Shown here: in pieces, positions 1 to 64,000 of the stretch
How positions within the stretch are numbered: the first letter of the stretch is position 1
Layout: each line of letters starts with the position of its first letter
Assembly: GCF_034009455.1 (NCBI RefSeq)
Contig: NZ_CP125380.1
Span: forward strand, 3,981,501-4,045,500
Length of the DNA: 64,000 bases
Direction: 5' to 3'
Source of the DNA: Pseudomonas sp. P5_109
GTDB lineage: Bacteria; Pseudomonadota; Gammaproteobacteria; Pseudomonadales; Pseudomonadaceae
Position numbers and translations under genes: made by a program
Notes under the pieces: model-generated
Seen by the model: the letters and a program-made list of their open reading frames with translations, nothing else
Told to the model about the DNA's origin: nothing
Database searches by the model: none

Positions 1-210
1 AAAGAGCCTGGCCATCTTGGCGTAGCTCAATGCGGATAACAGCATGGCGCCGGTGGCCAGCAGGAAGGCGCTGGGCGCCGTGCCGGAACTGACTTGGGCG
101 ATGACACCGAAAATCACCAGCACCAGGCTGGGTGCCATGTACGCCAGGCCAAACAGCACCACCGAAGTCAGGCTAAGGCTGGCGGTCAAGTTGACGGGTT
201 TGTGAGGCAT
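1..210 (-). CDS. APC-family amino acid/amine permease, N-terminal 70 codons
   Basis: Partial gene running off the left edge. The 70 visible residues hold one long hydrophobic segment (about residues 9-35) and the start of a second (about 45-66), typical of the first two helices of APC superfamily amino acid or polyamine permeases, including the early 'GLAYMAP' stretch. The start is supported by GGAGG six bases upstream of the ATG. It lies downstream of, and points the same way as, the porin, amidohydrolase, binding protein and C-N hydrolase genes, so it is probably the inner-membrane uptake step of that set. Substrate cannot be told from the fragment. Confidence 0.75.
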   Translation of the reverse strand, partial: MPHKPVNLTASLSLTSVVLFGLAYMAPSLVLVIFGVIAQVSSGTAPSAFLLATGAMLLSALSYAKMARLF

Positions 211-356
211 CTCAAACCTCCATGCCGAGGGTCAGCGTTGAGAGATGGATGGGTGGGGCTTTGAAGAGCCCTGCAACTGTATTGATCACGGCGCAATTCC
301 TGTTGTTGACGAAAACGGACGCAGCCGGCCAGGGCCGAGTCCATCTTCGGGTTGGT

Positions 357-1682
357 TCAATAGCGGTAGGAGATGAACATCTCGAGCGCACTGAAGTCGT
401 CGTTGCCGTAGGTTTCGCGGGCGGCCGCCAGTGGCTTGACCCAGTTGTACGACACGCTGGTGTAGACGCTGGGTGTCGGGATCCATTCAAGGAACACGAC
501 ATTCTCGTCGGCGAAGCGACGGTCGCTGACCGGCACACCGTTGAGCACCTTTTCGTCCAGGCTGAACTGGTAATGAATGCCGCCCAAACTGACGGTAGGT
601 GTCAGATGAGTGCGCAGCGTCCACTGACTGACGCGCTCGTTGCTGTTGAACAGCAGGTAATTGCCGACGACGTCGCCAATCAGCCAGGTGCCCCAGTCGA
701 CGTAGCCCTTGCTGAGCGGATCCCAGGCTTTCTTCTTTGCATCGGAGGGGTCTTCGTCACCGGAGAAGTAGGCATAGCGGTAACTCAACTGTGGCTGTAA
801 CGCAATTGCGGGGAACGCATAGTCGGCCTGGGCGTACCAGGCGCGGGCATCGTAGTCGACACCGGCGCCACTGCCGCGCTCGACAGCGTATTCGCCATGT
901 AGCGTCAGGTCATCCAGGCCAGGCACCTTGCCTTGCAACGCACGCAGGTTATAGACCTGCATCCCCTCGCGTGGGTTCTGGCTATTGGCTTGTCGGTCCA
1001 GGGAGTTCACCTTCATGGCCATGGCCCCCAGTGTCGCCGCGCCGGCCAGGTCGTAGTCGACGTTCAGGCCGTTCATGCGAAAGTCACCGAGATCGTCGTC
1101 TGTGCGCAAGCTGAATGCCTGGGCGCTGAGGCGATCATGGCCGTAACGCACGATGGCGGAGTCGCGAAACGCCGTACGCGGGCCAATCCAGTAGGCGCCA
1201 TCGTCGAAGAAATCCAGGTTGCCATCCATGACGATGAACCCTGTGCCGACCTTGAAGTCCTGTCGTCCGGCGCTGAGCGTCCAGTCGCCTTTGCGCACGC
1301 CGGCATAGAACGCCTCAACAGAAAGGTCATGGTCTGAACTGCGGGTGTAGCCACCGGCATCGCCGTCGCCAAACGTGGTGGCCCCTACGGCCGACGCACC
1401 GGCGAATACTTCAAGGCCCGAGTCGAGTTCGTAGCCGAGGGTCGCGCCGGGTTTCAGATACATCTCCTGCCAATCGGCACGCTCACCGGTGTTACGGCCG
1501 TTGCGCAGGTCTACGCGCCCGGCTCCGAAATTGACGTTAGCGGCGTTGATGCTGGCCGCGCCGGCGGCCAGTGTAGCCTCCCCTTTGACGTCGCCCGCCT
1601 CGAATGCATACCCCGCAAAGGCACACTGGCTGATCAACGCGCCGAGCGCCGAAAGCGCCCGCACCTGGGTGATGAAGGACAT
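357..1682 (-). CDS. Outer-membrane porin of the alginate-export (AlgE-like) family
   Basis: A 441-residue protein with an N-terminal signal peptide (cleavage probably after the 'SQCAFA' stretch, about residue 22) followed by a long series of alternating aromatic and polar strands and a C-terminal tyrosine/arginine end (SYRY) typical of outer-membrane barrels. The sequence resembles the alginate_exp family seen in Pseudomonas porins of unknown cargo. I chose the ATG at 1682 because GGGAG sits just upstream; an in-frame extension to 1718 has no ribosome site. It is co-directional with the amidohydrolase upstream, and I infer that it lets the substrate of that pathway across the outer membrane. 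Substrate unknown. Confidence 0.8.
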   Translation of the reverse strand: MSFITQVRALSALGALISQCAFAGYAFEAGDVKGEATLAAGAASINAANVNFGAGRVDLRNGRNTGERADWQEMYLKPGATLGYELDSGLEVFAGASAVGATTFGDGDAGGYTRSSDHDLSVEAFYAGVRKGDWTLSAGRQDFKVGTGFIVMDGNLDFFDDGAYWIGPRTAFRDSAIVRYGHDRLSAQAFSLRTDDDLGDFRMNGLNVDYDLAGAATLGAMAMKVNSLDRQANSQNPREGMQVYNLRALQGKVPGLDDLTLHGEYAVERGSGAGVDYDARAWYAQADYAFPAIALQPQLSYRYAYFSGDEDPSDAKKKAWDPLSKGYVDWGTWLIGDVVGNYLLFNSNERVSQWTLRTHLTPTVSLGGIHYQFSLDEKVLNGVPVSDRRFADENVVFLEWIPTPSVYTSVSYNWVKPLAAARETYGNDDFSALEMFISYRY

Positions 1683-1865
1683 ACTGATTTCTCCCGATTG
1701 TTCTTGTTGTAATGGCAAATCTGCTGCCTGCGAATGCGTCCACGGCTGCGACCGCAGCCCCCCTGCCGCGATTCACGCGCACGCACTAACCCCCAGGCCT
1801 GGCGGCCCGAAACAGAGGGTGATGTGAATTGATTGGCGTGGAAGGCCCCGTTCAGGGGCGATCAG

Positions 1866-3500
1866 TCAGCCGAAGTCTGGCGACCGATGGACTTCTTGCC
1901 CTTCCAGCAGGGTGAGTAACACCTGGGTCTGGGCGATTTCGCCGGGATCGATTTCAAACAGATTGCGGTCGAGGAGGATGAGGTCCGCGTACTTTCCCAC
2001 GCTGAGGCTGCCGGTGCAGTCATCGCGCCAGGCAGCATGGGCAGCATTGAGCGTGTAACCACGGATCGCATCCTCGATGCTGATGCGGTGTTGCGGGTTG
2101 TGTACCGGATCGTCGGGACCGGCACCGACGTTTTGGCGGGTGACGGCCGACTGCAAGATCTCGAACGGATCATAGGTACTGACGCCCCAGTCGCTGCTCA
2201 TCATGCAGGTCACCCCTTTACGCACAAAAGCACCGATGGGGAAGATCCACTCGCTGCGTTCCGCGCCAAGCATGGCTTCAGCGATGGCGTCGGCCTCGGG
2301 TTGCGGCTGGGCCCACAAGGGCTGGAAATTGGCCAGAATGCCCAGGGACGTGAAGCGGGGAATGTCTGCCGGCGCCACGACTTGCAGGTGAGCCAATTGG
2401 TGACGCGAATCCCACTGGCCATTTATCTGGCGGGCATGCTCGATTCCGTCCACGGCGGCGCGTACCGCGCCGTCGCCAATGGTGTGAACGTGCAACTGGA
2501 ACTTCTCCCGATCAAACGCCGCAAAGCAGGTGTTGATCTGTTCCTGGGTGAACATCAACTCGGCATTCCCCCCCGTGTCGCAACGCGGTTGCAGGAACAC
2601 GGCCGTACCGCTTTCCAGCACGCCGTCGAGGAAAAACTTTGCCGAGTGCATGCTGACCCGGTCGCCCCGGTAGATTTCGCGCAGGTCCTTGAGTTCGCGA
2701 AGTTGCTCGTCCAGCGGCTTGTGCGCGAAAACCTTTGAGGTAGCGCGGACCCGCAGCGTCAAATCACCGCGATCATGGGAGGCCTGGTAGTTTTTCATGT
2801 AATTGCGATTGACCATGGCATCCAGCACGCCGGTGATACCGCGACGGTTGAACTCCTTGCTGTAGTGCTGCATGGCCTCCAGGTACTCTTCGTCCGTGTA
2901 CCCGGGTGCGATGCGGTTCATCGCCCAGATGGCATCCTCCAACAGCCACCCCTTGGGTGTGCCGTCGGCGTTGCGCACATAGCTACCGTTCGCAGGCTCG
3001 GGGCTGCCTGCGGTCACCCCGGCGATCTCGAAGGCGGCGCTATTGGCCCAGCCGTTGTGGTAATCGTTGGCGAGCATCAGCGCCGGGCGCCCTCCCGTCA
3101 CGCTGTCCAGCAATTCCTTGGTGAGTTCGTCCGGGTTGAACACGCTGGAGGAGAAACCGACGCCACGAATCCAGGCCTTGTCGGGATGGCGTTCGGCGAA
3201 CTCGCGAATGGCGGCCAGCAGTTCGTCAAGGTTGGCGGCGGCGTACAACGACGCATTGTGATAAAGGTCGGCACTGCTCAGTTGAAAGTGCACGTGGGTG
3301 TCTTGCAAACCGGGCAGCATCAATTGCCCTTGTGCGTTGATGCGGCGCGTCTCGACGCCGGCCATGCGTTCGATGTCCACGTTGTCGCCCACGGCGACGA
3401 TGCGCCCTTGATGCACGGCAATGGCCTGGGCCCTGGGCAGGCTCGGGTCCATGGTGTGGATGTCAGCGTGGGTGATGATCAAGTCTGCTGCGATAGTCAT
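1866..3500 (-). CDS. Amidohydrolase family protein (YtcJ/N-substituted formamide deformylase type)
   Basis: A 544-residue metal-dependent hydrolase of the amidohydrolase_3 group. Visible metal sites are the HxH in 'DTHVHF' near residue 70, the later His cluster in 'HVHTIGDGA' and the Asp of 'SSDWG' near residue 440. No signal peptide, so it is cytoplasmic. Start at 3500 is set by GGAG upstream; a longer frame lacks a site. Homologues are usually annotated by family only, some acting on N-substituted formamides or amides. Sitting between a PotF-like binding protein and a porin, it probably cleaves an imported amine or amide. Confidence 0.85.
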   Translation of the reverse strand: MTIAADLIITHADIHTMDPSLPRAQAIAVHQGRIVAVGDNVDIERMAGVETRRINAQGQLMLPGLQDTHVHFQLSSADLYHNASLYAAANLDELLAAIREFAERHPDKAWIRGVGFSSSVFNPDELTKELLDSVTGGRPALMLANDYHNGWANSAAFEIAGVTAGSPEPANGSYVRNADGTPKGWLLEDAIWAMNRIAPGYTDEEYLEAMQHYSKEFNRRGITGVLDAMVNRNYMKNYQASHDRGDLTLRVRATSKVFAHKPLDEQLRELKDLREIYRGDRVSMHSAKFFLDGVLESGTAVFLQPRCDTGGNAELMFTQEQINTCFAAFDREKFQLHVHTIGDGAVRAAVDGIEHARQINGQWDSRHQLAHLQVVAPADIPRFTSLGILANFQPLWAQPQPEADAIAEAMLGAERSEWIFPIGAFVRKGVTCMMSSDWGVSTYDPFEILQSAVTRQNVGAGPDDPVHNPQHRISIEDAIRGYTLNAAHAAWRDDCTGSLSVGKYADLILLDRNLFEIDPGEIAQTQVLLTLLEGQEVHRSPDFG

Positions 3501-3552
3501 GGCAACTCCGGTCGTTCGATTTCTTGTTATGCGAAGGGTTGTGGGGCGACAC

Positions 3553-4653
3553 TCAGGTGCCACTTTTCACCTTGCTCCAGAGTCGGGTACGCACGCGTTC
3601 CAGTTTGAGCGGCAGCGTTTCGAGGGGGTAGAGCGTGGCCATGACTTCTTTGGTTGGGTACACACCCGGGTTGTCCCGCAACTGCGGATCGATGAAGGCC
3701 GAGGCGTCCTTGTTGCCGTTGGGATAGCCGACGTAGTTGGAACTCTTGGCAATCACTTGCGGGCGCAGCATGTAGTTGATGAAGTCGTAGCCCTGCTGCG
3801 GGTGGGGAGCATCCTTGAGCAGCACCATGTTTTCAAACCAGACCGGCGCGCCCTCTCGCGGAATGCTGTAGGCCAGTTTGACGCCGTTGTTGGCATGGTC
3901 TGCAGTGACTTTCGCGTTGTAGACGGAGCCACCCCATGCGACCACGGCGCAGATATCGCCATTGGCCAGGTCCGTGGTGAATTTCGAGGAATCGAAGTAA
4001 CGGACGTATGGGCGGATCTTGCGCAGCAATTCCTCGGCCTTGAGGTAATCCTCGGGTTTTTTGCTGTTCGGTGGCAGGCCCAGATAGTGCAGCGCGATAG
4101 GTACGATCTCTACGGGTGCATCCAGCATCGCTACGCCACACTGGCTGAGTTTTGAGATGTTTTCTTCCTTGAAGATCAGGTCCCAGGAATCTACCGGAGC
4201 GTTGGCGCCCAACAGTTGTTCGACCTTGGTCTTGTCATAGCCAATCCCTGTCGTGCCCCACATATAGGGGACCGCGTAGCGATTACCCGGATCATTGCCT
4301 TGAAGTTTTGCCAGAACATCCGGGGCCAGGTGCGACCAGTTGCCCATACGTTCACGATCCAGTTCCTGAATCACTCCAGCCTTTGTCAGGCTGGGCAACA
4401 GGTCGTCAGGCACCATCACCACGTCATAACCGGTACGTCCGGCCATCAACTTGCTTTCCATCACTTCAGCATTGTCGAAGGCATCCCAGATCAGCGAGAT
4501 ACCCGTGTCCGCCTGGAACTCCTTGGGCGTTTCCGGTGCCAGGAAATCCGACCAGTTATACAAGTGCACACGCGGCGGTTCGGCCCACGCGACACCGATT
4601 CCGGTGACGAACAATGCGACAAGGCTGAACTTCATCAAGCGGGGAAACTTCAT
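3553..4653 (-). CDS. PotF/SpuD-like polyamine-type periplasmic binding protein
   Basis: A 366-residue protein with signal peptide (hydrophobic core about residues 8-22, 'GVAWAEPP' cleavage region) and the spermidine/putrescine-binding fold of the PotD/PotF group: 'LYNWSDFL' near the N terminus, 'GYDVVMVPDD' and 'VPYMWGTTGIGYD'. The NWSD residues match those that contact the diamine in PotF/SpuD. No permease or ATPase gene accompanies it, only an APC-type permease farther downstream, so it either serves a transporter encoded elsewhere or acts as a sensor. Family assignment is strong; ligand is inferred. Confidence 0.87.
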   Translation of the reverse strand: MKFPRLMKFSLVALFVTGIGVAWAEPPRVHLYNWSDFLAPETPKEFQADTGISLIWDAFDNAEVMESKLMAGRTGYDVVMVPDDLLPSLTKAGVIQELDRERMGNWSHLAPDVLAKLQGNDPGNRYAVPYMWGTTGIGYDKTKVEQLLGANAPVDSWDLIFKEENISKLSQCGVAMLDAPVEIVPIALHYLGLPPNSKKPEDYLKAEELLRKIRPYVRYFDSSKFTTDLANGDICAVVAWGGSVYNAKVTADHANNGVKLAYSIPREGAPVWFENMVLLKDAPHPQQGYDFINYMLRPQVIAKSSNYVGYPNGNKDASAFIDPQLRDNPGVYPTKEVMATLYPLETLPLKLERVRTRLWSKVKSGT

Positions 4654-4759
4654 GGGATGCTCCTGGCTGACTGCACGTTTTTGCCAAACGCGCCCCCAGC
4701 TGACTGTTGCTGAATTATTGTTGTGGGTTGAGCGACGCCTGCGGATCTAGCGTCTTGTA

Positions 4760-5575
4760 TTAAGGAATCAGCAGTTCGCGTCGGCCATCCGCATGCTCAA
4801 TACGCTCTCCCGCTAACTGGAAGCGCTGGTCTTTGCGATAGTCGTAGACGGCTCTGGCATCGGCGAGTTGCGACATGTCCAGCTCGATCACATGGCGACT
4901 CTCCTGGCGCCCACTTTCGAGCAATACGTGACCAAAGGGGTCAATCACCGCACTGCCTCCGGCGAACACCGTGTCGTCATCACCCGGGCCGACCCGGTTC
5001 ACCACCACGGCAAACACCTGGTTTTCCTGGGCTCGGGCGGTAACCGAGGTGCGGTGTACGTGACCGTAAGGCTCCATGTTGCCATCGGTGACCAAAATCA
5101 GCTCTGCGCCGAGGGCCGCCACGGCGCGGGCTGTTTCCGGGAACTCGGTGTCGTAGCAGATCAACAGACCGATACGCACACCACGCCACTCCACGGTGCC
5201 ATAGCGGTTGCCGGGCAATACCAGGCCAGGCTCGGAGACCCAGAGGTGGGTCTTGCGGTAGCTCAGTTGAATACCTTCGGGGGTGATGAAAAGCGTCGTG
5301 TTGTAAAAATTCCCGCCATCGTTTTCGATCAGCCCCACCACCACCGCGACGTTACGCTCATGCGCGGCCTGCAGGATGGCCTGGACACTGGGGTTATCCA
5401 GCGACAGGGCCTGTTCGGCAATGTTCTGGTAGTTCAGGAAACCGGTGATTTGCGCCTCGGGAAACACCACGATATCGGTGTCAGGCGCGCATTGAGCGAT
5501 GGCATCAAGAGTGCGTCGCAAATTGTACGCGGTATCGCCATCACGCCCCGCCAGTTGTACGAGTTCGAGCTTCAT
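4760..5575 (-). CDS. Carbon-nitrogen hydrolase (nitrilase superfamily)
   Basis: A 271-residue cytoplasmic hydrolase of full family length with the complete catalytic triad: Glu40 in 'VFPEAQ', Lys108 in 'YRKTHLW' and Cys140 in 'LICYDTEFPE'. The nitrilase superfamily cleaves C-N bonds of amides, carbamoyl compounds or nitriles; this branch resembles N-carbamoyl/omega-amidase types more than true nitrilases. It is first in the minus-strand set and begins 129 bases from the divergent LuxR gene, so it probably opens an operon that also includes the PotF-like protein and amidohydrolase. Substrate not determined. Confidence 0.85.
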   Translation of the reverse strand: MKLELVQLAGRDGDTAYNLRRTLDAIAQCAPDTDIVVFPEAQITGFLNYQNIAEQALSLDNPSVQAILQAAHERNVAVVVGLIENDGGNFYNTTLFITPEGIQLSYRKTHLWVSEPGLVLPGNRYGTVEWRGVRIGLLICYDTEFPETARAVAALGAELILVTDGNMEPYGHVHRTSVTARAQENQVFAVVVNRVGPGDDDTVFAGGSAVIDPFGHVLLESGRQESRHVIELDMSQLADARAVYDYRKDQRFQLAGERIEHADGRRELLIP

Positions 5576-5621
5576 ATTCGGACCTTGTTATCAGGGTAAA
5601 TCCCGGCCAGGAAGTAAGTGA

Positions 5622-5633
5622 CTTTTGCAAAAG
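5622..5633. promoter_or_regulatory. Palindrome in the divergent promoter region, candidate operator
   Basis: CTTTTGCAAAAG is a perfect 12-bp palindrome in the 129-bp gap between the C-N hydrolase and the LuxR regulator; the flanks GAC/GGTC extend the dyad with one offset base. It is centred where a regulator could act on both divergent genes. That the LuxR protein binds it is inference. Confidence 0.4.
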
Positions 5634-5704
5634 GTCGATGCAATTATGCGTTTTGCCAGCGAATTTCCTATCACGTCGAGTGATTAACCCCAGGGGGTAC
5701 ATGC

Positions 5705-6499
5705 ATGACACCAACGCTCCAGGACATGGCCTGGCATCGCTCAGCCGGCCAATTGATCGAACACCTGGACAAGGCTGATTTCTGGCGAAGCCTGAGCCGG
5801 CTGATAGGCGAATACGTACCGGTCGATACCTGGGCGGTGCTGCTGTTCAGCGACGGCCGCCCTTTTGCCTTCGCCGAAAGCCCGTATCAAGGCGAGGGAC
5901 CGGACCCGCTGTTCCACGATTACATCAAGGGCCTGTACCTGCTCGACCCCTTCTACATCGCCAATCGCGAGCAACCCGCCACCGGGCTGTACCGCTTGGC
6001 GGACGTGGCACCGGAACGCTTCAAGGAGACGGAATACTACGAGCGCTACTTCACCCACTACGTAGAGCAGGACGAAGTGCAATACAACGTGAAACTCGAC
6101 GAGGCCCGCAGCGTGTGCCTGTCATTGGGAAGTCGTCAGCTGTTCACGCCGGAACAGATTTCGCTGCTGGAAATGATCCGCCCCTGGGTCGTGGGCCTGA
6201 TGCGCCAGCGCATGTTTTTCGAGAGCGCGATGGCTGAAAGCGTCCCTCGCCAGGCACCGCGCTGGCAAGACAATCTGGAAGAGGCAATGGTGCGCCTGGG
6301 CACTCCCCTGACCGCCAGAGAGCTCGACGTGATCCGTTTGATCCTGAGTGGCTGCTCGAACAAGGAAGTGGCCAGCAAGTTGAGCATCTCGGCCGAGACC
6401 GTCAAGGTCCACCGCCGGCACGTCTACGCGAAGCTGAACATAAAGTCGCCGCAGGAGCTGTTTTCACTATTTCTCAAGGCGCAGGTTGAAACCCCGTGA
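5705..6499 (+). CDS. LuxR-family transcriptional regulator
   Basis: A 264-residue regulator. The C-terminal part, about residues 203-250, is a GerE/LuxR helix-turn-helix ('LTARELDVIRLILSGCSNKEVA', 'LSISAETVKVHRRHVYAKL'). The N-terminal 180 residues contain no recognisable receiver with a phospho-Asp and do not show the acyl-homoserine-lactone signature clearly, so the input domain is unassigned. It is divergent from the C-N hydrolase/amidohydrolase set and is its most likely regulator. A short AGGGC/GCCCT hairpin follows the stop codon. Confidence 0.85.
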   Translation: MTPTLQDMAWHRSAGQLIEHLDKADFWRSLSRLIGEYVPVDTWAVLLFSDGRPFAFAESPYQGEGPDPLFHDYIKGLYLLDPFYIANREQPATGLYRLADVAPERFKETEYYERYFTHYVEQDEVQYNVKLDEARSVCLSLGSRQLFTPEQISLLEMIRPWVVGLMRQRMFFESAMAESVPRQAPRWQDNLEEAMVRLGTPLTARELDVIRLILSGCSNKEVASKLSISAETVKVHRRHVYAKLNIKSPQELFSLFLKAQVETP

Positions 6500-6570
6500 G
6501 GGCAATCGCCCTGGCCCGTTTGACCTTGTCACGTTGAACAGATCGGCAGTGGCACCCTGCCCCGGGCGCT

Positions 6571-7011
6571 TCAATGTCCGCGAATGTAGTGTTCCAGCTG
6601 CCGAATCAACTCGGCCTGCTCGACGATGGCTTCCTTGACCAGATCACCAATCGACAACAGGCCAATCAGTTGGTCGCCCTCCACCACCGGTAGATGGCGC
6701 AGATGGCTGTCGGTCATGACCGCCATGCACCGCTCGATGCTTTGCTGACTGTCGGCTGTCACGACGGGCGCGCTCATGATGGCCCGGACCGGTGTACCGA
6801 CCGAAGAGCGCCCCTGTAGAACGACCTTGCGCGCATAGTCGCGTTCGCTGATAACGCCGATGACCTGGCCCTGTTCCATGACGGGCAGAGCACCGACGTT
6901 TTTTTCCGCCATCATTTTCAACGCTTCAAGCACCATCTGGTCTGGCGCGATGCTATGCACCCGCTGGTTTTGCACGGCCTTGAGCTTGAGCAGTTGTGCG
7001 GCTGTTTTCAT
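6571..7011 (-). CDS. CBS-domain pair protein
   Basis: A 146-residue protein made almost entirely of two CBS motifs (about residues 10-70 and 78-135), including 'GVISERDYARKVVLQGRSS' and 'GLLSIGDLVKEAI'. Such stand-alone proteins usually bind adenine nucleotides and act as energy or redox sensors of partner proteins, which are not identifiable here. GGAGG upstream of the ATG fits the start. It follows nirBD on the same strand but is separated from it by 101 bases with an inverted repeat, so it may be its own unit. Confidence 0.88.
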   Translation of the reverse strand: MKTAAQLLKLKAVQNQRVHSIAPDQMVLEALKMMAEKNVGALPVMEQGQVIGVISERDYARKVVLQGRSSVGTPVRAIMSAPVVTADSQQSIERCMAVMTDSHLRHLPVVEGDQLIGLLSIGDLVKEAIVEQAELIRQLEHYIRGH

Positions 7012-7051
7012 GCGAACCTCCGATACTGTTTGTCATTGATCATCGACTCCG

Positions 7052-7098
7052 CCGGGGCCTGGAATGAATCATCGATTGAATGAGCGCCCAGACCCCGG
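7052..7098. repeat. 11-bp inverted repeat between nirD and the CBS gene
   Basis: CCGGGGCCTGG at 7052-7062 pairs with CCAGACCCCGG at 7088-7098 with one G-U type mismatch and a 25-base loop. It lies just after the nirD stop and could slow or end transcription; no T-run follows, so a standard terminator is not claimed. Confidence 0.45.
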
Positions 7099-7112
7099 TG
7101 AAATCCATCTGC

Positions 7113-7499
7113 TCAGGCCACCGCGACTTCCACCTGGCCTGCGTTCAGGCGCACCGGCCAGACCCGCAGGCGCTGCTGCGGATGTTCCAGGCAACTGCCG
7201 TCCTCAAGGCGGAAATGCTGTTTGTAGAGGGGCGAGGCAATCACCAGATCGCCCTTGATGCTGCCGATCAGCCCGCGACCGATGACATTCGCCCCGGATT
7301 GCGGGTCATGGTTATCGATGGCATAGAGGGTCTTGCCTTCGGCGGCCGGCAGGTAGAACAGCGCCACTTGTGCACCGTCGAGCCAGACGACGACGCCGGA
7401 ATTGCTCACCAGATCCTCCTGGCGGCACACCGTTTGCCAGGCATCTGGATTGACCAGGGCGGAACTGGAATAAGCTATCTGGGTATCGGACTGGCTCAT
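7113..7499 (-). CDS. nirD: Assimilatory nitrite reductase small subunit NirD
   Basis: A 128-residue protein with the Rieske-like fold of NirD, including 'VCRQEDLVSNSGV', 'ALFYLPAAEGKTLYAIDNHDP' and 'SPLYKQHFRLEDG', but without the Cys-His cluster ligands, as is normal for NirD. It supports NADH-dependent reduction of nitrite to ammonium by NirB. The start overlaps the nirB stop as TGATG, indicating translational coupling. Confidence 0.95.
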   Translation of the reverse strand: MSQSDTQIAYSSSALVNPDAWQTVCRQEDLVSNSGVVVWLDGAQVALFYLPAAEGKTLYAIDNHDPQSGANVIGRGLIGSIKGDLVIASPLYKQHFRLEDGSCLEHPQQRLRVWPVRLNAGQVEVAVA

Positions 7500-10060
7500 C
7501 AGGCAATCTCCTCGATGACAGGGATAAGGTGCAGTTCAGCGGCCATGATCGGCCGGCGCTGGCCGCGTTCCTGGACAAAATGGATGTCCGGGTCCGGGCG
7601 TTGATCGTTGACGAAGGTGCGGAAGCGCTTGAGCTTTTCCGGGTCTTTCAGGGCGTTGGCCCATTCGCATTCGTAGCGGTTGACCACCCGTTGCATCTGC
7701 GATTCGAGCTCAAGGCCAAGCCCCAGGCTGTCGTGGATGACCACGTCCTTGAGGTAATCCAGGCCGCCCTCCAGGCTCTCGCGCCAGACCGAGGTGCGCT
7801 GCAATTTGTCGGCGGTGCGGATGTAGAACATCAGGAACCGGTCGATGTAGCGAATCAGGGTGGCGTCATCGAGGTCGGTGGCGAACAACTCGGCGTGGCG
7901 CGGACGCATGCCGCCGTTACCGCACACATAGAGGTTCCAGCCTTTCTCGGTGGCGATCACGCCCACGTCCTTGCTCTGCGCCTCGGCGCACTCACGGGTG
8001 CAACCGGAGACCGCGAACTTGAGCTTGTGTGGCGAGCGCAGCCCCTTGTAGCGATCTTCGAGGGTCAGGGCCATTTGCACGCTGTCCTGTACGCCGTAAC
8101 GGCACCAGGTGCTGCCGACGCAGGACTTCACCGTGCGGGTCGATTTGCCATAGGCGTGCCCGGTTTCGAAACCCGCTGCAATCAGCTCGGCCCAGATGTC
8201 CGGCAACTGATGCAACTGAGCGCCGAACAGGTCGATACGCTGGCCGCCGGTGATCTTGGTGTAGAGGTCGTATTTCTTCGCCACCACGCCAATCGCGATC
8301 AATTTGTCGGCGGTGATCTCACCCCCGGGAATGCGCGGCACCACCGAATAGGTGCCGTTTTTCTGCATGTTGGCCATGAAGGTGTCGTTGGTGTCCTGCA
8401 ACGGCACCAGCGACCTGTCCATGATCGGCTGGTTCCAGCACGAGGCGAGGATCGAGCCCACCGCCGGTTTGCAGACGTCGCAACCGGTGTGGCCACGACC
8501 ATGCTTGGCCAACAGTTCGTCGAAGGTGATCACGCCCTCTACCCGTACCAGCGCATAAAGCTCCTGGCGGGTGTAGGCGAAGTGTTCGCACAGGCTCTTG
8601 TCGACACTGACGCCACGGGCAATCAGCTCATGCTCGAACACTTGCTTGAGCAACCCGGCGCAACCGCCGCAGCCGGTACAGGCCTTGGTCTGCGACTTGA
8701 GCTGGCCCAGGTCGGTACAGCCGCCGTCGATGGCCGAACAAATGGAGCCCTTGGTGACGTTATGACAGGAGCACACCGTGGCTGACTCGGGCAGCGCACC
8801 CGGGCCCAGGGTCGGCGCGCCTTCGGAGGACGGCAGAATCAGGCTGGCGGGTTCTGCTGGCAAGGCGATGCCGTTCTGCATGTATTGCAGCAAGGTGTCG
8901 TAATAGCTGTTGTCACCGACCAGCACTGCACCGAGGACGTGTTTGCCGCTTGCATCGACCACCAGGCGGCGATAACTGGCGCTGGTTTCGTCGATGAACT
9001 GATAGCTGCGCGCGCCCGGGGTGTTGCCGTGGGCGTCGCCGATGGAGCCGACATCCACCCCCAGCAGCTTGAGCTTGGTCGACATGTCGGCACCGGTGAA
9101 CGGCTCGGCGACCTCGTTGCACAGGCGGGCCGCGACGCTGCGCGCCATCTGGTAGCCCGGCGCGACCAGGCCGAACAGGCTGCCGTTCCATGAAGCGCAC
9201 TCGCCGATGGCGTAGATGTTCGGGTCGCAACTGAGGCAGGTGTCGTCGATCACCACGCCACCGCGCGGACCGATCTCCAGCGCGCATTGACGAGCCAGCG
9301 CGTCTTGCGCACGGATACCGGCGGAAAACACAATCAGGTCGGTTTCGAGGAATTCGTCATTGGCGAAATTCATGCGATAGCGGTACTGCTCGCCCGCGCC
9401 GATCGATTGCGTGGCGCGGGACAGGTGTACACCGACGCCCAATCGTTCGATCTGCGCCTTGAGCGCCTGACCACCGAGGTCATCCAGTTGTACCGGCATC
9501 AAGCGCGGCGCGAACTCCACCACGTGGGCCTCAAGGCCCAGGCTCTTCAACGCGTTCGCGGCTTCCAGGCCCAGCAAGCCACCGCCGACCACCACGCCGC
9601 GCCGGGCATTGGCCGCCGCAGCGCGAATGGCATCGAGGTCTTCCAGGGTGCGATAGACCAGACGCGATTCACCTTCGGCGCCTTCGATTGGCGGAACAAA
9701 CGGATAAGACCCGGTGGCCAGGACCAATTTGTCATACGTGACGCAACCTTGCGCGGTGATCACCTGGCGACGGACGCGGTCGATTTCCAGTACCGGCATG
9801 CCCAGATGCAGGGTAACGCCGGGCACCTGGTAAAGCGAAGCATCGGACAGCGCCAGCGACTCGGCATCACGACCGGAAAAGTACTCGGAAAGATGCACAC
9901 GGTCATAGGCGCGCATCGGTTCTTCACTGAAGACGTGCAGCCGGTAATGCTCAAGCGCTCCCCGCTCGATCAGCTGTTCGACAAAATGATGTCCGACCAT
10001 GCCATTACCGATCACGATCAGCGTTTGCATCTTGTTCAACGTGGCAACATTGGAATTCAT
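7499..10060 (-). CDS. nirB: Assimilatory NAD(P)H nitrite reductase large subunit NirB
   Basis: An 853-residue enzyme reducing nitrite to ammonium with six electrons from NAD(P)H. Domain order: FAD site ('IVIGNGMVG', about residues 14-22), NAD site ('GVVVGGGLLGLEAAN'), BFD-like 2Fe-2S domain ('CSCHNVTKGS' and 'CTGCGGC'), then the siroheme/4Fe-4S half with 'SCVGSTWCRYG' and 'SGCTRECAEAQ' supplying the cluster cysteines. Length equals the E. coli type. The ATG at 10060 is preferred; an in-frame ATG nine codons later also precedes the FAD motif. Expression is probably set by the sigma-54-like promoter and ANTAR leader directly upstream. Confidence 0.96.
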   Translation of the reverse strand: MNSNVATLNKMQTLIVIGNGMVGHHFVEQLIERGALEHYRLHVFSEEPMRAYDRVHLSEYFSGRDAESLALSDASLYQVPGVTLHLGMPVLEIDRVRRQVITAQGCVTYDKLVLATGSYPFVPPIEGAEGESRLVYRTLEDLDAIRAAAANARRGVVVGGGLLGLEAANALKSLGLEAHVVEFAPRLMPVQLDDLGGQALKAQIERLGVGVHLSRATQSIGAGEQYRYRMNFANDEFLETDLIVFSAGIRAQDALARQCALEIGPRGGVVIDDTCLSCDPNIYAIGECASWNGSLFGLVAPGYQMARSVAARLCNEVAEPFTGADMSTKLKLLGVDVGSIGDAHGNTPGARSYQFIDETSASYRRLVVDASGKHVLGAVLVGDNSYYDTLLQYMQNGIALPAEPASLILPSSEGAPTLGPGALPESATVCSCHNVTKGSICSAIDGGCTDLGQLKSQTKACTGCGGCAGLLKQVFEHELIARGVSVDKSLCEHFAYTRQELYALVRVEGVITFDELLAKHGRGHTGCDVCKPAVGSILASCWNQPIMDRSLVPLQDTNDTFMANMQKNGTYSVVPRIPGGEITADKLIAIGVVAKKYDLYTKITGGQRIDLFGAQLHQLPDIWAELIAAGFETGHAYGKSTRTVKSCVGSTWCRYGVQDSVQMALTLEDRYKGLRSPHKLKFAVSGCTRECAEAQSKDVGVIATEKGWNLYVCGNGGMRPRHAELFATDLDDATLIRYIDRFLMFYIRTADKLQRTSVWRESLEGGLDYLKDVVIHDSLGLGLELESQMQRVVNRYECEWANALKDPEKLKRFRTFVNDQRPDPDIHFVQERGQRRPIMAAELHLIPVIEEIA

Positions 10061-10100
10061 AGAAAGCACCCAGCCCGAGCCAATCACGGTTTTAAAAGCA

Positions 10101-10134
10101 AAAAAAAACGCCTGAAACCTTGCGGTTCCAGGCG
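10101..10134 (-). terminator. Leader terminator upstream of nirB
   Basis: Read on the minus strand, CGCCTGGAACC and GGTTTCAGGCG form an 11-bp stem with one mismatch and a 4-base loop, followed at once by eight T residues (10108-10101). It stands about 40 bases before the nirB start and shares its 5' arm with the second hexaloop hairpin, so the two cannot form together. Confidence 0.9.
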
Positions 10135-10180
10135 TCTTTGCCTGTTCTTTTGCGGTGTTTAAACCAGGCGGCTATGCCTG
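10129..10180 (-). promoter_or_regulatory. Tandem hexaloop hairpins, ANTAR-protein binding leader of nirBD
   Basis: On the minus strand, hairpin P1 is CAGGC-ATAGCC-GCCTG (10180-10165) and hairpin P2 is CAGGC-AAAGAC-GCCTG (10144-10129), joined by a 20-base linker. Both loops are six bases with A at position 1 and G at position 4, the known recognition feature of ANTAR antiterminators such as NasR and NasT. The 3' arm of P2 is also the 5' arm of the terminator, so binding of P2 by the protein should block termination. This predicts nitrate/nitrite-dependent NasT control; nasST is not in the window. Confidence 0.87.
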
Positions 10181-10279
10181 ATCCACCGATGCTGCCCACG
10201 ACCTGTTCGGCCAATCGATCGTCGTTGACCGAGGGGGCTGTCCACTCGAATGCGTTCAAGGTGGACCTGATGTCAGCCT

Positions 10280-10295
10280 TGCAGCCTTTGTGCCA
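10280..10295 (-). promoter_or_regulatory. Sigma-54-type promoter for nirBD
   Basis: On the minus strand the element TGGCACAAAGGCTGCA matches the -24/-12 consensus TGGCAC-N5-TTGCA with one mismatch and exact GG-to-GC spacing. It would start a leader of about 210 bases that includes the two ANTAR hairpins. NtrC-dependent, nitrogen-limited transcription is the expected consequence. Confidence 0.7.
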
Positions 10296-10525
10296 GCCAG
10301 CCACAGAGAGACTTCAACTGTCTGCAAACACTGACTCTTGGGCCTGGGGGATGGTTACGGCGCTGGAGCTACTGCGGGCGAAAGCGCGTCGCGGCGCTTC
10401 CGACTGGTGCACGTTGTTGCGCATGGCGCTTTATAAAAGTGCAAGGACAGTTCGATTCCACAGCTCGTTCGAACTCAAACCTGTTTCTGGCAATCCGTAT
10501 TGCCGCGACCCGTCGTTATACGACA

Positions 10526-10547
10526 AAGCCCTGATCATTCAGGGCTT
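10526..10547. terminator. Candidate terminator hairpin
   Basis: AAGCCCTGA and TCAGGGCTT form a perfect 9-bp stem around a TCAT loop. On the minus strand it lies 160 bases past the VOC gene; the T-run is weak on either strand (CATCGTTT on plus). Confidence 0.4.
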
Positions 10548-10708
10548 CATCGTTTCCAGCCGTGCAAATGCACCGATCACTCAGGTAAAGGCGAAATCCG
10601 ACTCGGTGATAGCCGCCTGTGGACGCCGCTCAAGATGATGCTTCCCACACCCGGCTGGCGAGTGACGCTAAAATGGGCCGAGGCAAGTTAGACAAACACA
10701 AGGATTGA

Positions 10709-11185
10709 CTAGTGCGCTACTTGGGGCGGGCCGTTTATCTTGAGTGCAGCCACGTGATGCTGGGCTAGTCCGATGAGAACTCCTTCGGGGCCCCGAATGT
10801 AGCAGAGACGATATGAATCTTCGTACTGGACCACTTCGCCGACGAGCTCCGCGCCGCGTTTTTGGAGCCTGGCGAGCGTGTCGTCGATGTCCTCCACGGT
10901 GAACATGACGCGCAGGTAACCGAGAGCGTTCACCGGGGCGCTGCGGTGATCGGCGACCACAGGTGGTGCGAGGAAGCGTGACAGCTCGAGCCGGCTGTGA
11001 CCGTCCGGCGTACGCATCATCGCAATTTCGACACGCATGTCGCGTAATCCGGTAACGCCATCCGCCCAGTCGCCTTCGATTGGAGCGCGCCCCTCAAGCT
11101 CAAGCCCCAACTCGGTGAAAAACTCTATGGCGGCGTCGATGTCTTCTACAACGATGCCGACGTTATCCATACGCTTGACCGTCAT
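10709..11185 (-). CDS. VOC-superfamily (glyoxalase/bleomycin-resistance-like) protein
   Basis: A 158-residue protein with paired beta-alpha-beta-beta-beta modules typical of vicinal-oxygen-chelate proteins: 'MDNVGIVVEDIDAAIEFFTEL' at the N terminus and 'VMFTVEDIDDTLARLQKRGAE' in the second half, ending 'RGPEGVLIGLAQ'. The C-terminal Glu of the metal triad is plausible but the metal and substrate are not defined. AAGGAG lies before the ATG. Its neighbours are unrelated by function. Confidence 0.82.
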   Translation of the reverse strand: MTVKRMDNVGIVVEDIDAAIEFFTELGLELEGRAPIEGDWADGVTGLRDMRVEIAMMRTPDGHSRLELSRFLAPPVVADHRSAPVNALGYLRVMFTVEDIDDTLARLQKRGAELVGEVVQYEDSYRLCYIRGPEGVLIGLAQHHVAALKINGPPQVAH

Positions 11186-11524
11186 GATGTCTCCTTGGCG
11201 TCCAGGACGACGAAATAAACTGGGCCAGCGGCCCTGAAAGAAACAGCCACAAGCGGGGCTAAGCCGACAACGGTTGGCAAAAGACGCAAAACCAACGAAA
11301 CCGGCGACTGCCTCCCCTTTTCAAAGCACGCCTTCCACTCTCTTAACTCCGACCAGTGGTGCAAAAAGTGGTACGAAATTCGCGACCAACCGACGGCATG
11401 ATGACTTTCTGACAGTAGGAGGAATCAATGTAGTGGCCATTTATATGCTTTGTTATAAAGCTGTGATTTAATCGCCGCCCTCCTTCCAGGCTCGACCTGC
11501 CAGACAACTGCAATGGAGTGCTTG
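11186..11524. other. Intergenic stretch before the acyltransferase block
   Basis: This 339-base stretch contains a 60-codon minus-strand frame (11182-11364) whose stop overlaps the VOC start, but the frame has no ribosome site and no recognisable similarity. The AT-rich part around 11430-11475 is a likely promoter region for the plus-strand acyltransferase. Nothing else is supported. Confidence 0.5.
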
Positions 11525-12631
11525 ATGCGCGCCGCACACATACAAAACCTGACCGGGCTACGGGGATTCGCCGCCCTGTCAGTCCTGCTGCTTCACATTC
11601 GATACGGCGACCTCGCCAATGCGTACGATGGCCTGGCATTTCTCTTCCAGACGAGAGGCCTCGGAGTCGACATATTTTTTATCCTGTCTGGTTTCATTCT
11701 GGCCTATGTCCACGGGAAAGACTTTGCAGACGGTGTTAGCCCACGGGGAGCTATGAAGTTCTGGGTAGCCAGGCTGGCACGGATCTACCCGGTGCACTTG
11801 TTCATGCTGGTCATTACAGCATTCATTCTGCCGATGCATCGTCTCTATGAGTGGTCGCCGGTCGATTCCGCCTACACGTTCTACGCGAACCTGTTTCTGG
11901 TGCATGCGTGGGGCGTAACCCCCGAACTGACATTCAACCAGCCTTCGTGGTCGATCAGTTGCGAGTGGGCGGCCTACCTGACCTTTCCGTTCATCGCCTA
12001 CTTCACGAGAAAGTGGGGAAAGATTTCGTTCTCACTGCTTTTGATCGGTCTGGCACTCTATGCGCCCTTCCTGCAACCTAAATTGCTTGCCAATGGCATC
12101 TGGACCATCAAGTGCATCGTCTACTTTGTAGCCGGATACTGCACCTACCAGGTATGCCGTGACCTGCCGGACTCCAGACTCTGGAGAGTCACCGCAATCG
12201 CGATAGCCCCACTGATCTTGCTGATGCTATGGGCAACCAGCATCCAGTACTACTTCAACATGCTTTTCCCGTTCCTCGTGATCGTGATGATTGCCAGCCT
12301 GTTCCGTGCAGGACCGATTTGGGCGTACTCCAACCCAGTATCGGTCTACCTCGGGAAAATCAGTTTCAGCCTCTACATGTGTCACATCATGGTGCTGTTT
12401 GTTGAGCGCAAGCTGTTTGGCATGATGGACCTGAAATATGAGATCCCCATCATCATCGCCTTCTCGATGTTCCTGTACCACTGCATTGAAGAGCCGGCAC
12501 GGAAGGTTATCCGGTTGGTGTCCGAAGGTGGACATCGCGAGCCTCGCCAGAAAAACTTCGCCGATAGCTTCGCATTGCCAGCTCCAGAACCGGAGTCAGA
12601 ACCACAGAAAGAGCGCCCAGCGCTCGTGTAG
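11525..12631 (+). CDS. Acyltransferase-3 family membrane protein (OafA/ExoZ type)
   Basis: A 368-residue integral membrane protein with about ten hydrophobic helices and the N-terminal signature 'LTGLRGFAALSVLLLH' with the conserved catalytic His, plus 'GVDIFFILSGFILA'. This family transfers acetyl or other acyl groups from the cytoplasm to sugars of lipopolysaccharide or exopolysaccharide. GGAG six bases before the ATG at 11525 decides the start over the ATG 12 bases earlier. The tail after the last helix is a hydrophilic, proline/glutamate-rich extension. First of three acyltransferases in 4.6 kb. Confidence 0.88.
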   Translation: MRAAHIQNLTGLRGFAALSVLLLHIRYGDLANAYDGLAFLFQTRGLGVDIFFILSGFILAYVHGKDFADGVSPRGAMKFWVARLARIYPVHLFMLVITAFILPMHRLYEWSPVDSAYTFYANLFLVHAWGVTPELTFNQPSWSISCEWAAYLTFPFIAYFTRKWGKISFSLLLIGLALYAPFLQPKLLANGIWTIKCIVYFVAGYCTYQVCRDLPDSRLWRVTAIAIAPLILLMLWATSIQYYFNMLFPFLVIVMIASLFRAGPIWAYSNPVSVYLGKISFSLYMCHIMVLFVERKLFGMMDLKYEIPIIIAFSMFLYHCIEEPARKVIRLVSEGGHREPRQKNFADSFALPAPEPESEPQKERPALV

Positions 12632-12635
12632 TAAA

Positions 12636-12666
12636 AAGGCCCGCTAAATCAGCGGGCCTTCTTTTT
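12636..12666 (+). terminator. Rho-independent terminator
   Basis: AAGGCCCGCT and AGCGGGCCTT form a perfect 10-bp stem with loop AAATC, followed by CTTTTT, five bases after the acyltransferase stop. A textbook terminator. Confidence 0.93.
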
Positions 12667-12889
12667 GCACAGTAAAAACCTGCGAACGTCCTGTCGAGCG
12701 CCGCCCCGGGCCTTGCCATTGCTCACTCGTTGCAGAGGGGCCAGGCCATGGCGACCGGTCGACCCGGGATTTACCGCCGGTCCATAACAGCACCAGACTT
12801 GGCTTCGCTTTCATTGGGCCTGGCGGTAGGATACGCGCCCAACAACAAAATACTCATCACGCACCAGGGTCATCCAATTGGCTGTAACC

Positions 12890-13960
12890 ATGACTAAAGA
12901 CCGCATAAACGAAATCGATCTACTTCGGTTCCTCGCGGCAATTGCCGTCCTATTCTTTCATTATTCCTTTCGTGGACATGCCTACGACGATCTGTCTGTC
13001 ATGTCTTACCCCTGGATAGTTCCAGCCGCAAAGTATGGGTATCTTGGTGTTCAGCTGTTTTTTATGATCAGCGGCTTTGTGATATTCATGACGGCTTCAA
13101 ATGCGAACCTGAAGTCGTTCGCAATATCCAGGATCGTCCGGCTCTACCCTGCATTCTGGGCGTGTTGCAGCATTACATTTATTGCGATCCTGTTAATGGG
13201 CAATGGACGCTTTTCGGCCACATTCACTCAGTATCTCGCCAACATGACCATGTTCAGCGAGTTCATGAAGGTCCCGTCTATCGATGGTGCCTACTGGTCA
13301 ATTTTCATCGAAATTCGCTTTTATCTTTTGATTGCCATTCTGCTGGCATTTAAACAGATGCGAAATGCAGAATATTTCATGATTGCCTGGCTCGCCTATA
13401 CAGCGAAGACTGCACTATTTGGGGCTGACAAGCTGTCTGTGTATTTGATTTCCGAATATGCGGCATTCTTCATTGCGGGCGCTTCAATGTTCATGGTCTG
13501 GAAAAATGGATTTTCCATCATCCGTACCGCGACTATCGCTCTTTCTTTTGCCTTGGCGATGTATCAAGCGTTGAAGCAAGCCAGCGTATTGACCGGTGTT
13601 TTCAAGCTGGAAGTAGACCCACTCGTGGTCATTGCGATCGTTACGAGCTGCTTCGTTGCAATGTTGCTCAGCGCTACTCGCAACACCGGATTCTTTGGCC
13701 GGACAAACTGGACAACGCTCGGGGCGCTGACTTACCCGCTCTACCTCCTGCACCAATTCATAGGCTTCATGACGTTCAACCTGCTATACGACAAGGTCAA
13801 CGTCCATTTGCTCTTCTGGGGTGTCATCGTGCTGGTTCTGGCCGCTGCTTACGCGGTGAATCAGCTCATCGAAAAACCCATGTCTACGCGTCTTCGTGCT
13901 TTACTCCAGCGCCTCCTTGGCAACAGGGTTTCGACCGAATCGGTTACGAAAGCCGACTGA
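12890..13960 (+). CDS. Acyltransferase-3 family membrane protein
   Basis: A 356-residue multi-helix protein with 'EIDLLRFLAAIAVLFFHY' at the N terminus (catalytic His in the first helix) and 'GYLGVQLFFMISGF' in the second helix, diagnostic for the family. Ribosome sites are poor: the ATG at 12890 is chosen, but a TTG at 12878 with AGGG upstream is possible. Base composition is visibly richer in A and T than the surrounding chromosome, matching the next gene and suggesting transfer. A strong bidirectional terminator follows. Likely modifies a cell-surface glycan. Confidence 0.87.
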   Translation: MTKDRINEIDLLRFLAAIAVLFFHYSFRGHAYDDLSVMSYPWIVPAAKYGYLGVQLFFMISGFVIFMTASNANLKSFAISRIVRLYPAFWACCSITFIAILLMGNGRFSATFTQYLANMTMFSEFMKVPSIDGAYWSIFIEIRFYLLIAILLAFKQMRNAEYFMIAWLAYTAKTALFGADKLSVYLISEYAAFFIAGASMFMVWKNGFSIIRTATIALSFALAMYQALKQASVLTGVFKLEVDPLVVIAIVTSCFVAMLLSATRNTGFFGRTNWTTLGALTYPLYLLHQFIGFMTFNLLYDKVNVHLLFWGVIVLVLAAAYAVNQLIEKPMSTRLRALLQRLLGNRVSTESVTKAD

Positions 13961-13995
13961 TTGCCCGCACAATGAGTTGTGGAACCAGGAATGCA

Positions 13996-14021
13996 AAAGC
14001 CCGACACGATGGTCGGGCTTT
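13996..14021. terminator. Bidirectional terminator between convergent genes
   Basis: AAAGCCCGAC and GTCGGGCTTT pair perfectly over 10 bp around loop ACGATG; T-runs occur on both strands. It separates two convergent acyltransferase genes. Confidence 0.88.
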
Positions 14022-14040
14022 AATTTGGTATCACGGAGCC

Positions 14041-14067
14041 CCCTTTGAGGCTAATGACCTCAAAGGG
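14041..14067. repeat. Perfect 10-bp inverted repeat near an acyltransferase 3' end
   Basis: CCCTTTGAGG and CCTCAAAGGG flank a 7-base spacer just nine bases beyond the stop of the SGNH acyltransferase. It lacks a T-run but can form a stable stem, probably a second termination or RNA-stabilising structure. Confidence 0.6.
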
Positions 14068-14075
14068 TTACCGAG

Positions 14076-16124
14076 CTATTTCACTGGATACTTACCCAAC
14101 AAATCATCAATAACTAGATCAGCGCCAAATATAGTCAAGTGGTCGGAATTATAGTAGAGCGGCTTACCACCAGAAGACCCATAACAATATTTATCATCAC
14201 AGAAAACATTTTTCGGGCTATAGACCTTCACCGAAGGAAACTCTGAAACCAGTTTGGAAAACATATCAGAGTAAACCTTATATCTCGCTTCGTAATCCAC
14301 GCGACTCATACCGCAGACTTCTCTGACCTTATTACCTCCAATCACCAAAGGTCGATATTCAAAGCAGCTTCTTACATTGAACTCTAGATCAGGGTTATCA
14401 CTTAAAAATATGATTTCCTTTCCAGAGCGCACAAGCTCGGCCAAGACTTTCCGCCCAACCTCGACAAATGAATCAGCCTCTTTATCAGTCAATGCACGAG
14501 GAAGTCGATAATTCTCATTATAAATACCGAACCCACCAGAAGCGAGATAACTCCAGTACCCGGCGAGATAGACAGTCTTAATGCTCGAAGTTTCCGCCGC
14601 AAATTTTAATGCTACGATGAGGTTATTCTCACAGCCACTGGCAGACATATGCGTGACCGATGAAAAAGGAATGCAACTCTGCGCCCCCAAATTCATAACT
14701 GACTTATCAGGCAGCTTACGCGCCAGGCTCTTGTAATATTGATTACTATGAGAATCACCCATAATCAATATTTCCGGGGCATAATCCTTGGATACCAGGC
14801 AAAAAAAGTAACCTTTGAGTTCAGGATACAGATTATCGCAAGCCTCGTTGCGATAAGGCATATGTGGATACGCTGCGGCCAATTCGATAGAACCATAGTG
14901 CTTGTCCAGGCTCGCTCTCGAGCCAAGACCATCAGCCTTGTACACTCCATACCCAGCAAGCCCGCAAACGAACATCAGCACAGCCAATACACAAACCTTC
15001 ATTTTGCTTTGAACGCCCAGACGAATAGGACGCTCAATGAATCTGTAGGTGATCCAGGCTAATGCAATAGACAGCAAAACCGCTGCTATCCGAGCGCGCC
15101 GGCTTGGCACCCCGCTTTCCATGATACGAAGAAAGGACAATATCGGCCAATGCCACAGGTAAAGGGGAAAACTGATCAAACCAAACCAAACGGCGATTTT
15201 GTTTGATAACACCCAGCGATTCAGAAAAGCACCGGAACCTGAAGCTATAATTAATACAGCTCCCAAAACCGGAAGTAACGCCCACTTCCCTGGAAAGTCT
15301 ACTTTCTTACTGACACACCAAAAGCCAATAAGAATTAGCAAAAAACCAATAACCGATAAAACGTTAGCAAGCGTTTTTCCGTCACTCCCGGACCGTTCCC
15401 GACCAATGACAGAGCACAGCATGCCGTCGAGCCTTAGCCCAACCCGAGAAAAAAAATCTTTTTTATACAACGCAAGCCAGGCCAGCATGCTTCCACACAA
15501 CAATTCCCAAAACCGGGTCTGCGGTGAATAGAAGGTAGCCACAGAATCTTTGCTCACCCCATAAACGTTAAGGCAAAAAGATATAGCCGCAACAAGCAAA
15601 GTCAAAGCAAAAAGATTGAATTTGCGCCGCCACGAAAACCAAAGCACGAACGGCCAAACAATATAGAACTGTTCTTCAATCCCCAGACTCCACAAATGCA
15701 ACAGCGGCTTTACATCTGCGGCGATATCAAAATACCCAGCTTCACTCCACAAGGCAAAGTTAGAAACAAACCCCGCACCAGCGGCAATATGCTTACCCAG
15801 TTGTTTATACTCTTCAGCCAGCAGGGCAAACCAGCCAAACGTAAAACTGGCGATCAGCACACAGAGTAATGCTGGAAAAATGCGTTTGATGCGGCGGGCG
15901 TAAAACTCCCTAAAGCTGAACGCATCCCTGTCCAGGCTTTTAAAGATAATCGTAGAGATCAAAAAGCCGGAGATGACGAAAAAAACATCAACTCCAATGA
16001 ATCCTCCACGAATCAAGCCTGGAAACGCATGAAATGCTACGACAGCCAATACAGCAATAGCTCTGAGGCCATCGATGTCCGGTCGGTACTTTGGGTGCGA
16101 CAGATGTGGATGCGAAGCTGGCAT
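14076..16124 (-). CDS. Acyltransferase-3 with C-terminal SGNH domain (OafB-like O-antigen acylase)
   Basis: A 682-residue two-domain protein. Residues about 15-370 are the acyltransferase-3 membrane domain ('DIDGLRAIAVLAVVAFH', 'GVDVFFVISGFLIS'). Residues about 430-680 form an SGNH hydrolase-like domain with 'ILIMGDSHS' carrying the Ser and 'SDHLTIFGA' carrying the Asp-x-x-His pair, so the active site is complete. Proteins of this layout, such as Salmonella OafB, acetylate O-antigen sugars. The region is AT-rich for the genome. Start at 16124 precedes the conserved domain; its ribosome site is weak and an upstream TTG at 16160 is possible. Confidence 0.9.
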   Translation of the reverse strand: MPASHPHLSHPKYRPDIDGLRAIAVLAVVAFHAFPGLIRGGFIGVDVFFVISGFLISTIIFKSLDRDAFSFREFYARRIKRIFPALLCVLIASFTFGWFALLAEEYKQLGKHIAAGAGFVSNFALWSEAGYFDIAADVKPLLHLWSLGIEEQFYIVWPFVLWFSWRRKFNLFALTLLVAAISFCLNVYGVSKDSVATFYSPQTRFWELLCGSMLAWLALYKKDFFSRVGLRLDGMLCSVIGRERSGSDGKTLANVLSVIGFLLILIGFWCVSKKVDFPGKWALLPVLGAVLIIASGSGAFLNRWVLSNKIAVWFGLISFPLYLWHWPILSFLRIMESGVPSRRARIAAVLLSIALAWITYRFIERPIRLGVQSKMKVCVLAVLMFVCGLAGYGVYKADGLGSRASLDKHYGSIELAAAYPHMPYRNEACDNLYPELKGYFFCLVSKDYAPEILIMGDSHSNQYYKSLARKLPDKSVMNLGAQSCIPFSSVTHMSASGCENNLIVALKFAAETSSIKTVYLAGYWSYLASGGFGIYNENYRLPRALTDKEADSFVEVGRKVLAELVRSGKEIIFLSDNPDLEFNVRSCFEYRPLVIGGNKVREVCGMSRVDYEARYKVYSDMFSKLVSEFPSVKVYSPKNVFCDDKYCYGSSGGKPLYYNSDHLTIFGADLVIDDLLGKYPVK

Positions 16125-16653
16125 TGAGGATAGAACTCTCTGGCGATGTGCAAGACGCAATCTTGTTCAGCACATAGGAATGAGTGGGCGCGGAGAACAA
16201 ACCAAAAAAACGTCGCATTCTAGCTCAGTCCCGCGCGCCCTAAACAACTATTGTCTGCCGGCCCGAGAGCCATACCCGAATTTGGCGCAGCAATGCTGAT
16301 TGAAGATAAATGCACAGATCCGTGGTTCCAGATGCTGACCTTCGATCAACTGCGCCATGCCCGGGAATACACCAAGGCAAGCGAGAATTCCGTCAAGCTC
16401 ACGTGTGCCGTGCAGCCGCGCAACGCCGGGTTCTGCAGCTATCAGAACTGACAACGAACCTGGCCCTCACACAGTGGTCACAACAGTTGATGGCATCGCA
16501 AATGATCAGTGGCCTCGGCCAGCTTCATTCACAAGCGATGCTTGCATTTCACACATTTCAGGGTGCGCCGGATAACCTCAGTGGGTTCGGTTCCTGCCTG
16601 GCGCAGGGGCTTACCGCTGCTCTCATCCCATGCTCCCTCAGCGGAGTACGCAA
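16125..16653. other. Intergenic stretch of about 530 bases
   Basis: It holds the promoter of the SGNH acyltransferase on the minus side and of the Ysc84-like gene on the plus side. Several short frames exist (for example 16251-16451 plus) but none has a ribosome site or a recognisable motif. I see no repeats or RNA genes here. Confidence 0.6.
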
Positions 16654-17214
16654 ATGACTCGATCAATACGCTTGTTCCTCTCGTTCTTCCTCGCGACTGC
16701 AGCATTGGCATCGGCCGGTTTACTGAACAATGCAGGAGCGGCCACCGCCGAGGATCTCAACGCCGATGCTCGACAAGCCTTGCAAACGCTGTACAAGACC
16801 CATCCTTTTTCCGAAACCATCTCGCACAAAGCCAAGGCTGTGCTGGTTTTTCCGAAAATCATCAAGGCAGGTCTTGTGTTCGGCGGCAGCTACGGTGAAG
16901 GCGTTTTAATGAAAGGCAGCAAAGTCGAGAACTACTACAACTCCGTCAGCGGTTCCTGGGGGCTGCAGGCCGGCGCCCAGTCGTACGGCTATGTGGTTTT
17001 CCTGATGACCGATAAAGCCGTGAAATATGTAGCCGAAACCAAGGGCTGGGAAATCGGTGTGGGGCCAACGGTTGTTGTGGTTGACGAAGGGGTTGCGAAG
17101 AACCTGTCCAGTTCGACGCTGAAAGACGACGCCTACGCGTTCATCTTCGACCAGCAAGGGCTGATGGCGGGTGTCAGTATCGAGGGAACGAAGATTTCCC
17201 TGATCAAGCGCTGA
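16654..17214 (+). CDS. Secreted Ysc84-like lipid-binding domain protein
   Basis: A 186-residue protein with a signal peptide (about residues 1-30, 'FLSFFLATAALASAG') and the Ysc84/SH3YL1 domain: 'AKAVLVFPKIIKAGLVFGGSYGEG', 'YYNSVSGSWGLQAGAQSYGY' and 'DAYAFIFDQQGLMAG'. Eukaryotic relatives bind phosphoinositides; the bacterial periplasmic versions have no settled role. GGAG eight bases upstream sets the ATG at 16654. Stands alone; an imperfect stem follows at 17238-17283. Confidence 0.87.
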   Translation: MTRSIRLFLSFFLATAALASAGLLNNAGAATAEDLNADARQALQTLYKTHPFSETISHKAKAVLVFPKIIKAGLVFGGSYGEGVLMKGSKVENYYNSVSGSWGLQAGAQSYGYVVFLMTDKAVKYVAETKGWEIGVGPTVVVVDEGVAKNLSSSTLKDDAYAFIFDQQGLMAGVSIEGTKISLIKR

Positions 17215-17237
17215 TGTCCGTCGTTTGATTGACCATC

Positions 17238-17283
17238 GGGAGCGTGATGACGGCCAGGCCTAGGCTACGCTGTCATCACTCCC
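17238..17283 (+). terminator. Candidate terminator hairpin after the Ysc84-like gene
   Basis: GGGAGCGTGATGAC pairs with GTCATCACTCCC over 12 bp with one bulged base around a 20-base loop. No T-run follows, so it may be a Rho-type or mRNA-end structure rather than an intrinsic terminator. Confidence 0.45.
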
Positions 17284-17404
17284 AGCGCACAAACGTACCT
17301 GGTGATTGCCGAACCGGTCTGTATCGACCGTTCATTGATACAGGTCCAGACATTGAATGACCGAATCCTGATAATGATTTTTCAGTTCTCCAGGTAGGCC
17401 TTAA

Positions 17405-18619
17405 ATGACTTCACAGCTCTTCCAGGTTCACGGCCTCGTGAGTTTTACACTCGCCATCCTCCTGCTTTTCCTCGGCAAGACCCTCGTCCAACACAACACC
17501 TTCCTGCGTCAATACTGTATTCCCGAATCGGTGGTCGGCGGCTTCGTCTGTGCGGCGGTGACGTCCTTGCTTTACTTCGGCCTGAATATCCAGATCGAAT
17601 TCGACCTGCAGGTTCGCGACACCCTGCTGCTCTATTTCTTTGCCGGCATTGGCTTGAAGTCGGACATGCGCCAACTGCTCAAGGGTGGGCGCCCGCTGCT
17701 GATCCTGCTGTTACTCGCCGCTGTGTTCATTCTCCTGCAGAACTCGCTGGGCATGGGTGTGGCCCAGGCGTTTGGGCTTGATCCCAAGGCGGGCTTGATG
17801 GTGGGCTCCATTTCCCTCACCGGTGGGGTGGGCACGACCCTGGCCTGGGCGCCGCTGTTCATCGATAAGCTGGGGATCAGTAACGCACACGAACTGGGCA
17901 TCGCCAGCAACACCGTCGGCCTGATTGCCGCTTGCGTCATCGGCGGCCCGATCGCCAACCGACTGATACATCGTTATCAGCTATCGACGTCGGGGGATGC
18001 TGCACTGGAAGTTGGCATTCTCGACCAGCAACCGAGCAAGCCACTGGACTACTACGACGTGCTCTGGGCCTGGATGTGGCTCAACCTGACCCTGATGGCC
18101 GGTTATGGGCTCAACCTGCTGCTGGTCGATGCCGGCGTCACCCTGCCCAAATTTGTCAGTTGCCTGTTCGCGGGCATCGTCATTCACCACATCGTTCTCG
18201 CCGTTGTGGGTGATCAACGCCTGAAAAGCTGGAGCGGTGCCAGCCAGGGCCTTTCGCTGATCTCCGACATCTGCCTGGGCATGTTCTTGACCATGGCCCT
18301 GATGGGGCTTCAGCTATGGCAACTGAGCGGCGCATTGATGTTCATTCTGTGCGCATTGACCCTGCAAATTCTGCTGACGGTCGCCTATACGTACTTTGTG
18401 GTGTTTCGCTTGATGGGGCGTGATTACGAAGCCTGCGTGATTGCTTCGGGATTCGGCGGGATTGCCCTCGGGTCCACCGCGACGGCCATCGTCAACATGT
18501 CGACCGTGACGCAAAAGTACGGCGCGGCGCACCAGGCGTTCCTGATCGTGCCGTTGGTCTGCGGCTTTTTCATTGACCTGGTCAATGCCGTGATCATCAG
18601 TATGTTCAGTGGCCTGTAG
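17405..18619 (+). CDS. gltS: Sodium/glutamate symporter GltS
   Basis: A 404-residue inner-membrane carrier with about ten to eleven hydrophobic segments and family hallmarks 'FFAGIGLKSDMRQLLKGG', 'GSISLTGGVGTTLAWAPLF' and the repeat-related 'IASGFGGIALGSTATAIVNM'. It couples glutamate uptake to sodium. Length equals the E. coli protein (about 401). Stands alone with a clear start (TAGG region upstream of the ATG). Confidence 0.95.
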   Translation: MTSQLFQVHGLVSFTLAILLLFLGKTLVQHNTFLRQYCIPESVVGGFVCAAVTSLLYFGLNIQIEFDLQVRDTLLLYFFAGIGLKSDMRQLLKGGRPLLILLLLAAVFILLQNSLGMGVAQAFGLDPKAGLMVGSISLTGGVGTTLAWAPLFIDKLGISNAHELGIASNTVGLIAACVIGGPIANRLIHRYQLSTSGDAALEVGILDQQPSKPLDYYDVLWAWMWLNLTLMAGYGLNLLLVDAGVTLPKFVSCLFAGIVIHHIVLAVVGDQRLKSWSGASQGLSLISDICLGMFLTMALMGLQLWQLSGALMFILCALTLQILLTVAYTYFVVFRLMGRDYEACVIASGFGGIALGSTATAIVNMSTVTQKYGAAHQAFLIVPLVCGFFIDLVNAVIISMFSGL

Positions 18620-18787
18620 CGAGCTCAACTCGACTCTCGGACGGCCAGACACGCCGAACTTGGGAAAGCAGACGAAAGGAGCAGCAGGATCGATGCCGCA
18701 AGGATAGGCTCAGGGAAAGAGTGTGCCCCCAGCCCTGATCCGGCCAGGTACGATCGCAAATGCGCCTGTTGCTACAGGGGAACCGGG

Positions 18788-19087
18788 ATGACGGGACATA
18801 CTGTACGCCAATGCTCGTCATGGATCCTGCTATCCCTGCTCGCCGTCGATCTGGCGTTGATAGCCGGCTGTTCAGGCAAATCCAGCGCGGCTCGCTACTC
18901 CGCCGCAAATATTGGCTCGGCCTGCTATGCAAAAGCACTCCCCACCGTCGGCGAAGGTGGCCTCGCCTGGGGCGACACCTTGAGCATGGCCCGGCAGAAA
19001 TCCCTGAGCAATTGCGCCCGCTATGCCGGCCGATCGGGCGGCACACCGAGCACCTGCCAAGTGGTGCTGGCAGAATGTAAGCACTGA
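18788..19087 (+). CDS. Small predicted lipoprotein of unknown function
   Basis: A 99-residue protein with a hydrophobic leader (about residues 11-26) ending in a lipobox-like 'LIAGC', so Cys28 is probably lipidated. The mature part has four further cysteines that could form disulphides ('SACYAKA', 'SNCARYAG', 'STCQVVLAEC'). AGGGGAA upstream supports the ATG. No family recognised. Confidence 0.65.
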   Translation: MTGHTVRQCSSWILLSLLAVDLALIAGCSGKSSAARYSAANIGSACYAKALPTVGEGGLAWGDTLSMARQKSLSNCARYAGRSGGTPSTCQVVLAECKH

Positions 19088-19246
19088 TGGGCGGTTTTTC
19101 GTTTCTGCGCCGCTTTTGCGTTTCTGTGCGACAGATCCCACTTCAGGGGCTCCCGCTTCACAGGCTCGTGGTGTTAGTTTTGAGATGTTTCTGACAAAGC
19201 GATCAGATATTTCTTACAACCCGCCTGCAAAGGAATGCCCCCAGCA

Positions 19247-20986
19247 ATGGATTTTTCACTCAAGCACCTGGCTGCGACCACCCTCATGCTCGCCAGCCTT
19301 TCGTCGTTCACCACGGCTGCGCAAGCCAACATCACGCCAGAACAGAGCGCGGTCATCCTCAAGACTTTCAATGATGCGTCGGTCAAGGATTTCAGGCAGT
19401 TCCTCGCCAGCCTGGCCAAGAGCGATATCGCCAGGACCGACAACCTCGGCGCGGCCATCGGTGCCTTCCTCGACAACAAGACGCTGTCCGCCGAGCAGCA
19501 GAACGAAATCCATCGTTTGCTCGGTCTTTATGCCCGGGTGAAATACGGCAGCGCCGCCACCGAAACCTTGAAGGAACTGGTGGCCATTCCGACAGTGAAC
19601 GTGGAAGGGGTGGCCCAGCACGACAATCCCGAATTCCTCAAGATCGCCGAGAAGATCAAGGGCCTCGCCCAGGCGTTCAACCTGAACTTCCGCAACATCG
19701 ACAACCGCGTCTACGAGATTTCCCTCGAAGGCAGCGGCGATGAAGTCGTGGGCATTCACGCCCACGCCGATGTGGTGCCGGTGACACCGGAGAACTGGGT
19801 GCTGCAGGACGGCACCCGCCTCGACCCGTTCAAGGTCACCCTGATTGGCGATCGCATGTATGGCCGCGGCACCGAGGATGACAAGAACGGCATCGTGGTG
19901 GCGCTCTACGCCATGAAGATCATCAAGGAAGAAAAGCTGCCGCTGGCGCGCAACTTCAAGCTGCTGGTCGACACCACCGAAGAGACCACGGGCGACGCCA
20001 TCCCCTACTACTTCGAACGCAACCCGACGCCCAACTACAACCTGGCGCTCGATGGCGGCTACCCGGTGGTGATCGCCGAAAAAGGCTACGGCACCGTCAT
20101 GGCCAGCTTCGCCAAGCGCGCTGGCGAGGGCAAAGGCGCGGAGATCATCTCGATGACCGGCGGCCTGGCCACCAACCAGATTCCGTCAACATCGGTCGCG
20201 ACCCTGGTAACCGACAAGCCCGCCGAACTGGCCGCCAGCCTGCAAACCGCCGGCAGCGAATATGCCAAGCGCAACGGCGGCAACTTCGAAGTGACGGCCA
20301 AGGTCGACGGCAAGGACGTCAAGTTGACGGTCACCGGCGTGTCCGCGCACTCCTCCGAGCCCGAGTCCGGCGTCAACCCGGTGGCCAGGATGCTCGACTT
20401 CATCAATAGCCTCGACGGCAAGGTGGCGCTCAAGCACAACCAGATCACTGACGCCGCCCGCTACGCCGCCGACAACTGGGGACTGGACTACTTGGGTGGC
20501 AAGTTGGGGGTTGGTTTTGCCGATGAGTTCATGGGCCCGCTGACCACGTCCCTGACCTATGTCGGGATGGACGACAAAACCTTCAAACTCGCGGTCAACC
20601 TGCGCGTACCGAAGGGCAAGTCGCCGGAGGCGCTCAAAGCCGAAATCGCCGGCAAGCTGGATGCCTGGAGCAAGAAGACCAGCATCGCACCGGTCTTCGA
20701 CCTGTCGATCGCCGAACCGATGTACCGCAACCCCGAGGGTGAATGGGTCAAGGCCCTGCTCGCGGTGGCCAGCGAAAACCTCGGCATGGAACACAAGTTC
20801 GGCACTTCCGCAGGTGCTACGTCCGTGCATGAACTGCCCAACGGCGTGCAATTCGGCCTGGCCATGCCGGACGTCAAATACACCGGTCACAACGACAACG
20901 AGTTCAAGACCACCGAGCAGTTCCTGCTGGACTTGCAGATCGTCACCGAAATGATGGGCCGCATCGGGCAATTGCCGAAGCTCTGA
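19247..20986 (+). CDS. Secreted M20-family dipeptidase
   Basis: A 579-residue zinc peptidase with a signal peptide ('TLMLASLSSFTTAAQA', cleavage near residue 27). M20 metal sites are seen in order: 'GIHAHADVVPV' (His and Asp), 'GRGTEDDKNG' (bridging Asp), 'DTTEETTG' (catalytic Glu pair) and 'TGHNDNEF' (C-terminal His). It resembles the PepV/carnosinase-like dipeptidases, and its length is inflated by an N-terminal helical segment and the lid domain. Start: ATG at 19247 follows AAGGA at long spacing; an ATG at 19235 would add four residues. Probably degrades periplasmic peptides. Confidence 0.88.
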   Translation: MDFSLKHLAATTLMLASLSSFTTAAQANITPEQSAVILKTFNDASVKDFRQFLASLAKSDIARTDNLGAAIGAFLDNKTLSAEQQNEIHRLLGLYARVKYGSAATETLKELVAIPTVNVEGVAQHDNPEFLKIAEKIKGLAQAFNLNFRNIDNRVYEISLEGSGDEVVGIHAHADVVPVTPENWVLQDGTRLDPFKVTLIGDRMYGRGTEDDKNGIVVALYAMKIIKEEKLPLARNFKLLVDTTEETTGDAIPYYFERNPTPNYNLALDGGYPVVIAEKGYGTVMASFAKRAGEGKGAEIISMTGGLATNQIPSTSVATLVTDKPAELAASLQTAGSEYAKRNGGNFEVTAKVDGKDVKLTVTGVSAHSSEPESGVNPVARMLDFINSLDGKVALKHNQITDAARYAADNWGLDYLGGKLGVGFADEFMGPLTTSLTYVGMDDKTFKLAVNLRVPKGKSPEALKAEIAGKLDAWSKKTSIAPVFDLSIAEPMYRNPEGEWVKALLAVASENLGMEHKFGTSAGATSVHELPNGVQFGLAMPDVKYTGHNDNEFKTTEQFLLDLQIVTEMMGRIGQLPKL

Positions 20987-20993
20987 CCCCCTT

Positions 20994-21018
20994 CGGGCCC
21001 GCCTTCCTGGCGGGTCCG
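20994..21018 (+). terminator. Hairpin after the dipeptidase
   Basis: CGGGCCCGCC and GGCGGGTCCG form a 10-bp stem with one wobble pair and loop TTCCT, eight bases after the stop codon. A T-run is lacking. Also lies between convergent genes. Confidence 0.5.
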
Positions 21019-21043
21019 ATTGCAGACCTGTGGTTGGCGCACG

Positions 21044-21571
21044 CTATGGCACCTGGGGCACCCGCCATGACATTGCACAGCGACTATCGGGTGCAAAACC
21101 GCAGGCATATTCCTGAGCCAGGATCTCTGCCAGGCGCTTATCCAACGTTGCCCCCGCACAATGCTCAAACCCCAGCCGCCGGTAAAAGGGCGCGTTCCAG
21201 GGCACCTGTGTGAACGTTGTCAGCGTCACCAAAGCCAGCTGTTGCAATCGCGCATAGTCCATCGCCGTTTCCACCAGTTTTCGCCCCCAGCCCTGCCCCT
21301 GCGCGGACCGCCTGACCGACAACTCGTAGATATGAAGATCGCTGCCGTGGCGTTCTGCGCTCAGGAAACCTTGAGGCCGGGCATCAGCATCGACTGCCAC
21401 CCAGCACGTTGAAAACGCGATCAACTGCCTGTGACGTTCGACTGTCATGGTGGCGGCGTCCGCCAGCCAACCCAGTTCTTCGATCGAACGGAATGCTTGC
21501 GCAGCGCTCCGTTCAATACGGGGCAACAAATGCGCGTCATCGGGTAAAGCCAGGCGAATGTGTGCAGGCAT
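21044..21571 (-). CDS. GNAT-family N-acetyltransferase
   Basis: A 175-residue protein with the GNAT core: 'HIRLALPDDAHLLPRIERS' at the N terminus, 'LHIYELSVRRSAQGQGWGRKLVETAMDYA' containing the acetyl-CoA pyrophosphate loop (Q-G-Q-G-W-G), and 'NAPFYRRLGFEH' near the end. The start at 21571 is placed at the family's N terminus; upstream frame to 21664 looks untranslated. Substrate unknown. Confidence 0.85.
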   Translation of the reverse strand: MPAHIRLALPDDAHLLPRIERSAAQAFRSIEELGWLADAATMTVERHRQLIAFSTCWVAVDADARPQGFLSAERHGSDLHIYELSVRRSAQGQGWGRKLVETAMDYARLQQLALVTLTTFTQVPWNAPFYRRLGFEHCAGATLDKRLAEILAQEYACGFAPDSRCAMSWRVPQVP

Positions 21572-21673
21572 TTTTTTCGAAATAATGGGGTGCTGGCCTG
21601 AAATTCTACACGGCCTGAGCCGGGTATGAGGATTGTTGGAAACACGACTCGCATGTCCGCTCATGGCGATGGA

Positions 21674-24600
21674 TCAGGACAGGTTTTCCAGCAACTCCAG
21701 CGCCTGATCGAAGTCAAAGCACTCCGCTTGCCGCACAACCCGAAGCAACTGCTCGGTCATCCGCGGGTCTGAAGCCAGCCCCTGCAGTTTGAGCAAGGCC
21801 GTCAGCGCCTGGGTGTCGCTCTCGGCCAGCAGAGACCGGGCGTGGGCCAATTGCACATGCCACTCGCTGCCCGGTGGCACGCTCGATGAGTCTGCGGACG
21901 ATGTCGCTTCGCCGAGCACCGACAATCCTTCCAGCACCGGTGTCAGGCAGCGTTCAACCTCCGCCAGCCGGTCGGCCAGCTCCTGCTGCGCCCCATCGCT
22001 TTGGCATGCCTGCTCCAGCGCGGCGGCGGCGTTCGCCACTTCAACGGCACCAATGTTGCCCGCCGTACCCCGTAAGGTGTGGGCCAGCCTGACCACCGCC
22101 GAAGGATCGCCTTGACCTCGGGCAGCCAGGAACTCGGCGCAAAAAGCCTGGTGGCTGGAGCGAAACTTGCGCAGCAGGCGCAGATAGAGTTCGACCTTGC
22201 CCATGCAGGTGCCCAGGCCCGCGTTCAAATCAATACCGGGAAGGCTGGCTGGCAGACTCGCCGCTGACTCCGTGGTGAGCGCTGAAACATCGGCCGACTT
22301 CGCGCCACGGTCAGCTCGCGGATGTATCCACTTGGCCAACGTGGCGAACATGTCGTCGACGTTCAAGGGCTTGGAGATGTGGTCGTTCATGCCGCAGGCC
22401 AGCGCCCGCTCGCGGTCTCCCGCCATGGCATTGGCCGTCATGGCGATCACTGGCAGATTCGCCCAACGTGACTGCTCACGTATCTTGCGGGTCGCGGTAT
22501 ACCCGTCCATCACCGGCATCTGGCAGTCCATCAATACACCATCGAATTGCCCGTCACGCTCAAGTTGCGCGAGTGCCTCTTCACCGTGAATGGCCAGACA
22601 CAGCTCGATCCCGGCGCTCTCCAGCAGTTCACCGGCCAGCTCGCGATTCAGCTCATTGTCTTCCACCAACAGCAATCGCGCGCCACGCAGGCTGGCCATG
22701 GCGCTGGCGCTCTGACCGAGTCGTTCGCTGGTGCGGGTATCGGCCTGGGGTATCTTGCCGAGCACTGTGCCCAGCGCCTCAAGCAAAGTGGACGGCGTCA
22801 CTGGCTTGGTCAGTACCACCGGCAGTTGAATGCCGTGCCGGCTGGCCACTTCGCGAGCCTCTTCGCGACCGAAAGCCGTGACCATGATCACCGACGGCGT
22901 TTGCGCCAGTTTGGCGGCACGCATCTGCCGTACCGTCTCCACACCGTCCATGCCGGGCATGCGCCAATCCATCAGCACCAGATCATAGGGCAGCACCTTG
23001 GCTTCGGCCTCCACCAGCATGTCCAGTGCGGCCCGACCACTGTGCGCAACGTCCACTTCCACGCCAAAGCTGCGCGCCATGCTGGACAGGATCTCGCGCG
23101 CGCTGGCGTTGTCATCGACCACCAGCACACGGCTGCCCAGTAATTCGTCGGCGGTCACCATGCGCCGCAGTTGATTGTCGCGCTGCACGCCCAGGCTCAC
23201 CTCGAAATGAAAAGTGGAACCAAGGCCCGGCTCACTCTCGACCCAGATGTGTCCGCCCATCAATTCCACCAGATGCCGGGAGATGGCCAGGCCCAACCCG
23301 GTGCCACCGTACTTGCGGGTGGTGGAGCTATCGGCCTGGCTGAACGGTTGAAACAGGCGCGAGCACTGCTCGGTACTCATGCCGATCCCGCTGTCACGTA
23401 CCCAGAAATGCAACTGTACCTGCTCTGCTGCCGAGCCGCGCCGCTCTACTCCGAGCACGATTTCGCCCTGCTCGGTGAACTTCGTCGCGTTGTTGCCCAG
23501 GTTGATCAGCACCTGGCCAAGTCGCAATGGATCGCCGATCAAGGCGGTCGGCAGTTCGGCATCTGTACTGAACAGCAATTCCAGGCCTTTATCCTCGGCT
23601 TTCAGGCCAATCATGCTGGCAAAGCTGTCGAGCACGTCCTCAAGGTGGAAAGGAATGTGTTCCAGGTGCATCTTGCCGGCCTCGATCCTCGAGAAGTCGA
23701 GGATGTCGTTGATGATCACCAGCAGGTACTCCGCCGAGCGATGGACCTTTTCGATGTAGTTGCGTTGGCGATGGTCGAGTTCGGTTCGCAGTGCCAGGTA
23801 GCTCATGCCGATGATGGCGTTCATCGGCGTGCGGATCTCGTGACTCATGGTGGCGAGGAAATTGCTCTTGGCCCGGGTCGCCTCTTCTGCGGCCTCGCGG
23901 GCGCGCTGTACCTCGGCCTCGGCGATCTTGCGCGCGGTGATGTCGAAGTACCAGTTGGCCCCCATGCCCCGCTCTCCCGGCGTCATCGTGACGGACGAAA
24001 CCAGTACGTCGACGCGCCCGCCTGTGGCACGTTTCAGGGTCGTCTCGAAGTTCAGCACCGGACCTTGCGATGCCGCTTCAAGAAAGCGCTGGTGCGCCGC
24101 AGGGTCGACCCAGAACTGCCCCGGATCCACACCCTCGAGCTCAGCCAGACGCGTTCCGAACAAGCTGTCGAACTGCGGATTGCAGTAGGTCGGACGGCCA
24201 TCGACGTCTCTGATCACCATGGCCACCGGGCTGCTGTCCAGGACCGAGCGCAACTGTGCCTCGCTGGCCTTGAGTGCCGCCTGCAGATGACGGCGTTCGC
24301 TCACGTCACGCACCGATGCGCACACGCATGCTCCACCCCCTTCCAGGCTCGGCAGGTGTGACAGGCTGATCTCTGCCGAGAACAGACTGCCGTCCTTGCG
24401 CACGCCTTGCAGGTCGTCGAGGTTGGCGCCCATCTGGCGGGTTTCGCCGTGGGCCATGAAGCCTTTGCGCAGCGCCACGTGGCGCCCTCGACTGGCCAAC
24501 GGCACCAGGCGATCGATGGACTCGCCGAGCAGCTCACCGGCGCTATAGCCGAACAACTGATCCAGTTGGCGATTGGTGCGCAGGATCTGTCCTTCGGCAT

Positions 24601-26071
24601 CCACCACTAGCATGCCGTCCGGCGCCGCTTCGATAATCCCGCGATACCAGGCTTCGGTGGCGCGCAACGCCGATTGCTGGGATTCGAGTGCTTGCGCCTG
24701 CTGCTCCAGTTGCAGCGCCTGTTCCGCCATTTCGTTGGCCTGGCGCCGGGTTTCCGCCAACAGGGTCTTGACCGCCTGATTACGCTCGAGAATCGCCATG
24801 GCTGCGGCCAAACGTGGGGTGGCTTCCTGCAACAGCAGCAATTCGCGCTCGCCCAAGGGTTCCAGGCCAGCCAGTTCGAGCACTCCCAGCAAGCGCTCGC
24901 CACGCACAATGGGTTGCAGCAGCAGGCAGCGGGCCGGGACCTCGCCCAGCGGCGAGCGCAAGCGCCAGTATTGCTCCGGCATCGCCTGAAACTGACGTGG
25001 CAGGCGATCCACCGCGCACTGCCCCAGCAGGCCATCGCCGAACATGACTTGCGCCTCGGGTGGCCGCTCGGAATCGGTGGCATAACGCCCCATCAGCTGC
25101 AGCGTCCCGGCGTCCTCCTGTGCGCTGTACAGCACCCCTTGGCAAATTCCGTGCAGGCTCGCCATGCATTGCAGGAACACCTGCGCCAGTTCCTCCGGCG
25201 TTTCTGCCTGCTGCAGATCGACCTGCAATTGTGCGGTATGCGCCTTGATCCAGCGTTGACGCTCAAGTTGTTGGGACTCGGTCTGCAGTTTGGCGATGGC
25301 CCGCGCCAGATCACCCGTTTCGTTGTTCAGGTCGGTATGGGGAATCGGTTGATCGAGCTGCCCCGAGGCCAAGTGATCGACCGCCACTCGCACCCGGTTG
25401 AGCGGATTGCGAATCGACTGGCTGACGACCCAGGACAACAGCAATGCCAGCGACAAGCCACCGAACAACAGTACGTAAGTGAGCATGGTGCTGTGCTCGG
25501 CAAACTCGGCGATGTCCTTGGCCGTGTCGCGAATCGAGGCTTCCTTGATCTGGGCGATCGCATACAAAAGGGCGTCGGCCTGCTCGGCGATTTGCTGGAA
25601 CTCAGTGCTATTGAGCAGCAAAAGCGCCTTGCTCTGCTGGCCCTGGTCGATCAACACGAAGGCCCGGTCGCTTTGGCCCTGCAATTGTTGCAACAGCAGG
25701 TCGAATTCAGCCAGACGCGCCAGGTTTTCCGCACGCTTGAGGGTCACTTTTGCATGGGCCACCGCCTGCTGCAGGCGATCCTGGGTATCACGCAACCGCT
25801 GCAGGGATTCGACGCGAATCTGTGCGCTGTCGGTGCCCACCGCACGCTGCAATCCTTGCATCATTTGCGGCAGGAGCACCCGTGCTTCCTGCAGGTGCTC
25901 CATGCCGACCAGTTCCTGCAGATAGAGGTTCTGCATGTCCTGCTTCAGCGATTGCTGCGTGCGCAGGCTTTGCACGCCGAGCACCAGCACCAACAGCAGC
26001 AGCGCAGCGAAACCCAGGATCAGTTTGTGAAGCAGCGCCAGGCGCTCAAGCAGGTTGCGCAATCGGGCCAT
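21674..26071 (-). CDS. Large hybrid sensor histidine kinase (HAMP-GAF-PAS-PAS-HisKA-REC-REC-HPt)
   Basis: A 1465-residue membrane kinase. Order: helix 17-36, periplasmic helical sensor region to about 195, helix 197-216, HAMP about 217-270, GAF-like about 290-430, coiled coil 430-470, PAS about 475-590, PAS about 605-715, HisKA with His744 in '[10 protein letters not shown]', HATPase about 840-960, receiver 1 with Asp1035, receiver 2 with Asp1182, and HPt with His1331 in '[11 protein letters not shown]'. All phosphorelay residues are present. GAGG six bases before the ATG at 26071 fixes the start. The HD-GYP gene lies 51 bases upstream of it on the same strand, so the two are probably one operon controlling c-di-GMP output. 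Confidence 0.93.
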
Positions 26072-26122
26072 GACTATCCTCAAGGACCTGGTGAAAACAC
26101 TGACAAAGGGGTAACAGCGGGT

Positions 26123-27280
26123 TCACGGAGTCTGGCCGGTACGCTCCAGGGCCGCCCGCTTGGCGGCCATGTCCTGATCGGTATCGGCGAAACGCGCGGC
26201 AATGGTCTGGAACTGTTCAACGCAATCGAGGAAGGCATCGCAGACGTCCGGATCGAAGTGCGTGCCTCGCCCCTGACGAATAATCTCGACGGCCTGCGCG
26301 TGAGGCATCCCCAATTTATAGACCCGACGGCTGATCAACGCGTCATAGACGTCCGCTACTGCCATCAACCGGGCGCTGATGGGGATGTCGTCACCCGCCA
26401 GCGCTTGGGGATACCCGCTGCCGTCCCACTTTTCCTGGTGACTGTAGGCAATCTCCTTGGCCAGGCTGAGGAACTCGCAGCGAATGCCGAGCTGGTCCTC
26501 GGCATGCTGGATGGCGTCACGCCCGAGCGTCGTATGAGTCTTCATGATCTCGAACTCTTGCTCGGTGTAGCGTCCCGGCTTGAGCAGGATATGGTCGGGA
26601 ATGCCGATTTTGCCGATGTCGTGCAGCGGCGCCGACTTGAACAACAACGCGATGGTGTCGTCGGTAAGAAAATGACTGAAACGCGGATGATCACGCAGAT
26701 GCTCGGCCAGCACCTTGATGTAGTGCTGGGTCCGCCGGATATGGTTGCCCGTTTCGTTGTCGCGAGTCTCGGCCAGTGAAGCCATGGCCTGGATGGCCAC
26801 ATCCTGGATCGCAATCACCTCGCGGGTCCGGCGCGCCACTTCCTTTTCCAGATAGTCGTTGTGATCACGCAGGAAGTCTTGCGCGGCCTTGAGCTTGAGC
26901 TGGGTATCCACCCGCGCCAGGACCAGCGCCGGCCTGATCGGTTTGGTGATGTAGTCGACAGCGCCCAGCTCCAGGCCAAGGATCTCGTCTTCGGTCGCGG
27001 CCATGGCCGTCAGAAAGATGATCGGAATGTCGCGGGTACGCGCGTCACGCTTGAGCTGCTGCGCCACCTCATGGCCCGATAGCCCGGGCATCATCACATC
27101 TAGCAGGATAAGGTCCGGAAGTGTGTCGCCCTGAAGTACGCGTAAAGCCTTTTCACCGCTATTGGCGGCCTTGACCCGGTAGCGATCCTTGAGCAGATCA
27201 GTCATCAGCATCAGGTTATCGGGTGTGTCATCGACCACCAGGAGGGTCGGCGGGCTGTAATGACTCTGTTCGGCACTCAT
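26123..27280 (-). CDS. Response regulator with HD-GYP domain (c-di-GMP phosphodiesterase type)
   Basis: A 385-residue protein: receiver domain residues 10-130 with phospho-Asp61 ('LLDVMMPG') and Lys113, then HD-GYP with His220-Asp221 ('PLHDIGKIGIPDHIL') and the GYP triplet at 289-291. HD-GYP proteins hydrolyse cyclic di-GMP. GGGAG nine bases before the ATG at 27280 decides the start; a longer frame to 27562 would add 94 residues that do not look coding. Together with the hybrid kinase it forms a plausible cognate signalling pair. Confidence 0.93.
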   Translation of the reverse strand: MSAEQSHYSPPTLLVVDDTPDNLMLMTDLLKDRYRVKAANSGEKALRVLQGDTLPDLILLDVMMPGLSGHEVAQQLKRDARTRDIPIIFLTAMAATEDEILGLELGAVDYITKPIRPALVLARVDTQLKLKAAQDFLRDHNDYLEKEVARRTREVIAIQDVAIQAMASLAETRDNETGNHIRRTQHYIKVLAEHLRDHPRFSHFLTDDTIALLFKSAPLHDIGKIGIPDHILLKPGRYTEQEFEIMKTHTTLGRDAIQHAEDQLGIRCEFLSLAKEIAYSHQEKWDGSGYPQALAGDDIPISARLMAVADVYDALISRRVYKLGMPHAQAVEIIRQGRGTHFDPDVCDAFLDCVEQFQTIAARFADTDQDMAAKRAALERTGQTP

Positions 27281-27548
27281 GGCGGATGGCTCCCTTGCCC
27301 GACATAGATACTCCAAGGCAACACGTCTCACTGCCGCCCCAGCGCACGAAAGCTTAGCTGCTGTTTTGCAGGGCTGCCCGACGTCGAGCGAAGCCATTGC
27401 CCTCATATCGTTGGTCAATAGTCTGTTTGAGGTATTACCCAAGGCTGACCTTGATTGACTATGACGCCAGGGATTTTCGGTCATTCGGGTGGACCAGGCA
27501 GCACGACCGCTGCTCCATCCATCAACCGCAACGAGGAGCTCGATAGCT

Positions 27549-28250
27549 ATGGAAAAAGTCATCTACCTGCTGTGGCGTGATACTCAAGTCAGTCCTGATA
27601 CCTTCGCCCATCGCCTGCGCAGTGAGGTCGCCGGGCAATTGCAGGCACTCGGTGCCCGTGCTGTGCAACTGAACCTGTCCGATGCCGATGTGCAGCCTGC
27701 AGCCGGCCTGCGCCAGGAAAACAATCGACCACTGCCCGATGGCAGCCTGTCGCTGTGGCTGGACAGCGCCAACGGGCCGGCTCGTCGCCCTTTCGACGAC
27801 GTGATCAATGCGGCAACGGCGCGCATGGCCGCCTACCTGGTCTGCGAGTCGGTCGCTATCGCCAATACTCGCTTCCGCGCAACGCCCGGTGAACGTACCC
27901 ACGGGTTCGCCCAACTGGCCCTGCTGACCCGCCCTCCACGCCTGACTCCCGAGGCCTGGCTGGACATCTGGCGCAACCATCACACGGCGGTGGCCGTGGA
28001 CACGCAAGATAACTTCCAATACGTGCAAAACCTGGTGGTGCTGGCTTTGACGCACGGCGCTCCACGGATCGATGCCATCGTCGAAGAATGTTTTCCGCCG
28101 GCGGCCATGACCGATCCCATGGCCTTTTTCGATGCGGTGGGCGACGAAGCGAAATTCCAGCACAACCTGGCCGTGATGATGGACAGCTGCAGCCGCTTCC
28201 TCGATTTCGACAAAATCGATGTGCTGCCCACCAGCCAGTACTGCCTGTAG
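27549..28250 (+). CDS. EthD-domain-containing protein
   Basis: A 233-residue protein. The C-terminal half has an EthD-like stretch ('LLTRPPRLTPEAWLDIWRNHH', 'VQNLVV'), and the N-terminal half starts with a related 'VIYLLWRDTQVSPDTFAHRL', suggesting two ferredoxin-like repeats. EthD proteins are dimeric alpha-beta barrel proteins linked to degradation pathways, with no fixed reaction. GAGGAGC precedes the ATG. It is divergent from the HD-GYP gene and is followed by a repeat-rich kilobase. Confidence 0.75.
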   Translation: MEKVIYLLWRDTQVSPDTFAHRLRSEVAGQLQALGARAVQLNLSDADVQPAAGLRQENNRPLPDGSLSLWLDSANGPARRPFDDVINAATARMAAYLVCESVAIANTRFRATPGERTHGFAQLALLTRPPRLTPEAWLDIWRNHHTAVAVDTQDNFQYVQNLVVLALTHGAPRIDAIVEECFPPAAMTDPMAFFDAVGDEAKFQHNLAVMMDSCSRFLDFDKIDVLPTSQYCL

Positions 28251-28360
28251 GGCCGGGAATCGTCATGCGTGAAGCCGGATAATCGAGATCTGGACCTTGA
28301 TTATGTCCAGAATGTCCGGCTGGCACCGAAATGTTGTTCACTTAAGACGTGGTGGGGCGG

Positions 28361-28497
28361 TGTGCATATCCGTTTCTGCGGTAACGGCCGCTTAGGGTTC
28401 CGCTCTTACAGCGGGTCACTTTGGAAAAAAAGCCCCAAAGTAACCAAAGGGCTCTTGCCCCTTTCGTTCGGTGCCTCGCCCAGGCTCGGCCTCTCGA
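28361..28497 (+). repeat. Long interspersed repeat, copy 1
   Basis: About 137 bases that align, with roughly three quarters of positions matching by eye, to the reverse complement of 28967-29100. Shared parts include 'GCATATCCGTT-CTGCGGT', 'GCCCCAAA-GT/GG-AACCAAA' and 'CTCGCC-AGGCTCGGC'. The class is common in Pseudomonas intergenic DNA. Confidence 0.8.
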
Positions 28498-28576
28498 GGG
28501 GGCAAGAAGATCAAAAGCCAAAGCCAAACCGAGGCGGCCTACCGGCCGGCCTGATCGCTAGGCTGTACACACCTCC

Positions 28577-28670
28577 CTGTAGGAGCTGGCTTGCCGGCGA
28601 TGACGTCATCCCAGCCAACACTGCTGCACCTGACACACCGCCATCGCCGGCAAGCCGGCTCCTACAGGGA
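28577..28670. repeat. REPIN (two inverted REPs)
   Basis: TGTAGGAGCTGGCTTGCCGGC and its inverted partner GCCGGCAAGCCGGCTCCTACA flank a spacer unlike those of the other copies. A typical REP doublet. Confidence 0.9.
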
Positions 28671-28704
28671 TTGAGTACATCTGAAAGAAATTGGTCGGCC
28701 GACA

Positions 28705-28738
28705 GGCCGCCTTCGCGAGCAAGCCCGCTCCCACAGAA
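28705..28738. repeat. Single REP core
   Basis: Contains GCGAGCAAGCCCGCTCCCAC, the second REP subfamily found throughout the window. Confidence 0.85.
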
Positions 28739-28855
28739 GAGCAAAGGCAAATCGACGTACACCCACGCCCCTCACCACTCATCAGGCCGAGCGTTAGCTC
28801 GCCTGCAGCTCTTGATCTTGACTCACCCGCCCCCTCGGGAGGCTGAGGGGAGGTG

Positions 28856-28953
28856 TTCATCCGGGGATTGGCGCGCAGCGCCGTTCGACGCAGTCGAACT
28901 CATCGCATGTAGGTGCCAGCGAAGCCAACCGGAGGGCGATGCCCCCGGATGAA
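28856..28953. repeat. 11-bp inverted repeat around 76 bases
   Basis: TTCATCCGGGG at 28856-28866 and CCCCGGATGAA at 28943-28953 are perfect inverse copies; the enclosed DNA has no gene. It abuts the second long repeat and is probably part of the same mosaic element. Confidence 0.6.
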
Positions 28954-28966
28954 TGCCGGAGCGAAG

Positions 28967-29100
28967 GAACGCCGAGCCTAGGCGAGGGGCCGGACGCCAG
29001 GGGCGAGACCTTTTGGTTCCTTTTGGGGCGTTTGCCAAAAGGGACTCGCCGTAAGGGCGAAACCATAAGCCGCCATCACCGCAGCAACGGATATGTACAC
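28967..29100 (-). repeat. Long interspersed repeat, copy 2 (inverted)
   Basis: Inverse copy of the element at 28361-28497, so the pair forms an inverted duplication around 470 bases. Sequence divergence shows the copies are old or inserted independently. Confidence 0.8.
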
Positions 29101-29129
29101 AATCAAAACAAAAGACAGGCCGGCTGTCA

Positions 29130-29163
29130 GGCCGCCTTCGCAAGCAGGCTCGCCCCCACAAAG
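29130..29163. repeat. Degenerate REP
   Basis: GCAAGCAGGCTCGCCCCCAC resembles the REP core at 28705 with several changes. Confidence 0.65.
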
Positions 29164-29261
29164 GAGCACCAGGGTTACTTTCGATTGATCCGGCATTGCG
29201 AAATGCTTGCCTGACGCAACAAAACTCAAGCGAACAACATTACGGCTGGTACCAAACGCTT

Positions 29262-30218
29262 TCATACCGATTGCCTGCGCCAAGTGCCGGGGGATGTACC
29301 GAACTGGCGCTTGAAGGCGCGGCTGAACGCGGCTTCGGACTCATAGCCCACTGCAAAGCCGATTTGCGCCACATTGCCACGACCTTCACGCAGCTGTTGA
29401 GCCGCCACATGCATACGCCAGAGCGTCAGGTATTGCATCGGTGGCTGGTCGACCAACGCCGTGAAGCGCTCCGCGAACACCGAGCGCGACATGCCCACCT
29501 CCAGCGCCAGGGCTTCAGCCGTCCAGCCCTCGGTCGGACGGGCATGGAGCAGCGCCAGTGCACGCCCGATATGCGGATTGCGCAACCCCGCCAGCCACCC
29601 GCGCCGCTCGGCGGGGAGGCTGGCGACATACTGGCCGACAGCTTCGACGAAGAGCAATTCCGACAGCTTGGCGATGACTGTTGTCGAGCCGACGCGCCCG
29701 GCCGCGATTTCACTGACGGCAAAACGGAATGAGCTTTCGATCCAGACGCCGGAAGCCGTCGCACGCAAGTCCAGCTTCAATAAGGAAGGCAGCGACGACA
29801 GCAACGGACTGAAGGGTGTTTCAGAGCCGAGGAATCCACACAATAGCTGCGTGGCCACGCCGCCCCCGCCGTACTTGATCCGTGATATGCCGCCAACTTC
29901 CGGCGGCTGGATCACTTCGCGCGCCGGCATGGGCGCAATGCTCAGATCGCTGCCAAACGAATGGGCGTCGTTGCGAGGCAGCAGGATAAGTTCGCCTGCC
30001 CCCACGTCCATGACGGCACCACCGTCGATTTGTATTTGCATGCTTCCGGCGGCGACAAAATGCGAGGCAATGATATGTCGGGGTGTCGCCAGGAACGGTT
30101 TGCAATCATCCGCCGAGAGTCTTCCGTTGATGCACCAGGGCGCAGTGAGTTCCGCCTCGAGGAAGACCCCTCCAGACAGCCGAATCACACGCAATACATC
30201 AGAAAGCGCATCCAGCAA
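29262..30218 (-). CDS. AraC-family regulator with cupin-type N-terminal domain
   Basis: A 318-residue regulator. The N-terminal part has the cupin_6 profile ('VLRVIRLSGGVFLEAELTAPWC', 'DVGAGELILLPRNDAHSFG'); the C-terminal 100 residues carry two helix-turn-helix motifs ('LALEVGMSRSVFAERFTAL', 'VAQIGFAVGYESEAAFSRAFKR'). I place the start at a TTG (30218) because AGGAGGG lies seven bases upstream and family members begin at this 'LDALSDVLR' point; a GTG at 30263 would add 15 unlikely residues. It is divergent from the ferritin-like/flavoprotein/hydrolase genes and is their probable regulator. Confidence 0.88.
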   Translation of the reverse strand: MLDALSDVLRVIRLSGGVFLEAELTAPWCINGRLSADDCKPFLATPRHIIASHFVAAGSMQIQIDGGAVMDVGAGELILLPRNDAHSFGSDLSIAPMPAREVIQPPEVGGISRIKYGGGGVATQLLCGFLGSETPFSPLLSSLPSLLKLDLRATASGVWIESSFRFAVSEIAAGRVGSTTVIAKLSELLFVEAVGQYVASLPAERRGWLAGLRNPHIGRALALLHARPTEGWTAEALALEVGMSRSVFAERFTALVDQPPMQYLTLWRMHVAAQQLREGRGNVAQIGFAVGYESEAAFSRAFKRQFGTSPGTWRRQSV

Positions 30219-30390
30219 TTGCCAGCCCTCCTTCCGGACGCCTGAGCAGGTTTTCAGGCGCACTGGTCATTCACCGCCTGAACTGCGACGCCTAGATTAG
30301 CACCAACGCGGACTCAGCGATCGGGACTGTCCCCAGCGGTTTCCATGGTCAGAGGCTCCGACGTCAACCCCAGTGCAACAGGAGATCCAA

Positions 30391-30888
30391 ATGAACAGCG
30401 TCGTCACCCTACCCGACTCTGAGTCAGGCAACACCGCCCGCTATGCGCAGATGGTCAGGTCATCGAAAAAAACCGAATGGCAGATCGACCGTGATTTGCT
30501 ACAGGACCGCCGTTTCGACTTCTCGCGCAAGTTCCTGCCCGACGGACTCTCGCTGGTCGACCGCCTGGGCTTTCTCGCCACGGCCGAGGCACGCCTGCTC
30601 AGCCAGATCCAGGGCCGAACCTATGCGTACATCTTTGGCCTGGTCGAGCGATTTATCAGTGCGAAAATGCTCGATCAAGGTCGGGCCCATGTATTCGACA
30701 ATCAACTCGCACTCGAAGCGCTGGTGCGTTTTTCCAACGACGAGATCAAGCACCAGGAACTGTTCCGGCGCATGGAAACGATGATGGGGTCGCAATTACC
30801 GGCGGGGTATCGTCAGGCGGCCGATCCCAATGAAGTGGCACGCGCGGTACTGGCGGCCAGTGCCGCAGAAACGGCTGGTGAGGCGTAA
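30391..30888 (+). CDS. Short ferritin-like diiron-type protein, apparently C-terminally truncated
   Basis: A 165-residue protein. Residues about 60-130 look like the first two helices of a ferritin-like bundle: a Glu-bearing helix ('AEARLLSQIQGRTYAYIFGLVE') and an E-x-x-H helix ('ALVRFSNDEIKHQELFRRME'). The expected second pair of metal-binding helices is missing: the frame ends soon after 'PNEVARAVLAAS' with a stop. Related proteins I recall are near 300 residues, so this is likely a shortened gene; no missing half is visible in the 108 bases that follow. GGAG precedes the ATG at 30391. Confidence 0.65.
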   Translation: MNSVVTLPDSESGNTARYAQMVRSSKKTEWQIDRDLLQDRRFDFSRKFLPDGLSLVDRLGFLATAEARLLSQIQGRTYAYIFGLVERFISAKMLDQGRAHVFDNQLALEALVRFSNDEIKHQELFRRMETMMGSQLPAGYRQAADPNEVARAVLAASAAETAGEA

Positions 30889-30996
30889 TTCAGTTCCATC
30901 AGTTATGCGTGTGAGGAGTATTCGTTCTATACGGCCAGGTATTGCTAGCTAATCTACTGAGGTCAAAAGGAGCAACCTTCAGAAAGGCGACAGCAT

Positions 30997-32409
30997 ATGG
31001 AAGCAAACCTGATCGAAACCGACTATCTGATCATCGGTGCTGGCGCGATGGCCATGGCTTTCGTCGATACACTGCTCAAGGAAACGAATGCACAGATCGT
31101 GATGGTGGATCGACACGACCGACCAGGCGGGCACTGGAATGATGCCTACCCTTTTGTCCGATTACACCAGCCCTCGGCCTTCTATGGCGTCAACTCACGG
31201 GAACTGGGCAGTGGAACCAAAGACCATGCCCGACTGAACGAGGGCTTGTATGAGCTAGCCTCCGGCGCCGAAGTGGTCAGCTACTACGACCAGGTGATGA
31301 ATCAGCAGTTTCTGTCGTCAGGTCGGGTCCGTTACTTCCCCATGTGCAACTACACCGGCGACGGCATTGACGAGCACCGCTTTACCTCGCTGGTCAGCGG
31401 CGCAAACCATCAGGTCCAGGTCGACAAAAAGGTGGTAGACGCCACCCATGCCCAGACGGCAGTGCCCTCGACCCATCCGCCCAGGTACAAGGTGGAGCCC
31501 GGCGTGCAATGCGTGCCACTGAACAACCTGCCGAAGATCCAGCAGCCACACGCAAGCTACGTAGTGGTGGGATCGGGCAAGACCGGGATCGACGCTTGCC
31601 TGTGGTGTCTGCAAAACGGTATTGCGCCCGAAAAAATCTGCTGGATCATGCCGAGCGATCCCTGGTTGATCGACCGCGCCAACCTGCAACCTGGCCTCGA
31701 TAACTTCGAACGAACCATCGGCGGCCTCACGGCACAACTCAAGGCCATCGCCGCCGCAGATTCGATCCCTGACCTGTTCGCAAGGCTTGAGGCATCCGGT
31801 CAGCTGCTGCGCATGGATAAGTCCGTCGAACCCACGGCTTACCGCTGCGCCACTGTCACCCAGGCAGAATTAAGTGAGCTTCGACGCATCGACAACATTG
31901 TGCGCCTGGGCAAGGTACAGGTGATCGAGCCAACTCGCATCGTGCTCGAGCAAGGCAGCATCGCCACAAGTCCAAATGCCCTGCACATTGACTGCAGTGC
32001 CAGTGGCATCCCGACAATGCCGGATATGAAGGTGTTCGATGGGAGCAAGATCAACCTGTGGATGTTAAGCAGTTGCCAACCGTTGTTCAGCGCGGCCTTG
32101 ATCGCCTATGTCGAAAGCCATCTGGACGATCAAGCGCAAATGAACGCGCTTTGCACAATGGTCCCCACCCCCCACGTCCCCACGGACTGGATCAGAATGT
32201 GGGCGGTCTACCTGGGTAACCAACTACGCTGGGGAGAGCATGAAGGCCTGACCCACTGGATCAGGCAGTCGCGCTTGTACTTTCTGACCGCGGTGGTCAG
32301 GGGCTTGCAAGTAACCGACACCGAGAAACTGGCACAGCTGCACCGGCTCTCTGTCAGCAAACAACAGGCCCTGACGAATCTGCCGCGGTTGCTGGAGTCC
32401 ATCGCTTGA
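30997..32409 (+). CDS. FAD/NAD(P)-binding flavoprotein (monooxygenase-like)
   Basis: A 470-residue cytoplasmic flavoprotein. The N-terminal dinucleotide site is 'DYLIIGAGAMAMAFVD' with the following acidic 'VMVDRHDRPGGHWND', as in flavin monooxygenases; a second nucleotide site is 'YVVVGSGKTGIDACLW' near residue 190. The first site has Ala where the third Gly of GxGxxG usually stands. It lies between the ferritin-like gene and the epoxide-hydrolase-like gene on the same strand, so an oxidation followed by hydrolysis is plausible. Reaction unknown. Confidence 0.8.
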   Translation: MEANLIETDYLIIGAGAMAMAFVDTLLKETNAQIVMVDRHDRPGGHWNDAYPFVRLHQPSAFYGVNSRELGSGTKDHARLNEGLYELASGAEVVSYYDQVMNQQFLSSGRVRYFPMCNYTGDGIDEHRFTSLVSGANHQVQVDKKVVDATHAQTAVPSTHPPRYKVEPGVQCVPLNNLPKIQQPHASYVVVGSGKTGIDACLWCLQNGIAPEKICWIMPSDPWLIDRANLQPGLDNFERTIGGLTAQLKAIAAADSIPDLFARLEASGQLLRMDKSVEPTAYRCATVTQAELSELRRIDNIVRLGKVQVIEPTRIVLEQGSIATSPNALHIDCSASGIPTMPDMKVFDGSKINLWMLSSCQPLFSAALIAYVESHLDDQAQMNALCTMVPTPHVPTDWIRMWAVYLGNQLRWGEHEGLTHWIRQSRLYFLTAVVRGLQVTDTEKLAQLHRLSVSKQQALTNLPRLLESIA

Positions 32410-32425
32410 ATTGCAGGAAGCACAC

Positions 32426-33385
32426 ATGAATCAGCCACACCTCGAAATACTCGACATCAATGGCATCCGCATGCAGGTCGCAATCCAGGGCTCAGGCCCG
32501 TTGGTCCTGCTATGCCACGGTTTCCCGGAGCTAGGGTACTCATGGCGCAATCAGCTTGCTGCGCTGGCGGCGGCCGGCTATAGAGCGGTCGCGCCCGACA
32601 TGCGTGGCTATGGCGGCACGGATGCGCCGGCCGAACCCGACGCCTACACCACACTCCACCTGGTAGGCGACATGGTCGAGTTGGTCAACGCACTCGGCGA
32701 ACAGCAAGCCGTGATCGTCGGTCATGATTGGGGCGCGCTGGTGGCCTGGAGCGCCGCATTGATGCGACCCGATATGTTCCGCGCAGTGGTCGGCATGAGC
32801 GTCCCCTTCTCGCCCCCCGGGCGCGTGGAACTCCTGGGCGCGCTTGCCGCGCGGGGTATCAGCGACTTCTACATCCAGTATTTCCAGACGCCGGGTGTGG
32901 CCGAGGCCGAGCTGGAAAGGGATGTCGAATCGTCGATCCGGCGCATCTACTTCAGTGGCTCGGGTGACGGCCCCGATGCGCTTGTGTTCGGTCAACTGCA
33001 GCCGGGCAAAGGCTTCCTGGTGGGGACGATCGAGCCCGAAACCCTGCCCGCCTGGCTGACCCTTGAGGACATCGCCTACTACACCCGCGAATTCACCCGC
33101 AGCGGATTTCGCGGCGGCTTGAACTGGTACCGCAACATGACACGCTCATGGGCACTGCTGGCGCCCTGGCGCGATTGCATTATCCGGCAGCCGTCGATGT
33201 TCATTGCCGGAAGCCGCGACGCGGTGCTGAAGTTCCCGGGCTCCGCGCGGCAGATCGAAGCCTTCGCGCAGACACTGCCAGGACTGCGCGGGTGCCATAT
33301 CCTTGAAGGCGCCGGCCACTGGATACAGCGAGAACGCGCGACCAAGGTCAATGAGCTGTTACTGGGTTTCCTGAAAAAACTCTGA
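32426..33385 (+). CDS. Alpha/beta hydrolase, epoxide-hydrolase-like
   Basis: A 319-residue enzyme with the epoxide hydrolase layout: oxyanion motif 'HGFPELGYSWRNQ', nucleophile elbow 'VGHDWGALVAWS' (Asp nucleophile, as in epoxide hydrolases and dehalogenases), later acidic residue in 'AGSRDAVLKFPG' and His in 'EGAGHWIQRE'. GGAAG upstream sets the ATG at 32426, 16 bases after the flavoprotein stop, so the two are probably cotranscribed and may act in sequence on one substrate. Confidence 0.87.
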   Translation: MNQPHLEILDINGIRMQVAIQGSGPLVLLCHGFPELGYSWRNQLAALAAAGYRAVAPDMRGYGGTDAPAEPDAYTTLHLVGDMVELVNALGEQQAVIVGHDWGALVAWSAALMRPDMFRAVVGMSVPFSPPGRVELLGALAARGISDFYIQYFQTPGVAEAELERDVESSIRRIYFSGSGDGPDALVFGQLQPGKGFLVGTIEPETLPAWLTLEDIAYYTREFTRSGFRGGLNWYRNMTRSWALLAPWRDCIIRQPSMFIAGSRDAVLKFPGSARQIEAFAQTLPGLRGCHILEGAGHWIQRERATKVNELLLGFLKKL

Positions 33386-33424
33386 CCACGCGTTCAATGT
33401 TTAACCCATGGCGGGAGGACCGAT

Positions 33425-34063
33425 ATGGCACCCCTGAGAACCAAGCCCGCCAAAGGACTGGACCTGACGGCAGAACTTGTCGCTCGCGTTGAGTGTTTTG
33501 AGCCCGATCCCGGTCCCGAACCGGGCACGGCCGAACACACCAAGGCAGAGTTTGATGCGATGGTGGAGGCACTGTTGTACGAATACAAACCACAAGAGCT
33601 TTGGATCTTTGCCTATGGCTCGCTTATCTGGAATCCGGAGTTCGATTTTCTGGAGAGCCGTAGCGCCACCGCCTTCGGCTGGCATCGATCGTTCTGCCTC
33701 AAACTGACTCGCTGGCGCGGCACACGCGAACTGCCAGCGCTGATGTTGGCCCTCGACCGGGGCGGAAGCTGCAACGGCTTGGCGTACCGGCTTCCAGCGC
33801 AAGACCATTTCAAGCAATTGGGGCAGTTGATGGTCCGGGAAATAGACGCAAACGCCTCGCCAGTTCCGCCAACAGGTCTGAAGGAGAGAGGTTGGAAAAA
33901 CGCACCTTGCCCTCTAGCGCCTCAGGCACCTGCGAGTCGGCCAACTGTTGAGACAAAGCCATCCAGACTGGTGGCGATGAAAACATGTGCAGTGGTCATC
34001 GGAGTCTCCTTATTTAAACGACGCATGGCTGACCGCAATGAGGACAGCGAAACGACTATATAG
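33425..34063 (+). pseudogene. chaC-type gamma-glutamylcyclotransferase, 3' half lost
   Basis: The first 145 or so residues match ChaC proteins: 'LWIFAYGSLIWNPEFDF', 'FGWHRSFCLKLTRWRGT' and 'GLAYRLPA', ending in 'LMVREIDAN', where Glu is the catalytic residue. After about 33855 the frame leaves the family and reads antisense through a different gene's remains until a stop at 34063, so the C-terminal third is absent. GGAGG upstream of the ATG is intact. The protein, if made, would be a hybrid and probably inactive in glutathione degradation. Confidence 0.8.
33858..33999 (-). pseudogene. Remnant of a DHFR-like (RibD C-domain) reductase with internal deletion
   Basis: On the minus strand AAGGAG precedes an ATG at 33999 that opens 'MTTAHVFIATSLDGF', the start of the small dihydrofolate-reductase-like family. 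The frame then shifts directly into 'SQQLADSQVPEALEGKVRFS' and 'LSPSDLLAEL', which belong some 60-70 residues farther on in such proteins, and it ends at the chaC junction. So both an internal stretch and the C-terminal part are gone. The in-frame product stops after 25 codons at 33922. Confidence 0.75.
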
Positions 34064-34125
34064 ATAAATTTCTTGGCTGGTTTTCAAGGCTGCGGATAAC
34101 AAGCAGGAAGCGTTACAGACGCGAA

Positions 34126-34317
34126 TTGACTGTTCATGAAAGGTTGAATCACACCCTGCACGAGATCAGTCCGGAACTGGCCCGGCTGCGGGTGCCGCCA
34201 CGCATTGGCGCCCTTTATTCGCACTTCCTGCGCTGCGATGCCTGCCAACGGATTTACTGGGAAGGTTCGCACTGGCGCGGCATGTGCGCATTGCTGACAC
34301 CGCTGCTGAACCGCTAG
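34126..34317 (+). pseudogene. C-terminal fragment of a Mut7-C RNase-domain protein
   Basis: About 60 codons ending 'RVPPRIGALYSHFLRC' and 'CQRIYWEGSHWRGM', the zinc-finger-like tail typical of Mut7-C (PIN-like) proteins of roughly 250 residues. The N-terminal 'PIN' part and the first Cys pair are missing, and no start codon with a ribosome site exists. It is next to two other broken genes, so this is a deletion scar. Confidence 0.7.
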
Positions 34318-34425
34318 CCGCCAGCCCTAGGCGGACACAAAAAAACAAAATTGCCATGTGCTCCCTTCGTTCCTTCTTGCGTCGCACTGTTCATTGCCCG
34401 TTCCCGTACGTCTGGAGTTTTCCCC

Positions 34426-36552
34426 ATGCCCCCGCTTCAATACTTGCCCACTGCATTGCTGGGCCTGGCCCTTGTTTGTCCGGCCATGGCCGAGGCTCAG
34501 GGCCTGGAACTGGGACAAGTGCTGATCGGGGCCGAGGACCAGAGTGATGAGGACCAGGTGATCGAGGACGCCAGGGCTCGGCTGGCCCAGGTGCCCGGCG
34601 GCACCAACGTGGTCGACATGCGCCGCCCGCTGCAGGGTCGCGTCGCCAGCAACCAGGATGTGCTGGCTTACCAGCCGGGAATCCATGCCCAGTCGGCGGG
34701 CAACGAAGGGGTGAAGATTTCGATCCGTGGATCGGGCATCAACCGCGCCCCGGGCGCCCATGCCTCGGGGCTGTACACCCTGCTCGACGGCCTGCCGCTG
34801 ACCGGCCCTGGCGGCACGCCTTATGAACTGCTGGAGCCGCTGTGGCTCGACCATGTGGAAGTGCTGCGCGGCGCCAACGGTTTCGATCGCGGCGCCCTGG
34901 CCCTGGGCGGAGCCATCGATTACGTCAGTCACACCGGCTACGACGCGCCAAAGTTGCAGGTGCGCTACGCGACCGGTAGCCATGGTTATCAGCAACGTCA
35001 GGTCAGCTCCGGACAGGTGCTGGGGGACTTCGATTACTACCTGGCCATGACCGACGCAAACGCCGATGGCTACCAGGACCACACGGCCAGCGAGAGCCAG
35101 GGCGTCATCGCCAACTTCGGTTATCGCTTCAATCCCAACCTGGAAACGCGCTTCTACCTGCGCCACCGCCAGACCGACAACGACCTCGCGGGACGGGTGA
35201 CCAAGCATTCCATCGAGCACGATCCACGGGCGGCCAACCCTGCGTACGTGGCGCGGGACGACCGCCGCGACGAGCCGGGCAGCACCTTTATCGGCAACAA
35301 GACCACCTACTACATCGATGACGATTCCAGCATCCAGGCCGGCCTGGTCTACCACGACTACCCAATGGATTTGCGTGAGGGGCCCAACCGCCTGAAGGTG
35401 GCGTACACGGATGTCAGCGGCACGTTCGACTACAAGCGTCGCGACACGCTCTGGGGCCTGGAAAGCGTCAGCACTGTGGGCCTGCGAACAACCAAACACC
35501 TGCCCAATGCCGGCGCCAGCGAGTTCGTGCGCATCCCCACCGGCAACATCGCCGGCTATGCGCCGGGTACGTTGATGCGCAACTTCACCTACCAGGGTTC
35601 GGACAGCGTCCTGCATGTGGGCAATGACCTGGAGATCGCCGACGACCTGTGGCTGACCACCGGCCTCGCCGCCATCTACACCCGCCGTGAAAGCACTGTC
35701 ACCTACCCGCAAAGTGGTGGCAAGACCAGCCTGCACGACTGGGACTACGCCCCGCGCGTGGGCCTGCGCTATCAGCTGACACCTGACCTGCAACTGTTCG
35801 GCAATCTCAGTCGCTCGGTCGAAGCACCGCACCCGTGGTCGCTGATCTATAGCTCGAACATTCGATTCCCGGCAGGCAGCGGCCCCGCCACAGGCGCCCA
35901 GCGTGATCCGGTCAAGCTGCAAAACCAGACCGCTACCACCCTGGAAATCGGCGGCCGTGGCGACAGTTCGCTGGGGCAGTGGAGCCTGGCCTGGTACTAC
36001 GCCCAGGTACACCACGAACTGCTTTCGGTGTTGCCGGATGCCAACGCCACCACGCCCTACGAACTCAACGCCAGCCCCACCGTGCACCAGGGCGTGGAAG
36101 CCAGCCTGCTGAGTCCCCTTTGGTCGCCGGGCGATGGCGGCCAGTTGAGCCTGCGCCAGAGCTACACCTTCAGTGACTTCCACTACCGCGACGATGACCG
36201 CTTCGGCGACAACCGCCTGCCCGGCCTGCCGATGCACTATTACCAGGGCGAACTGCGCTACGACTGGCCCCAGGGGTTTTTCGCCGCGTTCAACACGCAA
36301 TGGGTGTCGAAAGTGGCGGTCGATTACGCCAACAGCTACTACGCCGATCCTTACGCCATATTCGGCGCGACACTGGGCTACAACGCACCCAAGGGTGACT
36401 GGCAGACCTGGCTGGACCTGCGCAACCTGACCGACAAGCACTATGCCGCCACGGTCACGCCGGGCTACGACGACAAAGGGCTGGACGCCGCACGATCCAC
36501 GCCCGGCGAGGGCATGGCGATGTACGTCGGGGTGTCGTGGAGCCTGCTCTGA
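34426..36552 (+). CDS. TonB-dependent outer-membrane receptor
   Basis: A 708-residue receptor with a signal peptide (about residues 1-24, 'CPAMAEAQG'), a plug domain ('VASNQDVLAYQPGIHAQS', 'ISIRGSGINRAPGAHASG', 'VEVLRGANGFDRGALALGGA') and a 22-strand-type barrel rich in aromatic girdles. GGAG before the ATG at 34426 sets the start. I see no Fur box upstream and no siderophore genes nearby, so iron is only one possible cargo. Confidence 0.9.
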   Translation: MPPLQYLPTALLGLALVCPAMAEAQGLELGQVLIGAEDQSDEDQVIEDARARLAQVPGGTNVVDMRRPLQGRVASNQDVLAYQPGIHAQSAGNEGVKISIRGSGINRAPGAHASGLYTLLDGLPLTGPGGTPYELLEPLWLDHVEVLRGANGFDRGALALGGAIDYVSHTGYDAPKLQVRYATGSHGYQQRQVSSGQVLGDFDYYLAMTDANADGYQDHTASESQGVIANFGYRFNPNLETRFYLRHRQTDNDLAGRVTKHSIEHDPRAANPAYVARDDRRDEPGSTFIGNKTTYYIDDDSSIQAGLVYHDYPMDLREGPNRLKVAYTDVSGTFDYKRRDTLWGLESVSTVGLRTTKHLPNAGASEFVRIPTGNIAGYAPGTLMRNFTYQGSDSVLHVGNDLEIADDLWLTTGLAAIYTRRESTVTYPQSGGKTSLHDWDYAPRVGLRYQLTPDLQLFGNLSRSVEAPHPWSLIYSSNIRFPAGSGPATGAQRDPVKLQNQTATTLEIGGRGDSSLGQWSLAWYYAQVHHELLSVLPDANATTPYELNASPTVHQGVEASLLSPLWSPGDGGQLSLRQSYTFSDFHYRDDDRFGDNRLPGLPMHYYQGELRYDWPQGFFAAFNTQWVSKVAVDYANSYYADPYAIFGATLGYNAPKGDWQTWLDLRNLTDKHYAATVTPGYDDKGLDAARSTPGEGMAMYVGVSWSLL

Positions 36553-36653
36553 GGCCGGATTGAATGTTGGCTGTGCCGGCCTTTTCGCGAGCAAGCCCGC
36601 TCCCACCGGTTTATTGGGCGCTCCCGGGATCTGTGCCTGGCTGCAATCCACTT

Positions 36654-36754
36654 TGTAGGAGCTGGCTTGCCAGCGATGGTCGTTAACGATGACGCGTGTG
36701 GACTGGATAAACGCGGCGCCCTTGAGTCCATCGCCAGCAAGCCGGCTCCTACAG
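36654..36754. repeat. REPIN with conserved spacer, copy A
   Basis: Two inverted REPs around a spacer containing TCGTTAACGA and GGATAAACGCGGCGC. The same spacer occurs at 36929, 48551 and, inverted, 62084. Confidence 0.92.
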
Positions 36755-36928
36755 TTTGGCGCTCACATCATTTCGACCATGACGCGGTCCCTTGTAGGAG
36801 CTGGCTTGCCAGCGATGGCGGTGTGTCAGGCAATGGAGATGTTGGCTGTGCCGGCCTCTTCGCGAGCAAGCCCGCTCCCACAGGTTTATTGGACGTTCCC
36901 GGGATTTGTGCCTGGCCGCAATCCACTT

Positions 36929-37029
36929 TGTAGGAGCTGGCTTGCCAGCGATGGTCGTTAACGATGACGCGTGTGGACTGGATAAACGCGGCGCCCTTGA
37001 GTCCATCGCCAGCAAGCCGGCTCCTACAG
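36929..37029. repeat. REPIN with conserved spacer, copy B
   Basis: Identical in structure to copy A and lying 275 bases after it, as part of the tandem duplication. Confidence 0.92.
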
Positions 37030-37163
37030 TTTGGCGCTCACATCATTTCGACCATGACGCGGTCCCTTGTAGGAGCTGGCTTGCCAGCGATGGCGGTGGG
37101 CCCCCATCTAGAGAATCGATTCATCTGAATTATTCCGCAAATATAGATAGCTGACTAATTACA

Positions 37164-37182
37164 AGCTCAACTATGATGAGCT
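37164..37182. promoter_or_regulatory. Dyad upstream of marR, candidate MarR operator
   Basis: AGCTCA and TGAGCT are perfect inverse arms around a 7-base spacer, 25 bases before the marR start in an AT-rich segment. MarR proteins bind short dyads of this spacing and often repress their own operon; binding is inferred. Confidence 0.5.
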
Positions 37183-37206
37183 AACTCTCCAGCAGCAGAT
37201 ATCACC

Positions 37207-37671
37207 ATGACCGACCCATTGACCCTTGGTTTTGCCCTGCATGACAGCGCCCGGCTGATGCGCAAGCGGTTCGAGCAACGCGCGCGGCATGTCGGCCTCA
37301 CTCGCTCGCAGTGGCAAGTGCTGGCCATGTTGTCGACCAACGAGGGCATCCATCAAAAAGGCCTCGCGGATCTGTTGGAACTGGAATCGATCACCCTCGT
37401 GCGCCTGCTGGACAAAATGGCCGAACGCGGATTGGTCGAGCGCCGTAGTCATCCCACGGATCGACGCCTGTCCCTGCTGTTTCTGACGGAGCAGGCCCAT
37501 CCGCTGCTGGAACTGATGCGTGACATGGGCCGCACGACCCGCCAGGAAGCCACGCGCGGATTCTCGGCCGAGGAGGAACAACTGCTGCTGCAGATGATGA
37601 AGCGCATGAGGTCCAACCTGATCGAAGCCTGCAGTCTCCCCATCGAAGAACAGGAGCATCGTCATGATTGA
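37207..37671 (+). CDS. MarR-family regulator of the efflux operon
   Basis: A 154-residue winged-helix regulator: 'SQWQVLAMLSTNEGIHQKGLADLLELESITLVRLLDKM' is the DNA-binding helix region and 'RRSHPTDRRLSLLFLT' the wing with the usual D-x-R. It overlaps the next gene by 8 bases, so it is cotranscribed with the membrane fusion and DHA2 genes and probably represses them in response to a drug-like ligand. Confidence 0.92.
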   Translation: MTDPLTLGFALHDSARLMRKRFEQRARHVGLTRSQWQVLAMLSTNEGIHQKGLADLLELESITLVRLLDKMAERGLVERRSHPTDRRLSLLFLTEQAHPLLELMRDMGRTTRQEATRGFSAEEEQLLLQMMKRMRSNLIEACSLPIEEQEHRHD

Positions 37672-38731
37672 GAGACGGCAACTCGTGCGTACCACGCTCT
37701 TTGCCTTGCTACCCATCGCGCTGGTAGTCGGCGGCTATTTGTATGTCACCGGCGGGCAGATCATTTCCACCGACAATGCCTACGTACAGGCCGATCGTGT
37801 CGGCGTCTCCACCGATGTCTCGGGCCTGGTCGCCTCGGTCGATGTCAAAGACAACCAGCGGGTGGTCAAGGGCCAGGTCCTGTTCACCCTGAAGACGGAG
37901 CCCTTTGAGATCGCGCTGGCCAGTGCCAGGGCGCAACTGAGCAACGTGCGTAACCAGATCCTCAACCTGCAGGCCAATTACAAGCAGGCGCAGGCCGAAA
38001 TCGATCAGGCACAGATCGACCTCGCGTACTACCAGGCCAGCTTCCAGCGCCAGCAAACCCTGCTCAGCGTCTCGGCAGTGTCCAGAACCAATTACGACGA
38101 TGCCAAGCACGCGCTGGACAGTACCCGGCAAAAAATCACCGTGGCCAGGGCCACCGCCCAAATGGTGCTGGCGCAATTGGGCGGGAACATCGACACCCCC
38201 GTCGAACAACAGTCCACGTATCTGATCGCCCAGGCTGCCGTCGACGAAGCGCAACGCAACCTCAACAACTCGGTGGTCAGGGCTTCGTTCGACGGTATCG
38301 TGACCAACGTTGATTCACTGCAGGTCGGCTCCTACCTGCAACCGCCACAATCGGGCATCAGCCTGGTGTCGGCCGATCACCTGTGGGTCGCCGCCTCCCC
38401 CAAGGAAACCGAACTGACCCACATGAAGCCCGGTCAGTCCGTCGAGATCAGTGTCGATAGCTATCCCGGCGTGCAGTGGCACGGCACCGTCGACAGCATC
38501 AGCCCGGCGTCGGGTGCAAGCTTCTCGTTGCTGCCCGCGCAAAACACCACGGGCAATTGGGTCAAGGTCGTGCAACGGATTCCGGTGCGCATCAGCATCG
38601 ATGATGCCGGGGAAAAACCGCCGCTGCGCACCGGCATGAGTGTACAGGCAGAAATCGATACCGGCTCGGCGCGGGGCCTGCCGCATCTGTTCTCGGGGCT
38701 GCTGGCGAGCAAGGCCGCCCCCCATGAGTAG
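37664..38731 (+). CDS. EmrA-type membrane fusion (HlyD family) protein
   Basis: A 355-residue periplasmic adaptor with one N-terminal membrane helix (about residues 12-28), the biotinyl-lipoyl halves ('TDNAYVQADRVGVSTDVSGLV' and 'VRASFDGIVTNVDSLQVG') and a central alpha-helical hairpin (about 85-175). It bridges the DHA2 transporter to an outer-membrane channel not encoded here. Start overlaps marR, stop overlaps the transporter start by ATGAGTAG. Confidence 0.93.
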   Translation: MIERRQLVRTTLFALLPIALVVGGYLYVTGGQIISTDNAYVQADRVGVSTDVSGLVASVDVKDNQRVVKGQVLFTLKTEPFEIALASARAQLSNVRNQILNLQANYKQAQAEIDQAQIDLAYYQASFQRQQTLLSVSAVSRTNYDDAKHALDSTRQKITVARATAQMVLAQLGGNIDTPVEQQSTYLIAQAAVDEAQRNLNNSVVRASFDGIVTNVDSLQVGSYLQPPQSGISLVSADHLWVAASPKETELTHMKPGQSVEISVDSYPGVQWHGTVDSISPASGASFSLLPAQNTTGNWVKVVQRIPVRISIDDAGEKPPLRTGMSVQAEIDTGSARGLPHLFSGLLASKAAPHE

Positions 38732-40262
38732 CGATGCACCGAGCGAAGCGGTGGCCCATCGCGGGATGATCACCGCTTGCGTCGTGCTGGCGGTGATCAT
38801 GCAAGCGCTCGACACCACCATCGCCAACGTCGCCCTGCCCTACATGCAAGGCAGCATCTCGGCCAGTTCGGACCAGATCAACTGGGTGCTGACCTCCTAC
38901 ATCGTCGCTGCGGCAATCATGACGCCGCCGTCGGCCTTCCTGGCCCGGCGCTTCGGGCGCAAACGCGTGCTGCTGTGGGCGATAGTCGGCTTCGTGGTCT
39001 CGTCGATCCTTTGCGGCCTGGCGCAGTCGCTGGAAGAAATCATCCTCGCCCGCCTGCTGCAGGGCCTGGCGGGCGCGGCGCTGGTGCCGCTGTCCCAGGG
39101 CATTCTGCTGGACATCTACAGCCTCAAGGAACGCGGTTCGGCCATGGCGCTGTTCGGCGTGTCGGTCATGGTCGGCCCGGTGCTGGGGCCGATGCTCGGT
39201 GGCTGGCTGACCGATAATTTCAGCTGGCGCTGGGTGTTCTTCATCAATTTGCCCATCGGTTTACTGGCACTGGCCGGGATCGTCTATTACGTCAGCGAAA
39301 CCCCCACCGACACCTCGACCCGCCTGGACTGGCTCGGCTTCGGTTCGCTGAGCGTGGCGATCATGGCCCTGCAACTGTTCCTCGACCGGGGTGAGCAGCT
39401 GGGCTGGTTCGCTTCCGGGGAAATCCTCGTCGAAGCGATAGTGGCCGCTGTCGCCCTGTATGTGTTTGTGGTCCACACCTTCACCACCGACACGCCCTTT
39501 ATCAGCCCGAAGCTGTTCAAGGACCGTAACTTTTCCATCAGCGTCGTATTTATTTTTATCGTCGGCATCACCTACCTGGCCTCACTGGCGCTGATGACCC
39601 CTTACCTGCAAACCCTGATGGGCTATCCGGTGCTGACCGCCGGCATGGTCATGGGCCCGCGAGGCCTGGGCACGATGCTGACCATGTTCCTCGCCGGTCG
39701 ACTGTTGGGCAAAGTCGATACCCGCCTGTTATTGCTGACGGGCCTGGGCTTGTCGGCGCTGTCGATGGGGCTGATGACCGGCTGGACACCTGACGTGTCG
39801 ATGCAAACCGTCATCTGGGTCGGCTTCATCCAGGGCACCAGCCTGGGCATGCTGTTTGTGCCACTGACCACGGTGGCCTTCGCGACCCTGCCCGCTGCCT
39901 TGCGCGCCGAAGGCACCGGGCTTTACAGCCTGTCGCGCAATGTCGGTTCCAGCGTCGGCATCTCCATCGTCACCGTGCTGCTGACCCAGAACATCCAGGC
40001 CAACCACGAGCAGATCGGGGCCTACGTCACGCCCTTCAACCGCGCCTTCGACGCTGGTGCGATCAAGAATTACCTGGACCCGATGGCCGCCTCCGGCCGC
40101 GCCGCCCTGGACGCAATGGTCAACGTGCAAGCCAGCTGGGTCGCCTACGTGGACGACTTCAAGTTGCTGATGCTGTTGTCGCTGGCGGTGATGCCGTTGT
40201 TGCTGATTATCAAGACTCCAAAAGCCCAGGCACATGAAGAGCCGGCAGCGGTCATGGAGTAA
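38724..40262 (+). CDS. EmrB-type DHA2 family multidrug efflux transporter (14 helices)
   Basis: A 512-residue major facilitator with about 14 membrane helices. Family motifs: 'LDTTIANVALPYMQG' (motif D1), 'FLARRFGRKRVL' (motif A) and 'GPVLGPMLGGWLTDNFSWRWVFFINLP' (motif C). It exports hydrophobic compounds in exchange for protons with the preceding fusion protein. The ATG at 38724 overlaps the upstream stop. Confidence 0.94.
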   Translation: MSSDAPSEAVAHRGMITACVVLAVIMQALDTTIANVALPYMQGSISASSDQINWVLTSYIVAAAIMTPPSAFLARRFGRKRVLLWAIVGFVVSSILCGLAQSLEEIILARLLQGLAGAALVPLSQGILLDIYSLKERGSAMALFGVSVMVGPVLGPMLGGWLTDNFSWRWVFFINLPIGLLALAGIVYYVSETPTDTSTRLDWLGFGSLSVAIMALQLFLDRGEQLGWFASGEILVEAIVAAVALYVFVVHTFTTDTPFISPKLFKDRNFSISVVFIFIVGITYLASLALMTPYLQTLMGYPVLTAGMVMGPRGLGTMLTMFLAGRLLGKVDTRLLLLTGLGLSALSMGLMTGWTPDVSMQTVIWVGFIQGTSLGMLFVPLTTVAFATLPAALRAEGTGLYSLSRNVGSSVGISIVTVLLTQNIQANHEQIGAYVTPFNRAFDAGAIKNYLDPMAASGRAALDAMVNVQASWVAYVDDFKLLMLLSLAVMPLLLIIKTPKAQAHEEPAAVME

Positions 40263-40334
40263 TCCCGGATCAACACGTAACGCGCGCGACGACTAAGCTT
40301 TTGTAACGCCACTTCGTCCCTCAGGAAGATATCC

Positions 40335-41612
40335 ATGAGCGCCGCCGCCCTGTCCGAACTCGATGCCGCCCTGCCCGGCCTGACCCGCAAGATCCGCGTG
40401 CTCGATGCCCTGTCCTGGCCCGATGGAGTCGAGGAAGACTTCCTGGAAAAATGGCGCGGCGGACGTGCGCAGTTACCCAAGGTCGAGTTGCTGCCCCGCG
40501 ACCACAGCGTCGACATCGCCGCCCTGGAAACCTTTATCAGCCGTTGCGATGTGGGCCATCCTGCCGGGAACTTCCTCGCCATGACCGCCCGTAGCTATGC
40601 CACCGCCGGGCACATGCTGGGGGCCATTGGCACGCCTGCCTTTACACACTATTCGTCCGCGCTGTACCGGCGCCCGGACTTCTACTACACGCGCTTGCAA
40701 CTGAGCATGCTCGACGCCGCCCGTTTCTTCCTCAAGACCACCGACGCCCTGCTCGGCGGTGCGCGCATTCCACCGAGCCCGGCCGAGATTCCGGCCAAGG
40801 CGTTCGCCGCCTGGATTCAGCCGGAACTGGACCGTTTCTTCGGCGTCGGCCAGATCACCGTCGTGCTCGATCCGAACCTGGCCGCCAAGGCCATCGCCGG
40901 ATCGAGCCGCATCCGGCTGCGGGCCAGCGCCCTGTTCTCGGAGCTGGACAAGAACCAACTGCTGCAACACGAAGCCTTCGTGCATGTCGCTACCGCACAA
41001 AACGGCGCGCGGCAACCGAACCTCACAAGCCTAGGCCTGGGAGCACCCCGCACCACCCAGACCCAGGAGGGCATTGCCACCCTGGCCGAACTGTTCACCG
41101 GCAGCATGGACATCAACCGCCTGCGGCGCCTGGCCCTGCGCGTACTGGCCGTCCAGCAGGCGCTGGAGGGTGCCGACTTTATCCAGGTGTTCGAAGGTTT
41201 CCTGGCGGCCGGGCAGTCGCAAGAGGAGTCCTTTCGCTCAACCCAACGGGTGTTTCGCGGCGCCGACCTGCGGGGTGGTTCGGCGTTTACCAAGGACGCT
41301 GCCTACCTGACCGGGCTGCTCGGCGTCCATACCCTGCTGCGCATTGCAATCCGCGATAACCGACCGGAACTGGTGGGGCATCTGTTTGCCGGGCGCCTCA
41401 GCCTGGGGGACACCGTGCGCCTGGCGCCGCTGTTCGAGTCCGGCTGGCTCAAGGGGCCAACCTACCTTCCAGCCTGGGCCTCCGATCTGCGCCTGCTGGC
41501 GGCCAATCTGGCCTTCTCGGCGTTCATCGCCCAGATCAAACTGGATGTGCTGGACCTGGAGGTGTTCATGGCATTTGCCGAAGAACACGAAAGCGATGCC
41601 AGCGCCCAGTGA
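40335..41612 (+). CDS. DUF1704 protein with HExxxH metallopeptidase motif (MATCAP-like)
   Basis: A 425-residue cytoplasmic protein of the DUF1704 family, annotated in bacteria as flavohemoglobin-expression-modulating QEGLA-motif protein. Here the motif reads QEGIA (residues 244-248). An HExxxH zinc-site pattern lies at His212-Glu213-His217 ('LLQHEAFVHVAT'), and Glu245 follows at about the distance of a third ligand. The same fold and pattern define the eukaryotic tubulin tyrosine carboxypeptidase MATCAP. The bacterial substrate is unknown. It stands alone between the efflux and DUF3300 genes. Confidence 0.82.
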   Translation: MSAAALSELDAALPGLTRKIRVLDALSWPDGVEEDFLEKWRGGRAQLPKVELLPRDHSVDIAALETFISRCDVGHPAGNFLAMTARSYATAGHMLGAIGTPAFTHYSSALYRRPDFYYTRLQLSMLDAARFFLKTTDALLGGARIPPSPAEIPAKAFAAWIQPELDRFFGVGQITVVLDPNLAAKAIAGSSRIRLRASALFSELDKNQLLQHEAFVHVATAQNGARQPNLTSLGLGAPRTTQTQEGIATLAELFTGSMDINRLRRLALRVLAVQQALEGADFIQVFEGFLAAGQSQEESFRSTQRVFRGADLRGGSAFTKDAAYLTGLLGVHTLLRIAIRDNRPELVGHLFAGRLSLGDTVRLAPLFESGWLKGPTYLPAWASDLRLLAANLAFSAFIAQIKLDVLDLEVFMAFAEEHESDASAQ

Positions 41613-41772
41613 TCGGCGTGACGCTATTTTCAAGGCAACCTTGATTGTTCAAATGAACTGCTACCATTAGGAAGCTGTAACGAAGCTGAGCTTTGTGGCT
41701 TGCATAGTCAGCTCTGACCATCCGTGTATTGACTCACTCATTTCAAGCCTGCCTGACCACATAGGGGGTGCA

Positions 41773-43314
41773 ATGCGCATTCCATTTCTTTACGCGTTGT
41801 CAGCCGTACTGTTTCTGAGTGGATCTGCCTGCCTGGCACTGGCGGCGGATGCACCCGCCGCCGCACCGGCACCCGCTGCCGATACAGCGCCCGCCACCGC
41901 GCCTGCCAAAGATCCGGTGTTTACCCAGGAACAGCTGGATCAAATGCTGGCGCCCATTGCGCTTTACCCGGACCCGCTGTTTGCACAGGTACTGATGGCC
42001 ACCACCTACCCCGGGGAAGTCGGCGAGGCGGTCAATTGGTCCAAAGCTCACCCGGACGCCAAGGGTGACGATGCGGTCAAACAGGTGGCGAACCAGCCTT
42101 GGGATCCGAGCGTGCAGGCTCTGGTGGCCTTCCCCCAGGCTCTGGCACTGCTGGGGCAGGACCCCGTCTGGGTCCAACGCCTGGGTGATGCCTTCCTGGC
42201 GCAGCCCGACGATGTCATGGAAAGCGCGCAGCGCTTGCGTCGCCAGGCGCAGGCAGCCGGCAATCTGCAGAGCAACCAGTATCAGAACGTGACGATCCAG
42301 AATGTCGCGGCGCCCGCGCCGGCACCCGCCCCCGCGGCCACAACCCAGGCACCGGCTCCAGCCCCTGAACCGGCTCCGGCACCTGCCAGCAACTCCACCA
42401 TCATCATCCAGCCTGCCGATCCGCAGGTGGTGTACGTACCCACCTATAACCCGACGACCACCTACGGCACCTGGCCCTACCCGGCATCGCCGCCCGCGTA
42501 CTATCCACCGCCACCGGCCTATTACCCTGGTCAGGCGCTGATGGCCGGGCTCGCGTTTGGCGCCGGCGTGGCGATCGTTGGATCGTTGTGGGGTGAATGT
42601 GACTGGGGCAATAACGACGTCGACATCGACGTCAATCGCTACAACAACATCAACGCCAACAACCGGATCAGCAACAACAAATGGCAGCACAACCCGGTGC
42701 ACCGCAATGGCGTTCCCTATCGAGACAACGCGAGCCGCGCACAGTACGGCCGCCAACTCAACGGCGCCAATCAGCGTCAAGCCTATCGCGGGGACAACGC
42801 CCAGCGCGCCCAGGCACGGGAAAACGCCCGCAGTTCGATGGACCGGCACGGGATCGAACGACCTGCCACCAGCAACCTCGAAGCCCGCGATCAAACGCGC
42901 AAACTCCAGTCCGGAACGGCGGGCGGTAATCGGATGCAGGCCGGTGCAGACAGACCCAAGGCGGCTGACAGGGGCCAGGGTACGGCCAGAAACACCCGGG
43001 AAAACCAGCAACCCCGTAGACAAGCTTCTGAAGGCAATCTGCAGTCCCGCAACCAGGGCGCTCAGCTGAATCAGCGCAGGGAGGGCCAGGCGCAGACACG
43101 TCAAACGGCGAACAAACGACCGGCCGCCAGTGCCGGCAGTGCCCGCAACAATGCCTTCGCCGGCGCACGTTCACCGTCCCAGGCCAATCTCCAGGCCAAT
43201 CGTGGCCGGGCCAGCCAGGCATCCGCCCAACGCCCCAGTGCCTCGCGATCGGCCGGTCACCAGATCAGCCGGCCGTCCAATCCACCAGCGCGTCAAAGGG
43301 GGGGCCGCCGTTGA
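41773..43314 (+). CDS. Secreted DUF3300-domain protein
   Basis: A 513-residue exported protein: signal peptide (about residues 1-25), Ala/Pro spacer, the DUF3300 domain ('FTQEQLDQMLAPIALYPDPL', 'WDPSVQALVAFPQALALLG'), a second Pro/Ala repeat linker near 180-210, then a Tyr/Pro stretch and a long Asn/Gln/Arg/Ala-rich low-complexity tail (about 300-513). AGGGGG before the ATG at 41773. Paired with a DUF2950 gene overlapping its stop, as is common in proteobacteria. Function unknown; an envelope role is likely. Confidence 0.88.
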   Translation: MRIPFLYALSAVLFLSGSACLALAADAPAAAPAPAADTAPATAPAKDPVFTQEQLDQMLAPIALYPDPLFAQVLMATTYPGEVGEAVNWSKAHPDAKGDDAVKQVANQPWDPSVQALVAFPQALALLGQDPVWVQRLGDAFLAQPDDVMESAQRLRRQAQAAGNLQSNQYQNVTIQNVAAPAPAPAPAATTQAPAPAPEPAPAPASNSTIIIQPADPQVVYVPTYNPTTTYGTWPYPASPPAYYPPPPAYYPGQALMAGLAFGAGVAIVGSLWGECDWGNNDVDIDVNRYNNINANNRISNNKWQHNPVHRNGVPYRDNASRAQYGRQLNGANQRQAYRGDNAQRAQARENARSSMDRHGIERPATSNLEARDQTRKLQSGTAGGNRMQAGADRPKAADRGQGTARNTRENQQPRRQASEGNLQSRNQGAQLNQRREGQAQTRQTANKRPAASAGSARNNAFAGARSPSQANLQANRGRASQASAQRPSASRSAGHQISRPSNPPARQRGGRR

Positions 43315-44237
43315 ACAACCATCCTCGAGTGAACGGACTGACGGGCTTGCTCCCACATGTCCTTGCGATAGCTGCCGGCCTGTTGTGGTCGTGCATGGCG
43401 ACGGCGCAGCAGGCTTTCCCAACGCCAGAAAAAGCCGCAGAAGCCTTCGTCGAAGCACTGGGCACGGAACACTCCGACCAGGCCCGCCTGACCGAGTTGC
43501 TGGGCAGCGACTGGCACAGCTACATTCCCCGTGAAGGTGTGCAGCGCGAAGACGTGGATGCGTTTTTGCAGCAATACCGCGAGCAACATCACATTGAAAA
43601 CCCCAGCGAACGCAAGGCAATCCTGGCAGTCGGCAGCAACAACTGGACACTACCGATCCCCATGACAAAAGACGCCAGCGGTTGGCGCTTCGACATGAAG
43701 GCCGGCAGTGCCGAGATCCGTGCCCGTCAAATCGGCCGCAATGAACTGGCTGCCGTGCAATCGGTGCTGGCCTATCACGACGCCCAGATGGACTACGCGT
43801 CAGTCGATCGCGACGGTGACGGCGCACTCGAGTATGCGCAGAAAATCGTCAGCAGCCCCGGCAAGCACGACGGACTCTACTGGGCGGAAGACGACAGCGA
43901 CCAGATCAGCCCGTTGGGGCCTTCATTCGGCAAAGCCATTGCCGACGAAGAGTGGCATGGCTACCGCTTCCGCATCCTGCATGGCCAGGGCCCTTCGGCA
44001 CCAGGTGGCGCCTACAGCTACCTCATCGGTGACAAGATGAGCCGGGGCTTTGCGTTGATCGCCTGGCCGGCGAAATACAACGACACCGGGGTGATGAGTT
44101 TCATGATCAGCCATGAAGGCCAGGTGTTCGAGAAAGACCTGGGACCCGGTGGTGAAAAACTGGCGATAGCGATGAAGCGCTTTGATCCGGATGACAGCTG
44201 GAAAGAGGTGCCTGAAGATCAAGCGCAGCAGGAGTGA
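43311..44237 (+). CDS. Secreted DUF2950-domain protein
   Basis: A 308-residue exported protein. The TTG at 43311 overlaps the DUF3300 stop and is preceded by an AAAGGGGGGG run; it opens a signal peptide ('VLAIAAGLLWSCMATAQQ') before 'AFPTPEKAAEAFVEAL', so I accept this rare start. Domain hallmarks: 'YASVDRDGDGALEYAQKIVSSPGKHDGLYW' region and 'MSRGFALIAWPAKYNDTGVMSFM'. Coupled to the DUF3300 gene, so the two products probably work together in the periplasm. Confidence 0.87.
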   Translation: MNNHPRVNGLTGLLPHVLAIAAGLLWSCMATAQQAFPTPEKAAEAFVEALGTEHSDQARLTELLGSDWHSYIPREGVQREDVDAFLQQYREQHHIENPSERKAILAVGSNNWTLPIPMTKDASGWRFDMKAGSAEIRARQIGRNELAAVQSVLAYHDAQMDYASVDRDGDGALEYAQKIVSSPGKHDGLYWAEDDSDQISPLGPSFGKAIADEEWHGYRFRILHGQGPSAPGGAYSYLIGDKMSRGFALIAWPAKYNDTGVMSFMISHEGQVFEKDLGPGGEKLAIAMKRFDPDDSWKEVPEDQAQQE

Positions 44238-44289
44238 CCGGACGTCATCGCCCTGCTGCCGACGCTCGCAATCGCCAGGGCGATCTTAT

Positions 44290-44790
44290 CTAGATCAACA
44301 GGACGAACCGGTCTTCGTTCCCCGTGCTTTCATTGCAGGAGGGTTGTTGCAGTTGGAATCCGCAGCGATCAAGGACCTTTCTTGAGCCCAGGTTTTCCTT
44401 GTAGGCAAAGGCAACCAGTTGCGTAAGCCCCCAGCGCGTCCTGGCTTGCTCTATCAGATGCCTCAACGCCAGTGTGGCCAGCCCCTGCCCGCACGCGTGC
44501 TGATCAATCCGATAGCCGACTTGCGCTGACCCCGTCGACGGGTCGATGCTTTTCAGATTGGCTCGACCGACGATTCTCTGGCTGGAATCCTCGATGACAA
44601 ACGGGTGCCAGGCGCCGACGGCAAATCCGGACAAATAGCTTTCGATATGATCGGCGACACCCTGCAACGAGTAAAAACCAGGCTCGCGCGCATCGATATG
44701 GGATTCGAACCATTCACGGTTCTGGATTTCGAAAGCGAGCAATGCTTGAGCGTCAGTCATTTTCAGCTCACGTACGCTAAATGATTCCAT
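44290..44790 (-). CDS. GNAT acetyltransferase, RimJ/RimL-like
   Basis: A 166-residue protein with the RimJ/L layout: 'FSVRELKMTDAQALLAFE' N terminus, 'AQVGYRIDQHACGQGLATLALRHLIE' with the acetyl-CoA loop, and 'NLGSRKVLDRCGFQLQ' as the conserved Asn-x-x-Ser-x-x-x-Leu end motif. Such enzymes acetylate protein N termini or small amines. It is divergent from arsR with a 153-base shared promoter region. Confidence 0.87.
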   Translation of the reverse strand: MESFSVRELKMTDAQALLAFEIQNREWFESHIDAREPGFYSLQGVADHIESYLSGFAVGAWHPFVIEDSSQRIVGRANLKSIDPSTGSAQVGYRIDQHACGQGLATLALRHLIEQARTRWGLTQLVAFAYKENLGSRKVLDRCGFQLQQPSCNESTGNEDRFVLLI

Positions 44791-44891
44791 TCATCACCTC
44801 TCCTGGGTCTTGTGCCGTATTGGCTCGAGTCTATCTCATGCAATTTGGCCAGGACGAGCCTTCCCTTTCTCTAGACCGAGTGGCTTGCGCA

Positions 44892-44931
44892 ATACATATG
44901 GAAAATCGTATATTCGGATAACCATATGTAT
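44892..44931. promoter_or_regulatory. Inverted repeat upstream of arsR, candidate ArsR operator
   Basis: ATACATATGG and CCATATGTAT are perfect 10-bp inverse arms separated by 20 bases, and the spacer itself contains the smaller dyad-like ATCGTATATTCGGAT. It lies directly before arsR, where ArsR represses its own operon. Confidence 0.65.
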
Positions 44932-44943
44932 CGAGCCAAGCCA

Positions 44944-45291
44944 ATGCTCAATCCTGCCGCCGTATTCAAATGTCTGTCCGACGAAACCCGCGCCCGGGCC
45001 ACCCTGCTCATCACTCGGGAAGGCGAGTTGTGCGTGTGTGAGCTGGTCTGCGCCCTGGACGACAGTCAGCCGAAGATTTCCCGCCATCTTGCCCAGCTTC
45101 GCGGCTGCGGCCTGCTTCTCGACCGCCGCCAGGGGCAGTGGGTGTATTACCGGCTCAACCCCGATCTACCCGCGTGGGTTCGCGACGTTCTGGAGACAAC
45201 CTTGCTGGCGAACGCCGACTGGCTTGCGCAAAACAGCACTCGCCTTGCCGTGATGGGCGACCGTCCGCTCAACACCTCCCCCTGCTGCTGA
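44944..45291 (+). CDS. arsR: Arsenical-resistance repressor ArsR
   Basis: A 115-residue winged-helix repressor with the As(III)-sensing '[12 protein letters not shown]' motif in the first part of the DNA-binding helix, '[17 protein letters not shown]' recognition helix and '[10 protein letters not shown]' wing. I place the start at 44944 because the family begins at this point and the in-frame ATG at 44926 lies inside the operator arm. First gene of arsRBCH. Confidence 0.93.
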
Positions 45292-45314
45292 CCCTTCAAC
45301 CGTCGAGACTGCGC

Positions 45315-46598
45315 ATGCTTACTGCATTTTCCATTTTCCTGCTCACCATGGTGCTGGTCATCTGGCAACCCAAGGGTCTGGGCGTCGGCTGGAGCGCCTC
45401 CCTGGGCGCCGTCCTCGCCCTGCTGGCAGGCGTCGTGACGCTGCACGATATTCCGCTGGTGTGGGCCATTGTCTGGAACGCCACGGCGACGTTCATCTCG
45501 CTGATCATCATCAGCCTGTTGCTCGACGAGGCCGGGTTCTTCCAGTGGGCCGCCTTGCATGTGGCGCGCTGGGCCAAGGGTGACGGGCGCCGTCTGTTCG
45601 TCTTCACGATACTGCTGGGGGCCGGCGTATCCGCATTGTTTGCCAATGACGGCGCCGCCCTGATCCTGACCCCCATCGTTGTTTCAATACTGCTCGCCCT
45701 GCGTTTTTCGCCAGCCTCTACCCTGGCGTTCGTCATGGCGGCCGGCTTTATCGCCGACACGGCGAGCCTGCCCCTGGTGGTGTCCAACCTCGTCAACATC
45801 GTTTCGGCGGACTACTTCGACCTGGGCTTCAGCGAATACGCCGCCATCATGGTGCCGGTCAACTTCGTGGCCGTGGCGACCACGCTCGTGGTGCTGTACC
45901 GGTTTTTCCGCCGGGACATTCCCAGGCACTACTCCCTCGATGACGTGATGGATCCGCGACGCGCCGTGCGTGATCCCCTGACCTTCCGTGTCGGCTGGAT
46001 CGTCCTGGCCCTGTTGTTGATCGGGCTGTTTGCCCTGGAGCCCCTGGGCATTCCCGTCAGCGCCATCGCAGCGGTCTGTGCCGCGCTGCTGTTCGCCGTG
46101 GCGGCGCGCGGGCATGTGATCTCGACGCGACGGGTGCTGCGTGAAGCGCCCTGGCAGGTGGTGATCTTTTCGCTGGGCATGTACCTGGTGGTGTACGGGC
46201 TGAAAAATGCCGGGCTGACTACCTACATGACCATGGCACTGAACCGCATGGCCGAGTTCGGCATCTGGGGCGCTGCGTTGGGCACTGGCCTGCTCACGGC
46301 CTTGCTGTCATCGGGCATGAACAACATGCCCACGGTGTTGGTGGGAGCGCTGTCGATTCAAGCCAGTGATGCCACCGGTGTAGTACGTGAAGCCATGATC
46401 TACGCCAATGTCATCGGTTCCGACCTGGGCCCCAAGATCACCCCCATCGGCAGCCTGGCCACCCTGCTCTGGCTGCATGTGCTGGAGCGCAAGGGCATCC
46501 GCATTACCTGGGGTTACTACTGCAAGGTCGGCGTGGTGCTGACCCTGCCGATTCTGCTCATCACCTTGTCCGCCCTGGCCATGCGCCTGAGCGTCTAG
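45315..46598 (+). CDS. arsB: Arsenite efflux pump ArsB
   Basis: A 427-residue inner-membrane transporter with about twelve hydrophobic segments, including '[17 protein letters not shown]' and '[18 protein letters not shown]', and '[22 protein letters not shown]', all conserved in ArsB. It extrudes As(III) driven by proton motive force. Begins 23 bases after arsR. Confidence 0.95.
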
Positions 46599-46626
46599 CC
46601 CTGTGCGTCCGCCAAGAGGAGTCATC

Positions 46627-47097
46627 ATGCGCGTTCTGTTTATGTGTACCGCCAATAGCTGCCGCAGCATCCTGTCCGAAGCCATGTTCAACCATCTCGC
46701 CCCCGAAGGTTTTCAGGCAATCAGTGCCGGCAGCTTCCCCAAGGGACAAGTGCTGCCCCGCAGCCTGAGCACCTTGCAGGAAGCCGGCATTGCCATCGAC
46801 GGCTTGAGCAGCAAAGGCAACGAGGCGTTCGAAGCCAACCCGCCGGACATCGTCATCACGGTCTGCGACAAGGCCGCCGGCGAGGCGTGCCCGGTGTACT
46901 TCGGGCCGGCACTCAAAGCCCATTGGGGCCTGGAAGACCCATCGGACATCAAGGGCGATGAAGCAACGGTAGCGGCGGCGTTCCACTCAACCCTGGCGCG
47001 CATCGAAACGCGCTGCCGGGCATTGCTCGACCTGCCTTTTACACAACTTGACCGCGATGCGCTGAAGCACGAACTCGACCGCATCGGCACGCTTTGA
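46627..47097 (+). CDS. arsC: Arsenate reductase ArsC, low-molecular-weight phosphatase type
   Basis: A 156-residue enzyme with the C-x5-R loop '[10 protein letters not shown]' near the N terminus and the redox pair in '[15 protein letters not shown]', that is, the thioredoxin-coupled class that reduces As(V) to As(III). AGAGGAG before the ATG. The substrate is then exported by ArsB. Confidence 0.95.
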
Positions 47098-47108
47098 CCG
47101 GAGCCCCC

Positions 47109-47804
47109 ATGACCCACCCCCTGCCCAATCTCGACACATCACTGACCCAGCCCATCGCCAACGGGCGCGACGACCAGCACAAACCGCGCATCCTGTTGTT
47201 ATACGGTTCGACTCGTGCGCGGTCGTTCAGTCGCCTGCTGGTCGAGGAAGCAGCCCGGTTGCTCGAACACTTCGGCGCCGAGACGCGGATCTTCAATCCA
47301 TCCGGCCTGCCGCTACCGGACGACGCGCCCTCCGACCACCCGAAAGTCCAGGAACTGCTCGAACTGATGCAGTGGTCTGAAGGACAGGTCTGGTGCTCGC
47401 CAGAGCGCCACGGCTCCATGTCGGCGGTGTTCAAGGCGCAAATCGACTGGGTGCCGTTGGCGTTGGGCGCCGTTCGCCCAACCCAGGGAAAAACCCTCGC
47501 GGTCATGCAAGTCTGCGGCGGTTCCCAGTCCTTCAATGTGGTGAATCAACTTCGTGTGTTGGGGCGCTGGATGCGCATGTTCACCATCCCCAATCAATCC
47601 TCCGTGCCAAAGGCTTTTCTGGAGTTCGACGAGGCCAATCGCATGAAGCCCTCGTCGCTGTACGACCGGGTGGTAGACGTCATGGAGGAACTGGTGAAAT
47701 TTACCCTGCTGCTGCGGGATCGCCCCGACCTGGTTGACCGCTACTCGGAACGAAAAGAGTCCGCAGAGGAACTGACTCAGCGTGTGAATCAGCGGTCGAT
47801 CTGA
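47109..47804 (+). CDS. arsH: Arsenical-resistance flavoprotein ArsH
   Basis: A 231-residue NADPH-dependent FMN reductase fold: '[26 protein letters not shown]' is the FMN phosphate loop and '[20 protein letters not shown]' the conserved middle. ArsH oxidises organoarsenicals or protects from arsenite stress. Starts 11 bases after arsC with GGAG. Confidence 0.94.
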
Positions 47805-47880
47805 ATATTGCTTCATGGAATCCATCGAATTCTGGGCGTGTCGGGCTTAACATGGACGTCGGTTCAACAGGAGGGCTGCA

Positions 47881-48336
47881 ATGGATCTGAAGTTCAGTCA
47901 CGTCGATGTACTGGTCAATAATCTCGAAGAAGCCTGTGCTTACTACGCACAGATACTCAATGCCAGGATCTCCAAAACGCTCGTCTGGGAACGAGGTGGT
48001 CTGCACGTGCGCTACGCGATTGCGCTGATCGGTCAAGAGCGTTTCATGTTGGTACAGCCATTGGCGGGGAACCTGAGGGAGCTATTAGACTCCTCGGGAG
48101 AAGGGATGATTTATCGCCACTGCTATTCGACGCCGGATATCGAGAAGGCCTACGACGAACTGATGGTCGCCGGTGTTCAGCCAGAAGACGAAAACGGAAA
48201 GCCATTGGCCCGCGCGAACCTGCAATCCCCGTCCGGGACACGCATTATCTGGTTGCCCAAGCGCTTCGGGCACTTCTCTATCGAAATCCTGGAAGACAAG
48301 GCGCTAGAGGCATTTGTAGAAGCTGCATTTTCCTGA
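47881..48336 (+). CDS. VOC-superfamily protein
   Basis: A 151-residue glyoxalase-fold protein: 'KFSHVDVLVNNLEEACAYYAQIL' opens the first module and 'YDELMVAGVQPEDENGKPLA' the second, closing with 'HFSIEILE'. Weakly related to arsenic-cluster ArsI-like lyases by position only: the Cys pair that marks ArsI is not visible. Its AGGAGGG ribosome site lies 76 bases beyond arsH, so cotranscription is possible but unproven. Confidence 0.75.
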   Translation: MDLKFSHVDVLVNNLEEACAYYAQILNARISKTLVWERGGLHVRYAIALIGQERFMLVQPLAGNLRELLDSSGEGMIYRHCYSTPDIEKAYDELMVAGVQPEDENGKPLARANLQSPSGTRIIWLPKRFGHFSIEILEDKALEAFVEAAFS

Positions 48337-48406
48337 GTGATGCGGCGATGAACGTCTGTTTTGAGTCGACTGGAACGAAGCGCATGATCCCGCCTCGTAC
48401 CCCAGC

Positions 48407-48422
48407 ATTGTCCGCGGACAAT
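48407..48422. promoter_or_regulatory. 16-bp perfect palindrome
   Basis: ATTGTCCGCGGACAAT is perfectly self-complementary. It lies between two plus-strand genes and resembles a TetR- or GntR-type site in form, but no cognate regulator is adjacent. Confidence 0.4.
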
Positions 48423-48550
48423 TGACAAAAAACAGGGATTGGGGGGAAGTGTTCCAGCCGCTTTGGCGACGCCGCATTGCTGGCACAGCTTTTTTTGGGG
48501 GCTTTCACTGGCTTGGAGGAACCCTCATTGTCGACTCGGACGCGGTCCCT

Positions 48551-48651
48551 TGTAGGAGCTGGCTTGCCAGCGATGGTCGTTAACGATAACGCGTATAACC
48601 TGGATAAACGCGGCGCACTTGAGTCCATCGCCGGCAAGCCGGCTCCTACAG
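48551..48651. repeat. REPIN with conserved spacer, copy C
   Basis: Inverted REPs around the same spacer type as the copies at 36654 and 36929 (TCGTTAACGA, GGATAAACGCGGCGC). Confidence 0.92.
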
Positions 48652-48816
48652 TTTCCCGGAAATGCGTGAAGAACTTTTTTAGGCCCCAAACTTTAAGAGT
48701 CCTTCTCAATATAACGCATTTTTTTCAGCAGATTGGATCCGTAATACCCCGTTGAAAGCACCTACACTGACACGTTATCTCGCCTACTTCGGAATTCGCC
48801 GATTAAGGAGCCATGC

Positions 48817-49224
48817 GTGCACAGAGAACGGGGAAAGCTCTCGCTGGTAATGGAATGGGCGGTCGTTGTTGAGGACGACCCGGCAATTCGCAAGTTGATC
48901 GTCGATATCCTGAACGAGATCGGTCTCCTTACCCTGGACTTCGACACTGCCGATGACGCCTTGACCTACCTGCGGTGCATGCCGGACGGTTGCCTGCTGG
49001 TGATCACGGATCAAGCCTTGCGAGGTCAACTCCAAGGAGCGGAATTCATAAGGATGGTGAAGGAGAAATGGCCCGCTACCGCTTCGATTCTCACCTCCGG
49101 TTCCGTGCTGGAGGCCTCAATAGTGCCCTACTCAACGACGTACCTGGCTAAGCCCTGGTCTAAAGATGATCTGGTGAGGGCTGTAGCAAACCTGCTACAG
49201 CCTGATCGCCCCTTCGGAAAATAG
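48817..49224 (+). CDS. Stand-alone receiver-domain response regulator
   Basis: A 135-residue receiver with 'VVVEDDPAIRKLIVDIL', phospho-Asp65 in 'LVITDQAL' and the switch/Lys end 'ILTSGS' and 'YLAKPW'. No output domain, so it would relay phosphate or act by protein contact. AAGGAG lies eight bases before a GTG at 48817, which I take as start; an out-of-frame ATG overlaps this position. No kinase adjacent. Confidence 0.85.
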   Translation: MHRERGKLSLVMEWAVVVEDDPAIRKLIVDILNEIGLLTLDFDTADDALTYLRCMPDGCLLVITDQALRGQLQGAEFIRMVKEKWPATASILTSGSVLEASIVPYSTTYLAKPWSKDDLVRAVANLLQPDRPFGK

Positions 49225-49585
49225 TCGTGACGGTTTGCGAACCGTGAGTTTGCCTGGCGCTGCGTTTTACATCCTGGCGTGAGGGCCACCCCAGGTAGAT
49301 TGTTTTGAGAGCTGTCGCTTGGCAGTCTTCAAAATGATGTCGCAACACCATCATTCCTCGCTAACACCCAACGTAGACACGTATTCGCCCACAAAATCCC
49401 TCCTTGCAAGCGCGATAAGTAGCCAGCTATTTGTTGACGAAAGTCTGAAGTATTCATTTGAACTTTCGGATTCTTTCACCGCACGGCCTGTGCCTAACAT
49501 CGGCTCCACAGCGAACCAGCCATTTGATCGGCGGGTGCCGTCGAAGTGCTTTTGCAGTAGGCCCTGGGATTTTTGAGGATCACCG
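49225..49585. other. Intergenic stretch with no supported gene
   Basis: About 360 bases. A GAAAGT/ACTTTC dyad spans 49438-49467. Short frames here lack ribosome sites and motifs. Confidence 0.6.
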
Positions 49586-50437
49586 ATGAAGCTGGAAATT
49601 TTTCGCACGCTGTGGGGTTACACCGCCAGCAAGGCTCAGGCACTCGAAGAGTTGCTGCAAGCGGGCTTTGACGGCATGGAAGCACGCCTGCCACTGGACG
49701 CCCGTGAACGGGCCGAGTTTGCTGCCTTTCTGAAGGCCAACCGCGTGGGCTATATCAGCACTGTCTTCACCGCGTACGACGTGCTGCCGGAACAGTCGGC
49801 AACGCCTGCCGTGCACCTCGTTGACCTCGACCACAAACTCGCCTTGGCCGCTGATCTCTCCCCGCGTTTCGTCAACGTGCTGGCGGGTAACGACCGTTGG
49901 TCCTTGCCGCAACAAGTGGAGTTTTTTGGCCAGGCGCTGGATCTGGCGCGCAAGCACGGCCAGGTCTGCAGTTTCGAAACTCACCGCTCGCGTTCGCTGT
50001 TCAACCCCTGGGTGACCCTGGAGCTGATCCGGCAACTGCCTGATCTGTTGTTCACCAGTGACATCAGCCATTGGGTGGTGACCTGCGAGCGTCTGTTGAA
50101 CGACCCGGTCGATGACCTCAGCGCTTTCGTCGAGCGGGTCCACCACATCCAGGCCCGGGTCGGTTACGACCAGGGGCCGCAGGTTCCGCACCCTGCCGCG
50201 CCCGAATATGCCAGGGAACTGGCCTTCCATCAGCAGCACTGGGAAAGCATCTGGCGCTCGCAGCAGGCCCGCGGTTACCAGGTCAGCACCCTGACCCCGG
50301 AATTCGGTGCCGACGGCTACCTGCATCACCTGCCCTTCACCAATGTCCCGGTCGCCGACCTGTGGTCGTTGAACATGTGGATGGGCCAGACCGAACGCGA
50401 ACATTTCGAGCGATTCCACCACTCAAGCCATCCTTAG
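49586..50437 (+). CDS. Sugar phosphate isomerase/epimerase-like TIM barrel
   Basis: A 283-residue protein of the xylose-isomerase-like (AP endonuclease 2) fold: '[27 protein letters not shown]' at the first barrel unit, 'CSFETHRSR' and '[13 protein letters not shown]' as metal-site strands, '[11 protein letters not shown]' as the late His strand. Such proteins isomerise sugars or cleave related compounds with a divalent metal. It starts the 2.8-kb set that includes the oxygenase and the ABC transporter. Substrate unknown. Confidence 0.83.
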
Positions 50438-50451
50438 GGAGCCGATGCGTC

Positions 50452-51522
50452 ATGCCTGACAATAAAAACAACAGCGCCAGTACTGACACACAAAAAGCCA
50501 ACTTCAACAGCATCCCGGTGGTCAACATCGCCGGCCTGTTCAGCTTTGAACTGGAACACCGCCTGGCCGTGGCCGAACAATTGGGGCGCGCCGCCAGCGA
50601 CGTCGGGTTCCTCTACATCACCGATCACGGCATCGACCCGCAACTGATCGCCAACCTGCGCAAGGCGGCCAAAGACTTCTTCGACCAGCCCCTGGACGAG
50701 AAGATGCGCCACTACATCGGCACCTCGCAAACCCACAAGGGCTTTGTGCCCGAAGGCGAAGAGGTCTATTCCAAGGGCAAGCCGGACCACAAGGAAGCCT
50801 TCGACGTCGGCTTCGAAGTCCCGGCCGATGACCCGCTGGTGCTGGCCAACACGCCATTGCTGGGGCCCAACGACTGGCCGCAGCTGGCAGGTTTCAAGGC
50901 ATCGGTACAGGCCTACTACGAAGCGATCTTCGCCCTGGGCCGGCGCCTGTTCGGCGGCTTCGCCCTGACCCTGGGCCTGGAAGAAAACTACTTTGACAGC
51001 CTGGTCACCCGGCCGCCGTCCAAATTGCGCCTGATCCACTACCCGTTCGACGGTGCGGCCCATGACGCACCGGGACTTGGCGCCCATACTGATTACGAGT
51101 GCTTCACCATCCTCCTGGCCGACAAACCGGGCCTTGAGGTGATGAACAATCTCGGCCAATGGATCGATGCACCACCGATTGCCGATGCCTTTGTGGTCAA
51201 CATCGGCGACATGCTGGAAGTGATGACCGCAGGCGCATTCGTGGCCACGGCGCACCGGGTGCGCAGCGTGAAGGAGGAGCGATATTCCTTTCCGCTGTTT
51301 TATGCCTGCGACTATCACACCCAGATCAAACCGCTGCCCGGCTTCGCCCAGGCAGGCAACGACTACGAAGAAATCACGATCGGCGAACACATGTATGGCC
51401 AGGCGCTGCAGACCTATCAGTATCTGCGCCAGAGGGTGGCCAACGGGGACGTTCAACTGCCAGGCAAGGCACGTAAGCCCGCCAGTTTCGGACATTTGAA
51501 AAATCAGGCGCAACCGTCCTGA
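50452..51522 (+). CDS. 2-oxoglutarate/Fe(II) oxygenase, isopenicillin-N-synthase family
   Basis: A 356-residue enzyme: N-terminal '[13 protein letters not shown]' DIOX_N part and the jelly-roll core with iron ligands in '[14 protein letters not shown]' (HxD) and '[10 protein letters not shown]' (distal His), plus the 'RYSFPLFY' R-x-S motif that binds 2-oxoglutarate. Oxidation of a small molecule is expected; ethylene-forming or plant-like gibberellin oxygenases are relatives. GGAGCCG lies before the ATG at 50452. An AATAAAAA motif just inside the start fits Hfq/Crc control. Confidence 0.88.
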
Positions 51523-51566
51523 TTGAAGTTTTCAGTTAAACCCCTACCTACGCCGGAGTCAGTAAA

Positions 51567-52361
51567 ATGAAAAACAATAAGAAAAACCTTTTGAGCCTGG
51601 CTGTATTGGCAGCCGGCATGTTCGGCGCCTCGATGAGCATGGCCGCCGGTGACACGTTCAAGGTCGGCATGGAAATCACCTACCCGCCTTTCGAGTCCTA
51701 TGACAAGGACAAGAATGTGGTGGGTTCCGACCCCGAGCTGGCAACGGTGCTGGCCAAACACATGAACGCCAAGGTGGAGTTCGTCGACACCAAGTTCCCG
51801 AGCCTGATCCTGGGCCTGAACTCCGGCAAGTACGATGCGATCATTTCCGGCATGTACATCACGCCGGAGCGCCAGACCCAGGCCCAGACCATCGCCTATG
51901 CCAACACCGGCGCCGCGGTCATGGTGCCCAAGGGCAGCGAGATCAACGCGAAGAAACCTGAAGACCTGTGCGGCCTGAAGCTGGGCCTGGAACAGGGCAC
52001 CACCTGGGTCAAGGAATTCAGGAAGCTGTCCGACGAATACTGCGTGCCGAACAACAAAGGCGCGATCACCGTCAGCGAGTACCCTTCGGCCCCCGAAGTG
52101 ACCCAGGCCCTGCTGTCCAAGAACATCCAGGCCCAGGTCGAAATCGCCGGCGCCGCCAAAATGATCGCGGAAAAGACCAACGGCCGGGTCGTGATCACCA
52201 CCGAGCATCCGATCTATCAGCAGACCCTGGGCATCTTCGTCAAGAAAGGCAACGACGAAACCTACCAGGCCGTGCAAAAGGCCTTCGAGGAGACGAAAAA
52301 GAGCGGAGAATATGCCGCAATCCTCAAGAAATATGGCCTGGAAGAGCCGACCGCCAACTAA
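51567..52361 (+). CDS. Periplasmic polar amino-acid-type binding protein
   Basis: A 264-residue SBP_bac_3 protein with signal peptide (about residues 1-27, 'GMFGASMSMAAG'), 'GMEITYPPFESYDKDKNVVG' (ligand-pocket start) and 'FPSLILGLNSGKYDAIISGMYITPER'. Ligand unknown; downstream is the fused permease/ATPase. The start region carries AACAATAA (51573-51580), an Hfq/Crc catabolite-repression-type motif. Confidence 0.9.
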   Translation: MKNNKKNLLSLAVLAAGMFGASMSMAAGDTFKVGMEITYPPFESYDKDKNVVGSDPELATVLAKHMNAKVEFVDTKFPSLILGLNSGKYDAIISGMYITPERQTQAQTIAYANTGAAVMVPKGSEINAKKPEDLCGLKLGLEQGTTWVKEFRKLSDEYCVPNNKGAITVSEYPSAPEVTQALLSKNIQAQVEIAGAAKMIAEKTNGRVVITTEHPIYQQTLGIFVKKGNDETYQAVQKAFEETKKSGEYAAILKKYGLEEPTAN

Positions 52362-52425
52362 GAACCTGTCCTTGTAGTCTGGTTATCTGCCGCTCCTGCA
52401 CGGGGGCGGCAGATCGAGGTGCCCC

Positions 52426-53973
52426 ATGCAATTCGATTGGTCGTATTTCTTCTCCCTGTTCTCCCTGCCGGACTTCTGGAATGCCTGCGTCACGGTGATC
52501 CAGCTCAGCGCCCTGGCCTGGTTCATCGGCATGCTGCTGGGGTTTGTCCTGGCCTCGGCCAAACTGTCCCAGTCGCCCTTGCTGCGCATTCCCGCGGCGG
52601 TCTACATCTGGTTCTTCCGCAGCATCCCGTTGCTGGTGCTGGTGGTGTTCGTCTACAACCTGCCGCAATTGTTTCCCGGCAGCGGACCGATTCTGTCCAA
52701 CCCTTTCTACTCAGGCCTGCTGGCCCTGGTGGTCACTGAAGCGGCGTACATGGCGGAGATCCATCGTGGCGGCCTGATTTCCGTGGCCAAGGGCCAAAAG
52801 GAAGCCGGACGCGCGCTGGGTGTCGGCCTGTTCGGCATGCAGCGCCTGATCGTGATTCCCCAGGCTTTCCGTATTTCGCTGCCCACGCTGATCAATGAAT
52901 ACATCACCGTGGTCAAGCTGACGTCGCTGGTCTCCGTCATCTCCCTGACCGAAATCCTCACGGTCGGCCAACGCCTCTACGCCACCAACTTCCTGGTCAT
53001 GGAAACCCTGGCGGCGGTCGGCGTCTACTACGTGTTGATCGTCACCGTGTTCGGCTACTTCCTGCAGCGCCTGGAGCGCTACCTGGACCTGAACTTCCGC
53101 AAGCCACACACCCTCGACGAGGCCACCATCGCCAGGTTCAAGGCCAGCGCCGAAGCCTTGCCCGACACTGCGCGCAAGGCCGCCGGCAACAACACCACGC
53201 CGATCCTGCAACTGAACAACATCCAGAAGAGCTATGGCACGCACAAGGTGCTGCTGGGCATCGACCTGAATGTCGATTACGGCCAGGTGGTCTCGATCAT
53301 CGGGCCATCCGGCTCCGGCAAGACTTCGCTGATCCGCACGGTCAACGGCCTGGAAAGCATCGATACCGGCGACATCCAGTTGTTCGGCGAAAAGTTCATC
53401 GAGGCCTCGGACAAACCCAACAGCGCCCGCCTGCGCAAAGGCGTGCGGCACATCGGCATGGTGTTCCAGAACTTCAACCTGTTCCCGCACCGCACCATTC
53501 TCGACAACGTCACCCTGGCGCCGCGTTACCACGGCCAACCGGGCGATCTGAGTGAACATCGTGCCTATGCGCTGCTGGACAAGGTCGGCCTGCTGGCCCA
53601 TGCCCACAAGTACCCGCACCAGCTCTCCGGCGGGCAGCAACAACGGGTGGCGATCGCCCGGGCCCTGGCGATGGAACCGCAGATCATGCTGTTCGACGAG
53701 CCGACCTCGGCCCTCGACCCGGAACTGGTCAACGACGTGCTCAACGTAATCCGCGACCTGGCGAAGGAAGGCATGACCATGCTGATCGTGACCCACGAAA
53801 TGGACTTTGCCATGTCGATCTCCGATCGGGTAATTTTCATGGAGAACGGCAATATTCAACTCGATGCCGCTCCTGAAACCATCCGCTGCGATGCCGAGGG
53901 AGAACGCGTGCGGCGCTTCATGGGTATCGAAGCCCGATCGCCAAACCTGTCCGCGGCAGTGGATCACGCATGA
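52426..53973 (+). CDS. Fused ABC permease/ATP-binding protein for polar amino acids
   Basis: A 515-residue single chain: permease half residues about 1-225 with the EAA-like 'EAGRALGVGLFGMQRLIVIPQAF', then ATPase half about 255-505 with Walker A 'GPSGSGKTS', Q loop 'FQNFNLFPHR', signature '[15 protein letters not shown]' and Walker B '[14 protein letters not shown]'. Such HisM-HisP type fusions are known in Pseudomonas and form homodimers. Works with the SBP directly upstream. Confidence 0.95.
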   Translation: MQFDWSYFFSLFSLPDFWNACVTVIQLSALAWFIGMLLGFVLASAKLSQSPLLRIPAAVYIWFFRSIPLLVLVVFVYNLPQLFPGSGPILSNPFYSGLLALVVTEAAYMAEIHRGGLISVAKGQKEAGRALGVGLFGMQRLIVIPQAFRISLPTLINEYITVVKLTSLVSVISLTEILTVGQRLYATNFLVMETLAAVGVYYVLIVTVFGYFLQRLERYLDLNFRKPHTLDEATIARFKASAEALPDTARKAAGNNTTPILQLNNIQKSYGTHKVLLGIDLNVDYGQVVSIIGPSGSGKTSLIRTVNGLESIDTGDIQLFGEKFIEASDKPNSARLRKGVRHIGMVFQNFNLFPHRTILDNVTLAPRYHGQPGDLSEHRAYALLDKVGLLAHAHKYPHQLSGGQQQRVAIARALAMEPQIMLFDEPTSALDPELVNDVLNVIRDLAKEGMTMLIVTHEMDFAMSISDRVIFMENGNIQLDAAPETIRCDAEGERVRRFMGIEARSPNLSAAVDHA

Positions 53974-54031
53974 CCAGGCAACGACTTTCCTTGGGCTACT
54001 TTCTGCCACTTTCAAAAGCCATGAAGTCTCT

Positions 54032-54125
54032 TTGTGGGAGCGGGCTTGCTCACGAACACGGTGTGTCAGTAGACAGGTGTATAGCCTGGCACGCCGCCTT
54101 CGCGAGCAAGCCCGCTCCCACAGGG
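54032..54125. repeat. REP doublet after the fused ABC gene
   Basis: TGTGGGAGCGGGCTTGCTCAC and GCGAGCAAGCCCGCTCCCACA are inverted REPs around a spacer different from the REPINs at 36.6 and 48.5 kb. Confidence 0.9.
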
Positions 54126-54239
54126 GCTAGCGGTGGTCCCTGCCCTCAGGTTGTGTTTACCGGCACAGTCGGCATCGATCTCGATCCGCAGTTTGATCCA
54201 GGTGTAAACCTATTTCAGGACTAGACAAGGAACACACGC

Positions 54240-55028
54240 ATGAATCTTGGAATTGCAGGACGTTGGGCGCTGGTGTGCGCCGCCAGCAAAGGCCTGGGCA
54301 AAGCCTGCGCACAGGCACTCGTCAGCGAAGGTGTGAACGTGGTGATCACCGCACGGGGCGAGGACACGCTGAATGAAACGGCCCGTCAGCTCAGGGCGAT
54401 AAACCCTGAAGTGACGGTGATCGCCGTGGCCGGAGACATTTCCACGCCCGAAGGTCGGGCGGCAGCGCTCACGGCCCATGAGCATTTCGATATCCTGATC
54501 AACAACGCTGGTGGCCCTCCCCCCGGGGATTTCCGCGAATGGAATCGTGACGCCTGGCTCAAGGCGCTGGATGCCAACATGCTGACCCCCATCGAGCTGA
54601 TCAAGGCCACGGTAGACGGCATGGCAGCACGCGGTTTTGGCCGGATCATCAACATCACCTCGAGTGCCGTGAAGTCCCCGATCGAAAGCCTGGGCCTGTC
54701 CAATGGCGCGCGCAGTGGCCTGACGGGATTCATCGCAGGGATTGCGAGGCAAGACAACATTGCCAGTCGCAACGTGACGATCAACAACCTGCAACCGGGC
54801 TCGTTCGACACCGATCGACTGCGCGGCAACCTGGTCGCTGCCGCCGAAGAGTTGGGGCAAGACAGTGAGGCATTCCTCGACGAATGCCGTCGCGAAATTC
54901 CGGCCAGGCGTTTCGGCTCACCCGAGGAATTCGGTGCGCTGTGTGCCTTCGTGTGCAGCAGCCATGCGAGCTACCTGACCGGGCAGAACCTGTTGATCGA
55001 TGGCGGGGCCATTCGCTCCAGCCAGTAA
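54240..55028 (+). CDS. Short-chain dehydrogenase/reductase with altered catalytic motif
   Basis: A 262-residue Rossmann protein with 'ALVCAASKGLGKACAQAL' (T/S-G-x-G-x-G-type nucleotide site), 'LINNAGGPPPG', 'INITSSAVKSP' and the C-terminal 'YLTGQNLLIDGGA'. The usual YxxxK is absent: the aligned stretch reads 'LGLSNGARSGLTGF', so neither catalytic Tyr nor Lys is in place, though the Ser is. A related SDR subgroup with this pattern exists. Reaction unknown. Confidence 0.85.
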   Translation: MNLGIAGRWALVCAASKGLGKACAQALVSEGVNVVITARGEDTLNETARQLRAINPEVTVIAVAGDISTPEGRAAALTAHEHFDILINNAGGPPPGDFREWNRDAWLKALDANMLTPIELIKATVDGMAARGFGRIINITSSAVKSPIESLGLSNGARSGLTGFIAGIARQDNIASRNVTINNLQPGSFDTDRLRGNLVAAAEELGQDSEAFLDECRREIPARRFGSPEEFGALCAFVCSSHASYLTGQNLLIDGGAIRSSQ

Positions 55029-55341
55029 TCACCCGCGCACCATGGGCGCGGATGGCACAGTTTTTTTCGTCATCCGCCCCTGCTTCTCCCCTCTCCAAAC
55101 CTTCGCCACCCGCCCCGAAACAATCCTTGTGATACCCCACAAAACCGCTCACGAGTGCCTGCACCAACAGACACTGGCGCGCTTCACTACGCCCAAAACT
55201 GATATGTTTTTTTTCAGTTGTATTGCATATAGATTTTTATTGTGTCATTTATAGTCCCGCCGATCACAGGACTGATCCACCGCGCCACCCCGGATGGCGG
55301 GCACCCGTTCCCCCCCCAATGCCCTCCAGGGAGTCAACAAT
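55029..55341. other. AT-rich promoter gap before the second ABC cluster
   Basis: About 310 bases. A CCGCGC/GCGCGG stem with distant T-run (55030-55071) may end the SDR transcript. The segment 55198-55255 is strongly AT-rich and is the probable promoter of the binding protein gene. Confidence 0.6.
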
Positions 55342-56118
55342 ATGAACAAGACAGAACTTCTAGGTGCTCTGGCGCTATGCGCTTTCAGCTTGCTGGCACA
55401 TGCCGACGAAGACAGCCTGCGCATCGGTATCGAAGCCGCCTACCCGCCCTTCTCCTTCAAGACACCGGAGGGCAACGTCAGCGGGTTCGATTACGACATC
55501 GGCAACGCCTTGTGCGAAGAAATGAAAGTCAAATGCGAGTGGGTCATTCAGGAGTTCGACGGCATGATCCCGTCGCTCAAAGTGCGCAAGATCGATGCCG
55601 TGCTGTCGTCGATGTCAATCACCGAAGACCGGATGAAGTCCGTGGACTTCAGCAAAAAGTACTACCACACACCAGGCAAGTTCGCGATGAAGGCCGGCAG
55701 CGTGATCAATGACCCGCTGGTGGACCTCAAGGGCAAGAAACTCGGCGTGCAACGTTCCTCGACCTACGACCGTTTTGCCACCGAGCAACTGGAAAAAGCC
55801 GGCGTCGTCGTGGTGCGCTACGGCTCACAGAACGAGGCTTTCCTCGACCTGGCCTCAGGCCGCCTGGACGCCACCCTCGCCGACATCGTCAACACCGATG
55901 AGAGCTTCATCAAGACACCGGCTGGCCAGGGCTTCGCACTGACAGGGCCCGACATCAACGACCCGAAATACTTCGGCCGGGGCGCCGGGATCGCCGTGCG
56001 CAAAGGCGACAGTGCCAACGTTGCGCGCCTGAGTGCCGCGATCGACGCCATCCGCGCCAACGGCAAGTACCAGCAAGTGATGGCCCGGTACTTCGCGTTC
56101 GATATCTACGGCGAGTAA
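55342..56118 (+). CDS. Periplasmic polar amino-acid-type binding protein of the deacylase cluster
   Basis: A 258-residue SBP_bac_3 protein with a signal peptide ('LLGALALCAFSLLAHA') followed by 'SLRIGIEAAYPPFSFKTPEG' and 'GFDYDIGNALCEEMKVKCEWV', as in lysine/arginine/ornithine-binding proteins. GGAG precedes the ATG at 55342. The following genes encode both permeases, a hydrolase and the ATPase, so this is the ligand-capturing part of a complete importer. It begins the cluster. Confidence 0.92.
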   Translation: MNKTELLGALALCAFSLLAHADEDSLRIGIEAAYPPFSFKTPEGNVSGFDYDIGNALCEEMKVKCEWVIQEFDGMIPSLKVRKIDAVLSSMSITEDRMKSVDFSKKYYHTPGKFAMKAGSVINDPLVDLKGKKLGVQRSSTYDRFATEQLEKAGVVVVRYGSQNEAFLDLASGRLDATLADIVNTDESFIKTPAGQGFALTGPDINDPKYFGRGAGIAVRKGDSANVARLSAAIDAIRANGKYQQVMARYFAFDIYGE

Positions 56119-56217
56119 GCCTTACTCCCCTGACCCCAGCCCCGGCGCCGGCCCTTTGCAGGCGTCTTCCGGGGCTTGTCTTGCGCGCCTCGCGGCGCTC
56201 GCTTGAGGAACTTCATC

Positions 56218-56907
56218 ATGCTCCACGGCTACGGATCGAGCATTCTCGATGGCGCCTGGCTGACCATAAACCTGGCCTTGACCTCCATGTCGATGGCGAT
56301 TGCCCTGGGCCTGATCGGTGCGGCCTTTCGCTTGTCGCCGCTGAAATGGCTGGCCATGCTCGGGGAAAGCTACACCACCCTGATTCGCGGCATTCCTGAC
56401 CTGGTGTTGATCCTGCTGATCTTCTACGGCGGCCAGGACCTGGTGAACCGCATTGCCCTGGCGCTCGGTTACACCCGCTATATCGACATCAACCCCTTCA
56501 TCGCCGGTGTCTGCACCATGGGCTTCATTTTTGGTGCCTACCTCTCGGAAACCTTTCGCGGCGCCTTCATGGCGATCCCCAAGGGTCAGGCCGAGGCTGG
56601 CCTGGCCTATGGCATGGGGGGTGCGCAGGTGTTCTGGCGAATCCTGGTTCCACAGATGATTCGTTTCGCCATTCCCGGGTTCACCAACAACTGGTTGGTG
56701 CTGACCAAATCCACCGCGCTGATCTCGGTGATCGGCCTGCAAGACATGATGTTCAAAGCCAAGAACGCAGCGGATGCCACACACGAGCCATTCACGTTTT
56801 TCCTCGCGGTGGCGGCGCTGTACCTGATGCTCACCAGCCTGTCCTTGCTGGTGCTGCGCTATCTGGAAAAACACTACTCGGTCGGCATCAACGCCGCCGA
56901 ATTGTGA
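56218..56907 (+). CDS. Polar amino-acid ABC transporter permease 1
   Basis: A 229-residue HisQ-type permease with about five helices, 'TLIRGIPDLVLILLIFYGGQ' and EAA loop 'GQAEAGLAYGMGGAQVFWRILVPQ'. GAGG lies before the ATG at 56218; a longer frame upstream is not used. Part of the operon 55342-59524. Confidence 0.92.
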   Translation: MLHGYGSSILDGAWLTINLALTSMSMAIALGLIGAAFRLSPLKWLAMLGESYTTLIRGIPDLVLILLIFYGGQDLVNRIALALGYTRYIDINPFIAGVCTMGFIFGAYLSETFRGAFMAIPKGQAEAGLAYGMGGAQVFWRILVPQMIRFAIPGFTNNWLVLTKSTALISVIGLQDMMFKAKNAADATHEPFTFFLAVAALYLMLTSLSLLVLRYLEKHYSVGINAAEL

Positions 56908-56920
56908 GGGGGAGCCGCCC

Positions 56921-57619
56921 ATGATTCTCGACTACAACCTGATCTGGGAAAACCTGCCGCTGTACTTCAACGGCGCCTTGGTGACCCTCAAAGTCCTGCT
57001 GATTTCCCTGGCCCTGGGCCTGGTATTGGCGATTCCACTGGCGCTGATGCGGGTGTCGCGATCGCCGCTGATCAACTTCCCGGCCTGGCTCTATACCTAC
57101 GTGATTCGCGGCACGCCGATGCTGGTGCAATTGTTCCTGATCTATTACGGCCTGGCGCAGTTCGAAGCGGTGCGCCAAAGCGTGCTCTGGCCTTACCTCT
57201 CCAGTGCCACTTTTTGCGCCTGCCTGGCCTTCGCGATCAACACCAGTGCCTATAGCGCGGAGCTGCTGGCCGGCAGTCTGAAATCCACCCACCCTGGCGA
57301 GATCGAAGCCGCCAGGGCCATGGGCATGTCACGCCTGACCCTGTACCGCCGCATTCTGCTGCCGTCGGCCTTGCGCCGGGCATTGCCGCAGTACAGCAAC
57401 GAAGTGCTGATGATGCTGCAAACCACCAGCCTGGCCTCCATCGTCACCCTCGTCGACATCACCGGCGCCGCACGCACGGTCAGCTCACGGTTCTACCTGC
57501 CCTTCGAGGCGTTTATCACCGCCGGGCTTATCTACCTCGCCCTGACCTTCATTCTGGTGCGTCTGTTCAAGCTGGCCGAGCGCCGCTGGCTGGCGTATCT
57601 GGCACCGCGCAAGCACTAA
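56921..57619 (+). CDS. Polar amino-acid ABC transporter permease 2
   Basis: A 232-residue HisM-type permease: 'YVIRGTPMLVQLFLIYYG' and EAA loop 'GEIEAARAMGMSRLTLYRRILLP'. It begins 13 bases after permease 1 with GGGGGAGCC, so the two are co-translated and probably form the heterodimeric channel. Confidence 0.93.
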   Translation: MILDYNLIWENLPLYFNGALVTLKVLLISLALGLVLAIPLALMRVSRSPLINFPAWLYTYVIRGTPMLVQLFLIYYGLAQFEAVRQSVLWPYLSSATFCACLAFAINTSAYSAELLAGSLKSTHPGEIEAARAMGMSRLTLYRRILLPSALRRALPQYSNEVLMMLQTTSLASIVTLVDITGAARTVSSRFYLPFEAFITAGLIYLALTFILVRLFKLAERRWLAYLAPRKH

Positions 57620-57628
57620 GGAGCTGCT

Positions 57629-58741
57629 ATGGAGCACATTCAATATTTGTTGCCGTGGAGTGCCTCGGGCACTGAACGAAAGCTGTCGCTGTTTCGTTTT
57701 GGCAGCGGACCACGCAAAGCCTACATCCAGGCGTCCCTGCATGCCGACGAGCTGCCGGGGATGCGCGTCGCCGTCGAGCTCAAGCGCCGTCTGCTGGAAC
57801 TGGAAACACAAGGCCGCCTGAGCGGGGTGATCGAGTTGGTGCCCATGGCCAATCCGATCGGTATCGCCCAGATGTTCCAGGCCACCCATCAGGGGCGCTT
57901 CGAGTTCTCCAGCGGCAAGAACTTCAATCGCGACTTCCCGGCGTTGGTCGATGCCATCGCACCGCTGCTCGAAGGCCGATTGGCAGACGATGCCGACGCC
58001 AACATCGCACTCATCCGCCGCGCCATGGGTGATGCCCTCGCCGCCATGCCGGCAGCGGACTCGGAACTCGACGGTCTGCGCCGCCTGTTGCTGCAGCATG
58101 CCTGTGACGCCGATGTGGTGCTGGACCTGCACTGCGATTTCGAATCGATCATGTTGCTGTACGCAATGCCGCAACACTGGCCGCGTTTGCAGTCCCTGGC
58201 CGCTCGCCTCGGCGCCGGGGTCACGCTGCTGGCCGAAGATGCCGGCGGCAGTGCCTTCGACGAAGCCTGCGCAATCACCTGGCTACGCCTGGCCGAGCGG
58301 TTTCCTGAAGCCAATATCCCCCTGGCGTGCACCGCCACCACCATCGAATTGCGTGGCATGGCGGACACCGAACGCGAGCAATGCGTCGACAGCGCCCACG
58401 CCATTCTCGGCTATCTCGCCGATCAAGGCCTGATCAGTGATGACTGGCCAGCAGTACCGCCGAGCCATTGCCTGGCCGTGCCATTCGCTGGCGCGCAGTA
58501 CGCCTGTGCGCCCCATCCGGGTGTGGTGAGTTTTCTGCAACCGCTGGGCGCGCAGGTCAAGGTTGGCGATCCGCTATTCGAGGTCATCGACCCGCTGACC
58601 GACCGCCATAGCGTGGTGCGCGCCAGCACCGACGGCATTCTCTATGCCCGCGAACGGCTGCGCTTTGCCCAGCCGGGGTTGTGGCTGGCCAAGGTTGCAG
58701 GTTCTACCCCCATTCGCCAGGGTCGCTTGCTCAGCGACTGA
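57629..58741 (+). CDS. Succinylglutamate desuccinylase/aspartoacylase-family zinc hydrolase
   Basis: A 370-residue enzyme of the M14-like AstE/ASPA/DoeB group. Zinc ligands: 'ASLHADELPGM' (His38, Glu41, H-x-x-E) and the later His in 'DVVLDLHCD'. The C-terminal third looks like a beta domain with 'GVVSFLQPLGAQVKVGDPLFEVID'. The family removes acyl groups from N-acyl amino acids (DoeB in ectoine breakdown is an example). It lies inside an ABC importer operon, 9 bases after a permease, so it probably acts on the imported compound. Confidence 0.9.
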   Translation: MEHIQYLLPWSASGTERKLSLFRFGSGPRKAYIQASLHADELPGMRVAVELKRRLLELETQGRLSGVIELVPMANPIGIAQMFQATHQGRFEFSSGKNFNRDFPALVDAIAPLLEGRLADDADANIALIRRAMGDALAAMPAADSELDGLRRLLLQHACDADVVLDLHCDFESIMLLYAMPQHWPRLQSLAARLGAGVTLLAEDAGGSAFDEACAITWLRLAERFPEANIPLACTATTIELRGMADTEREQCVDSAHAILGYLADQGLISDDWPAVPPSHCLAVPFAGAQYACAPHPGVVSFLQPLGAQVKVGDPLFEVIDPLTDRHSVVRASTDGILYARERLRFAQPGLWLAKVAGSTPIRQGRLLSD

Positions 58742-58759
58742 TTCCAGAGAGTTCAAACC

Positions 58760-59524
58760 ATGTACAAACTTGAAGTTCAGGACCTGCATAAAAGCTACGG
58801 CGCGCACCAGGTGCTCAAGGGCGTGTCCCTGCAAGCACAGGCCGGAGACGTGATCAGCATCATCGGCTCCAGCGGCTCTGGCAAAAGTACCTTCCTGCGC
58901 TGCATCAACCTGCTGGAGCAACCCAACGCCGGCAATATCGTGCTCAATGGCGAACCGCTCAAGCTGGTGGCCAACAAGTCCGGCGGACTGAAGGCGGCCG
59001 AGCCCAGGCAGTTGCAACGCATGCGTTCGCAGCTGTCGATGGTGTTTCAACACTTCAACCTGTGGTCACACATGAGCGCCCTGGAAAACGTCATGGAAGC
59101 CCCGGTGCATGTGCTGGGCCTTGGCAAGAAAGAGGCACGGGAAAAGGCCGAGCACTACTTGAACAAAGTCGGTGTGGCGCACCGCATGAACGCCTGGCCG
59201 GCGCATATGTCCGGTGGCGAGCAACAGCGCGTGGCCATAGCCCGCGCACTGGCGATGGAACCGCAAGTGATGCTGTTCGATGAGCCGACGTCGGCGCTCG
59301 ACCCCGAACTGGTTGGCGAAGTGCTCAAGGTCATGCAGGACCTGGCGCAGGAAGGCCGCACCATGGTGGTGGTGACTCACGAAATGGGCTTTGCCCGCGA
59401 GGTTTCCAACCAACTGGTATTCCTGCACAAGGGCGTCGTCCAGGAGCGCGGCGACCCTCGTGAAGTGCTGATCAACCCGCAGTCCGAACGCCTCCAGCAG
59501 TTTCTGGCCGGGAGCTTGAAGTAA
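58760..59524 (+). CDS. ABC transporter ATP-binding protein (polar amino-acid type)
   Basis: A 254-residue HisP/GlnQ-type ATPase with Walker A 'GSSGSGKST', Q loop '[11 protein letters not shown]', signature '[15 protein letters not shown]' and Walker B '[14 protein letters not shown]'. It powers the importer of this operon. A long inverted repeat follows its stop. Confidence 0.95.
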
Positions 59525-59546
59525 CCCCCCACCCACTGCTCGGCGC

Positions 59547-59597
59547 TGCCCTGACAGGGCTGGCTTCGGATACACTCCAGCCAACCTTGTCAGGGCA
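59547..59597 (+). promoter_or_regulatory. Long inverted repeat between the ABC operon and the RpiR gene
   Basis: TGCCCTGACAGGGCTGG (59547-59563) pairs with CCAGCC-AACCTTGTCAGGGCA (59577-59597), a stem of 16 or so base pairs with one bulge. It is either the operon terminator or an RpiR operator/leader for the next gene; the absence of a T-run favours a regulatory or mRNA-structure role. Confidence 0.55.
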
Positions 59598-59642
59598 TCA
59601 GGCACAGCCCTTCTCCCACCCTCAGGAACTGTTGAGCCGGAT

Positions 59643-60551
59643 ATGCCCACCCCATCGAAAGACACCACGGTCTATGCCGCGCCGGTCATGCGCAAACTCA
59701 CGGAAATAGTTTCCGAACTGCCACCGTCACTGCGCAAGGTGGCGGACTTTATCCTGCGTCATCCGCTCAAGGCCGCGACGCTGACCATCGAAGAGATGGC
59801 CCACGCAACATTGACCTCACCCGCCGCCGTCAATCGCCTGGCCAAAGCGCTGGACCTCGGTGGCTACAGCGGCATGAAGGCCGAACTGGTCGCAACGTTG
59901 CAGCAGATGGTCTCGCCGGTCGACAAACTGCGCAACGAACTTGCCCACCGCCCGGGCGGCGCGTTTGGCCTGCATGAACAACTCCAGAGCGCCAGCAGCA
60001 ACCTGGCCACGGCGGTGACCAACAACCACGCCGACACCTTTGAAGCCTTCGTCACTCGCCTGACCACGGCACGCAAAATCTACATCCTGGGCTTTGGCAA
60101 TAGCGTCTACTTCGCCGGCCTCGCCGCCTCGACCCTGATGCCCTTCTGTGCGGACGCCACGGCCATCAGCATGGAGGGCGGCAACGAAAACGCCGCGTAC
60201 CGACTGGCCGCAATCACCGACCAGGACGTGCTGCTGGCCATCGCCCTGCCGCGCTACTCCCTCGACACCCTGCAACTGGCACGCTTCGCCAATGAACGCG
60301 GCGCAACGGTGCTGGCAATTACCGACTCACCCGCCTCGCCACTCACCGGCATTGCCGAGCACACGCTGTTCGCGCCTTGCGATCACCCGGTGCTGACCAG
60401 CTCCAACATCGCCGTGCTGGCCCTGATCGAAGGCCTGGTCGCCGGCGTGATGGCGCGCAACAAAGAAGCGGTCAAACTGGCCACCGAACTGACTGAAAGC
60501 GTGATGTCGTACCTGCACATCCCGGCCAGCGGTAAACCAGCGAAAAAGTGA
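59643..60551 (+). CDS. MurR/RpiR-family regulator with SIS domain
   Basis: A 302-residue regulator: N-terminal HTH_6 (about residues 12-85, 'TLTIEEMAHATLTSPAAVNRLAKALDLGGYS') and C-terminal SIS sugar-isomerase-fold ligand domain (about 125-260, 'KIYILGFGNSVYFAGLA', 'DVLLAIALPRYSLDTLQLA'). SIS domains bind phosphosugars, though RpiR proteins also regulate amino-acid and polyol genes. It is the only regulator in the cluster and probably controls both the importer and the aminotransferase gene. Confidence 0.92.
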   Translation: MPTPSKDTTVYAAPVMRKLTEIVSELPPSLRKVADFILRHPLKAATLTIEEMAHATLTSPAAVNRLAKALDLGGYSGMKAELVATLQQMVSPVDKLRNELAHRPGGAFGLHEQLQSASSNLATAVTNNHADTFEAFVTRLTTARKIYILGFGNSVYFAGLAASTLMPFCADATAISMEGGNENAAYRLAAITDQDVLLAIALPRYSLDTLQLARFANERGATVLAITDSPASPLTGIAEHTLFAPCDHPVLTSSNIAVLALIEGLVAGVMARNKEAVKLATELTESVMSYLHIPASGKPAKK

Positions 60552-60773
60552 TTGCGTACTGGATTTGCCTGACAGACCCGTGCCGCCATTGGCAGCCATG
60601 GGTTGAGTCCACAGTCGAAAGCGGCGCAATCTGTGCAGTCAGAACCAGTTGCCGCCCACAGGTGCTGCCAGCCGCTCGACAGAAGTCGCATTTCAATCCC
60701 GGGCAATCTTGTCATTTGCCAAGGCTTAGGGCAGGGTCGATAGCACTGACATCTCTGCCAAAGGAGTCACCCC

Positions 60774-61907
60774 ATGTCAAAGCTATATCCCAGTATCGAT
60801 CCTGAGGGGCTGGTCGAGTACTCAGTGGTCTACACCGACCGCTCGCTCAACCACATGTCGCAGTCATTTCAAGCCGTGATGAAGAACATTTCCAGGACCT
60901 TGAAACAGGTCTACAACGCCCAGGCTGTCGCGGTGGTCCCGGGCAGCGGCACATTCGGCATGGAAGCGGTGGCGCGACAGTTTGCCACCGACCAGCAATG
61001 CCTGGTGATACGCAACGGCTGGTTCAGTTATCGCTGGAGCCAGATCCTTGAGATGGGCAACATCCCGGCGGCCACCACGGTGCTCAAAGCCCGACCGGTC
61101 GACACGGGTCGCCAGGCTGCCTACGCCCCACCCCCTCTGGACGAAGTGCTGGCAGCCATTGCGGCTTCGAGGCCGCAGATTGTCTTCGCCCCCCACGTTG
61201 AAACTTCATCAGGGATTATCCTGCCCGACGACTACCTGCGGGCCGTCGGCGATGCCGTGCATGCGGTGGGTGGCCTGTTCGTGCTGGACTGCATCGCCTC
61301 AGGCACGATTTGGGTCGATATGCACAAATGCGCAGTCGACCTGCTGATCAGCGCACCGCAGAAAGGCTGGAGCGCCTCCCCTTGCTGCGCCCTGGTGATG
61401 CTCAGTGCTTTGGCCCTCGAGCGCATCGAGCAGACGCAGAGCAGCAGCTTCGCCTGCGACCTGAAAAAGTGGCTGCAGATCATGCAGGCCTACGAACAGG
61501 GCGGACATGCCTACCATGCGACCATGCCCAGCGATTCCCTCGCGCGCTTTAACGAAGTGATGAAAGAGACGCAAGCCTACGGTTTCGACAAGGTCCGCGG
61601 CGAACAACAGGCCCTGGGCGATCGGGTGCGCGCGATGTTGACCGGCAAAGGCATCAAAAGCGTGGCCGCCGCCGGCTTTCAGGCCCCTGGTGTAGTAGTG
61701 AGCTACACCGATGATGCCGACATCAAGAACGGCAGGAAATTTGCCGACCACGGCCTGCAGATCGCCGCCGGCGTGCCGTTGCAATGCGACGAGCCGGCCG
61801 ACTTCCAGACTTTCCGCATCGGTCTGTTCGGACTCGAAAAACTGCACAATATCGAGCGCACGGTCAGCACCCTCGAGCAGGCACTGGACGAGGTGATGGT
61901 TAACTAA
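60774..61907 (+). CDS. Class V aminotransferase (alanine-glyoxylate type)
   Basis: A 377-residue PLP enzyme: 'VVPGSGTFGMEAVARQF' binds the cofactor phosphate, 'LFVLDCIASGTIWVDM' holds the Asp pairing with the pyridine N, and 'LLISAPQKGWSA' has the Schiff-base Lys. The family covers alanine-glyoxylate, serine-glyoxylate and aminoethylphosphonate-type enzymes; the exact substrate cannot be read. AAGGAG precedes the ATG. By position it would transaminate the amine released by the desuccinylase-like hydrolase. Confidence 0.88.
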   Translation: MSKLYPSIDPEGLVEYSVVYTDRSLNHMSQSFQAVMKNISRTLKQVYNAQAVAVVPGSGTFGMEAVARQFATDQQCLVIRNGWFSYRWSQILEMGNIPAATTVLKARPVDTGRQAAYAPPPLDEVLAAIAASRPQIVFAPHVETSSGIILPDDYLRAVGDAVHAVGGLFVLDCIASGTIWVDMHKCAVDLLISAPQKGWSASPCCALVMLSALALERIEQTQSSSFACDLKKWLQIMQAYEQGGHAYHATMPSDSLARFNEVMKETQAYGFDKVRGEQQALGDRVRAMLTGKGIKSVAAAGFQAPGVVVSYTDDADIKNGRKFADHGLQIAAGVPLQCDEPADFQTFRIGLFGLEKLHNIERTVSTLEQALDEVMVN

Positions 61908-62316
61908 GCCCTCATCTTGCCCACAGCACATACCGAACCGGTGAATTCCAGGCAGGCATCCTGCCATGGGCACTGGCTGTATGACTTGGATCGACCCTAA
62001 GCGGTCAGGTGTTGGACTCAGTTTTTGCCGCCGCCAACCCATTAAAATGGTTCTTCACGCAATCCCGGGAAACACGCAATACCTGTAGGAGCCGGCTTGC
62101 TGGCGATGGACTCAAGGGCGCCGCGTTTATCCGGTTTACACGCGGTATCGTTAACGACCATCGCTGCGATGCGGCGACCCGACAAGCCAGCTCCTACAAG
62201 GGACCGCGTGACCTCCAAACCTGTGAAAGCCCGAAAAAAACCACCAGCCCAGCGCCGGCGTGTTCGCTATCGTCACGCAGCGTACAGCTAGCCCGTCAGA
62301 CTCATTGGCCTGGCCA
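61908..62316. other. Gap with a REPIN between aminotransferase and permease
   Basis: About 410 bases between convergent genes. Holds an inverted REPIN (62084-62199); nothing else supported. Confidence 0.8.
62084..62199. repeat. REPIN with conserved spacer, copy D (inverted)
   Basis: Inverse orientation of copies A-C: TGTAGGAGCCGGCTTGCTGGC at the left, spacer with GCGCCGCGTTTATCC and TCGTTAACGA, then AAGCCAGCTCCTACA. It carries 14 or so extra bases near its right REP. Confidence 0.9.
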
Positions 62317-63513
62317 CTATTCACTGTGCAGAGCCGCCACCGGATGCAGGCGGGCCGCCCGCAGTGCCGGAGCCAGGCCGGCGAGAATGCCGAGCACCGC
62401 CGCCAGCAGCAGCGCCAGCAGCAGATACAGCGGTTGCAGCGCCAAGGGCAGGCTCGGCATCGCCAGGTGCAGTAGTCCGAGCAGGAGGCCCATCAACAGC
62501 AGACCCAGCAGACCACCGGCCAGGGACAGCAGCGTCGCTTCGGCGAGAAACAGCCCGAGCACCTGCCGCGGACTGGCACCAATCGCCCGCAACAGGCCAA
62601 TTTCCGCCGTGCGCTCGCCCACAGTGGTGGTCATGATGGTGAGAATGCCGACGGCGCCGACCAACAGGGAAATACCCCCCAAGGCACCGATGGCCAGGCT
62701 CAGGGTGCCGAGAACGCGGTTGAAGCTGCGCAGCATGTCGTCCTGGGTGGTCAGACTGAAATCCTCCGCGCCGTGCCGTTCGCCAAGCACCTGGCGAATC
62801 TGCCGACTCAACGTTCGCGAAGTGGTGCCGGCACCGAACACCACATGGACTTTGACCACCCCGGTGCGATTGAACAGGCTTTCGGCCCAATCCACCGGGA
62901 TGTAGGCGATATCGTCAAGGTTGAAGCCGAGCAACTGGCCCTTCTGCGCCATCACGCCGATCACCCGGAAACGCACGCCGCCGACGCGGATCAGTTCGCC
63001 CAGCGGATTGCGTGCACCGAACAGTTCGACACGCAGCTGATGGCCGAGCACCACATAGGGCGGCGAATGACCGTCACGGGCCGCGGGCAGGAACTCGCCC
63101 AGGCTCAGCTGCATGCGCCAGGCCTGCGCCAGCTGATGGCCGCCACCGAGAATGTCGCTGCGCCGGCTCAGTTGACCGAACTGGATATCCCCGCTGCCCG
63201 GAATGATCGGCACCGCCGCCTCGACATGCGGCAAGCGCCGCAGGGCGTCGGTATCCCTGATAGTCAGGGGTCGTACGCTGCCGAGCAGACCGCCGAGGCC
63301 GCTGGTCTGGGTCTTGCCCGGGCGCACGGTGATGATCCGCGTACCAAACTGCGAGAAGTTCTCCAGCACATAGCCGCGCACGCCTTCGCCTATGGCCGTG
63401 AGCAGCGCCACGGCGGCTATCCCGATCGCTATCCCGAGCAGGGTCAGCAGGCTGCGCAAGGGTCGACAGGTCAGCGCCGAGCTGGTCAGCCGCAAACCAT
63501 CTTGCCAGCGCAT
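62317..63513 (-). CDS. FtsX/MacB-type ABC transporter permease
   Basis: A 398-residue permease with an N-terminal helix ('LLTLLGIAIGIAAVALLTAIGEG'), a periplasmic domain (about 45-270) and three C-terminal helices ('ISLLVGAVGILTIMTTTVGERTAEIGLLRAIGAS' carries the FtsX signature). MacB-family proteins move lipoproteins, toxins or peptides using ATP hydrolysed by a separate partner here. The start overlaps the stop of the upstream permease. Confidence 0.9.
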   Translation of the reverse strand: MRWQDGLRLTSSALTCRPLRSLLTLLGIAIGIAAVALLTAIGEGVRGYVLENFSQFGTRIITVRPGKTQTSGLGGLLGSVRPLTIRDTDALRRLPHVEAAVPIIPGSGDIQFGQLSRRSDILGGGHQLAQAWRMQLSLGEFLPAARDGHSPPYVVLGHQLRVELFGARNPLGELIRVGGVRFRVIGVMAQKGQLLGFNLDDIAYIPVDWAESLFNRTGVVKVHVVFGAGTTSRTLSRQIRQVLGERHGAEDFSLTTQDDMLRSFNRVLGTLSLAIGALGGISLLVGAVGILTIMTTTVGERTAEIGLLRAIGASPRQVLGLFLAEATLLSLAGGLLGLLLMGLLLGLLHLAMPSLPLALQPLYLLLALLLAAVLGILAGLAPALRAARLHPVAALHSE

Positions 63514-64000
63514 CAGTGCGCTCCCGGCGGGCGTAGCGCCGCCACCGGTTCCAGCGCCGAGGCCCGAGCGGCCGGCAGCCAGGCGAACAGCAGCGCCGTG
63601 CCGAGTGCCAGCAGCACCGCGCTAACCCGCGCCCACCAGGGTGCATAGAGCGGCAGATCGAACGCCAGGCGCCCCAGCCAGAGCAAGGTTTCGGCCAGCA
63701 GTAGCCCCGCAAGCGCCCCCGTCAGGGCGAGCAGCGCCGCCTCGCCGAGGAACAGCAGGCGCAGCTGCGCTGCCGTCACACCGATGGCTTTGAGCAGGCC
63801 GATCTCGGCGCTGCGCTGGCTCACCGCAATCCAGGTCACGTTCATGATCAGGATGCCGGCCACCAGCAGGCTGATCGCGGCAATCCCGGCCACCGCCAGG
63901 GTCAGCACCGCGAGTATCTCGTCGAAGGCGCTGAGCAGGCTGTCCTGGCTGATCAGGGTGATGTCTTCCTTACCCTCGTGGCGCTCCTTGAGCGCGGCGA
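63513..64000 (-). CDS. FtsX/MacB-type ABC transporter permease, C-terminal part
   Basis: The right edge cuts this gene; 162 codons of its C-terminal part are seen, with 'GILIMNVTWIAVSQRSAEIGLLKAIGVTAAQLRLLFLGEA', the FtsX helix and signature, and two more helices. The frame continues past 64000, since the preceding residues ('KEDITLISQDSLLSAFDE') are those of a periplasmic domain. It overlaps the downstream permease by a few bases, so the two are one transporter operon; the ATPase is probably further upstream. Confidence 0.88.
   Translation of the reverse strand, partial: AALKERHEGKEDITLISQDSLLSAFDEILAVLTLAVAGIAAISLLVAGILIMNVTWIAVSQRSAEIGLLKAIGVTAAQLRLLFLGEAALLALTGALAGLLLAETLLWLGRLAFDLPLYAPWWARVSAVLLALGTALLFAWLPAARASALEPVAALRPPGAH

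What the first reader, a model, noticed from the sequence alone, without database searches (positions are those of the whole stretch)
10101..10295. nirBD leader has sigma-54-like promoter, two ANTAR hexaloop hairpins and an overlapping terminator
On the minus strand two hairpins, CAGGC-ATAGCC-GCCTG and CAGGC-AAAGAC-GCCTG, have 6-base loops with A1 and G4. The second shares its 3' arm with a terminator ending in eight T. This is the layout known for NasR/NasT antitermination. An upstream TGGCAC-N5-CTGCA element adds nitrogen-status control. The result is a two-input switch: nitrogen limitation for initiation, nitrate/nitrite for elongation. The stems are identical 5-bp CAGGC/GCCTG in both hairpins, useful for modelling recognition.
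Basis: partly seen in the sequence, partly recalled or inferred. Interest (0 to 1): 0.75.

Follow-up and report, generated by a model that had tools for sequence, protein, structure and literature searches.

The report
Nitrite-reductase leader RNA with three hairpins

Summary
In detail: on the minus strand upstream of nirBD there is a sigma-54-type promoter, two hexaloop hairpins with A1/G4, and a terminator overlapping the second (nine T, not eight). The function is already known in other Pseudomonas: the NalA leader of nirBD (sigma-54/NtrC initiation, NasT antitermination). The genome has one ANTAR gene (read as nasT) and an NtrC gene.

A third A1/G4 hexaloop hairpin, H1 (10232-10215, loop AACGAC), lies upstream. 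In 56 chosen long-form leaders H1 has A1 in 55 and G4 in 56; H2 A1 in 36 and G4 in 55; H3 both in 56. RNAalifold finds these three hairpins only. Counted without selection, a C-closed R1/G4 middle hexaloop occurs in 71 of 91 long-form leaders (12% in shuffles). The genome's second nirB operon also has three hexaloops (all three in 61 of 81 relatives); its narK leader has two.

Known system; three-hexaloop target, probably a new variant. Binding is inferred, not shown.

The parts
10280..10295 (-). sigma-54-type promoter TGGCAC-N5-CTGCA (-24/-12); inferred +1 about 10269
   Evidence: pattern TGGCA[CT]-N5-[CTA]TGC[ATC] within 330 nt upstream of H3 in 88 of 90 genus-sample nirB leaders, 1 of 90 on the reverse strand
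10215..10232 (-).
   Evidence: A1 55/56, G4 56/56, C-G closing pair 56/56 in the chosen alignment; A1/G4 in 82 of 90 genus-sample leaders
10165..10180 (-).
   Evidence: G4 55/56, A1 36/56, G1 20/56, C-G closing 56/56; C-[RNNGNN]-G in 71 of 91 and C-[ANNGNN]-G in 47 of 91 long-form leaders, shuffles 12% and 7%
10153..10188 (-). outer stem of H2, CGGTG (10188-10184) with CACCG (10157-10153); would shorten the unpaired stretch between H2 and H3 from 20 to 8 nt
   Evidence: MFE fold; 3 of 5 pairs with changes on both sides, but only 73% of cells paired
10129..10144 (-).
   Evidence: CAGGC/GCCTG stem in 80 of 81 (window and L002-L081; missing in L077) when any A1/G4 hexaloop before a T run is accepted; -7.5 kcal/mol alone
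10100..10134 (-). intrinsic terminator: 11-bp stem 10134-10109, GCAA loop, nine T; its 5' arm holds the 3' arm of H3
   Evidence: -22.3 kcal/mol with two flanking pairs
10240..10266 (-). 5' hairpin of the leader (GTCCAC...GTGGAC), not a hexaloop; missing in some relatives
7499..10060 (-). nirB, nitrite reductase large subunit (ATG at 10060; an in-frame GTG lies at 10087)
   Evidence: NCBIfam NF011565 1249 bits, TIGR02374 1042 bits (given 7499-10063, one codon longer); start re-read
7113..7499 (-). nirD, nitrite reductase small subunit
   Evidence: TIGR02378 105 bits

Best explanation
This is the NalA-type leader of a Pseudomonas nirBD operon, in a three-hexaloop form. A sigma-54 promoter active under nitrogen limitation starts the transcript (published for other Pseudomonas, inferred here). 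By default transcription ends at the terminator 10134-10100. When nitrate or nitrite frees NasT from NasS, NasT binds the A1/G4 hexaloops; holding H3 folded keeps its 3' arm out of the terminator, so transcription reads into nirBD. H1, and in this lineage also H2, act as upstream recruitment hairpins and H3 as the antitermination hairpin; H2 with its outer stem brings H1 nearer to H3 or serves as a stepping stone. Shown here: the sequence elements, their conservation and covariation, one ANTAR gene and one NtrC gene in the genome, and three leaders of this kind. Inferred: binding, its order, and what H2 does.
For: One ANTAR gene in the genome, a substrate-binding-protein-like gene beside it; NtrC 792.7 bits. 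Of 16 genus genomes without an ANTAR match, 0 have a window-type NirB; G133 (88% complete) has a NirB at 35% identity. Sigma-54 motif in 88 of 90 leaders, reverse-strand control 1 of 90. H3 with a T run in 90 of 90 (the retrieval pattern contains most of H3, so partly by construction); H1 with A1/G4 in 82 of 90 (my count; the H1 pattern requires G4). On the stated structure 77 cells change on both sides, shuffled mean 27.8, 0 of 500 as high; slid structures 17-29. RNAalifold, given no structure, returns the inner stems of H1, H2 and H3 and nothing else. The H1 loop AACGAC resembles the first loops of the other two such leaders of the genome: AACGGC (narK), AACGAC (nas-type nirB). Published: PMC12830290 (passages), PMC3973561 (passages).
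Against: No binding or transcription data for this strain. The 56 aligned leaders were chosen by me from 91; in all 91, 20 lack a C-[RNNGNN]-G middle hairpin, and 23 of 90 genus leaders are short form. Two leaders (L223, L229) have neither an A1/G4 H1 nor H2. RNAalifold's covariation term is small (-0.66 of -14.27). The H1-H3 interval is only weakly more stable than shuffles (median z -0.81; 26 of 64 below -1). A 20-nt linker extension abolished antitermination by EutV (PMC8934654 passage), so a median 65-nt H1-H3 gap needs an explanation. The MFE fold pairs the H1 region partly otherwise. NtrC palindromes in the window are at chance level (69 found, 67.6 expected; nearest 10396-10410 with two mismatches). 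In the nas-type leaders RNAalifold returned the middle and last hairpins but not H1.
Confidence: 0.83

Rival explanations
1. Only H2 and H3 form the functional dual-hexaloop target; H1 is incidental or serves something else.
For: In the window H2 has A1/G4 and lies closer to H3 (20 nt, 8 nt if the outer stem forms) than H1. In L214-L217 H1 has G1 while H2 carries AACG, and in L211 H1 is not found and H2 is AACGTC.
Against: H1 keeps A1 more often than H2 (55 against 36 of 56) and is the only upstream A1/G4 hexaloop close to H3 in the 23 short-form leaders; its loop resembles the first loop of the other two leaders of the genome.
Confidence: 0.12
2. H1 and H3 are the target and H2 is only a structural spacer that folds away the intervening RNA; NasT does not touch H2.
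For: The interval folds in all 64 measured long-form leaders (MFE -10.9 to -26.8 kcal/mol), leaving a median of 14 unpaired exterior nt against 12 in 22 short-form leaders; A1 of H2 is G in 20 of 56; 20 of 91 lack the H2 hexaloop.
Against: G4 of H2 is kept in 55 of 56 and its C-G closing pair in 56 of 56 while loop positions 2, 5 and 6 vary; C-[RNNGNN]-G occurs in 71 of 91 against 12% in shuffles; the interval's stability is weak against shuffles.
Confidence: 0.3
3. H1 is a DNA site (inverted repeat GRTC-N6-GATC) for a DNA-binding regulator, not an RNA hairpin.
For: H1 is an inverted repeat at about +38 to +55 from the inferred start (coordinates).
Against: Column pair 14/25 is G-U in 40, A-U in 14, G-C in 2 of 56, always pairable, which favours RNA; loop positions 1, 2 and 4 are conserved; similar loops on other stems stand before narK and the nas-type nirB.
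Confidence: 0.05

Closest known systems
NalA leader RNA of nirBD (P. aeruginosa, P. putida, P. protegens)
   Same: Position before nirB, sigma-54 promoter, terminator, NasT control; described in PMC12830290 (passages) and PMC3973561 (passages).
   Different: Here nirBD is separate from the nas cluster, which has its own nirB, and the leader has three A1/G4 hexaloops. Whether Romeo 2012 or Nie 2024 drew the hairpins this way I do not know; neither is held.
EutV dual-hexaloop leaders of Enterococcus eut genes (PMC3369931, PMC8934654; passages)
   Same: Hexaloops with A1/G4, the last overlapping the terminator.
   Different: Two hexaloops, natural linkers 5-12 nt, failure with longer linkers; here three, median 65 nt between H1 and H3 in long-form leaders. 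EutX has an additional single hexaloop with G4, the nearest precedent I saw for more than two.
Paracoccus nasA leader (NasT target; PMC5424462, PMC3795266, passages)
   Same: NasT-controlled leader; mutation of its hairpin HI severely lowers expression; NasT binds the leader.
   Different: Two hairpins, HI and HII, are described.
Klebsiella nasF leader (NasR target)
   Same: A1/G4 hexaloops, nitrate control of a terminator (PMC3369931 passages).
   Different: One-component sensor NasR; a pair of hexaloops.

Membership tests
ANTAR-target leader (definition in PMC3369931) | two hairpins of at least 3 bp with hexaloops, A1 and G4, joined by a variable linker | tested here: met
   three such hairpins; definition seen in passages
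ANTAR-target leader (definition in PMC3369931) | last hexaloop hairpin mutually exclusive with an intrinsic terminator | tested here: met
   H3 3' arm 10133-10129 lies in the terminator 5' arm 10134-10124
ANTAR-target leader (definition in PMC3369931) | ANTAR gene in the genome | tested here: met
   PF03861 63 bits, one match
ANTAR-target leader (definition in PMC3369931) | linker of 5-12 nt as in natural eut leaders (typical, not part of the stated definition) | tested here: not met
   20 nt H2-H3 (8 nt if the outer stem forms) in the window; median 65 nt H1-H3 in 64 long-form leaders
ANTAR-target leader (definition in PMC3369931) | binding by the ANTAR protein | not testable with these tools
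   needs a gel shift
NalA leader of nirBD | sigma-54 promoter and terminator upstream of nirB | tested here: met
NalA leader of nirBD | NtrC-dependent transcription | tested here: inconclusive
   NtrC gene present; no NtrC palindrome above chance
NalA leader of nirBD | NasT-dependent read-through | not testable with these tools
   needs a reporter or in vitro transcription

The most novel reading that the evidence does not exclude
Pseudomonas NasT works on three-hexaloop leaders in which two upstream hexaloops recruit NasT and hand it to the terminator-linked third, so the dual-hexaloop rule and its tight spacing are not general; either upstream hexaloop can lose A1 in a lineage while the other keeps it (6 of the 8 genus-sample leaders without an A1/G4 H1 have an A1/G4 H2).
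Probability: 0.38. Interest if true: 0.55.

Novelty: new variant of a known kind. Interest (0 to 1): 0.42.

Why it matters
The EutV structure paper proposes that an ANTAR dimer moves from a recruitment hexaloop to an antitermination hexaloop and needs close spacing (PMC8934654 passages). A family of natural leaders with two or three hexaloops and H1-H3 loop distances from 38 to 99 nt, presumably all read by NasT, gives ready-made tests of that model and of the spacing rule.

Tried and rejected
Rfam: no family at gathering threshold in the window; with E up to 1 in 9900-10500 three matches, best Thr_leader at E 0.07 and 22.6 bits against a cut-off of 55, taken as chance. NtrC palindrome: 69 matches in the window, 67.6 expected, not used. 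Other NasT targets in the genome by the pattern CAAAGRCG-N15-45-T6: seven distinct places; nirBD, nas-type nirB and narK fit. Of the four others I looked at the surroundings only of 1222790 (reads as an ordinary terminator after a gene end); three were judged from the matched letters alone, and targets departing from the pattern would be missed. I first took H2 for a lineage-specific insertion; leaders from other genera also have the long form, so I give no polarity. The stability z-scores of the H1-H3 interval do not by themselves support a folded spacer. A1/G4 in H2 in 6 of 8 leaders without an A1/G4 H1 against 25 of 59 with one is suggestive only and confounded by shared ancestry. That I found no three-hexaloop ANTAR description rests on search listings of an open-licence library and on passages of eight papers (PMC3369931, PMC12830290, PMC7801951, PMC3795266, PMC8934654, PMC3973561, PMC5424462, PMC6759348); I read no paper whole, and the primary NalA papers are not held.

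Rows dropped: 35 of 91 non-redundant long-form leaders were left out of alignment A1 by my choice before aligning; one search counts all 91. In narK (39 of 124 fetched) the strict search found both hairpins in 33 of 39; reading the six misses, L136 has AACGAC as second loop, L302, L305 and L308 have both hairpins but a short T run, L157 is cut by a contig end and L306 shows none.

Full report
What is there. The minus strand upstream of nirBD carries, in order, a sigma-54-type promoter (10295-10280), a 5' hairpin (10266-10240), three small hairpins with six-base loops, an intrinsic terminator ending in nine T (10134-10100), and the nirB ATG at 10060. The first, H1 (10232-10215, loop AACGAC), was not listed. 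All three have A at loop position 1 and G at position 4. In 5000 dinucleotide shuffles of the leader three such hairpins of at least 4 bp arose twice, two or more 43 times. The whole leader folds at z = -5.86, although the MFE structure pairs the H1 region partly with sequence further downstream.

Genes. NirB (1249 bits) and NirD (105 bits) are clear by NCBIfam. The genome has one ANTAR match, 63 bits, in a 191-aa protein directly following a substrate-binding-protein-like gene (only weak NCBIfam matches); I read them as nasT and nasS from arrangement and known biology. They lie about 1.95 Mb from the window in a cluster with narK (TIGR00886, 313 bits, just over its cut-off), a PP2C/kinase gene, a second NirB (TIGR02374, 928 bits), a nitrate-reductase-like molybdoprotein (under its cut-offs) and cobA. 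NtrC is present (792.7 bits). Of 149 genomes of the genus, 133 have an ANTAR match (some have two or more); of the 16 without, none has a window-type NirB and one (G133, 88% complete) has a NirB of the other type.

Leaders compared. In the same 149 genomes, 89 have a window-type NirB (90 copies), 81 a nas-type NirB and 124 narK. I took the upstream regions of all 90 and all 81, and of 39 of the 124 narK genes. For nirB: H3 with a following T run in 90 of 90, found with a pattern that includes most of H3; in a looser test on the window and the 80 loci, the CAGGC/GCCTG stem is found in 80 of 81. H1 has A1/G4 in 82 of 90. The eight others are L211 (H1 not found), L212 and L214-L217 (G1), and L223 and L229 (H1 not found); the first six have an A1/G4 H2, L223 and L229 have none. 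In 23 of 90 leaders H1 lies 38-45 nt (loop to loop) from H3 and the listing shows no second A1/G4 hairpin between them (22 of the 23; L233 was not listed there and I read it by eye); in 64 leaders the distance is 54-99 nt. The sigma-54 pattern occurs upstream in 88 of 90 (not in L225 and L234), against 1 of 90 on the reverse strand.

Structure test. One search gave 91 non-redundant long-form leaders (genus sample, the loci and the family loci). Before aligning I chose 56 of them whose spacing and middle region looked alike, leaving out 35, so the following counts favour regularity. On the stated structure 86% of cells pair (shuffled 81.3%), 13 pairs have changes on both sides (shuffled 8.0), and 77 cells do (shuffled mean 27.8, none of 500 as high; slid structures 17-29). 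RNAalifold, given no structure, returns the inner stems of H1, H2 and H3 and nothing else, with a small covariation term. Loop columns: H1 A1 55, A2 56, G4 56 of 56; H2 A1 36, G1 20, G4 55; H3 A1 56, G4 56; the closing C-G pair is invariant in all three. Counted without alignment in all 91, the middle interval holds C-[ANNGNN]-G in 47 and C-[RNNGNN]-G in 71, against 7% and 12% of shuffles; 20 of 91 have neither, 19 of them among the 35 left out.

Other leaders of the genome. The narK leader has two hexaloops (AACGGC, AAAGAC, 7-nt linker) and the nas-type nirB leader three (AACGAC, AGAGAA, AAAGGC), each before a terminator. Among the 81 nas-type leaders H3 was found in 81 (again with a pattern holding the loop), a middle A1/G4 hexaloop of at least 4 bp in 73, an A1/G4 H1 of at least 3 bp in 67, and all three in 61. 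In the alignment (70 unique rows) the middle loop has A1 in 66 and G4 in 66, its closing pair being G-C; RNAalifold returned the middle and last hairpins there but not H1, so H1 is the weaker element in that family. In narK the pair was found by strict search in 33 of 39. Three hexaloops thus recur, but not everywhere. A genome scan for the H3-plus-T-run pattern gave no further convincing target.

Mechanism. A review states that the nirBD leader, NalA, starts from a sigma-54 promoter under NtrC and is antiterminated by NasT, which NasS holds until nitrate or nitrite binds (PMC12830290, passages); dissociation of NasS-NasT and NasT binding to a leader are shown for Paracoccus (PMC3795266, passages). 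For EutV, a dimer is proposed to meet each hexaloop in turn, and a 20-nt longer linker abolishes antitermination (PMC8934654, passages). Applied here, H3 is the antitermination hairpin and H1 the general recruitment hairpin; H2 is a second recruitment site or a folded spacer. I favour recruitment for the window's lineage because G4 of H2 is held while its neighbours vary, but A1 is not held and 20 of 91 leaders do without it, so the spacer role is a serious rival. None of the binding steps is shown.

Verdict. I found no earlier description in the listings, but the primary NalA papers are not held, so prior description cannot be excluded.

Noticed in passing
L082 (G000:C1:2026000-2044000): The genome has a second, different NirB (817 aa) in a nas cluster with nasS-nasT, narK, a nitrate-reductase-like gene and cobA, with its own three-hexaloop leader.
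   Followed up: yes
L082 7281-8948 minus: A PP2C phosphatase/protein kinase fusion-like gene sits between narK and the nas-type nirB; its role there is unclear.
   Followed up: no
narK upstream regions (L131-L160, L302-L310): Only 3 of 39 narK upstream regions match the strict sigma-54 pattern that fits 88 of 90 nirB and 79 of 81 nas-type leaders; narK may start from a weaker or different promoter.
   Followed up: no
L223, L229: Two nirB leaders keep H3 and the terminator but have neither an A1/G4 H1 nor an A1/G4 H2; useful natural controls.
   Followed up: partly
window 6571-7011 minus and 5705-6499 plus: Downstream of nirD lie a small ORF that reads like a CBS-domain protein and, on the other strand, a LuxR-type regulator ORF (by reading, no family search).
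   Followed up: no
window 11513-16160: Three long ORFs that read like acyltransferase-3 membrane proteins, by eye only.
   Followed up: no
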